From Acidobacteriota bacterium (GTDB taxonomy: Bacteria; Acidobacteriota; CAIWXX01), in assembly GCA_016191015.1 (NCBI GenBank), contig JACPPM010000207.1, positions 1-34,370 of the forward strand: DNA of 34,370 nucleotides. Reading direction: 5' to 3'. Every line of letters begins with the position of its first letter. The stretch's first letter is position 1. Under the pieces are notes generated by a model. The model saw nothing but the letters and a program-made list of their open reading frames with translations. It had not been told where the DNA came from and searched no databases. Position numbers and translations under genes: made by a program. Below, piece by piece: positions 1 to 34,370 of the stretch.

Positions 1-26
1 GTGGTGCATCGGGTACGGGTACGGGA

Positions 27-239
27 CAAGGCTACGGCAAAGTCCCGGAAACCGCAGATTTCACAGATTGACTCGCAGATGTCGCCGATTGCTTCGCGCC
101 GACCCGAGAGTGAGGAGCAAGTTGCTCGTGGGTTGAACGCTGGAAGAATCTGCGTAGTCTGCGCGGAAATCTGCGCCATCTGCGGTTTCGCACGGAAGGG
201 CCTCGCCCGAGTCGGCGCCTCGACTTTGCCGCAGCCCTG
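27..239 (+). mobile_element. MITE-like element, copy A
   Basis: This is a 213-bp non-coding element. It starts CAAGGCTACGGCAAAGTC and ends GACTTTGCCGCAGCCCTG, which is an 18-bp terminal inverted repeat with two mismatches. The inside is made of reiterated words such as CCGCAGAT and AATCTGCG arranged as an imperfect inverted repeat around a small GAGCAA/TTGCTC palindrome. By eye it differs from copy C (4988-5200) at about six positions. I see no target duplication around this copy. Short open frames through it are products of the repeat and not genes. Confidence 0.75.
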
Positions 240-314
240 CGCCGCGCGATCGCCGCGATTGAAAAGTCCGCGCAGATGTGTGAGACTCTCCCGGCTTTTT
301 GCTGGAGGTTCAGA

Positions 315-1514
315 GTGAGGGCAGATCGGAGTGAGAAACCCGCTCATGAGAGCTCGCCGCCGCTTCGGGGCTTCAGGATTCTCGACCTGACGCGGCTGCT
401 GCCCGGAGGCTACGCCACCCTCCTCTTGGCCGACCTCGGCGCCGAGATCATCAAGGTGGAGGAGCCAGGAATCGGAGACTACATCCGATATCTGCCTCCG
501 ACTGTCGACGGGGAGTCGATCTATTTCCATCTGATCAATCGCAACAAGAAGAGCGTCTCGCTGAACCTGAAAGACATGCGTGGCGTGCAGATTTTCAAGC
601 GGCTGGCGGCGCACGCGGATGTGGTGATCGAGGGCTTCAGGCCCGGAGTCGTCGCGCGTCTCGGAGTCGGCTATCCCGACCTTGCAGCAGTGAACCCGGA
701 TCTCGTGTATTGTTCAGTTTCGGGCTATGGGCAAAGCGGCCCGCTTCGAGACCACCCCGGACATGATCTGAACTACCAGGCCCGTTCGGGCATCTTGTCG
801 CTCATGCGGATCGGCGATTCGATTCCGATCCTGCCACCCGTTCAGGTCTCGGACCTGGCGGGGGCGATGTCCGCCGTCATCTCGATTATCGCCGCCCTTC
901 TGGCACGCGAACGCGGAGCGGGCGGGCGCTCGATCGATGTGTCACTGCATGAGAGCGCGATGCACTGGACGATCTTCGCCCAGTGCGAGACACAGGCCGA
1001 AGGGCGCAGCCCGCGTCAAGGCGACTCGATCCTGACGGGGCGATTCGCCTTCTACGGTGTCTATCAGGCCGCCGACGGCAGGCTGCTCTCCCTGGCCCTT
1101 CCAGAACATCGCTTCTGGACGAATTTCTGCGAAGCCATTGGCCGGCTGGACTTCGTCGACCGCTTCATCGAGGAACCGTCACAGTCTTTGCGCGACGAGA
1201 TAGCGGCGATCATCCGGACCCGGACGGCAGACGAGTGGCTGGAGTACTTCGCGGGGCGCGACGTCTGTTGCGACCCGGTGCTGGATCTGGACGAGCTCCG
1301 GAGCGATCCTCACAGCTTGCATCGCCGGGTGTTTGCGAATCTGCCCGCGGCAGAAAAGGCGCTGTGGTGCCAGCTCTTCCCCGCCCATATCAGCGGACTC
1401 AATCCGGAACCCTCTCGCGCACCTCACCTCGGGGAACACAACGACGCGCTGTTGGGCGATCTGTTCCAGCACAAAGATGAGCTTGAGGAGCTGAGGTCAG
1501 CCGGTGTGATCTAA
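315..1514 (+). CDS. Alpha-methylacyl-CoA racemase-like, CaiB/BaiF CoA-transferase family III
   Basis: This 399-residue enzyme is of the family III CoA-transferase/racemase type and acts on acyl-CoA thioesters in the cytoplasm. The GTG start at 315 is chosen because GGAGG lies six bases upstream; an ATG at 276 is in frame but would only add a tail. The N-terminal Rossmann-like region (GFRILDLTRLLPGGYAT) and the GYGQSGP loop are typical of the family. His150 in GHDLNY, Asp180 in VSDLAG and Glu264 in LPEHRF have almost the spacing of the His/Asp/Glu catalytic set of mycobacterial alpha-methylacyl-CoA racemase (126/156/241). That favours a racemase over a CoA transferase. The gene stands alone, between inverted copies of the MITE-like element, with no fatty-acid gene beside it, so the substrate is unknown. 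Confidence 0.85.
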   Translation: MRADRSEKPAHESSPPLRGFRILDLTRLLPGGYATLLLADLGAEIIKVEEPGIGDYIRYLPPTVDGESIYFHLINRNKKSVSLNLKDMRGVQIFKRLAAHADVVIEGFRPGVVARLGVGYPDLAAVNPDLVYCSVSGYGQSGPLRDHPGHDLNYQARSGILSLMRIGDSIPILPPVQVSDLAGAMSAVISIIAALLARERGAGGRSIDVSLHESAMHWTIFAQCETQAEGRSPRQGDSILTGRFAFYGVYQAADGRLLSLALPEHRFWTNFCEAIGRLDFVDRFIEEPSQSLRDEIAAIIRTRTADEWLEYFAGRDVCCDPVLDLDELRSDPHSLHRRVFANLPAAEKALWCQLFPAHISGLNPEPSRAPHLGEHNDALLGDLFQHKDELEELRSAGVI

Positions 1515-1550
1515 GAGCTCAGATCGGGATCATGGATGGTGTCAGTCGCA

Positions 1551-1621
1551 GTTCAAAGTCCAAAGCCTCGCGACAGCGTTGGCTGCCGGTTCCCTTGAAC
1601 TTTGAACCTGGTACTTTGAAC
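1551..1621. repeat. TTTGAAC-word inverted repeat (weak)
   Basis: GTTCAAAGT at 1551-1559 pairs with ACTTTGAAC at 1613-1621. Additional CAAAG and TTGAACTTTGAAC words lie between them. It is a degenerate relative of the perfect repeat at 18914-19079. It lies a few dozen bases after the racemase gene stop and could form a hairpin. It has no U tract typical of an intrinsic terminator. Confidence 0.5.
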
Positions 1622-1725
1622 TCCGATTTGTCACCGTCCGACAAACAGATCAACTCCGACGCAGCCTCTGTCCCGTTCCCGTCCACCGTGTTTGTGTCTA
1701 AGAAGTTGAGTGTTGACACGAAATG

Positions 1726-1911
1726 GCAACACGTTCGAGTGGGTGAGATCCTCCGAACCCCTCTCAGGAAAGCAGGAAGGGAGGAATGCAGGAACGGAGC
1801 AGTCATCTCCGGAGCTCATGGTGGCATCGAACAGACCCCTCCCTGCCTTCCTAACTTCCTGTTTTCCTGAGAGGTGCTCGGAAGGGTCTTGCAGCGAGCC
1901 TGGGTCTTGCC
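1726..1911. repeat. Long imperfect palindrome, CAGGAAGG word family
   Basis: The left half (about 1744-1795, including CTCAGGAAAGCAGGAAGG) is the reverse complement, with small differences, of 1839-1890 (including CCTGTTTTCCTGAG). The centre is about 45 bases. The left part, from TGTTGACACG at 1711 to 1813, recurs in the same orientation at 34267-34370. No protein is supported here. It occupies the gap between the racemase gene and MITE copy B. Confidence 0.7.
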
Positions 1912-1943
1912 TGTTTGGTTGCGGCTCCGCCGCGTTGGGGCAT

Positions 1944-2157
1944 CAGGGCTGCGGCAAAGTCGAGGCGCCGAGCTGGGGCGAGGCCGTTCCGTGCGAAACC
2001 GCAGATGACGCAGATTTCCATGCAGATTACGCAGATTCTTCCAGGATTCAACCGACGAGCAACTTGCTCCTCACCCTCGGGTCGGCGCGAACGAATCGGC
2101 GACATCTGCGAGTCAATCTGTGAAATCTGCGGTTTCCGGGACTTTGCCGTAGTCTTG
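1944..2157 (-). mobile_element. MITE-like element, copy B (inverted)
   Basis: This is the reverse complement of the same element as 27-239 and 4988-5200, about 214 bp. Its terminal repeats are CAGGGCTGCGGCAAAGTC on the left and GACTTTGCCGTAGTCTTG on the right. It differs from copy C at roughly a dozen positions and one single-base insertion. No flanking target duplication is visible. Its right end lies 16 bases before the proposed -35 of ispG. Confidence 0.75.
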
Positions 2158-2173
2158 AGGGCGGGCGCGCGCG

Positions 2174-2203
2174 GTGACCCATCGGCCGTGTCTCTGATAG
2201 AAT
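2174..2203 (+). promoter_or_regulatory. Probable ispG promoter with extended -10
   Basis: TAGAAT at 2198-2203 is preceded by TGA, giving an extended -10 (TGnTAGAAT). GTGACC at 2174-2179 is a fair -35 with an 18-base spacer. Transcription would start near 2210, only about six bases before the ispG ATG. The message would be almost leaderless, which agrees with the lack of a Shine-Dalgarno sequence. Confidence 0.5.
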
Positions 2204-2215
2204 CCCATTCTGGTT

Positions 2216-3448
2216 ATGGGCAAGATTGAGCGACGGCGAACGCCGAGCGTGCGGGTCGGAGCGATTCAGGTCGGAAGCGATCACCCGGTGGTCGTGCAGT
2301 CGATGACGAACACCGATACTGCCGATGTGGAGGCCACGGTCGAACAGATACGGCTGCTCGCCGAAGCCGGGAGCGAGCTGGTTCGGGTGACGGTCAACAA
2401 CGAGAAAGCCGCCGCGGCCGTGGAGGAGATCGTCGCGAGGCTGCATGATAGCGGGTGTGAAGTGCCGGTCATCGGGGATTTCCATTACAACGGCCATATC
2501 CTGCTGCGGGGATTTCCGGGCTGTGCGCACGCGCTGGCGAAGTACCGCATCAACCCGGGAAACGTGGGAGTAGGTCGCAGCCATGATGACAACTTCCGTC
2601 AAATGATCGATGTGGCCATTCAACACGGCAAGCCGGTGAGAATAGGGGTTAACGGCGGATCACTGGACCAGGCGCTCCTCGCGCAGATGATGGACGAGAA
2701 CGCCCGGCGAGCCGATCCGCTGGATGCCGGAGAAGTATTGACGAACGCGATCGTGGCGAGTGCGATCGACTCGGGCGGGATGGCTGAAGAGTACGGGCTG
2801 CCCCATGAGAGGATTATCCTGAGCGCCAAAGTCTCGGACGTGCAGCAGTTGGTGCGGGTGTACCAGAAGATGTCCCGGGAGTGCGACTATCCGCTTCACC
2901 TCGGCCTGACCGAAGCGGGCATGGGGATGAAGGGAACGGTCTCGAGTACGGCAGCGCTTGCCATCCTTCTGGAGCGGGGCATCGGCGACACGATACGCGT
3001 GAGCCTGACGCCTGCACCCGGAGGTGACCGCCGCGAGGAAGTAAGGATTTGTCTCGCACTTCTGCAGAGCCTCGGGATGCGCAGTTTCTCACCTCAGGTC
3101 ACCGCGTGTCCGGGTTGCGGCCGCACCACAAGCAGCTTCTTCCAGGCGATGGCGGAACAGATCCAGGACTACATCGAGCAGAATATGCGCCGCTGGAGAC
3201 AGGAGCACCCGGGCGTCGAGATGCTCAAGGTGGCCGTCATGGGCTGCGTCGTGAACGGGCCAGGCGAGTCGAAGCACTCGGATATCGGGATCTCCTTGCC
3301 AGGCAGCGGCGAGGACCCGAAGGCGCCCGTGTATGTGGATGGGCAGCTCTTCAGAATTCTCAAAGGCCCCGGAATCGTGCGGGACTTTCTCACGATCATG
3401 GACGAATACGTCGCACGGCGTTACGGGACTGGGGTCACGAGCTCGTAG
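2216..3448 (+). CDS. ispG: 4-hydroxy-3-methylbut-2-enyl diphosphate synthase (IspG/GcpE)
   Basis: This 410-residue enzyme catalyses the penultimate step of the MEP isoprenoid pathway: reductive ring opening of methylerythritol cyclodiphosphate to HMBPP, using a [4Fe-4S] cluster. The N-terminal TIM-barrel signature [14 protein letters not shown] is clear. The cluster ligands are Cys298 and Cys301 (ACPGCGRTT) and Cys344 ([10 protein letters not shown]). Length and end points match the short bacterial form without the plant-type insert. The ATG start matches the family N-terminus, although no ribosome binding site precedes it; a near-leaderless message from the extended -10 just upstream is likely. 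It is not next to ispD/ispF, which are about 21 kb away in this window. Confidence 0.97.
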
Positions 3449-3613
3449 ATCGAGACGGGCGCGTCATCGGAGGCGCAGATCGGGAGACGACAAATCATCC
3501 GCAGGACGCAGGAAACGCTCAGAGGTAGTCTCTCCAACCGGATGCCTCACCTCCGCCTGCGGCCGACACCTTGACACCTCTGCGTGTGGCCAATACGTTC
3601 TCAGGTGCCTATG

Positions 3614-3641
3614 CTCGTCGCAGGACAGCGCCTGCGACGAG
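3614..3641. repeat. Perfect 11-bp stem-loop
   Basis: CTCGTCGCAGG (3614-3624) and CCTGCGACGAG (3631-3641) are perfect complements around the six-base loop ACAGCG. It sits between the convergent ispG and PP-loop genes. There is no T run on either side, so it is not a classical terminator. It could pause or protect transcripts from both sides. I recognise nothing in the remaining spacer from 3449 to 3613. Confidence 0.6.
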
Positions 3642-3661
3642 AGGCCGCGTTGCCGCAGCCC

Positions 3662-3789
3662 GAAGACCGGAAGGGAAACCGCAGATTGCACCGATTACGC
3701 AGATTCCCCAGGGCGACGATCTCGCAGCCGTCAATACTCCGAGGTTGAATCTGTGAAATCTGCGGAATCTGTGGTTTCCCGGCTTTCGG
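3662..3789. repeat. AATCTGCG-word palindrome
   Basis: GGGAAACCGCAGATT near 3673 faces AATCTGTGGTTTCCC ending at 3780. The flanking GAAGACCGG and CGGCTTTCGG also pair. It shares the CAGATT words with the arms of the MITE-like elements but lacks their GGCAAAGTC ends. It is therefore a related palindrome or a remnant, not a full copy. It lies between two convergent genes. Confidence 0.6.
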
Positions 3790-3844
3790 CCTCGTTTGAC
3801 CCGACAACATGTTGGTAAGAATGGTCCGCTAAGCGGCCTGGACA

Positions 3845-4909
3845 CTATAGCCTGAATGGCTCGATTCTCTCAGGAGGCAGGGGATGGGCGCCGATGGTAT
3901 ACGGGTCGTTCAGGCCGCTGATCGAGAACGTGACGCGCTCCTGTGATGCGGGGGCCGTGAAGTGCGCGGCGATACCGGCGGCCAGCTCGATGTCCACGCT
4001 CAACGGCGTGCCCTGGAATACACCCGTCGGTCCCGGGATCGAATCCGGCTTGATCTGGGGGTAGGCGGACAGGAACCGTTCGATGTACTCGTTCTCACCC
4101 TGATCGCGGCCGAGGATGAGCTTGGTGCGATCGCTCAATCGCATGTGGCGTCCGATCTTGAGAAGCACGAAATCCTGGTGATGCAGCTCGGCGTGCGGGC
4201 GATGATCCAGGAGGTCTTTCAGGCGTCGCGCGAAGTTGTGGTCGGTGAGAAAACAGCATCCCCCTGCCGGTTGCGGGTAATCGTCGATTCCCCAAGCCTG
4301 CGCCAGCTCCATCTGTGTGGTGCGCCCCCGGCCGTGGACATCCAGCAGATCATTGCGTTTCACCCAGCCTTCTTTTTCGGGGATCGTGGGGGAGAGGAGC
4401 TTCGCTGATAGCGGCCGGATCAGAAGGCCCCCCAGCCCGCTCTGTCTTGCAATCAGCGCAAGAGTATTGCGGTGTTGAGTCATGGGGCGCTGTCCGAGCA
4501 CTTCCCCGGTGAACACGAAGCTGCCGCCGACTTCCTCCATGTACTTCCTCGCTCTCGACAGCATGAAGATCCGGCAATCGATGCACGGATTCATCGCCGA
4601 TCCGTATCCGTACTTCGGGTTGGTGACGACCGGAAGGTATTCGGCCGAGATGTCGATGATCTCGACAGGGAATCTGAGATCGGAGCCTGCGCGTAGAGCT
4701 TCGTTTCGGAGCTTCTTTGCGCGCCGTTTGCTGTCGGCCGGGCTGAAGTTCGCGATCAGTCGCTGGTGGTCGGTGAGGCAGAAGCCGGTCGAGAAGTTGA
4801 CGCCGAGCACTTCGATGCCGAGTCGTTGCATGAGGCAGGCGGCGATGGTCGAGTCGAGACCACCGGAGATCATTCCGACAGCTTTGATGCCCATAAGGGA
4901 TCTGAACAT
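3845..4909 (-). CDS. MnmA/ThiI-like PP-loop tRNA thiolation enzyme
   Basis: This 354-residue protein is probably a tRNA sulfur-insertion enzyme that adenylates the target base with ATP. The PP-loop SGGLDS is at residues 15-20. NPCIDC (Cys109, Cys112) and AGGCC (Cys218, Cys219) occupy the places of the MnmA NPCxxCN and GICF catalytic cysteines. GLLIRPLSAKLL (161-172) and a C-terminal IGRHMRLS...LGRDQGENE region belong to a separate MnmA-like family, not canonical MnmA. The frame stays open upstream to 5242, but that part is a translation of the MITE-like element, so a start at 4909 or 4894 (MGIKAVG) is chosen. Neither has a good Shine-Dalgarno sequence. The gene stands alone, and the modified position (U34, U8 or other) cannot be read from the sequence. 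Confidence 0.85.
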   Translation of the reverse strand: MFRSLMGIKAVGMISGGLDSTIAACLMQRLGIEVLGVNFSTGFCLTDHQRLIANFSPADSKRRAKKLRNEALRAGSDLRFPVEIIDISAEYLPVVTNPKYGYGSAMNPCIDCRIFMLSRARKYMEEVGGSFVFTGEVLGQRPMTQHRNTLALIARQSGLGGLLIRPLSAKLLSPTIPEKEGWVKRNDLLDVHGRGRTTQMELAQAWGIDDYPQPAGGCCFLTDHNFARRLKDLLDHRPHAELHHQDFVLLKIGRHMRLSDRTKLILGRDQGENEYIERFLSAYPQIKPDSIPGPTGVFQGTPLSVDIELAAGIAAHFTAPASQERVTFSISGLNDPYTIGAHPLPPERIEPFRL

Positions 4910-4978
4910 AAGGGCCGGAACGATGGAAGTCAAGGTCGGCGCAGCATTCGGGCACAGCTGGTGCAAAGCCGTAGATTC

Positions 4979-4987
4979 GCTCACGAC
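4979..4987. repeat. Target-site duplication, left copy
   Basis: GCTCACGAC directly precedes MITE-like copy C. The same nine bases directly follow it at 5201-5209. This is the signature of a transposition event that left nine-base duplications. Confidence 0.8.
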
Positions 4988-5200
4988 CAAGGCTACGGCA
5001 AAGTCCCGGAAACCGCAGATTTCACAGATTGACTCGCAGATGTCGCCGATTGCTTCGCGCCGATCCGAGAGTGAGGAGCAATTTGCTCGTCGGTTGAAGG
5101 CTGGAAGAATCTGCGTAATCTGCGCGGAAATCTGCGCCATCTGCGGTTTCGCACGGAACGGCCTCGCCCGAGTCGGCGCCTCGACTTTGCCGCAGCCCTG
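4988..5200 (+). mobile_element. MITE-like element, copy C, with target duplication
   Basis: This 213-bp element has terminal repeats CAAGGCTACGGCAAAGTC and GACTTTGCCGCAGCCCTG (16 of 18 positions pair). It is flanked by perfect 9-bp direct repeats GCTCACGAC. It encodes no transposase and would need one in trans. Ends beginning CAGGG with duplications of 8-10 bp recall ISAs1-type insertion sequences; this is an inference from general knowledge of that family. It inserted between the divergent PP-loop and phosphodiesterase genes. Confidence 0.85.
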
Positions 5201-5209
5201 GCTCACGAC
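5201..5209. repeat. Target-site duplication, right copy
   Basis: GCTCACGAC repeats 4979-4987 exactly. Its last three bases also form the left edge of a 12-bp perfect palindrome, GACGGCGCCGTC (5207-5218), just upstream of the next promoter. Confidence 0.8.
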
Positions 5210-5218
5210 GGCGCCGTC

Positions 5219-5248
5219 TTGCCCGGCTACGCATAAACGCAATAGGAT
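5219..5248 (+). promoter_or_regulatory. Possible promoter of the phosphodiesterase gene
   Basis: TTGCCC (5219-5224) and TAGGAT (5243-5248) are separated by 18 bases, each matching four of six consensus positions. The predicted start near 5255 would give a short leader to the ATG at 5273. The perfect palindrome GACGGCGCCGTC (5207-5218) abuts the -35 and could be an operator. Confidence 0.35.
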
Positions 5249-5272
5249 ACGTCCCCGATGGGCGAGGGGGCG

Positions 5273-7003
5273 ATGAATCGAAGAATACCGTTGATCACAA
5301 TCCTCGTGACTGCCCTTTTGATCTCGGCGCTCCGGTCGATTCCAGACGACAGGCGGAGCTCACCGAACAGTACGGCGGTGCGAACGCCTGTGCCTGTCGT
5401 TGCCGAGGGATCGCTGACCAAGCGCCGGATCCTGATGATCGGGTTGGATGGATGCAGCTACGATCTGGTACGAACGTGGGCGGGCGAGGGCAAGCTTCCT
5501 CATCTAGCTTCGTTGATCGCGAACGGAGCCAGTGGACACCTCTCGACGATCGAGACACCACGCCTGCCTGGCGCTCGCTCCACGATCTCGTCGCCCGTGG
5601 TCTGGACGACAATGGCGACGGGAAAGCTCCCGGACAAGCACGGCATTTGGGATTTCGGGCAGCCGTTTCCCGAGGAGTTGTATGCCTGGATGGATCACGA
5701 AGCGGAGATCATCCTGCCAACCACCCTGCGGACCGACTTGGTCGTGCATGTGATCGCGAAGGCCGCGCCCGATTCAGGAGCGATCCGGGCCATGGTCAGC
5801 TTGAACGGCGTCGGATTGCCGTCGGTGTCCCTAACGGAGCAATCGGCGGACGCCATCATCCGGATCCCGGAAGGCGCCGTTTCTGAAGAGCGCAATCGCC
5901 TGGAGCTTCGGATCGATCGTGGCGAGGGGCGGGCCGTCGGATGCCGCCTAGTGCGGGTGGAGAGCGGTGATGGCCGCTTTGTCGGAGCCGTGGATCCCTG
6001 GCGGAGTGCAGACGCCTTCGCATCAGGGTGGCACCTGCCGGACACGACAGCCCGGCCACTGATCCAGACGGCCCACCGGCAGGTGAGGGCGTTTTGGGAC
6101 ATTCTCGGAGAGAGAGGGAGATCGGTCGCCCTTGTGGGTTGGTGGGGCACATGGCCGGCATACCCCATCAACGGCGTCATGCTCTCGTCTCACCTCGGCC
6201 TTCGTGGAAAGAAAACACTTACGACGCGCAGCGCCGATGAAGTTCTCCATAACACCCCGCATCTGACCTACCCCGAAGACTATCTCGAGCATATCCTCGA
6301 CGGCGGGCTTGTTCCACAGGATCCGAAAGAAGAGTTGGCCAGGACGATCGTCGATTTGCGCGGGTGTCAGATCGAGGCGGGAAGCCTCAGTGCTGAGACG
6401 CTCGAGGATGTCTTCGCACAGGACACCTTCTACAGAAACCTCAGCGTCGATCTCCTCTCCGGCCGTGGCGACTACGATCTCCTGACCGTCTATTTCGAGG
6501 GCATGGATGTGGTCGGTCACAAATTCTATAACTTCCTTGCCGGGAGACGTTCCAAGGACAATTGGATCGCATGTCCGGACGCCGGGCGGCTCGAGAGGGT
6601 CGTCGAGAACTACTACCGCTATGTGGATCGGATGATCGGCGAGCTGACCGAGAAGGCGCGAGGCCGGTACGATACCACGATGATCATCACCGACCACGGC
6701 TTCGATGTGCATGGTCATGCCGACTCGGGGTGGGTGCTTCTCTCGGGCCCCGGAATCGAAAAGACACTCATCCGCCATGCCTCCGTTCGCGATGTCACGC
6801 CGACGATCCTCTACATGCTCGGACTCCCCGTCGCGGATGACATGGACGGCGAGCCCATGCTGGAGGCCTTCTCCAACGGGCACCGAGACGCAGTCGCGAG
6901 GATCCCCACTTACGAGTCGCGCCCGATTCTCATCGCGCCCGAGGCGTCGGAAGCCGAGAAGGAGCTGGAAGAGAGATTCAGATCCTTGGGGTATATCGAA
7001 TGA
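5273..7003 (+). CDS. Membrane-anchored alkaline phosphatase/type I phosphodiesterase family protein
   Basis: This 576-residue protein has the alkaline-phosphatase/NPP fold and should hydrolyse or transfer phosphate esters outside the inner membrane. The start at 5273 gives MNRRIPLITILVTALLISAL, a basic then hydrophobic signal anchor, and GAGGGGG lies just upstream; an ATG at 5258 is the alternative. The two-metal site can be followed through: Asp59 (GLDG), nucleophile Thr112 (PVVWTTMATG), Asp412 and His416 (GMDVVGH), Asp474-His475 (TDHGF) and His482 (HGH). A beta-rich insert at about 165-235 resembles a small carbohydrate- or ligand-binding module. The next two genes are also membrane proteins, and the trio may handle surface glycans or lipids. 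The substrate is unknown. Confidence 0.85.
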   Translation: MNRRIPLITILVTALLISALRSIPDDRRSSPNSTAVRTPVPVVAEGSLTKRRILMIGLDGCSYDLVRTWAGEGKLPHLASLIANGASGHLSTIETPRLPGARSTISSPVVWTTMATGKLPDKHGIWDFGQPFPEELYAWMDHEAEIILPTTLRTDLVVHVIAKAAPDSGAIRAMVSLNGVGLPSVSLTEQSADAIIRIPEGAVSEERNRLELRIDRGEGRAVGCRLVRVESGDGRFVGAVDPWRSADAFASGWHLPDTTARPLIQTAHRQVRAFWDILGERGRSVALVGWWGTWPAYPINGVMLSSHLGLRGKKTLTTRSADEVLHNTPHLTYPEDYLEHILDGGLVPQDPKEELARTIVDLRGCQIEAGSLSAETLEDVFAQDTFYRNLSVDLLSGRGDYDLLTVYFEGMDVVGHKFYNFLAGRRSKDNWIACPDAGRLERVVENYYRYVDRMIGELTEKARGRYDTTMIITDHGFDVHGHADSGWVLLSGPGIEKTLIRHASVRDVTPTILYMLGLPVADDMDGEPMLEAFSNGHRDAVARIPTYESRPILIAPEASEAEKELEERFRSLGYIE

Positions 7004-7034
7004 CATTGACCTGCAAGTCATCGGGGCCGCAGGC

Positions 7035-8009
7035 GTGAGCAGGCTGCTCGGGGCGATCGCAGCCGGGTTCGTTGTGGTGGGACTGGGTGTGCTGGTCTTC
7101 GTGCGCAACGGCACCCGCGCCGCTGAGTCAAGGGACGTGATTCTGGAGTACATGCCGACAGACGTGACGACAGTGGCTTGCCTGAGGCCTCAGCCTGTGC
7201 TCGCGAGCCCTCTGGCAATGGAAGTCCTCGGCCTCACCGCAGCACAACAGGGCGGCGTGCCGTGGGATCCGCTCGCCGGCCTCCGGTCTGTTTGTGCTCT
7301 GGCGCCATCCGCCCGGATCGAATGGGTCTGCGCGGGAGCGGCGATGACCGAGCTTCGATACGCATTCGTCGCAGGAGGTTTCACTGGGATTGACGAGGGG
7401 ATTGCCGGGCAGCGCGGGATGGTGGCGTCGCGGGTCGATGGGTACCGTGTCTTCTCGCGAACCGAGATCGCGGTTGTGGAGCTGGCGCCGGGGCTGATCG
7501 GCGTCACGAGGAGCCTGCCGGTTCTCGAGCGTCTGCTGAGGACTGCGAAGGGCGCGAGCCCGGCAATCGATCAGAATCAACGGATGCAATCGCTCTTGAC
7601 GACATTGGATACGGCCCACTCGGCCTGGGGGGGTGGAGTGATGACCGAGTCCGCGATTTCCGCCGACATGGCGAAGAATCCGATCGTCGCCGGGTTCGCA
7701 GGCGTGCGATCGTTTTCCTTCGTCGCCGATTGCGACAGCGCGATCCGGGTGACGATCACCTGCCAGGGTATTGATGACGCATCGGCGGCGATGGCCGGCG
7801 CGAGCATCAGCCAAATCCTCGGATTGGCGAGGCTTCTCGGGGCGGATCAACCGGATCTGATGGGCCTGCTTGAGGGGATCAGGGTGGAGCGTGTCCGCAG
7901 TACGGTGAACCTGCAGATGAGCTTGCCGGCGGGTCGTGTGGTCGCGTTTCTCAAGAAACATCCCCTCAAGGACGAGTGGCCCGTCATCAGCAAGTCCATC
8001 ATGCCGTGA
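7035..8009 (+). CDS. Unrecognised membrane-anchored protein
   Basis: I do not recognise this 324-residue protein. The GTG at 7035 is the first plausible start after the phosphodiesterase stop at 7003 and has only a weak upstream site. Residues 3-23 (LLGAIAAGFVVVGLGVLVFV) form one membrane segment or signal anchor, so the rest should lie outside the inner membrane. The body alternates predicted beta strands and short helices and ends with a conserved-looking alpha/beta unit (VRSFSFVADCDSAIRVTITC, then LLEGIRVERVRSTVNLQMSL). It faintly recalls large-domain proteins of unknown function that begin 'YLPxD...'. It is probably cotranscribed with the phosphodiesterase. Its last 11 bases overlap the end of the opposing YfhO gene. 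Confidence 0.7.
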   Translation: MSRLLGAIAAGFVVVGLGVLVFVRNGTRAAESRDVILEYMPTDVTTVACLRPQPVLASPLAMEVLGLTAAQQGGVPWDPLAGLRSVCALAPSARIEWVCAGAAMTELRYAFVAGGFTGIDEGIAGQRGMVASRVDGYRVFSRTEIAVVELAPGLIGVTRSLPVLERLLRTAKGASPAIDQNQRMQSLLTTLDTAHSAWGGGVMTESAISADMAKNPIVAGFAGVRSFSFVADCDSAIRVTITCQGIDDASAAMAGASISQILGLARLLGADQPDLMGLLEGIRVERVRSTVNLQMSLPAGRVVAFLKKHPLKDEWPVISKSIMP

Positions 8010-10332
8010 GAGGCGACCGCGTTGGAACCACGAATCCGGCGATCACGATCACGCACAGCAGAAGAACCGCCGCGGCCGCGGCGTAGTGGGGGAGCAACGG
8101 GTAGCTGAGCTCGACCACGTGGCCGCCAGCAGACACTTCGACTGCGCGGAAAGCTCCGTCCGCCAGGAAGACCCTCGCCGGCTTCCCATCAACCTCGGCT
8201 CGCCAGTTGCGGTCGAATGTGTCCGAACAGACCAGATACGCGGGCCGCTTCGCCTTGGTCCGGACGGTCAGTTGGACGGGCGAATCCACCAGGATTTCGA
8301 TCTCATCCGACATCTCCGTCGACGTTCCGTGCTGGAACATCGGTGTTCCGTCGATGAGTAGCTCCCGCCGTGGGTCGAACGCGGAGCTCAGCCTTGTGAC
8401 GTGTGCGCTTGCGGGGAGCGATGCGGCGTCTCCGAGGAAGAGGAACACCCGGCTGAGTGATGTGAGGTTTTCGTAGAGGTAGGCGCGGGCCTCGCCGGGG
8501 AGTGAAATGACCTGGTGGAGAGCAATGCCGGTCGAGATCAGCGGTTCGGGACTCAGGAACCACCTCACGGCTGCCATGTCGAGAATCGGTTTGGCATCGG
8601 CGAAGGAGCGCCCGCGGAGCGCGTCGACGACCGCCTGAGTGGCCGGGGAGAAGGAACGGTCGATAGACGGATCGAAGGCGTAACGGACCCCCGAATCGGC
8701 TGCGGAGAGGGCGTAGAGCTGCGCGCGTCCGCCTGCGCTCAGGTACTCGCTGTACGACCGATACTGTGACGGCTGCAAGCCCGGCTTGCCGGCGAAGGGG
8801 GCCAGCACCATGAGACGGTCCCGCGGGGAGGCGAGGGTGGAGGCCAGTGACTGGGGAGCGTGGAAATCAGTGGAGACCGTGGGGTTGAGAGAGAAGTTGG
8901 CCGCGAAGAGGTCGGCGATCAGAATTGCGAAAAACGGAGTCTGTCGACCCCTCGAGAGGAGGAACAGCGACGCCGTCGTTCCGATGAGCACCCCAACGGA
9001 CATCACGACCCGAATGCGGATCGCGTGCGAAACAGAGGCCGGGTCGCCGGAGCTTCCCAGAGACGTGAGCAGTCCCGAAAGGTTTTCGGGAGAATACGCC
9101 ATCCAGCTCCCGAAAAGGAGGAGGGCGATCGCTGCGGCGACGATGGGTATCGACCGTCCGAGGCGGCGTGACTCGTTGAGCCGATCATACCCCTCAGCGG
9201 CCCACAATGCCGAAAGAAACACAGGAAAGAAGACGAACTTGATCGGATAGCGGAGCATCGATGCCAGTGGAACATAGGTCCAGAACCAACGGAAAAGCGG
9301 AGTGACGGCGCCCAGGGCCAGGACGATGGCGCAGAGGGTGACCAGGAGTCCGATCCATGGCCGAGGCCTCGCCGATATCCGCCTGGCCGCCAGGAGCAGG
9401 CACGGCGCTCCGATATATATCGATAGTAGGTACGGAAAGCGTGCGTCCGTCAGGTAAGCTCCGAGCGCCCGCCACGGGAAGTACTCGTGCACGGAGCCGA
9501 ACATGTTCGCGATGAGCGTTTCCGGCATCAGGCGTGGGACCAGGGGCCACGACGTCGCCATGTCGAGCGACAGTCCCGATACACGTCCGGATTCCGCTAG
9601 GAAGACCGCTCGCGGGTAGATGGCGATGACGAGGAGTCCCAGCGCCAGCCATCGGGGGTCCCTGACCAGGGCACGCAAGTGGAGCCGGTCGGGAGCCAGG
9701 AGACGCCACTGTCCGGTCGTGAGGAGAAGAGCAATCGCAGCGGTCGCCAGAATCGTCACCGGTTCGCCCGCGAGGACCATGAGAGACACGGATCCCACGA
9801 GTGCCCAACGGCGGCGGGGCGCCGATTCGCGCAGGTTTCTCAGAAACTCCGCGAGTACCCACGGCTGCCAGGTCATCGTGAACAAGGTCGGCATGAAACT
9901 GCCCTGGGAAAGAAAGTAGCCGCCGAATGCGTAGATCGTCGCCCCTGTGACGGCTGCCGCGGCCGATCGCCCGAGAACTCTACATAAGTAGTAAAGCCCG
10001 AGCGAGGCCAGCAGGAAATGTGTCGCGAAGAGCAGAGAGTATGTTCGGCTGAAGTCGCCGAAGAACAGGAGGACATTCGGAGGATACAAGAGGGTCCAGT
10101 TGGGATTCGCAAGAAACGGCTGCCCCGTCATCGACGACGGATTCCAGGCGGGAATGACGCCCGCCCGCACCATCTGCACAGCCATGTGTTTCAGGGGATA
10201 GTACTCCTGGTAGTGATCACGAAAGAAGAACACCTCGCCGAAAAAACAGACGCGGAAGAAGAAGAGGAGGAATGTCGCGGTGATGAAGATGATCGGCCAG
10301 TAGCGGACCGGGGGCAGGCGAATTGCCGTCAC
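7999..10332 (-). CDS. YfhO family polytopic membrane protein
   Basis: This 777-residue membrane protein has many hydrophobic segments and a YfhO-type N-terminal half. An early periplasmic loop reads FFRDHYQEYYPLKHMAVQMVRAGVIPAWNPSSMTGQPFLANPN, recalling the acidic loop of GT-C glycosyltransferases. The C-terminal about 200 residues form a soluble beta-rich domain (VLADGAFRAVEVSAGGHVVELSYPL region) followed by a last membrane helix. YfhO-like proteins are linked to sugar modification of teichoic acids or other surface polymers; the acceptor here is unknown. The start is GTG at 10332; the ATG eight bases earlier leads to a stop. A perfect TATAAT on this strand ends seven bases before the GTG, so the message is probably leaderless. 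It converges on and overlaps the preceding gene by 11 bases. Confidence 0.9.
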   Translation of the reverse strand: MTAIRLPPVRYWPIIFITATFLLFFFRVCFFGEVFFFRDHYQEYYPLKHMAVQMVRAGVIPAWNPSSMTGQPFLANPNWTLLYPPNVLLFFGDFSRTYSLLFATHFLLASLGLYYLCRVLGRSAAAAVTGATIYAFGGYFLSQGSFMPTLFTMTWQPWVLAEFLRNLRESAPRRRWALVGSVSLMVLAGEPVTILATAAIALLLTTGQWRLLAPDRLHLRALVRDPRWLALGLLVIAIYPRAVFLAESGRVSGLSLDMATSWPLVPRLMPETLIANMFGSVHEYFPWRALGAYLTDARFPYLLSIYIGAPCLLLAARRISARPRPWIGLLVTLCAIVLALGAVTPLFRWFWTYVPLASMLRYPIKFVFFPVFLSALWAAEGYDRLNESRRLGRSIPIVAAAIALLLFGSWMAYSPENLSGLLTSLGSSGDPASVSHAIRIRVVMSVGVLIGTTASLFLLSRGRQTPFFAILIADLFAANFSLNPTVSTDFHAPQSLASTLASPRDRLMVLAPFAGKPGLQPSQYRSYSEYLSAGGRAQLYALSAADSGVRYAFDPSIDRSFSPATQAVVDALRGRSFADAKPILDMAAVRWFLSPEPLISTGIALHQVISLPGEARAYLYENLTSLSRVFLFLGDAASLPASAHVTRLSSAFDPRRELLIDGTPMFQHGTSTEMSDEIEILVDSPVQLTVRTKAKRPAYLVCSDTFDRNWRAEVDGKPARVFLADGAFRAVEVSAGGHVVELSYPLLPHYAAAAAVLLLCVIVIAGFVVPTRSPLTA

Positions 10333-10338
10333 CGCGCC

Positions 10339-10346
10339 ATTATACT
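10339..10346. promoter_or_regulatory. Overlapping divergent -10 boxes
   Basis: On the minus strand 10344-10339 reads TATAAT, a perfect -10 whose predicted start falls on the GTG of the YfhO gene at 10332. On the plus strand 10341-10346 reads TATACT, placing a start near 10353, 20 bases before the SCP2 gene ATG. The two boxes share four base pairs, so the two promoters should exclude each other. Neither has an obvious -35. Confidence 0.55.
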
Positions 10347-10372
10347 AGGATGTTTGCCGCTAGGGAGGAGAC

Positions 10373-10699
10373 ATGGCGGATGGGTTCGTGGAATTCTTCG
10401 AGAGCTTTCCGGATCGGATCACGCCGGAAAGGCTCGGGACATGGCAGGCGTCGGTCGTTCTTGACATCACCGGCGAGGGCGGGGGCAGATGGCTGGTCAG
10501 GATTGCCGACGGCAAGATGATCGTTACCAGCGGGAATGAGGTTCCCGTGGACACGACCATCAGCGTCAGCGCCGCTGACTTCCAGCAGATCATTGCTGCC
10601 AGAATGAACCCACAGCTCGCCTTCATGACCGGAAAGCTCAAAGTGAAAGGCGCGATGGGCAACGCTCTGAAGCTCAGTAGCCTCCTCTCCAGCAAGTAG
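10373..10699 (+). CDS. SCP2 sterol-binding domain protein
   Basis: This small single-domain protein of 108 residues has the sterol carrier protein 2 fold: an alpha/beta sandwich with a hydrophobic tunnel for fatty acyl chains, acyl-CoA or sterol-like lipids. The ending (FQQIIAARMNPQLAFMTGKLKVKGAMGNALKLSSLL) is the usual family signature, where substrate is held. AGGGAGGAG at 10362-10370 is a strong ribosome binding site just before the ATG. It has no signal peptide and so is cytoplasmic. Its stop codon is followed directly by a 21-bp word-repeat palindrome that may end or stabilise the transcript. No lipid enzyme is adjacent, so the ligand is unknown. Confidence 0.88.
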   Translation: MADGFVEFFESFPDRITPERLGTWQASVVLDITGEGGGRWLVRIADGKMIVTSGNEVPVDTTISVSAADFQQIIAARMNPQLAFMTGKLKVKGAMGNALKLSSLLSSK

Positions 10700-10765
10700 G
10701 TGCTGAGTGCTGGGTGCTGGCCGGATCTGCAGGGCCGACGGTACCCAGCACCCAGCACTCAGCAC
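10700..10765. repeat. GTGCTGAG-word palindrome after SCP2 stop
   Basis: GTGCTGAGTGCTGGGTGCTGG (10700-10720) pairs perfectly with 10745-10765 around a 24-base loop. It starts at the first base after the TAG of the SCP2 gene. It lacks a T run but could form a very stable RNA hairpin. The same word family recurs at 32703-32793. Confidence 0.75.
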
Positions 10766-10834
10766 CGGGGTGATCCATCCTACTGCTGCCCGGCGCGATG
10801 AGAGTCCCGGTCACGCATTCCCGCGGACACCACA

Positions 10835-12187
10835 CTAGAACCCCTTGATTGGCATGCCGATCGATCCGGGCTCCGCGAAGAAGTTGCCTTGGGCGAGTTT
10901 GACACCCAGCCGCTTCAGGACCTCGGATTCCTCGGCGGTTTCGACGCCTTCGGCGATGATGGGGGCTCCGAGCTTGTCGGAGATGGTGAGGAGGACCTTG
11001 AGCAGGTCCTGTTTGATCAGGCTCCGGTCGATATCGTGAACGAGCGACATGTCAAACTTCAGGAACTCAGGTTCGAGCTCGGCGATGGACTGGAGGGACG
11101 AGTAGCCGCTACCCATGTCATCGATGGCGATCGAGAAGCGGTGGGCGCGCAGCTCGCTGACGATCTTGCGAAACACCTCCCACTCCTCGATCTTCACGCG
11201 CTCCGTGATTTCAAAAACGATCCTGCTAAACTCGATCCCTCTGTCTTCGATCAATTTCACGAAGCTTTCGTCGATGAAGCCCGGATCGGTGATGGCCCGG
11301 GCCGACGTGTTGAGGAAGAGACGCGTTGATCCATTCGCGCTTGCGGCCATCACGGCGCACTCGCGGCAGACGCGGTCCAGATCCAGGCCCAAGTTCGTCT
11401 TGTCGGCGAAACCGAAGAGGGATTCAGAGTCCTTGAAGTGACCGCTTCCGGGGCCTCGCGTCAGAGCTTCGTAGCCCAGGATTCCACCGTCTTCGAGATA
11501 CACGATCGGCTGGAAGAGGGTTCGGACGCTGCGGTCCTTGATGATCTTCCGCAGGACCGCCTTCATTGCGGATTCCTCGACCTCCACTTTTCGTTCGAAG
11601 TGCTGCCGCGCCTCACCGATGGCACGGTACAGCATTCGTTCGAGGCGCTGCATGGGGTCGGCCTGGATGAAGGCGTGACCGGTTGCCAGGTGCAGTCTGC
11701 GACCGGCGCTCTCGCCGGGGAATCGCGAGACCTCGTAGGCGAGGACGCTGGTGAATTCGTCGGCGAGCCGCTCCATCTCGGAGCGCAGGGACAGAGGCTT
11801 GGCGCGCCGGTCGGGCGGGTACACGGCGACCACAAACTCGTCGCCCCGGACATTGAGGAGGGCCATGGCGGTGTCGGGAGGGAGGAGAGCCTGTTTCACC
11901 TTTTTCAGCGCCTCGGTGAACTCCCTGATCATGGCATCATAGACCTGCCATCCCCAGATCTCTTCGATGTGGTTTTCGCGGCTCAGATCCACGTAGACGA
12001 GCAGGAGAGCTCCGCGCTCCTCCACCGCACGCCGCACGTCGTCGAAGATGGCCGGGAGAGTGGGCAGCCCCGTCCCGTGGTCAAAGAGCTGACTGCGGTA
12101 CTGGAGCCACTGCGTGCGGATGTGAAAGTAGTCCGCGGGTCTGTCTTCCGGCGCCCTGCTGGGCGGGTCATGCAGCATATTAGTCAT
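10835..12187 (-). CDS. GGDEF-EAL c-di-GMP phosphodiesterase
   Basis: This 450-residue cytoplasmic protein has an N-terminal GGDEF-like domain (about 35-190) with RGDEF at 114-118 and a C-terminal EAL domain (about 205-445). The EAL residues needed for c-di-GMP hydrolysis are all present: Glu240 (YEALTR), Asn293 (FLNTS), Glu326 (FEITE), Asp356-Asp357 (DDMGSGYSS), Lys377 (LKFD), Glu413 (AEGVET) and Gln433 (QGNFF). The GGDEF domain has lost the first glycine of the active loop and much of the usual context. It may therefore only bind GTP or act as a regulator. It is the last gene of a cluster behind a histidine kinase and a receiver protein, 21 bases after the receiver stop. It is probably the output of that phosphorelay. 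Confidence 0.92.
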   Translation of the reverse strand: MTNMLHDPPSRAPEDRPADYFHIRTQWLQYRSQLFDHGTGLPTLPAIFDDVRRAVEERGALLLVYVDLSRENHIEEIWGWQVYDAMIREFTEALKKVKQALLPPDTAMALLNVRGDEFVVAVYPPDRRAKPLSLRSEMERLADEFTSVLAYEVSRFPGESAGRRLHLATGHAFIQADPMQRLERMLYRAIGEARQHFERKVEVEESAMKAVLRKIIKDRSVRTLFQPIVYLEDGGILGYEALTRGPGSGHFKDSESLFGFADKTNLGLDLDRVCRECAVMAASANGSTRLFLNTSARAITDPGFIDESFVKLIEDRGIEFSRIVFEITERVKIEEWEVFRKIVSELRAHRFSIAIDDMGSGYSSLQSIAELEPEFLKFDMSLVHDIDRSLIKQDLLKVLLTISDKLGAPIIAEGVETAEESEVLKRLGVKLAQGNFFAEPGSIGMPIKGF

Positions 12188-12208
12188 ACCTGTCGGCGAT
12201 GGGGCCCG

Positions 12209-12592
12209 TCATGCGGGCTGCTGCTGGCCGATGATGTGTTCGATCTTTTTCAGCAGCTCGCGCGGGGAGAACGGCTTGCAGATATAGTCGACGGCGCCTT
12301 CCTGCAGCCCGCGGACCTTGTCCTTCGCCTCTGTCCTGGCGGACAACATCGCGACCGGGATTCTCGCGGTTTCCTCATCGAGTTTCAATAGCTTCAGTAC
12401 CTCCCAGCCGTCCATCCTGGGCATCATGATGTCGAGGAAAATGAGGTTTGGTTTCTCGAGCTGAGCTTTGATCAGAGCTTCTTCTCCCGAGCTGGCCACC
12501 ACCACCTCATAGTTTTTCTGCTTGAGGAATATGGTGAAGAAATCGAGGATGTCTTTCTCGTCATCCACCACCATGATCTTCTTTCCATTCAT
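12209..12592 (-). CDS. Single-domain response regulator
   Basis: This is a CheY-like receiver of 127 residues with no output domain. Phospho-acceptor Asp54 lies in FLDIMMP, acidic pocket residues are Asp10-Asp11, the switch residue is Ser84, and Lys106 lies in CKPFS. The ATG at 12592 has GAGG nine bases upstream. A GTG at 12607 overlaps the last base of the kinase stop and is the alternative. It lies between the histidine kinase and the GGDEF-EAL gene on the same strand. It probably accepts phosphate from the kinase and acts by protein contact, perhaps on the GGDEF-EAL protein; that contact is inferred from gene order. Confidence 0.93.
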   Translation of the reverse strand: MNGKKIMVVDDEKDILDFFTIFLKQKNYEVVVASSGEEALIKAQLEKPNLIFLDIMMPRMDGWEVLKLLKLDEETARIPVAMLSARTEAKDKVRGLQEGAVDYICKPFSPRELLKKIEHIIGQQQPA

Positions 12593-12606
12593 CGGGTTGT
12601 GCCTCA

Positions 12607-14181
12607 CTAGGTCGCCGGGATGTGCTTCAGTTGGGCCTTCATATCCTGCTCTCGCTCCGCCGGGAGTGTAAAGGAGAATTGGCTGCCGACGCCCTCCTTG
12701 GAGGCCACGCTGATCAGGATGGCATGCGCGTCCAGGAGCTGCTTGACGATGGCGAGGCCGAGTCCGAGGCCCCCGTACTTTCGCGTTGAAGTCCCGTCAA
12801 CTTGGTGGAAGTGATCGAAGATATGCGGGAGCTCTTTTTCCGGGATACCTACCCCGTTGTCACGGATCGAGACCGTGACTCCTTCCGCACCGTCCCGTGC
12901 CGAGACCTCGATCTTTCCCCCCGGCGGCGTGAACTTGACGGAATTGGTCACGAGGTTCTCGATGACCTGTGCGATCTTCTCTTCGTCGGCACGGACCAGT
13001 GGCAGATCCTCGGCGACATCGAGGTCGACATAGATCTGCCGCATCTCGAACTCCTCTCTCAGGTTGTTCAGAATGAGCCTCGCCAACAGTAGTATGTCGA
13101 ATGTTCGCATGTCAAGGTTGATCTTGCCGGACTGGAGCCTGGAGAACTCGAGCAGCTGTCCGATGGTCGAAGAGAGCCGGTTGAGGCTTCTCTCCATGAC
13201 GCGCAGCCCCTTCTCCTGTTCGGTGCTGATGACGCCGAGCAGGCCGTCGGCCATCGACTCGGTGTAGCCGCGGATCGTCGTCAACGGCGTCCTCAGCTCG
13301 TGCGACACATTCGCGAGGATGTCGCTCTTGAGGCGGTCCAGCTGCTTCAGCTCCTCGTTGGCGCGGATGAGTTTTTGGCGTGACTCCTCGAGCTCCCCAA
13401 TGTTCCTCGCGAGATCGGTGCTCATCCTGTTGAAGCTTTTCGCCAGCCCTTCGACCTCATCCCGTGTCGAGATGAAAATGGTCCGGCCGTAATTTCCGCG
13501 GGCGATATCCTGGCTCATCCCCGACAGCTCGACCAGTGGCTTCGTGATCTTGGAGGAGAGGTAGTAGGCGAGGAGCACCGCGGCGATGATCGCGGCGAGA
13601 GAGTACAGTGCGGCCTGCAGAATGAGTGAATTGATCTTGCTTTGCAGGCTCGCGTACGAGAAGAGGTACTTCACCGAGTACTTGTGGTGCCCCCACTCCT
13701 CGACATAGGGGGCGACGATTTCGAGCATCTCGGCACCATCGGAAGCTGTGACGACACGTTTGGACGAATCGAGGCTTCGCACTCGCTTGAGGACCTCTGA
13801 GTCCTCGACCGCGCGCCGCTGTTCTCGCCGGAAACTCTCGAACCCCTCATTGAGCTCGTACGAGTCGAAAAGCTGCCAGCCATTAACGTCGATGATCGAG
13901 ACATGGAGGAGGTCGGGGTTCATCTTCATGAGGTCCAGCATGATCTCCCGGAACTTGTAGTAACCGGAATTGTAGTAGATTTCGTAAGCTTCGCAGATCG
14001 GCTTTCGCGCCAACAAGGCATACGACTGAGAGCTGATGTCGATGTCCCGCCTCAGCTCGCCCCGCTGCAGAGTCACCTGCACGCTCATGGAGAGAATCAG
14101 AAAGAACGTGACCAGGGCGCTGAAAGCCACGGCATACTTGGCCTTGATGCTTCTCGGCGCTGAGAAACGAAGATTGGCCAT
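12607..14181 (-). CDS. Membrane sensor histidine kinase with HAMP domain
   Basis: This 524-residue protein has a membrane helix at about 17-37, a periplasmic sensor domain (about 38-185, alpha/beta, PDC/CACHE-like in look) and a second membrane helix at about 187-207. A HAMP linker (208-262) and coiled-coil region follow. Next come a HisKA domain with His294 in NVSHELRTP and a HATPase domain with the N box (NLVTNSVKF, from 409), G1 box DNGVGIP (441) and G2 box GGLGLGL (470). The catalytic parts are intact. It lies 23 bases after a substrate-binding lipoprotein gene and directly before its receiver gene. An extended -10-like TGCTAGACT sits in the spacer near 14207-14214. The kinase therefore could be expressed with the lipoproteins or separately. 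Confidence 0.95.
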   Translation of the reverse strand: MANLRFSAPRSIKAKYAVAFSALVTFFLILSMSVQVTLQRGELRRDIDISSQSYALLARKPICEAYEIYYNSGYYKFREIMLDLMKMNPDLLHVSIIDVNGWQLFDSYELNEGFESFRREQRRAVEDSEVLKRVRSLDSSKRVVTASDGAEMLEIVAPYVEEWGHHKYSVKYLFSYASLQSKINSLILQAALYSLAAIIAAVLLAYYLSSKITKPLVELSGMSQDIARGNYGRTIFISTRDEVEGLAKSFNRMSTDLARNIGELEESRQKLIRANEELKQLDRLKSDILANVSHELRTPLTTIRGYTESMADGLLGVISTEQEKGLRVMERSLNRLSSTIGQLLEFSRLQSGKINLDMRTFDILLLARLILNNLREEFEMRQIYVDLDVAEDLPLVRADEEKIAQVIENLVTNSVKFTPPGGKIEVSARDGAEGVTVSIRDNGVGIPEKELPHIFDHFHQVDGTSTRKYGGLGLGLAIVKQLLDAHAILISVASKEGVGSQFSFTLPAEREQDMKAQLKHIPAT

Positions 14182-14204
14182 CGGATTCTGCTGAAACTCC
14201 TCGA

Positions 14205-15770
14205 CTAGTCTAGCACAGGCGTTCCTGTTTGTTCCCCGGACGGACGGATCTCGAAGAGCTCAATGCGGCCGTCCGCGCGCGGGGAAAAATCGAGCCGCTT
14301 CGAGACCCCGTACGTCTGATGCTCGATGACGATCGGCACCCATGCGAACTGGCGTCCAACAATCTCCGCCGCCACGCCCAGCAGCTCCAACCGCTCACGC
14401 TGGTCCGTCTTCCCCGACAACGCCATGAGTACCGCATTCAGCTCATCGTCTTTGTAATGGCCTGCGTTCCCCAGCCACATCTCGTCCGGTGACGTGGGTA
14501 CGTGGAAGCAGAAGTCGAGGATGTCCTGGCCGTCACCCGTATCGCACGTCCATCCGATCAGGTACATCGATGAACCATAGGATTCCAGCAGCTTGATGAG
14601 GCCGTCTCCCGCGTGCGTCACAACCTCAACCTGGACGCCGGCTTCCCCAAGCTGTCGAGCAATCTGCTGTCCCATCACCGTGCGGTTCTCCCCGACATCC
14701 AACCGGGTCTTGAACCCGGCGGGATACCCGGCCTCTGCGAGAAGCTCCCGCGCATGGAGGAGATCGCGAGCGGGTGCGTGGAGGCGCGGCGCATATCCGA
14801 AAATATCAGGCGGAAAAATCTGCCACGCTTCACTGCCGAATCCGTGCAACGTCTCCTCGATGATCGAATGGCGGTCGACTGACAGGGCAACCGCCTGGCG
14901 CACCCGTTCGTCGAGGAACGGGTTCCTGCCCGGGACTCCCGGCGTGACCCCCCGGCCGACGTCAAATGCGACATACGCAACGCCGATCCCACGACGCACC
15001 ATCAGGGCGTAATCCCTGGAATTGCGTACCTCGCTCAGGCGGTCGAGGGGCAGCTCAACGGCGATGTCCGCCCTGCCGCCAAGCATCATCTCGAGCCTGG
15101 TGGCCGCGCTGCCCGCAAACTGAATCCTCACGTCGGCGAACGCGGGGATTCCACGCCAGTAGCCGCCAAAGGACTCGAGCCGCATGCTAGACCCCGGCTT
15201 CCATTCCACCAGCTGATAGGGGCCGGTTCCAGCCGCAGATCCGTTCTGCCCGGTGCTGAGGATCCTGAGAAAAAGAAGGCTGCTCGGCACATTGTGCGGA
15301 GTATCCGTCGACAGCTCGATCGTGTAGGGATCCACGACGGTCACGTTCTTGATGTGCCAGATCTGCTTCACGAAGTCTGAATGTGGATTCGCCCTGACTG
15401 CTTCGATGCTGGTCCGCACGTCCTCGGCCGTCAGCTCTCCGCCTCCGTGAAATCGAACTCCGTGCCTCAGATGGAACCTCCACACGAGCCTGCTCGGATT
15501 TTCCCAGCTCTCCGCCAGGCACGGCACCATCCTCATGTCGGAATCGAGCGTGACCAGCGGTTCATAGACGTTGGCCAGCACCGACTCTGTGAACACCTCG
15601 AACTTCGTGTTCGGCTGATCCGTCATCAACACGTTCGGGATCACGACCGTCATGGCGAGCCTGCGGGAATCGCTGGTGGCGCTGCATCCGACGGCCAACG
15701 ACCCCGCGACGAGCAGGGGGAGGCCGGTCTTACGAACGCGGGCGAGCATCAAACCCAAGGATGTGGTCAT
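14205..15770 (-). CDS. Family 5 extracellular substrate-binding lipoprotein
   Basis: This 521-residue periplasmic binding protein is of the DppA/OppA/NikA class. The start at 15770 has GAGG four bases upstream; ATGs at 15809 and 15749 are in frame. A basic, hydrophobic N-terminus leads to a lipobox LAVGC, so Cys29 should be lipidated. The class signature (VWRFHLRHGVRFHGGGELTAEDV) and the later VRQAVALSVDR region are clear. Ligands of this class are peptides, nickel or small osmolytes. No permease or ATPase gene is near. It overlaps the end of a second binding protein upstream and is followed at 23 bases by a sensor kinase gene, so a sensing role is possible. Confidence 0.9.
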   Translation of the reverse strand: MTTSLGLMLARVRKTGLPLLVAGSLAVGCSATSDSRRLAMTVVIPNVLMTDQPNTKFEVFTESVLANVYEPLVTLDSDMRMVPCLAESWENPSRLVWRFHLRHGVRFHGGGELTAEDVRTSIEAVRANPHSDFVKQIWHIKNVTVVDPYTIELSTDTPHNVPSSLLFLRILSTGQNGSAAGTGPYQLVEWKPGSSMRLESFGGYWRGIPAFADVRIQFAGSAATRLEMMLGGRADIAVELPLDRLSEVRNSRDYALMVRRGIGVAYVAFDVGRGVTPGVPGRNPFLDERVRQAVALSVDRHSIIEETLHGFGSEAWQIFPPDIFGYAPRLHAPARDLLHARELLAEAGYPAGFKTRLDVGENRTVMGQQIARQLGEAGVQVEVVTHAGDGLIKLLESYGSSMYLIGWTCDTGDGQDILDFCFHVPTSPDEMWLGNAGHYKDDELNAVLMALSGKTDQRERLELLGVAAEIVGRQFAWVPIVIEHQTYGVSKRLDFSPRADGRIELFEIRPSGEQTGTPVLD

Positions 15771-17325
15771 CCAGCCTCGGCGTGTACGAGATCGCGTTCG
15801 AGACTCCATAGACGTCCTCCCAGATGTAGAGCGGCACCCAAGGGAGGTCTCGCATGACGAGGATCATCGCGTCCTGCAAGAGTTTCAGCCGCTCCTTCGA
15901 ATCGAACGTGCTCAGAGACTCCTCCACCAGTCGGTCCACCTCCTTGTTCGAGTAGCCGGTCCCGTTGTTGACGCCGAGCAATCGCTGCGGCTCAAACGTA
16001 TGGAGCGCGTACTCGAACACCTCGCTTGCGTCGCCGCTGCTGCAAGCCCATCCGAGGAAGTACATGCTGGTGTCGTTCTGGCTGGCCGGATCGCCGGTTC
16101 TGCTGTAAATCTTCTTGAAGAAATCCTCCTTGGGGACCAGATTCAGAGTCGCGCGGACACCAAAGCGCGCAAGGTCCTTTTGGAGAAACTCGCCGACAGC
16201 CTTCCTGCTCGGCATCATGTCCAGTGTTACCCCAAAGCCGCCCGCGAATCCAGCCTCAGTCAGAAGCTCCCGCGCCCTTTCGCGGTCCGTTGCCGGCCGC
16301 TTGATCGTGCTGCTGTAACCGAAGATGTTGGGCGAGACAAGCTGAGATGCCTGGTAGGCGTGTCCATCGAAGACAGCATCGATCAGCCCGGCCGTGTCGA
16401 TGCCATAAAGGAACGCCTGGCGGACCCGCACGTCACGGAAAGGGTTTTCCGGTTGATCCACATACGGGGTCTTCATCCGGCCGCAGTCGAAGGCCAGGTA
16501 GAAAACGTGGAGCGCCGGCTGGAAGTAGGCGCGGTAGTTGACTGGAGGATCTCTTCTGACCGGTATCATCCACGCGATGTCCGCCTGACCGGCTTCGAGC
16601 ATCTCGACTCGCCTGTCCGGGGACGGCACAGGCATGAATACCATTTCGTCGAATCCGGGTCGTCCACGCCAGTAGTCATCGAAGGCGCGCAGCTTGATGT
16701 ATTCCCCCGGCTTTCGCTCGACGAACTTGAACGGACCCGTTCCAACAGGCTTCTCCACGAAGGCCTGTGCGCCCTGCTCCCGAACATACCGCGCGGGTAT
16801 GATCGAGATCGCTCCGAGATTGGCAACAACGCCGTACGGCTTGCTGAGCTTGATGTCGACTGTGTAGTCATCGACGACGTCGACCCGGTCCACGGCGTTG
16901 ATGAGGTTCACAAACCCCGACTCCGGCCAATTGAGCACTCGCTCGTAAGAGAACTTCACGTCGACCGACCTCATCTCCTCGCCATTGTGAAACATGACAC
17001 CACGGCGCAGATGGACCCGCCATGTCAGGTCATCAGGCGTCTCCCAGTGCGACGCCAGCCCAGGGATTACCTTCAGATTCGAATCCTGCATCACCAGCGT
17101 CTCGAAGACGTTCTCGATCACGGACAAAGTCGTTGTCTCGTACAGTCTATGCGGGTCCATGCTGTAGATGTCGGAGTCCAGCGCCACGCGCAATGTGTGC
17201 TTCGACGACGCCTCCTGCGACGGGATCGATGTCCGCCCGCACCCTCCTGAGAAGAGGCAGGCGGCCATCGGCAGGAACAGCCCCACCGCCAGCCTCGCAG
17301 TCTGTCCCGCTGCCCCGAACCACAT
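15730..17325 (-). CDS. Family 5 extracellular substrate-binding lipoprotein
   Basis: This second DppA/OppA-class binding protein is 531 residues long and similar in layout to the one downstream but clearly diverged. The ATG at 17325 gives a compact lipoprotein signal ending SGGC (Cys29). A GTG at 17364 in the same frame is the alternative. The class motifs are LTWRVHLRRGVMFHNGEEMRS and VRQAFLYGID. Its end overlaps the start of the next binding protein by about 40 bases, so the two are likely coupled in translation. Two different binding proteins without permease genes suggest that they share a transporter elsewhere or serve as sensors. Confidence 0.9.
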   Translation of the reverse strand: MWFGAAGQTARLAVGLFLPMAACLFSGGCGRTSIPSQEASSKHTLRVALDSDIYSMDPHRLYETTTLSVIENVFETLVMQDSNLKVIPGLASHWETPDDLTWRVHLRRGVMFHNGEEMRSVDVKFSYERVLNWPESGFVNLINAVDRVDVVDDYTVDIKLSKPYGVVANLGAISIIPARYVREQGAQAFVEKPVGTGPFKFVERKPGEYIKLRAFDDYWRGRPGFDEMVFMPVPSPDRRVEMLEAGQADIAWMIPVRRDPPVNYRAYFQPALHVFYLAFDCGRMKTPYVDQPENPFRDVRVRQAFLYGIDTAGLIDAVFDGHAYQASQLVSPNIFGYSSTIKRPATDRERARELLTEAGFAGGFGVTLDMMPSRKAVGEFLQKDLARFGVRATLNLVPKEDFFKKIYSRTGDPASQNDTSMYFLGWACSSGDASEVFEYALHTFEPQRLLGVNNGTGYSNKEVDRLVEESLSTFDSKERLKLLQDAMILVMRDLPWVPLYIWEDVYGVSNAISYTPRLDDHILGFDARPRS

Positions 17326-17496
17326 GCAGGTCACACCCCATCCGCCGTGCCGCAGTAGACTCACCGCCCGGCGTTCGATCTCTGGACTACCTTCCCAATT
17401 ATCCGATTACGTTGACTATACCACCGGCAAGATGGTGGGACAAGACCAGGTCTCTGCCACGAAAGCAGCGGCGTAACCGCGGCTTTCGATCCGCGC

Positions 17497-18267
17497 TCAT
17501 CCTATCTCGCAGCCCCGAAGCACTGCCCACAGGATGCAGCACTGGCCGGTTATGTATGTCAGCCAGACGACCTCGGAAACATAGGGCCAGTTCCTCTTTC
17601 GGAAAATGTGATTGCCGAGGAGCAGGTCGGAGATGAGAAAGAGGAGTGCCCCTGCCGCGAGAAGGCGGAACCGATGCTGCGAGAAGGCGACCGCAGTCGC
17701 GACCGCAACCATGCTTGCCACAAGGACCGTATAGAGCGCCGCTCCGACCGAGAGCGTGCGAGGTGCGTTGGGATTCCGGACGCACGCTCCCCAGAGCATG
17801 AATCCGAGGATGGCCCAGGCCAGGAGCGACCCGAGGAGCATCGGCCGATCGATGTCACCGGCCAGCCGCCACACTCCGAGATAAGCGGTGATGTAGAGGG
17901 CATGGACGAGGCCGAATGCGACGATTCCGCCGATCAGGCGATTTGGCACCTGGATCATCCCGGCCATAATCAGATCAGCGATGAACGAGATGCTCATACC
18001 GGTTGCGAGCAGGACGACAGCAAGGGAGAGGGGCGTGCCGCGTGCGGAGAAGATCCAAAAGAGCCACGAAATCACAGCTAGCTGCGCCGATGTGCTGCGT
18101 TGAAGCCACGGGATGGCCCGGCTGGTCCGGTCGGCGCTTGTCTTGCCGAACACGATGGCCGCGATATTCGAAAGTGCGAAGATTGCCGTGAGGGCCTGGA
18201 GCAGGCGGACTACTCCGAATCCCAGAATCGAATCGTCCGATATCATCATGATGGGCTGATTATGCAT
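17497..18267 (-). CDS. YhhN family membrane protein (lysoplasmalogenase-like)
   Basis: This hydrophobic protein of 256 residues with about eight membrane segments belongs to the YhhN/TMEM86 family, whose animal members cleave the vinyl-ether bond of lysoplasmalogens. The family motifs are SFIADL (Asp98), FGLVHALYI (His122), GALLFLISDLLLG (Asp214) and YITGQCCI near the end. ATG at 18267 is preferred because it leads into the first helix; 18288 and 18249 are possible and none has a strong ribosome binding site. It is transcribed in the same direction as the binding-protein genes, about 170 bases upstream of them, and divergently from the DJ-1 gene. Its substrate in this bacterium is not known. 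Confidence 0.82.
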   Translation of the reverse strand: MHNQPIMMISDDSILGFGVVRLLQALTAIFALSNIAAIVFGKTSADRTSRAIPWLQRSTSAQLAVISWLFWIFSARGTPLSLAVVLLATGMSISFIADLIMAGMIQVPNRLIGGIVAFGLVHALYITAYLGVWRLAGDIDRPMLLGSLLAWAILGFMLWGACVRNPNAPRTLSVGAALYTVLVASMVAVATAVAFSQHRFRLLAAGALLFLISDLLLGNHIFRKRNWPYVSEVVWLTYITGQCCILWAVLRGCEIG

Positions 18268-18338
18268 GAACGGCCGAGTGCACGCCATCGGAGCTCGAGG
18301 CAATCTGCCGCGGCTCGCTTTCCAGGATTTCCGAGACA

Positions 18339-18344
18339 TATAAT
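18339..18344 (+). promoter_or_regulatory. Consensus -10 box of the DJ-1 gene
   Basis: TATAAT is a perfect match. It would start transcription near 18351, giving a 23-base leader that carries the GGAGG site at 18364-18368. No convincing -35 lies at the right distance. Confidence 0.55.
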
Positions 18345-18373
18345 TGTCATGGAATCATTCTGCGGAGGACAAG

Positions 18374-18913
18374 ATGAATGATATCGATTTGAAGGGCAAG
18401 AAGGTCCTGATGGTTATCGCCCCCGAGCAGTTTCGGGATGAGGAGCTGTTCGACCCGAAGTCCGTGCTGGAAGGGTATGGCGCGGCGGTCACCGTGGCGT
18501 GCAAACGACACGGCAGTGCCGTGGGCATGCTCGGCAAGAGCTACACCCCGGAGAAGCTCCTGGGAGAAGTCAGCGGGCGCGAATACGATTCAGTGCTGGT
18601 CGTGGGCGGAATGGGCTCTCCCGAGCATCTGTGGCAGGATGAGGCGCTGCACAAGATTCTGCAGGACGCCGCTCGGGCGAACCGAATCGTCGGCGGGATC
18701 TGTCTGTCGGGGGCGGTCCTGGCAAAAGCCGGCGTGCTCGAGGGCAAGGATGCCACAGTGTACAAGACGACCGAGTCGGTGGCTGAGCTCCGACGCGGGG
18801 GCGCCCGCCTTGTCGACAAGGACGTGGTGGTCTCAGGCAAGACAGTAACAGCCAACGGGCCGGCGGCGGCGAAGGAGTTCGGTGAGGAGGTGGCCAAGCT
18901 GCTTCACGGATAG
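18374..18913 (+). CDS. DJ-1/PfpI family protein
   Basis: This 179-residue protein has the flavodoxin-like DJ-1/PfpI fold. The nucleophile is Cys110 in the elbow GGICLSG, supported by an acidic residue in RDEEL (21-25). The start at 18374 is set by GGAGG five bases before the ATG; an in-frame ATG at 18344 lies on the -10 box and is rejected. Family members act as glyoxalases/deglycases, proteases or redox-sensitive chaperones, and sequence alone does not decide among these. It is a single gene, divergent from the YhhN-type gene and convergent with the aminotransferase. Its stop is directly followed by one arm of a perfect inverted repeat. Confidence 0.9.
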   Translation: MNDIDLKGKKVLMVIAPEQFRDEELFDPKSVLEGYGAAVTVACKRHGSAVGMLGKSYTPEKLLGEVSGREYDSVLVVGGMGSPEHLWQDEALHKILQDAARANRIVGGICLSGAVLAKAGVLEGKDATVYKTTESVAELRRGGARLVDKDVVVSGKTVTANGPAAAKEFGEEVAKLLHG

Positions 18914-19079
18914 AGTTCCAAGTTCAAAGTTCAAAGTTCAAAGCTGCGAAGCCGGACCGTCCGGCGACCGATGGGACCTCCTTGACGCCGCACCGATCGG
19001 ATATGCGTGGCCAGAGCCCACGTAACTCTCTCAAGCCGACATTGGTGCTTCTTGAACTTTGAACTTTGAACTTGGAACT
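18914..19079. repeat. Perfect 28-bp inverted repeat between converging stop codons
   Basis: The arm at 18914-18941, built of TTCAAAG words, is the exact reverse complement of 19052-19079. The first arm begins at the base after the DJ-1 stop and the second ends at the base before the aminotransferase stop codon. The 110-base centre shows no gene. A bidirectional terminator or transcript-end structure is plausible. Confidence 0.85.
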
Positions 19080-20405
19080 TCAGCATGCCTTGAGGCCGGC
19101 TTCCATGATCGCGAGTCCCTCTTCCAGCTCATCGTCGGCGATGGCCAGCGGCATGAGAGTTCTGATCACGTTGCCGTAGGTCCCGGCCGTGATCGTGATC
19201 AAGCCGTGCTCATAGCAGAAGCGCGTGAAGGCACCCGCTGCGTGCTTCGCAGGTTTCTTCGATTGTCTGTCTTCGACGAGCTCGAGCGCCGCCATAGGGC
19301 CGACCCCGCGGGCGTCACCGACGATGTTGTACTTGTCCTTGAAGATGGCGAAACGAGCGCGGACGACCTGACCGATGCGCCGGCCGCGTTCCAGCATCCC
19401 GCCCTCGAGGGCGTCGAGAACCGCGAGAGCCGCGGCGCAGGCCACGGGGTTCCCGCCAAACGTGCCCCCGATTCCGCCCTCCTTAGCGGCGTCCATGACT
19501 TCAGTGCGACCTGTGATTGCCGACAGGGGCAGACCGTTTGCGATGGATTTGGCACTGATTGTGATGTCGGGTTCCAGACCCAGAGACGGGGAGGCGAACA
19601 TCTCGCCGGTGCGGCCGCATCCACACTGAACCTCATCGGCGATGATAAGGATGCCGTGTTCGCGGCAGATGCGCTGCATCCTCGGAAAGAACTCCGGCGG
19701 CGGCACGACGAATCCGCCTTCTCCCAGGATCGGCTCGATGATCACCGCCGCGACTTTGTCCGCCTCGACATATCGTTTGAAGAAGTCGATCATGGCATCG
19801 GCGCACCGGATTCCGCAGTCGGGAAGCGTCGCCCCGTAGGGGCACCTGTAGCAATAGGGATAGGGGATTCGGTAGGTTTCCGGAGCGAATGGGCCGAACC
19901 CTTCCTTGTAAGGGGCCACCTTGCTGGTGAGGCTCATCGCCAGCAGTGTGCGTCCGTGGAAGGCATCGACGAAGCAGATGATGCCGGGCCGTCCGGTGAA
20001 GACGCGGGCGAGTTTCACCGCGTTCTCGACTGCTTCGGCGCCGCTGTTCGCAAAGAAGGTTTTCTTCGGGTAATTGCCGGGCGCCAGCGCGTTCATCCGT
20101 TCTGCCAGCACGACATAGGGCTCGTGCTGCGTCACGTGAAAGCAGGTGTGGAAGAACTTCTGGGTCTGAGCTCCTGCGGCTGCCACCACCGCCGGGTGTG
20201 AGTAGCCGACGTTGACGCATCCGATCCCGCCCGCGAAATCGATATAGACGTTCCCATCCACGTCCTCGATAAGTGCTCCCTGGCTGCGTGCCGTGAATAT
20301 AGGGGTGGTGTTGAAAACGCCGCGTGGGACCGCTTGTCTACGCCTTTCGAGAAGCGCCTGCGAGTTTGGCCCCGGCACCTCGGTTCGGAGCAAGACCTTT
20401 CCCAT
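19080..20405 (-). CDS. gabT: Class III aminotransferase, 4-aminobutyrate type
   Basis: This 441-residue PLP enzyme of the GABA/acetylornithine aminotransferase group transfers an amino group from an omega-amino acid to a keto acid. PLP contacts are SGAEA (121-125), Asp247 in IIADEVQ and the Schiff-base Lys276 in SAKSIANGLP. The start at 20405 has GGAGG five bases upstream. Residues 184-201 carry four cysteines (PYCYRCPYGATLPDCGIRC), a cluster seen in a subset of related aminotransferases that may bind metal. The gene begins inside the end of uvrA with a 68-base overlap in another frame. It is the last gene of the long minus-strand cluster. The exact substrate (GABA, lysine-derived or other) is not certain. 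Confidence 0.85.
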   Translation of the reverse strand: MGKVLLRTEVPGPNSQALLERRRQAVPRGVFNTTPIFTARSQGALIEDVDGNVYIDFAGGIGCVNVGYSHPAVVAAAGAQTQKFFHTCFHVTQHEPYVVLAERMNALAPGNYPKKTFFANSGAEAVENAVKLARVFTGRPGIICFVDAFHGRTLLAMSLTSKVAPYKEGFGPFAPETYRIPYPYCYRCPYGATLPDCGIRCADAMIDFFKRYVEADKVAAVIIEPILGEGGFVVPPPEFFPRMQRICREHGILIIADEVQCGCGRTGEMFASPSLGLEPDITISAKSIANGLPLSAITGRTEVMDAAKEGGIGGTFGGNPVACAAALAVLDALEGGMLERGRRIGQVVRARFAIFKDKYNIVGDARGVGPMAALELVEDRQSKKPAKHAAGAFTRFCYEHGLITITAGTYGNVIRTLMPLAIADDELEEGLAIMEAGLKAC

Positions 20406-23181
20406 TGAAACCTCCATTGGCGGCACTGATCGATCGTCTGAGAAACCTGGCCGTGTGCGATTCGGGCAGCTTGCCGGCCGAGTAGTGGCGGAGCATGTCC
20501 TCGGGGCGGCCCTGATACAGCACCCGCCCGCCGGCCGCACCTCCCTCGGGTCCGAGATCGATGATCCAGTCCGCCTGCTTGATGATCTCCAGATTGTGCT
20601 CGATGACGACCACCGTATGCTTGTGGCGGATCAAATGATCAAAACTGGCGACGAGCTTCGAAATGTCCTCGAAATGCAGACCCGTCGTCGGTTCATCAAA
20701 CAGAAACAGCGCCTCGGCCTGCGACCCCTGGGAGAGATAGTAGGCGAGCTTTATCCGCTGTGCCTCGCCGCCGCTGAGCGTGCTCAGCGGCTGGCCGATC
20801 CTCAGGTATCCGAGCCCCACCTTGTCGAGATACACCATGCGGTTCGTGATCTGTCCATGCTCGGCGAAGAACTGGATCGCCTGGCGGACCGTCATGTTCA
20901 GGATGTCACTGACGTTCTTCCCTTTGTACTGGATCTCCAGCACTTGCGGCTTGTACCGATGCCCCTGGCAGTTCTCGCAGGTGAGGTAGACGTCCGAGAG
21001 AAACTGCATCTCAACCCGGATGTACCCGGATCCTTCGCAGGTCGGGCATCGCCCGGCGCCCATGTTGAACGAAAAGAACGAGGGGGTCGCGGCGATGCGC
21101 CGGGCTGCAGGGGTGGAGGCGAGCAGTATGCGGATCTGATCGAAAAACCCGATATAGGTCGCCGGGTTGGCGCGCGGGGACTTGGCCACCGCGGACTGGT
21201 CCACGAGCACGACATCGAACACGGCGCCCATGTTGTCGACCTTCTCCCAGCAGATTTCCCGGGGCGGCTTGCCGCTCACGTGGGCGTTCGCTGCCTCATG
21301 GATGCAGTCGTACAGGAGAGTGCTCTTGCCCGAGCCGGAGACTCCGGTGATCGCGGTGACGACTCTGAGTGGAATTTCGACTCGCACCGATTTCAGGTTG
21401 TGTTTCACGACGCCGCGAAACCTCAGAAACCCGTGCGGCTCCCGGCGGCGATCCGGCTGCGGAATTCGCAGCCGCCCTGAAAGGTATCCGCCGGTCGAAG
21501 ATTCCTTGCATTCCAGGAGCTCGCTGACGGGGCCGGAGAACATGATCCGTCCTCCTTGATCTCCGGCTCCGGGCCCGAGATCCACGACATGGTCCGCTGC
21601 CATGATCATCTCCGGATCATGTTCGACGACGAGCACGGTGTTGCCGAAGGAGACGAGCCGGCGCAGGATCTGGATCAGCCGGTGGGTGTCACGCGGGTGC
21701 AGTCCGATGCTGGGCTCGTCGAGGATGTAGAGCACGCCGGAGAGGGCGGCTCCGACCGAGCTGGCCAGGTGGATGCGCTGCGCCTCGCCACCGCTCAGGG
21801 TGAAGGTGAGACGGTCGAGAGTGAGGTACTCGAGTCCGACCTCGCGCAGGTAGCGGAGCCTCTTAACGACCTCCTCGACGACCTTCGCCGAAATCGCCGA
21901 CTCCTCGGGTGTCAGCTCGAGTCCCTCGAGAAACGGCAGGCATGCATCCACGGTCATCGCGCAGAGGTCGCCGAGGCTGCGACCCCCGACCAGGACCTTG
22001 AGGGCGCCCGGCTTCAGGCGCTGCCCGGCACAGGCACCGCACTGTCGATAGGATCTATAGCGGCTCAAGAGCACACGCACGTGGACCTTGTATTTCTTGG
22101 TCTCGAGCCACTCGAAAAGCTTCATGACGCCGGGGAAATCGACATCTCCCTCCCAGAGCAGCTTCTGAGTCTCCATAGGAAGGCTGGCGTACGGAACGGT
22201 GACTGGGATCTTGCGCGCCTTCGCCATCTGCACGAACTCTTCGAAGTGATCGGAGAGCGACGCGAGACGAAGAGGATCTATGGCACCGTCACGAATCGAC
22301 TTGCTCCGGTCCGGAATCACGAGCGCGGGGTCGATCTCGATGATGTTTCCGAAGCCGTGGCATCGTGGGCAGGCCCCGCGCGGGCTATTGAACGAAAAGA
22401 GATGGACGTCGGGACGATCGTATTCGATTCCACACTTCGTGCACTCGAACCGCTCGGAGTACACCCATGCTCGATCGCTCGTCAGCACCCTCATCCGTCC
22501 CGACCCCTCGCGCAGAGCCGATTCGATCGAATCGACCGCGCGCTCCCGCTCCTCGGCAGTGACCTCCACCCGATCCACGAGGACCGTCAACTCCCCTTCC
22601 GTTGCCCCCTGCAGCTCTTCGAGCGGCACGGCCCGACCATCGGTCCACGCCTTGCGAAATCCCCGCTTGAGGAGATCGCTCCGATGACGGTGGAATTCGG
22701 CTTCGTCCTCGCACCTCTGGTCGAATACGATTGCCCCGATCTGTCCCGATACCTTGTCGAGCAGATCCTGAAAGATCGTGTCAATGGAATCCGCTTTGAC
22801 TCGCTCCCCGCACTTTTCGCAGTGCACCCGCCCCGCGCGCGAGTAGAACAGGCGCAGGTAGTCGTGGATCTCCGTGACCGTGGCTACCGTGGACCTCGGA
22901 TTGCGCGACGGCGCCTTCTGCTGAATCGCGATCGTCGGCGAGATGTTCGTGATCGAGTCGACGTCGGGCTTGTCCATCCGTTCCAGGAACTGTCTCGCGT
23001 AGGCAGACAGGGTCTCGACATACCGCCTCTGCCCCTCGGCATAGAGAGTGTCAAATGCGAGACTCGACTTCCCCGACCCGCTGACACCCGTGACCACGAC
23101 AAGGCTGCACGCCGGAATCTCAAGAGTGAGGTTCTTGAGATTATGTTCCCGTGCCCCCGTGATTCGAATGTTCGTGCGCAT
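20338..23181 (-). CDS. uvrA: Excinuclease ABC subunit A
   Basis: This 947-residue DNA-damage recognition ATPase of nucleotide excision repair acts with UvrB and UvrC. It has two ABC ATPase modules: GVSGSGKSS at 32-40 and a second GVSGSGKST, with two signatures (TLSGGEAQRI) and two Walker B motifs (ILDEPSIGLHP, LFDEPTTGLHF). Zinc-finger cysteines CTKC...CPRC and CPTC...CENC are intact. About 140 residues between the first ATPase half and the first zinc finger hold the UvrB-binding domain, so this is UvrA1 and not UvrA2. The start at 23181 (MRTNIRITGAREHNLKN) matches the family. A TTG at 23223 with GGAGG seven bases upstream, just after the methyltransferase stop, could add a 14-residue tail. 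The 3' end overlaps the aminotransferase gene by 68 bases. Confidence 0.97.
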   Translation of the reverse strand: MRTNIRITGAREHNLKNLTLEIPACSLVVVTGVSGSGKSSLAFDTLYAEGQRRYVETLSAYARQFLERMDKPDVDSITNISPTIAIQQKAPSRNPRSTVATVTEIHDYLRLFYSRAGRVHCEKCGERVKADSIDTIFQDLLDKVSGQIGAIVFDQRCEDEAEFHRHRSDLLKRGFRKAWTDGRAVPLEELQGATEGELTVLVDRVEVTAEERERAVDSIESALREGSGRMRVLTSDRAWVYSERFECTKCGIEYDRPDVHLFSFNSPRGACPRCHGFGNIIEIDPALVIPDRSKSIRDGAIDPLRLASLSDHFEEFVQMAKARKIPVTVPYASLPMETQKLLWEGDVDFPGVMKLFEWLETKKYKVHVRVLLSRYRSYRQCGACAGQRLKPGALKVLVGGRSLGDLCAMTVDACLPFLEGLELTPEESAISAKVVEEVVKRLRYLREVGLEYLTLDRLTFTLSGGEAQRIHLASSVGAALSGVLYILDEPSIGLHPRDTHRLIQILRRLVSFGNTVLVVEHDPEMIMAADHVVDLGPGAGDQGGRIMFSGPVSELLECKESSTGGYLSGRLRIPQPDRRREPHGFLRFRGVVKHNLKSVRVEIPLRVVTAITGVSGSGKSTLLYDCIHEAANAHVSGKPPREICWEKVDNMGAVFDVVLVDQSAVAKSPRANPATYIGFFDQIRILLASTPAARRIAATPSFFSFNMGAGRCPTCEGSGYIRVEMQFLSDVYLTCENCQGHRYKPQVLEIQYKGKNVSDILNMTVRQAIQFFAEHGQITNRMVYLDKVGLGYLRIGQPLSTLSGGEAQRIKLAYYLSQGSQAEALFLFDEPTTGLHFEDISKLVASFDHLIRHKHTVVVIEHNLEIIKQADWIIDLGPEGGAAGGRVLYQGRPEDMLRHYSAGKLPESHTARFLRRSISAANGGFNGKGLAPNRGAGAKLAGASRKA

Positions 23182-23225
23182 CGGCGCTTTCGCCGGAAAG
23201 CCGGCTGAATCCTCGAGTCCCAATC

Positions 23226-24083
23226 TCACGCCTCCGGTACCGCCGGCATTTTTGTCCTCTGGCGTGACGCCTCGTAGAGGACCACCGCGGTGGCGACAGA
23301 AACGTTGAGTGAATCCAGCGTGCCGGCCATGGGGATCGAGACGAGGCGGGTGCATGTCTCCCGCACCAGGTGGCGCAGCCCGTTTTCCTCGCCTCCGACC
23401 ACGACGGCGGTCGGCTGCGTCAGGTCACACTCCAGATAGGAAAGCGGTGCACCGGGGACCATTCCAATTGTCTGGATGCCGCGGTCGTGGAGTGTCCTGA
23501 GGAGCGTGGCGATGTTGACGACACGTGCCATCCGAATGTGATTGACCGCTCCTGCCGAGGCTTTCTCAACGACAGCCGACAGAGGCGCCACGCGTCGCGT
23601 CGGCAGGAACACTCCATCGACTCCCACTGCGGCGGCCGAGCGGAAGATGCTGCCGAGGTTGCGCGGGTCCGTCACCTCATCAACGACCACCAGGAGCGGC
23701 GCATGCACACCTGCTCTCAACAGCGTTTCGGCGTCGTCATAGGAGCGAGTCGCGACCTGGGCGGCCAGTGACTGCGGGCTTCTTCCACCGAAGACACGTC
23801 GAAAGATCGACGGATTCAGCCGGTTGATCGGAATGCGTTTGCTCCGCGCGAGCTCGAGGATCTCTCCGATGCGCGAGTCCCGGCGCCCCATCGAGACAAT
23901 CAACTTCTCGACGCGCTCGGGGACCGTCAACAACGCCTCCTTGATCGGATGATAGCCGACGATGACATTCCCCGCGGGCTCCCTCTCCCGCGGCCTCATC
24001 CCGATCTCCCGATGCTCCCGCCCCTTCTCCCAAACCCGCTCCCCCTGGCCCCGGGGCCCCTGACGCTGACCCTTGCGTTTCAT
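23226..24083 (-). CDS. rlmB: SpoU/TrmH family rRNA 2'-O-methyltransferase (RlmB-like)
   Basis: This 285-residue knotted methyltransferase is probably the enzyme that methylates the ribose of a guanosine in 23S rRNA. An N-terminal substrate-binding domain (about 38-115) is followed by the SpoU core. Motif 1 is DPRNLGSIFRSA (139-150), motif 2 VVGGEENGLR (228-237) and motif 3 IPMAGTLDSLNVSVA (250-264). The first 36 residues are rich in Arg, Lys and Gly and could touch RNA. The ATG at 24083 directly follows the ispF stop, with AAGGGA upstream. RlmB and TrmH-like relatives are hard to separate; the extra N-terminal domain favours RlmB. Confidence 0.88.
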   Translation of the reverse strand: MKRKGQRQGPRGQGERVWEKGREHREIGMRPREREPAGNVIVGYHPIKEALLTVPERVEKLIVSMGRRDSRIGEILELARSKRIPINRLNPSIFRRVFGGRSPQSLAAQVATRSYDDAETLLRAGVHAPLLVVVDEVTDPRNLGSIFRSAAAVGVDGVFLPTRRVAPLSAVVEKASAGAVNHIRMARVVNIATLLRTLHDRGIQTIGMVPGAPLSYLECDLTQPTAVVVGGEENGLRHLVRETCTRLVSIPMAGTLDSLNVSVATAVVLYEASRQRTKMPAVPEA

Positions 24084-24563
24084 TCAGTCCCTTATCAGCA
24101 ACACGGTCACCATCGCGGCGATCGCTTCGCCTCTGCCGATCGCCCCTACCTCTTCGCCGGTCTTGGCTTTCACCCCAACGCTCCCCTCGGGCAGCTCCAA
24201 CATGCCTTCGATGCTCTCCCGAATGGCCGGCTTGAGCGGGCCGAGTCGAGGCCGCTCGGCCATGATTACGCAATCGACATTCGAAATGCGGTACCCCCGG
24301 GCTCGCACCATCTCGAGCGCATGGCGGACGAATCGGCGGCTGTCCGCGCCCGCATTTGCGGGGTCGGTATCGGGAAAGTACGTTCCGATGTCATCGGCAC
24401 CCACAGCGCCCAGAAGAGAATCACAAAGGGCATGAAGGACGCAGTCCGCGTCGGAGTGGCCGGCGAGGCCGAAGGGAGCGGAGACCTTGACTCCTCCGAG
24501 GACGAGCGGGCGGTCCGCCGCGATCCGGTGCAGGTCGTAGCCGATGCCGGTGCGAATCTGCAT
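24084..24563 (-). CDS. ispF: 2-C-methyl-D-erythritol 2,4-cyclodiphosphate synthase
   Basis: This is the MEP pathway enzyme that cyclises CDP-methylerythritol 2-phosphate with loss of CMP. At 159 residues it is exactly the usual length for a single-domain trimer. Zinc ligands are Asp10, His12 (GIGYDLHR) and His44 (GHSDADCVLHALCD). The substrate loop DTDPANAGADS and the C-terminal KAKTGEEVGAIGRGEAIA follow. The start at 24563 is set by the family N-terminus and AAAGG six bases before it. It follows ispD by 13 bases, so the consecutive pathway enzymes are made together though not fused. Confidence 0.97.
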   Translation of the reverse strand: MQIRTGIGYDLHRIAADRPLVLGGVKVSAPFGLAGHSDADCVLHALCDSLLGAVGADDIGTYFPDTDPANAGADSRRFVRHALEMVRARGYRISNVDCVIMAERPRLGPLKPAIRESIEGMLELPEGSVGVKAKTGEEVGAIGRGEAIAAMVTVLLIRD

Positions 24564-24576
24564 CCTCTGCCTTTCT

Positions 24577-25281
24577 TCACGCCCGGCTGAGCGAGGAGTC
24601 TCCGCGGACGAGCCAGTCGCCGAAGGCGATATCTTCGGGGTAGGTGATCTTGATGTTGTGAGGTGATCCTTCGACGACACGCACAGTGATGCCGGCTCGT
24701 TCGACGATCGTCGCCTCATCCGATGCGGCTGGCTGGCCGCCCGGGTCCAGCGAGTAGGCGCGCTTGAGCAGATCGAACCTGAACACCTGGGGGGTTTGCG
24801 CTCGCCAGAATCGTTCCCGGTCATGGGTCAGCACGACCTGCCCCTCGGCGGAAACCTCCTTCAATGTGTCCGTCACCCGCAGCGCACAGATCGCCGCGCC
24901 GGTCGAGCGAGCCAGATCGACCGTCCGGCGTATTACCTCCGGAGCGACGAACGGTCTGTCAGCGTCGTGAATCAGCACAAGGTCGTCGGGGGACGCAGCC
25001 AAGCTGTCGAACGCGTTGCGAACCGAGTCCTGGCGTTCCGCGCCGCCGCTGACAAACTCGACCGGCAGCGAGACCCGCCCGCTGATGGTCCTTTCGATGA
25101 GGTCTTCGTCTTCGGGACGAACGGCGATCAGAGCGCCCGTGGCGACCTCCGATTTCTCGATAGCTCTCAGTGTTCGGAGGATCATCGGCTCCCCCGAGAT
25201 GCGAATGAGGACCTTGGGCATCGACGGGAGGCCCATGCGGGTGCCAGCACCCGCGGCGGGAAGAATGGCGACGACTTTCAT
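24577..25281 (-). CDS. ispD: 2-C-methyl-D-erythritol 4-phosphate cytidylyltransferase
   Basis: This 234-residue nucleotidyltransferase forms CDP-methylerythritol from CTP and MEP. The CTP-binding loop PAAGAGTRMG with Arg15 and Lys23 is intact. So are Asp106 in LIHDADRPF, the metal ligand, and AQTPQVF and KITYPED with Lys211. No Shine-Dalgarno sequence precedes the ATG; the bases just upstream are pyrimidine-rich. Translation may therefore depend on coupling to the PIN/TRAM gene that ends 32 bases earlier. It is followed by ispF. Confidence 0.97.
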   Translation of the reverse strand: MKVVAILPAAGAGTRMGLPSMPKVLIRISGEPMILRTLRAIEKSEVATGALIAVRPEDEDLIERTISGRVSLPVEFVSGGAERQDSVRNAFDSLAASPDDLVLIHDADRPFVAPEVIRRTVDLARSTGAAICALRVTDTLKEVSAEGQVVLTHDRERFWRAQTPQVFRFDLLKRAYSLDPGGQPAASDEATIVERAGITVRVVEGSPHNIKITYPEDIAFGDWLVRGDSSLSRA

Positions 25282-25313
25282 GAGGGGAGGATGTATGCCC
25301 GGGGGAATGGTCG

Positions 25314-26381
25314 TCAGCTCCTGGCGGCGCCGCGATCCTCCGAAGAGTGCGCTGGGGCCGGTCGCCTGCGGTAGTCCTCATCGCTATCCGCGAATCGGCC
25401 GAAGATCATTTTCCCGGCAGTTGTCTGGAGAACGGAGGTGACGGCGATATCCAGGTTCTTCCCGATGAACCGCTTTGCGTTGTCGACAACGACCATGGTG
25501 CCGTCGTCAAGGTAGGCGACGCCCTGATTGGGTTCCTTGCCTTCCTTGAGGATGAACACTTTCATGGCTTCGCCGGGGAGGACCACGGGTTTGAGGGCAT
25601 TGGCCAGCTCGTTGATGTTCAGAACCTTGACGCCGCGGAGCTGAGCGACCTTATTCAGATTGAAGTCGTTGGTCACGAGCTTGGCGTCGAGATGCTTGCC
25701 GAGCTCGATCAGTTTGAGATCCACCTCGCGCACATCCGGGAAATCCAGCTCGGAGATCTGGACGCTGACGTCGGCCATTTTCTGGATCTTGTGGAGGATG
25801 TCGAGGCCGCGGCGTCCACGAGCGCGCTTCTGGGAGTCGGAGGAGTCTGCGACCTGCTGGAGCTCCTTCAGGACGAACTGAGGAACAACCATGGTGCCCT
25901 CGATAAATCCGGTCTCGCAAATGTCGGCGATCCTACCGTCGATGATGACACTCGTGTCGAGGATCTTGTAGCTGCGCCCGACGCTCCTCTCTTTGAAGAA
26001 GGTGAAAAGAGTTACCGGGTCGAACCACTCGGCCTTCTTCGACCCGACGATGAAGCCGGTGTAGGGGAGGACGAGCATGAAGAAGACGCGGAAGAAGCTC
26101 GCCGTTTCCGGCCTGATGTCCAGGAGATTGATCGAGTAGATGAGGATGTCGGCGATGATGACTCCAAAGAACGTCGCGATCGTTGCGCCCCAGATGGTTC
26201 GAAACTGGCTTCCGCGGATGACCCGCTCGATGAGAATCACGAGCGCGCCGAGGCACACCATCAGGGCCGCGCCGACGAGGGACCCGTTCGGACCGATCGC
26301 CTCGAACTTGGCAGGGTGGTAGAAAAAGCCAACGATGCCGAGAAGGGCTAAGAAAAACGCCCTCAGTATGAAAATCGCCAT
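25314..26381 (-). CDS. PIN/TRAM domain membrane protein (YacL-like)
   Basis: This 355-residue protein has four N-terminal membrane helices (about 4-20, 34-52, 65-85, 93-112), a PIN nuclease domain (about 137-255) and a TRAM RNA-binding domain (about 268-330). PIN acidic residues are Asp142 (LDTSVIIDGRI), Glu173 and Asp239 (VTNDFN), so metal-dependent RNase activity is plausible at the membrane. The ATG has AGGTGA five bases upstream. Proteins of this YacL type usually sit between radA and ispD, as here. Their RNA target is not established. The C-terminal tail is basic and disordered. Confidence 0.93.
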   Translation of the reverse strand: MAIFILRAFFLALLGIVGFFYHPAKFEAIGPNGSLVGAALMVCLGALVILIERVIRGSQFRTIWGATIATFFGVIIADILIYSINLLDIRPETASFFRVFFMLVLPYTGFIVGSKKAEWFDPVTLFTFFKERSVGRSYKILDTSVIIDGRIADICETGFIEGTMVVPQFVLKELQQVADSSDSQKRARGRRGLDILHKIQKMADVSVQISELDFPDVREVDLKLIELGKHLDAKLVTNDFNLNKVAQLRGVKVLNINELANALKPVVLPGEAMKVFILKEGKEPNQGVAYLDDGTMVVVDNAKRFIGKNLDIAVTSVLQTTAGKMIFGRFADSDEDYRRRPAPAHSSEDRGAARS

Positions 26382-26417
26382 AAGTTCACCTCTCTGTATG
26401 GGATTCTATCAAACTCG

Positions 26418-27779
26418 TTATGAACTCGCTAAGAGATGCTCGAGAACGTCACGAATGTGCCTGAAGCCGATGATCTCTATACCCTCCGGTTTCTGGTTCC
26501 TTTGAACATTGTTCTGCGGCAGAAGCGCGCGGGCGAAACCCAGTGCTCGTGCCTCCGCGATCCGCTTGCCACACCCGCTGACCGCGCGGATCTCACCGGC
26601 AAGCCCCACCTCCCCGATGATGACGGTCGAGCCGTCCACGGCTCTTCGCCGCACGCTGCTCCAGACGGCAACCACGACGGCCAGGTCGAGTCCGGGATCC
26701 TCGACATAGAGCCCGCCGGGAATGTTGAGAAAGACGTCTTCGCCGCCGAGCTGCCAGTCCAGGCGCTTCTCCATGACGGCGAGCAGCATCGCGGCGCGGC
26801 TGTGGTCGAGTCCCGAGGTCATCCGGCGCGGGTTGCCGGGAACGCCGCTGCTCACGAGCGCCTGGACTTCGAGCAGCAGCGGTTGGCTTCCTTCGATGCA
26901 GCACGCGACAACGCTTCCGATAGCGCCCGCCGGGCGTTCTTTCAGCAGGGCCGCCGAGGGGTTGGCGACGGGTACGAGCCCGCCTTCCTCCATGGTGAAG
27001 AGACAGAGCTCGGAAACGGACCCGAAGCGATTCTTCTGCACTCGCAACACGCGGTTGGAGTGTTGCTTGTCGCCTTCGAAATACATGACGGTGTCGACCA
27101 TGTGCTCGAGCGACTTCGGACCGGCGATCGCACCGTCCTTGGTGACGTGGCCGATGATGAAGCAGGCGACACCCCGCTCCCTCGCAAGTCGCAGCAACCG
27201 GTTGGTCGCCTCGCGGACCTGCGCCATGCTGCCGGGTGCCGACATCATCTCCGGATCGAAGACGGTCTGGATCGAGTCGAGGATCACGACGCCCGGCTTG
27301 ATGCGAGCCACCTCGGATTCCACCTGATCCAGCTCTCGATTTGCCAGCATGAACAGGCGGTCGCCGCCGATCCCGAGCCGCTGCCCCCGCAGCTTCACCT
27401 GGGCCGCTGATTCCTCGGCCGAAACATAGAGGACCGTACAGCCGTTTTTCTGAAACCCGTCAGCCACCTGCAGCATCAGCGTGGATTTGCCGATGCCGGG
27501 ATCTCCACCGATCAGGATCAGCGAGCCCTGGACGAGTCCGCCGCCCAGGAGTCGGTCGACTTCCGGGAAGCCCGTCGTGATCCGGTCGGCGGTCGTCACG
27601 TCGACGTCCGCGTATGGTACCGCCAGATCTTCAGGGGATGAAGGGCGTTCTTGCTTGTCGTGCTTCTGGATCGACTCCACCAGGGATGACCATACGCCGC
27701 ATGCGGTGCACCGGCCCATCCATTTTGGAAAGACTGCTCCGCAGCTCTCGCAGGCGAAAACTGCCTTCTCTTTCGTCAT
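26418..27779 (-). CDS. radA: DNA repair protein RadA
   Basis: This 453-residue RecA-like helicase processes branched recombination intermediates. It has the N-terminal zinc finger Cys10-x2-Cys13...Cys24-x2-Cys27, Walker A GGDPGIGKST (91-100), the RadA signature KNRFG (249-253) and a C-terminal Lon-protease-like domain from about 270. The Lon-like part lacks a catalytic serine-lysine pair that I can recognise, as is normal for RadA. The ATG overlaps the TGA of the upstream MCE gene as ATGA, with GGAGC as binding site, so translation is coupled. Confidence 0.97.
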   Translation of the reverse strand: MTKEKAVFACESCGAVFPKWMGRCTACGVWSSLVESIQKHDKQERPSSPEDLAVPYADVDVTTADRITTGFPEVDRLLGGGLVQGSLILIGGDPGIGKSTLMLQVADGFQKNGCTVLYVSAEESAAQVKLRGQRLGIGGDRLFMLANRELDQVESEVARIKPGVVILDSIQTVFDPEMMSAPGSMAQVREATNRLLRLARERGVACFIIGHVTKDGAIAGPKSLEHMVDTVMYFEGDKQHSNRVLRVQKNRFGSVSELCLFTMEEGGLVPVANPSAALLKERPAGAIGSVVACCIEGSQPLLLEVQALVSSGVPGNPRRMTSGLDHSRAAMLLAVMEKRLDWQLGGEDVFLNIPGGLYVEDPGLDLAVVVAVWSSVRRRAVDGSTVIIGEVGLAGEIRAVSGCGKRIAEARALGFARALLPQNNVQRNQKPEGIEIIGFRHIRDVLEHLLASS

Positions 27780-29185
27780 TTCGCTCCGAATCCGAATCCG
27801 ACATAGAACTGCTTTCGATCATCCAGGAGCAGGTCGTCGCCGCCGACGGTGAGATAAAAGTCCTTGTAGACCCCGACGCGGGCGCCGACTTTGATATGCG
27901 GTTGGTCATTGCGCCCGAAATCGTAGCCGTCGAGGGAGAGCTTGAGTCTGTCGCTGGCGTGAACGTAGTCGATGCCGAGGCCGGCTCCGGATTCGTAGAA
28001 TCCTCCGCGGACGCCCATCGCGCCGAATCTGACGCCGCCCTGGGCTGTCACGGTGAGATCCTCCGCGACCGTCTCACGGCGAGTCGTGGTTTGGCCATCA
28101 GGGCCGGTTGCCGTCACTGTCTCCCAACGGATCCGCGTCGGGTCGTGAACGAACTCGAGGAGGAAGTAACGCTTGCCCTTGGTATTGAGTCCGAGCGACA
28201 GGTAGCTCTTGGCCCGTTCGCTGTCCGTCAGATACTCGCTCCGCATCCCGAGACTCATCTTGGGCATACCGACCTTGCCGACGGCATCGCTGACTTTCTT
28301 GAGGCTCTTGTCGAGCTCCGCGAGAGCCTGGTTGACCTTGTCATGAGTTGTCGATTCGTTGACCAGCTTGCCGATCGTTCCGTTGCCCTCGTCGATTTTC
28401 TTGAGAATGCTATTGAGCGAATCGGCAGTGCGCTGCAGCTTCTCGGTGAGCTCGGCGATGTTAGTAGTGGACGACCGGACGCCGGCTCGGTTCTCCTCGA
28501 TCGTGATCTGCATGGTTTCGAGGAGCCGGTCCGTCTTCGTTGCGATCGTCTGGATGTCCGTGCGGAGCTCTTTGGAGAGGGCGGTTCCGTTCTGAAGGAG
28601 CTGGGTGATGGCGACCCTGTTCTCGGCGACCACTGACTTGAGCTCCTCGCTGAAGGCGGCGAGATTCGACACCATCGATCGCAATTTGCGTTGTCCCTCC
28701 TCGCTGCCGAGCACGGACGAGAGGGATGAGGTGAGTTGCTTGATGTCGCCGGAAATCGAGAGGATCTGAGCACCCATCTGGTCGATCGAGAGAGGCTCCT
28801 TGCCCTTGATCACGGCCCCATCACCGATTTCAGGCTGGTCGGCGCTCCCGGGGAAGATCTCAACGTACTTCTCTCCCATGAGGCCGAGCGAGCTCACGGC
28901 GGCGCTCGCATCCTTGTGGAGTTTGACCTTGTCCGCGACGAGCAGGCTGACCTCGGCAATGCCGTCGGCCGTGAGCACGATGTCCAAGACCTCGCCGACT
29001 CTCACCCCCGCGATCCGCACTGCCGCCTTTTTCTCGAGTCCGGCGATCGACGTGAAAAGGGCGGTCGTCTTGAACCCCTCCTTCTTCCGGAAGAAATCGC
29101 CGCACGAGCCCGTCACGATGATCATGTATCCCAGAATGGCCAGGGCTACCGTGGTAAAGACACCCACCTTCACTTCGCTCGTCAT
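27776..29185 (-). CDS. MCE/MlaD family lipid-transport protein with long C-terminal extension
   Basis: This 469-residue component of an Mla-type phospholipid transporter has one N-terminal membrane anchor (about 7-28) and an MCE domain (about 37-115). A long helical region (about 133-305) with repeated heptad-like stretches and a beta-rich C-terminal domain (about 311-469, alternating Gly/aromatic strands) follow. Canonical MlaD is under 200 residues. The helical part could form a tube across the periplasm, and the beta-rich end could dock at the outer membrane; this is inference from composition. The gene overlaps mlaF by four bases (ATGA) and radA by four bases. The usual mlaB/mlaC partners are not in the cluster. 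Confidence 0.9.
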   Translation of the reverse strand: MTSEVKVGVFTTVALAILGYMIIVTGSCGDFFRKKEGFKTTALFTSIAGLEKKAAVRIAGVRVGEVLDIVLTADGIAEVSLLVADKVKLHKDASAAVSSLGLMGEKYVEIFPGSADQPEIGDGAVIKGKEPLSIDQMGAQILSISGDIKQLTSSLSSVLGSEEGQRKLRSMVSNLAAFSEELKSVVAENRVAITQLLQNGTALSKELRTDIQTIATKTDRLLETMQITIEENRAGVRSSTTNIAELTEKLQRTADSLNSILKKIDEGNGTIGKLVNESTTHDKVNQALAELDKSLKKVSDAVGKVGMPKMSLGMRSEYLTDSERAKSYLSLGLNTKGKRYFLLEFVHDPTRIRWETVTATGPDGQTTTRRETVAEDLTVTAQGGVRFGAMGVRGGFYESGAGLGIDYVHASDRLKLSLDGYDFGRNDQPHIKVGARVGVYKDFYLTVGGDDLLLDDRKQFYVGFGFGAK

Positions 29186-29952
29186 CGGGAATCTCCTTGT
29201 TGATAGCCGCTCGAGTCGCCCTTGATGAACTGCTCCACGACCCGGTTCGACGTGTTCCTGATCTCATCCGGCGTTCCGGTCTCGATGATCTTACCCTGGT
29301 ACAGCATGGCGATCCGGTCGGCGATCTTGTACGCGCTCACCATGTCGTGCGTGATCGCGATCGACGTGACTTTCAGCCTCTCCTGCATCTCGACGATGAG
29401 ATTGTTGATCACGTCGGCCATGATGGGGTCAAGGCCTGTCGTCGGCTCGTCATAGAGAATGATCTCGGGCTGGAGCGCGATCGCGCGCGCCAGTCCAACG
29501 CGCTTTCTCATCCCCCCGGAGAGCTCCGATGGGTGCAGCTTCTGGATCCCCGGCATGCCCACCATCTCGAGACATCCGGCGACCCTCTCGGCTATCTCCG
29601 CCGTGGACATCATCGAATGCCGCGTCAGGGCGAAGCCGACGTTCTCTTCGACGTTCATCGAATCGAAGAGCGCCGCACCCTGGAACAGCATCCCAAAGCG
29701 CCGGCGCAGCCGGTTGAGCCCCTTCTCGTCCAGCGCGGAGACTGCCTCCCCGTCCACATACACTTCACCGCCGTCAGGCTTCAGCAGGCCGATGATGTGC
29801 TTGAGCAGTACGCTCTTGCCTGTCCCGCTGCCACCGATCACCACCATGGTTTCGCCGCGCTCGATATCCAGCTCGAGACCGCTCAGGACCTTCTTCGGAC
29901 CGAACGACTTGTGCAGCCCCTCGATGCGGATGAGTGCCCCATTGCTGCTCAC
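29182..29952 (-). CDS. mlaF: Mla-type ABC transporter ATPase
   Basis: This 256-residue ATP-binding subunit powers the MlaE-MCE lipid transporter. Walker A is GGSGTGKS (40-47), the Q loop is FQGAALFDS, the signature is LSGGMRKRVG, Walker B is IILYDEPTTGLDP and the switch histidine is in ITHDM. The AALFDSM and MRKRVG variants are typical of MlaF/Mkl ATPases and separate them from amino-acid importers. It starts three bases after mlaE and overlaps the MCE gene by four bases, so the three subunits are coupled. Confidence 0.95.
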   Translation of the reverse strand: MSSNGALIRIEGLHKSFGPKKVLSGLELDIERGETMVVIGGSGTGKSVLLKHIIGLLKPDGGEVYVDGEAVSALDEKGLNRLRRRFGMLFQGAALFDSMNVEENVGFALTRHSMMSTAEIAERVAGCLEMVGMPGIQKLHPSELSGGMRKRVGLARAIALQPEIILYDEPTTGLDPIMADVINNLIVEMQERLKVTSIAITHDMVSAYKIADRIAMLYQGKIIETGTPDEIRNTSNRVVEQFIKGDSSGYQQGDSR

Positions 29953-29955
29953 GGG

Positions 29956-30777
29956 TCAATCCAAGAGGATCTTCGTCAGGAAGAAGTCGGCGATGAGCAC
30001 GCACATCGATGCGATGACCACCGCGCCTGTCGTCGATTTCCCGACTCCCTCGGCGCCACCCTCGGTTGTCAGTCCTTTGTAGCATCCCACGATGCCAAGG
30101 AGGAAGCCAAACACCGCGGCCTTGATCAGCCCACCGATGATGTCCCAGTTCTCGATGAAGGATTTCGTCGCATTCACGTATACGTACGGGTTCGCGCCCA
30201 GCAGCTTGACGGAGACCAGATAGCCTCCAATGATCCCCACAAAATCGGCAGCTGCCGTCAGAATCGGCACCATGACGAGACCTGCCAGAACGCGAGGCAC
30301 GACGAGGTATTTCACGGGATCGGTCGCGAGGGTGTGCAGCGCATCGATCTGCTCGGTCACCTTCATCGTCCCGATTTCGGCGGCCATGGCCGATGCCGCC
30401 CGGCCGGCCACCATCAGGCTCGTCAGCACCGGGGCCAGCTCCCGCGTGATCGCCAGTCCCACGACCGTCCCCGTGAGGCTCTCCGCGCCGAACCGGTGAA
30501 ACCCCTCGTAACTATTCAAAGCAAATACCATGCCGGTGAAGAGCGATGTGATGAGCACCACGGGGATCGAGTTGTAGCCTACCTCCTCCATCTGACGCAC
30601 AATCAGCGCCAGGTCGAGCGGCCGGCGGAAGATCGCCACGGCGCTCTTCCGAATCAGCATCACGATCTCGCCGAGCTGGGTGGAATAGGCGAGGCCGCGG
30701 CGCAACAGCACCGTGAGGATGTTGTGCTCGAGGATGAACTGCGGGTCGCTCAGCTTGTCCATGATACCGCCCGGCAT
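29956..30777 (-). CDS. mlaE: Mla-type ABC transporter permease
   Basis: This 273-residue inner-membrane permease of the MlaE family has about five to six membrane helices. The conserved GREL-like region reads LAITRELAPVLTSLMVAGRAASAMAAEIGTM, followed by VTEQIDAL, the usual MlaE signature. The ATG at 30777 lies six bases after GGAGG; the adjacent ATG at 30780 is the alternative. The ribosome binding site spans the end of the alanine racemase remnant, so translation is coupled to it. With MlaF and the MCE protein it should move phospholipids between inner and outer membranes; direction cannot be told from sequence. Confidence 0.95.
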   Translation of the reverse strand: MPGGIMDKLSDPQFILEHNILTVLLRRGLAYSTQLGEIVMLIRKSAVAIFRRPLDLALIVRQMEEVGYNSIPVVLITSLFTGMVFALNSYEGFHRFGAESLTGTVVGLAITRELAPVLTSLMVAGRAASAMAAEIGTMKVTEQIDALHTLATDPVKYLVVPRVLAGLVMVPILTAAADFVGIIGGYLVSVKLLGANPYVYVNATKSFIENWDIIGGLIKAAVFGFLLGIVGCYKGLTTEGGAEGVGKSTTGAVVIASMCVLIADFFLTKILLD

Positions 30778-30780
30778 CAT

Positions 30781-31362
30781 CTACCTCCCGCGCGCGGTCG
30801 CGCGTTCGTTCGCCAGGCCGTGCCCCTGAGCAATCCGAGGTACTCGCGGCGACAGGCCGCCGAAAAACTCGTGGGCGATCGTTCCACAGGTCTCGGCCAG
30901 GTCGTAGATGGAGACGCAATCACCGTCACTCTCGCCATGCAATACTACATCGTCCCCCTCCTGGACGCCGGTGACATCCGTCACGTCGACAAGAGTGAAA
31001 TCCATGCTGATCTCCCCGACGACCCGCTGCCGGCATCCCCGTACGATCACCGAGGCCTGGTTCGAGAGCGATCGCGGATACCCATCTTCGTAGCCGATCG
31101 GAAGTGTTGCGATGACGCTGTCGCGCGCCGTGACGAAGCTGCGGCCATACCCGAGCGCGGCGCCTGGCGGCACGTTCTTCAGGAACGGTATTCGCGTGTG
31201 AAGCGAGAGGACGGGTGAGAGCTCGTCGTCGTGCGCACGCTCGGATGGCACTCCGAGCCGGCCCATGCCCGGATCGATGTCCAGGCGCACCGGAACGGCG
31301 CGCCCGGAGGCCCGCGGAAGGATGGGGGGAGCCCCGGTCGCGTCAGAAGTAGCCTGCAGCAT
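30781..31362 (-). pseudogene. alr: Alanine racemase remnant, N-terminus and half the barrel deleted
   Basis: The frame of 193 residues is open but holds only parts of alanine racemase, normally about 370-390 residues. It starts near VRLDIDPGMGRLGVP, which belongs around residue 135. It then jumps within about ten residues to LSPVLSLHTRI, which belongs some 90 residues later. The beta domain with GYGRSF (catalytic tyrosine), GYEDGYPR and ISMD is well kept. The PLP lysine region (AVVKANAYGHG type) and the phosphate-binding strands are missing, so racemase activity is not expected. The usual Tyr after RVPR is Ala. The start overlaps the dnaB end by 20 bases. The dnaB-alr order is common, so this is likely the native gene after two deletions, or an assembly fault. 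Confidence 0.75.
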
Positions 31363-32689
31363 AGTTCTCGAATCGCGTGTATTCTGCCACGAAGGCGAGC
31401 CGCACGGTCTGTCCCGCCGGCCCGTTTCTGTTCTTGCTCACGATCAGCTCGGCCAGCCCCCGGTTGTCCTCCTTCGGCTGGTACAGCTCGTCGCGATAGA
31501 GAAAACACACCAGGTCCGCGTCCTGCTCGATCGCCCCGCTCTCGCGAAGATCGGAGAGCTGCGGCCGCTTGTCGGTGCGGGATTCCAGGGCACGCGAGAG
31601 CTGCGAGATCACGATGACAGGGATGCCAAGCTCCTTGGATAGCCCTTTGAGCTGTCGGGTGATGGCCGCGATCTCCTGCGTCCGGTTCTCGTACCGGCCC
31701 CGGCCGGTGACAAGCTGCAGGTGATCGATGATCACCAGATCCAGACCATGCTCCATCTTGAGCCGTCGGCTCTTGGCTCTCATCTCCGTCACCGAGATCG
31801 ATGGAGTGTCGTCGATGTAGATCCTGGCATCGAGCAATGCGCCGAAGGCGAGCGCGAGCTTGGCCTTCTCATCCCGGCTGATCGCGCGACGGCGAAGCTG
31901 CTGCAGGTTCACGCGAGCCTCCGAGCAGAGGAGGCGCAGAGCCAGCTCTTCGCGGGACATCTCGAGCGAAAAAAAGCCGACGGTCCGTCCGCTCTTGATG
32001 CTGATGTGCTCACACATGTTCAGACAGAAGCTGGTCTTGCCCACCGACGGCCGCGCCGCGATCACCACCAGGTTGGCCGGATGCAATCCCATGGTGATCT
32101 CATCGAGCTCGATGAACCCGGTCTCGAGCCCCGTGCCGCCGACGCCTCGCTCGTACAAAGCGTCCGCGTCCGGGTACGACGCGTGGATGACATCGCGGAG
32201 CGACAGGAAGCCGGCGCCGACACTCCCTTCGGCGATCTGGAAAAGGCGCATCATGGCGCCTTCGACGATCTCTTCGGGTGCGCGGTCGCCGCGAATCGAG
32301 CTGTCACGCATCAGCTGCGCGGTCTCCATCAGCGCGCGCAAGACCGATTTTTCCCTGATGATCGCGGCGTAGTGGCGCGCGTTGACGAGGCGCGGGATCC
32401 CATCGATCAGTGACGCGACGTAGGTCGGGCCACCGATGCGATCGAGAAGCTGCAGCTTGCGCAGCTCCGCCGTGATCGTGACGATGTCGGCGGGTTGGGA
32501 GCGATCCAGCATCTCCCCGACCAGGTGGAAGATGCGCTGGTGCGCCTCCAGCAGAAAATCCTCCGCCCGGATGACCTCCACCACGGCATTGAAGTGCGTG
32601 TTGTCCAGCAGGATCGCGCCGAGAACGCACTTCTCGGCATCGATATCCTGCGGGATCGCCGTCTGGATCGCCTGCTGCTGCACTGCCAT
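31343..32689 (-). CDS. dnaB: Replicative DNA helicase DnaB
   Basis: This 448-residue hexameric helicase of the replication fork has an N-terminal DnaG-interacting domain (about 12-115), a linker helix and a RecA-like motor. Walker A is RPSVGKTS (203-210), FFSLEMS follows, Walker B is LVIIDHLQL, and there are RTQEI and SQLSRALE motifs with the arginine finger region near the end (KNRNGP). No intein is present. There is no ribosome binding site before the ATG, and a word-repeat palindrome fills the short gap from rplI. Its last 20 bases overlap the alanine racemase remnant. Confidence 0.97.
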   Translation of the reverse strand: MAVQQQAIQTAIPQDIDAEKCVLGAILLDNTHFNAVVEVIRAEDFLLEAHQRIFHLVGEMLDRSQPADIVTITAELRKLQLLDRIGGPTYVASLIDGIPRLVNARHYAAIIREKSVLRALMETAQLMRDSSIRGDRAPEEIVEGAMMRLFQIAEGSVGAGFLSLRDVIHASYPDADALYERGVGGTGLETGFIELDEITMGLHPANLVVIAARPSVGKTSFCLNMCEHISIKSGRTVGFFSLEMSREELALRLLCSEARVNLQQLRRRAISRDEKAKLALAFGALLDARIYIDDTPSISVTEMRAKSRRLKMEHGLDLVIIDHLQLVTGRGRYENRTQEIAAITRQLKGLSKELGIPVIVISQLSRALESRTDKRPQLSDLRESGAIEQDADLVCFLYRDELYQPKEDNRGLAELIVSKNRNGPAGQTVRLAFVAEYTRFENYAAGYF

Positions 32690-32702
32690 CAGGTCGTCAA
32701 GA

Positions 32703-32793
32703 GTGCTGTGTGCTGAATGCTGTGTGCTGAGTGCTCAGAAGGCGCATCTGGCGAGCGGAAGCACCCAGCACCCAGCACTCAGCACCCAGCGCC
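32703..32793. repeat. GTGCTGAG-word imperfect palindrome between rplI and dnaB
   Basis: The words GTGCTGTGTGCTGAATGC (from 32703) face GCACCCAGCACCCAGCACTC (from 32761) with a few mismatches. It is the same word family as 10700-10765. It begins 13 bases before the dnaB ATG and ends five bases from the rplI stop, inside a presumed operon. It could attenuate or process the transcript there. Confidence 0.7.
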
Positions 32794-32798
32794 GGAGG

Positions 32799-33257
32799 CT
32801 AGGACGCCGCCTGCTCTGTCTGCACGACAGACACCCTCAGCTCGGCCATCACCTCCGGATGGACCTTGATCTGCACGGGGTGTTCGCCGATCTGTCTGAT
32901 CGGCTCGTCAAGCCTGATGCGCTTCTTGTCGATCTCGAACCCCTTCGCCTTCAGGAGATCGGCGATGTCCTGGGTGGTGACCGAGCCGTAAAGCTGCCCC
33001 TTGTCGCTCACCTTTCGCTCAAACGTGGCCGAGACCTCTCCGATCAGGGCCGCCTGGCGCTTGGCGTCGTCGAGCTCCTTGGCAAGGCGCTTGGCGATCT
33101 TCTTCTTCGCCTCCTCGACCTGCCTGAGGTTCGACGGAGTCACCTGGATCGCGAACTTCTTGGGGACGAGGAAATTGCGGCCAAATCCTTCCGCAACCTT
33201 CACGACATCGCCCTTCCTGCCCAGCTTCTCGACATCTTCAATGAGAATGACTTCCAT
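32799..33257 (-). CDS. rplI: 50S ribosomal protein L9
   Basis: This 152-residue ribosomal protein binds 23S rRNA domain V near the L1 stalk. The N-terminal domain (MEVILIEDVEKLGRKGDVVKV, GYGRNFLVPKKFA type), the long connecting helix (about 42-75) and the C-terminal domain with GQLYGSVTTQDIA are complete. GGAGG lies six bases before the ATG. It sits between rpsR and dnaB, the common order. Confidence 0.98.
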   Translation of the reverse strand: MEVILIEDVEKLGRKGDVVKVAEGFGRNFLVPKKFAIQVTPSNLRQVEEAKKKIAKRLAKELDDAKRQAALIGEVSATFERKVSDKGQLYGSVTTQDIADLLKAKGFEIDKKRIRLDEPIRQIGEHPVQIKVHPEVMAELRVSVVQTEQAAS

Positions 33258-33286
33258 AAGATCCCTCCTCTGACCGGTGTCGGCCC

Positions 33287-33562
33287 CTATTCGGAGACGA
33301 ACGGCAGCAGGGCGATGTTCCTCGCCCGCTTGATCGCCTTCTGTAATTCACGCTGGTGCGGCGCACACGTTCCGGAAATACGCCGCGGCAGTATTTTCCC
33401 GCGCTCAGGTATGTAGGAACCGATCACCTTGATGTCCTTGTAGTCGATGAAGTCGATTTTCTCGACGCAGAATTTGCAGACCTTGCGCCTGCGAGACATC
33501 GGCCGCTTGCCGCCCTCCCGAGCATCCTTCCCTCCACTACTTGGTCTCCGCATAAATGCCAT
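33287..33562 (-). CDS. rpsR: 30S ribosomal protein S18
   Basis: This 91-residue small-subunit protein pairs with S6 on the platform. The core [47 protein letters not shown] is typical. A CKFC pair before it and the later Cys of GTCAPHQ are of the zinc-binding kind of S18. The N-terminal about 25 residues are basic and disordered. GAGGAG lies five bases before the ATG. The ssb gene often found between rpsF and rpsR is absent. Confidence 0.98.
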
Positions 33563-33580
33563 CTTCTTTGCTCCTCTCTC

Positions 33581-34045
33581 CTACAGGTCAGTCTCGGCAT
33601 TGCCGGACGTGCGGTCCGCCGCCGCGCGGTCCGCCGCCGCGCGGTCCGCCGCCGCGAATGTTGCCTCGGCACCGACGCGCGAACGGCCCGCACCCTTCGC
33701 GGCCTTCTTCGCCTCCTCGCGCTGGCGCATCGCGATCCTCTTGGCCACCGCCTTCAACTCGAGGTCCGTTCGGACTGTCATGAACCGGATCACATCGTCG
33801 GTCTGCTTGAACTTGCGCTCGAGCTCGTTGATCGCGTCGGCTGCTCCGTCGACCACGAATAGGAAATAGTACCCTTCACGCTGCTTGGCCACGGCGTAGG
33901 CGAGGCGCCGCTTACCCCATTTCTCCATCTTCTCGAGCGCCGCGCCTTTCTTCTCGAGCGTCTTCTGCAGCGATTGAGCCAGCGCGTCGGCTTCCTCTTC
34001 CTGCAAATGCGGCGCGACGATGAAAATAACCTCGTACTTTCGCAT
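33581..34045 (-). CDS. rpsF: 30S ribosomal protein S6
   Basis: This 154-residue protein has a ferredoxin-like fold and forms the S6-S18 pair on the 30S platform. The core (MRKYEVIFIVAP, WGKRRLAYAVAKQREGYYFLF, DVIRFMTVR) spans about residues 1-100. The tail is extended by a basic helix and three copies of AAADR, encoded by an exact 15-base tandem repeat. AAGGAGG precedes the ATG. It heads the long minus-strand cluster, with a TATAAT about 85 bases upstream. The leader of about 75 bases could hold the known S6:S18 feedback site, but I cannot assign that structure. Confidence 0.97.
   Translation of the reverse strand: MRKYEVIFIVAPHLQEEEADALAQSLQKTLEKKGAALEKMEKWGKRRLAYAVAKQREGYYFLFVVDGAADAINELERKFKQTDDVIRFMTVRTDLELKAVAKRIAMRQREEAKKAAKGAGRSRVGAEATFAAADRAAADRAAADRTSGNAETDL
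33611..33655. repeat. 15-bp tandem repeat x3 in rpsF
   Basis: The unit GCGGTCCGCCGCCGC occurs three times without a mismatch and encodes AAADR repeats in the S6 tail. A perfect array suggests recent expansion by slippage. It keeps the frame. Confidence 0.9.
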
Positions 34046-34127
34046 CCCGTTCCTCCTTATGGCTATTCAGCCCCGGCCCTCATGGCACGGAGCAAGGAGT
34101 CTCGGCTGCCCTCAACTCCAGCGCGGC

Positions 34128-34133
34128 ATTATA
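34128..34133 (-). promoter_or_regulatory. Consensus -10 box of the rpsF cluster
   Basis: On the minus strand the sequence is a perfect TATAAT. It would start transcription near 34121, leaving about 75 bases of leader before rpsF. No strong -35 is seen. It probably drives the ribosomal-protein genes and much of the cluster behind them. Confidence 0.55.
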
Positions 34134-34266
34134 CCAGATGTGTGACGAAGAGGAACATGGCGCGCTTCGCGCGCAATTGGAATGGTGGAATGATGGAACA
34201 ATGGGTTCCGGAAGGGAGCAGCGGCGGGAATGGGGCTTCCTTGGCAATAGTCTCTTACAAGTTGCG

Positions 34267-34370
34267 TGTTGACACGAAATGGCAAGACTCTCGAGAGGGC
34301 GAGATCCTCCGAACCCCCTCTCAGGAAAGCAGGAAGGGAGGAATGCAGGAACGGAGCAGTCATCTCCGGA
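34267..34370. repeat. Second copy of the 1711-1813 repeat, cut by window end
   Basis: From TGTTGACACGAAATGGCAA to the window end the sequence follows 1711-1813 in the same orientation, with a few substitutions and one extra C in the CCCCC run. It holds the left arm of the CAGGAAGG-word palindrome; the right arm would lie beyond the window. The bases before it (34141-34266) hold another word series, GGAATGGTGGAATGATGGAAC, and no gene. Confidence 0.75.

Follow-up and report, generated by a model that had tools for sequence, protein, structure and literature searches.

We found that a 213-bp element occurring three times in the window (the whole 34,370-nt stretch analysed here, positions 1 to 34,370 of contig JACPPM010000207.1 of an Acidobacteriota bacterium) is very probably a MITE of a DruA-containing subgroup of the ISAs1 family which is aimed at sigma70 promoters. 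Copies of this element lie at a fixed distance from complete promoters, which is present in the data; the aiming itself is inferred, as the evidence consists only of sequence and no transposition was observed.

A recently active MITE family

The three copies in the window are located at 27-239 (copy 1, forward), 1944-2157 (copy 2, inverted) and 4988-5200 (copy 3, forward, 213 bp, whose 18-bp ends occupy 4988-5005 and 5183-5200). The left end, CAAGGCTACGGCAAAGTC, and the right end, CAGGGCTGCGGCAAAGTC, form an imperfect 18-bp inverted repeat with 2 mismatches, i.e. 16/18 complementary, and the end pattern matched the window 6 times against 0.03 expected. Copies 1 and 3 have 97% identity and the inverted copy is 93–94% identical along its first 185 nt. 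Copy 3 is flanked by a perfect 9-bp target duplication, GCTCACGAC, at 4979-4987 and 5201-5209; a clear target duplication was not found at copies 1 and 2. There is no gene inside the element. In copy 3, CAGATT/AATCTG words make up an interior palindrome at 5009-5150, the arms of which (5009-5051 and 5108-5150) are 79% complementary. The MITE interior has an RNA fold z of −7.0 and the MITE has no match in Rfam. A preliminary description of the window had claimed three copies with 18-bp inverted-repeat ends, about 94–97% alike, with a word palindrome inside rather than a deleted transposase; these claims held, with coordinates and orientation confirmed. The 9-bp duplication which it gave for copy 3 held as well.

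A second CAGATT/AATCTG palindrome, at 3662-3795 (CCGCAGATT...AATCTGTGG), does not have ISAs1 ends and the word palindrome therefore also occurs outside the MITE. Two more intergenic word palindromes were seen at 1540-1625 and 1752-1882; one is made of CTTTGAAC words and the other is a 46-nt inverted repeat (83%) with CAGGAAG words. It is likely that the genome contains several unrelated palindromes made of short repeated words. Word clusters beyond MITE copies were rare, with at least 2 in approximately 0.4 Mb of fetched DNA from this genome (partly redundant); this count is a lower bound, as the BLAST masking was generous.

Across the draft genome (6.43 Mb, 349 contigs) we counted approximately 190–208 MITE copies: the left-arm pattern had 188 matches (control: 0) and the right-arm pattern 208 (control: 4). 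We extracted 146 distinct copies with flanks, including 90 for which both flanks were available. An 8–10-bp duplication (≤ 1 mismatch) was present at 64 of these 90 copies, compared to 0.9 for mispaired flanks, and the perfect duplications comprised 28 10-mers, 12 9-mers and 6 8-mers, so that the mode for the family is 10 bp and not the 9 bp of the preliminary description. The 87 aligned full-length copies had a median divergence of 2.3% from the 213-bp consensus and no two were identical. The MITE is thus a transposed family which spread in a burst and was recently active. This bears out the claim of a non-autonomous family with recent movement, by means of the genome-wide search for ends and flanking duplications which the preliminary description had proposed. 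At 26 of the 90 copies the duplication is absent, yet these are also positioned at promoters; older copies may have lost the duplication by decay or recombination. Many contigs of the draft terminate in or beside MITE copies (e.g. C12, C16, C44, C82, C121, C132 and C304), and the fragmentation of the assembly is probably due in large part to this repeat.

Position of the insertions relative to promoters

The fixed distance of the insertions from −35 boxes was missed by the preliminary description. TTGAC started 17–19 bp outward of an element end in 40 of 231 flanks where approximately 0.5 were expected (chance alone gives about 0.13 at each offset in 181 flanks), and every other 3-base bin held between 0 and 5. 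The shorter word TTG was found at offsets 17–19 in 74 flanks (32 left and 42 right) belonging to 68 of 145 copies, 6 of which had it on both sides. Among these TTG flanks, 36% had a −10 box (≥ 4/6 to TATAAT) at a spacer of 17 and 12% at a spacer of 18, compared to about 3% for most other spacers. A combined −35/−10 score of ≥ 8 was reached by 43% of copies at offsets 17–19 and by 1.4% at control offsets. An outward ORF start lay within 200 bp in 44 of 56 promoter-side flanks (79%) vs 67 of 116 (58%; p = 0.005).

The copies in the window also have promoter-like sequences beside them on the forward strand. Next to copy 3 there is a pair at 5219-5248 (TTGCCC 5219-5224, spacer 18, TAGGAT 5243-5248), in which TTGCCC begins 18 bp beyond the element end, 5′ of a phosphodiesterase ORF (ATG 5258; PF01663). 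Copy 2 lies immediately upstream of ispG (gcpE; PF04551), and the pair at 2174-2203 (GTGACC 2174-2179, spacer 18, TAGAAT 2198-2203) has GTGACC at offset 16, upstream of the ispG ATG at 2216; this GTGACC may be a weak −35 box of the ispG promoter. Beside copy 1, TTGAAA (259-264) is at offset 19, upstream of or at the start of a CoA-transferase ORF (276-1514).

We infer, from sequence alone, that the MITE very probably inserts about 18 bp upstream of sigma70 −35 boxes and that either end may face the promoter. It should be noted that a recognisable TTG at 17–19 is missing in about half of the copies, which could be due to decay, to non-canonical promoters or to untargeted insertion.

Elements with related ends and the putative helper

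The preliminary description had also suggested an ISAs1-like helper, and this held through a relative of the same family as the genome of the window (G002; among the genomes searched, the order is represented by just these two). Here we found decayed ISAs1 elements in which both 18-bp ends are identical to those of the MITE, left/right asymmetry included (L163:1504-2351, L192, L193, L195 and L197). The best ORF among them (L192:773-1513, 247 aa) matched NCBIfam NF033564 (ISAs1) with 81.7 bits, above the cut-off of 70, and its N-terminus had a weak DruA match. Two of the ISAs1 ends in this relative (the left flank at L192 and the right flank at L194) lie 8–10 bp from a −35 box, not 18–19 bp, a shift towards the box of roughly one turn of the helix or the length of one target duplication.

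In the genome of the window itself we found no PF13808 match and no ISAs1 transposase among the 349 contigs, and no intact helper was recovered from the assembly. It remains possible that one is concealed, because many draft contigs end inside MITE copies. A PF01609 gene on contig C8 was considered as the helper and rejected, as it has no matching ends. We did find a 444-bp element (contig C209, 8898-9341; L380:1899-2342) with ends CAGGACCACGTCAAAGTC and CAGGGGAACGTCAAAGTC, which are related to those of the MITE but variant (CA..GTCAAAGTC); it contains a DruA fragment and no transposase part. This is an internally deleted DruA-ISAs1 element and shows that the DruA-ISAs1 lineage was once in this genome. 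Separately, a stand-alone 296-aa DruA-domain ORF was seen at L200 (contig C343, 8000-10500), immediately 5′ of another long ORF which, by eye only, resembles an IS66-type transposase.

The helper is therefore likely to be an ISAs1-family element with a DruA-fused transposase. This is an inference which rests on the common ends and the deleted DruA element, since the draft does not contain an intact helper. The MITE interior and the cognate IS have no more than about 20 bp in common, and the MITE is thus not a simple deletion of the IS. When the exact 18-bp end was scanned over GTDB contigs, 50 stretches from many phyla were returned, of which only L163 and L180 (from one genome) carried the element; the others were mostly chance matches or unrelated sequence and were rejected. 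No relative of the element was found in viral contigs.

The same-family relative has MITEs of its own, of 165–195 bp (L368:1501-1665, L364:1501-1695, L376:1501-1686 and L369:1331-1518), which share the ends of the 213-bp MITE but are built of very different words (GTAAAAAGGAAAA-like) inside. All four have a TTG of a −35 box at 17–19 bp. The interiors of the two MITE families look as if different word palindromes had been captured between identical ends.

A search of the phylum revealed more elements with related ends (CAGGGCT..G.CAAAGTC) encoding a protein with both DruA and ISAs1 domains. One genome (G322) has an intact 625-aa DruA-ISAs1 ORF within a 2146-bp element present in about ten copies; the protein matched Pfam DruA with 69.7 bits, DDE_Tnp_1_assoc with 43.8 bits and NCBIfam ISAs1 with 146.9 bits, and that of another relative scored 176.4 bits for NF033564. 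Some of the elements in G322 are beside or inside one another, nested or in tandem (L285:5792-8407 and L283:2148-6404). Perfect 10-bp duplications were found for the copies in G322 and for L210, L212, L214, L215 and L293, and the −35 words recurred at the same distance: TTGACC at offset 19 for L212 (G064; 2007 bp; duplication CTCTACCTAT), TTGTTT/TATGAA at offset 18 for L210 (G290; 2028 bp; duplication GGGGTCTGAC), TTGGTC at 18 for L293 (G392) and TTGAC at 18–19 in 4 of 9 copies in G322. A DruA-ISAs1 element of 2057 bp was found with identical sequence in two plasmids of Candidatus Thiodictyon syntrophicum (L214 and L215), where it occupies different sites; the duplications are CCTCGCAGGC and GATACCCTGG, and each insertion has TTGAC at offset 19.

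In total, TTG was found at 17–19 for 9 of 14 DruA-ISAs1 elements from Acidobacteriota and the Thiodictyon plasmids, vs 2 of 11 DruA-less ISAs1 elements with clean 10-bp duplications, neither of which reached a promoter score of 8. This contrast is small (one-sided Fisher p = 0.027), nine of the 14 DruA-ISAs1 elements come from one genome and the two groups differ in ancestry. ISAs1-like loci without clean ends were excluded from the controls and a control from a Mycobacterium plasmid (L221) was left out of the count. The sequences show a fixed −35/−10 spacing for the MITE, for the different MITEs of the relative and for full-length DruA-ISAs1 elements, as they show the copy number, the duplications and the ends in common with DruA-ISAs1.

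Proposed mechanism, alternatives and known systems

In the mechanism we propose, a transposase consisting of an ISAs1 DDE domain and an N-terminal DruA domain (PF14236/DUF4338) would bind the 18-bp ends, and the element would be excised or copied and then inserted by a staggered cut which duplicates 8–10 bp (mode 10). The element end would be placed 17–19 bp ahead of the −35 hexamer, counted to its first base. The duplicated 10 bp would then span roughly −54 to −45 and the promoter would be left intact, facing either end of the element. The upstream footprint of the RNA polymerase holoenzyme extends to about −55. In the simplest model, the transposase would encounter the promoter-bound holoenzyme and insert at the upstream edge of its footprint; that RNA polymerase or promoter DNA guides the transposase is inferred. 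The DruA domain as the guide is likewise an inference, made from sequence alone and supported by correlation only. A bolder reading, which we put forward tentatively and consider more apt to fail than to hold, is that DruA is a module tethering the transposase to promoters or RNA polymerase and that it redirects insertion by an ordinary ISAs1 transposase to a point about 18 bp ahead of −35 boxes. If DruA does tether in this way, promoters or RNA polymerase may also be its site of action in Druantia and other defence systems.

It could be argued that there is no targeting, and that the MITE inserted at random with only the low-harm copies upstream of promoters surviving selection. Intergenic survivors would be expected in a gene-dense genome and the copies do adjoin genes. 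However, selection would favour a broad zone rather than 40 TTGAC words at 17–19 against 0–5 in any other 3-bp bin, and the same spacing is found in unrelated genomes and full-length elements. A 3-bp register is hard to account for by survival alone and we consider this explanation very unlikely. A further alternative, that the transposase reads promoter-like DNA (TTGACA-like words) directly and without RNA polymerase, is possible and cannot be excluded. In its favour, the TTG(AC) word is the strongest single signal; against it, the enrichment of the −10 box at spacer 17 alongside the −35 word (36% vs approximately 3%) fits a whole promoter better, although part of this enrichment would be expected anyway where −35 words lie in real promoters.

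The two remaining alternatives concern the identity of the element. A helper with a Mutator-like transposase (ISKra4, ISLre2 or TnGBS) instead of an ISAs1 transposase would agree with the very similar insertion of such elements 15–17 bp upstream of −35 boxes (PMC3942029), but elements with the same or related 18-bp ends encode an ISAs1 transposase; this is very unlikely, with the reservation that the genome of the window was not searched for Mutator-like transposases. Instead of a transposon, the repeat might be a static regulatory or structural one, either REP/RAYT-like or an RNA, as its strong palindrome, many copies and intergenic location could suggest. This is all but ruled out by duplications at 64 of 90 copies, the absence of an Rfam match and ends in common with an IS; RAYT/REP was rejected on the target duplications and a known RNA on the lack of an Rfam match.

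The reading we prefer, a DruA-ISAs1 MITE aimed at promoters, has several implications. Approximately 200 near-identical insertions, roughly half of them beside a recognisable promoter, would alter the upstream regulatory space of some 100 genes, to an order of magnitude, in a single genome, and the insertions could be used as a promoter map in an uncultured acidobacterium. ISAs1 elements with and without DruA provide a natural comparison which makes the guiding part testable, and any hint as to the binding partner of DruA would aid the understanding of the Druantia defence system.

The MITE shares CAGGG ends and 10-bp duplications with the ISAs1 family (NF033564; PF13808 + PF01609), as well as an ISAs1 DDE transposase in the cognate elements. 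It differs in that the MITE is geneless, in that the cognate transposase has an extra N-terminal DruA domain and in its positioning upstream of promoters, which is not clear in the DruA-less ISAs1 elements sampled. No report of promoter targeting by ISAs1 or of DruA in transposases was found in the literature searched, which did not cover most subscription journals. The domain is homologous to DruA of Druantia (PF14236, DUF4338), described as a GNAT-like domain (PMC10853773), but is here fused to a transposase; to our knowledge DruA has no known role in targeting. Like other bacterial MITEs the element is short and geneless, with terminal inverted repeats, target duplications and a high copy number; unlike them, it has an interior palindrome of approximately 9-bp words unrelated to the parent IS and its insertion is phased to promoters.

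The closest parallel in behaviour is with the known promoter-targeting Mutator-like elements TnGBS, ISLre2 (p-MULT 3) and the ISKra4 group (p-MULT 4) (PMC3942029). For TnGBS/ISLre2 and ISKra4-type elements, which insert 15–17 bp upstream of sigma-A −35 boxes, contact with the polymerase was proposed by those who discovered them (PMC3942029), in a paper which mentions no ISAs1 member. Both they and the MITE are inserted upstream of sigma-A/sigma70 −35 boxes at a distance that is fixed, and where the ends are near-symmetric the promoter may lie on either side (PMC3942029), whereas their Mutator-like transposases form a separate family and their distance is 15–17 bp compared to 17–19 (mode 18) for the MITE. 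The MITE appears to act like TnGBS and ISKra4 but, having the ends of ISAs1 elements, is very unlikely to be a member of the Mutator-like p-MULT group. In bacteria, transposition aimed at promoters has previously been described for a few Mutator-like elements, and its presence in an unrelated transposase family would mean that it probably arose more than once.
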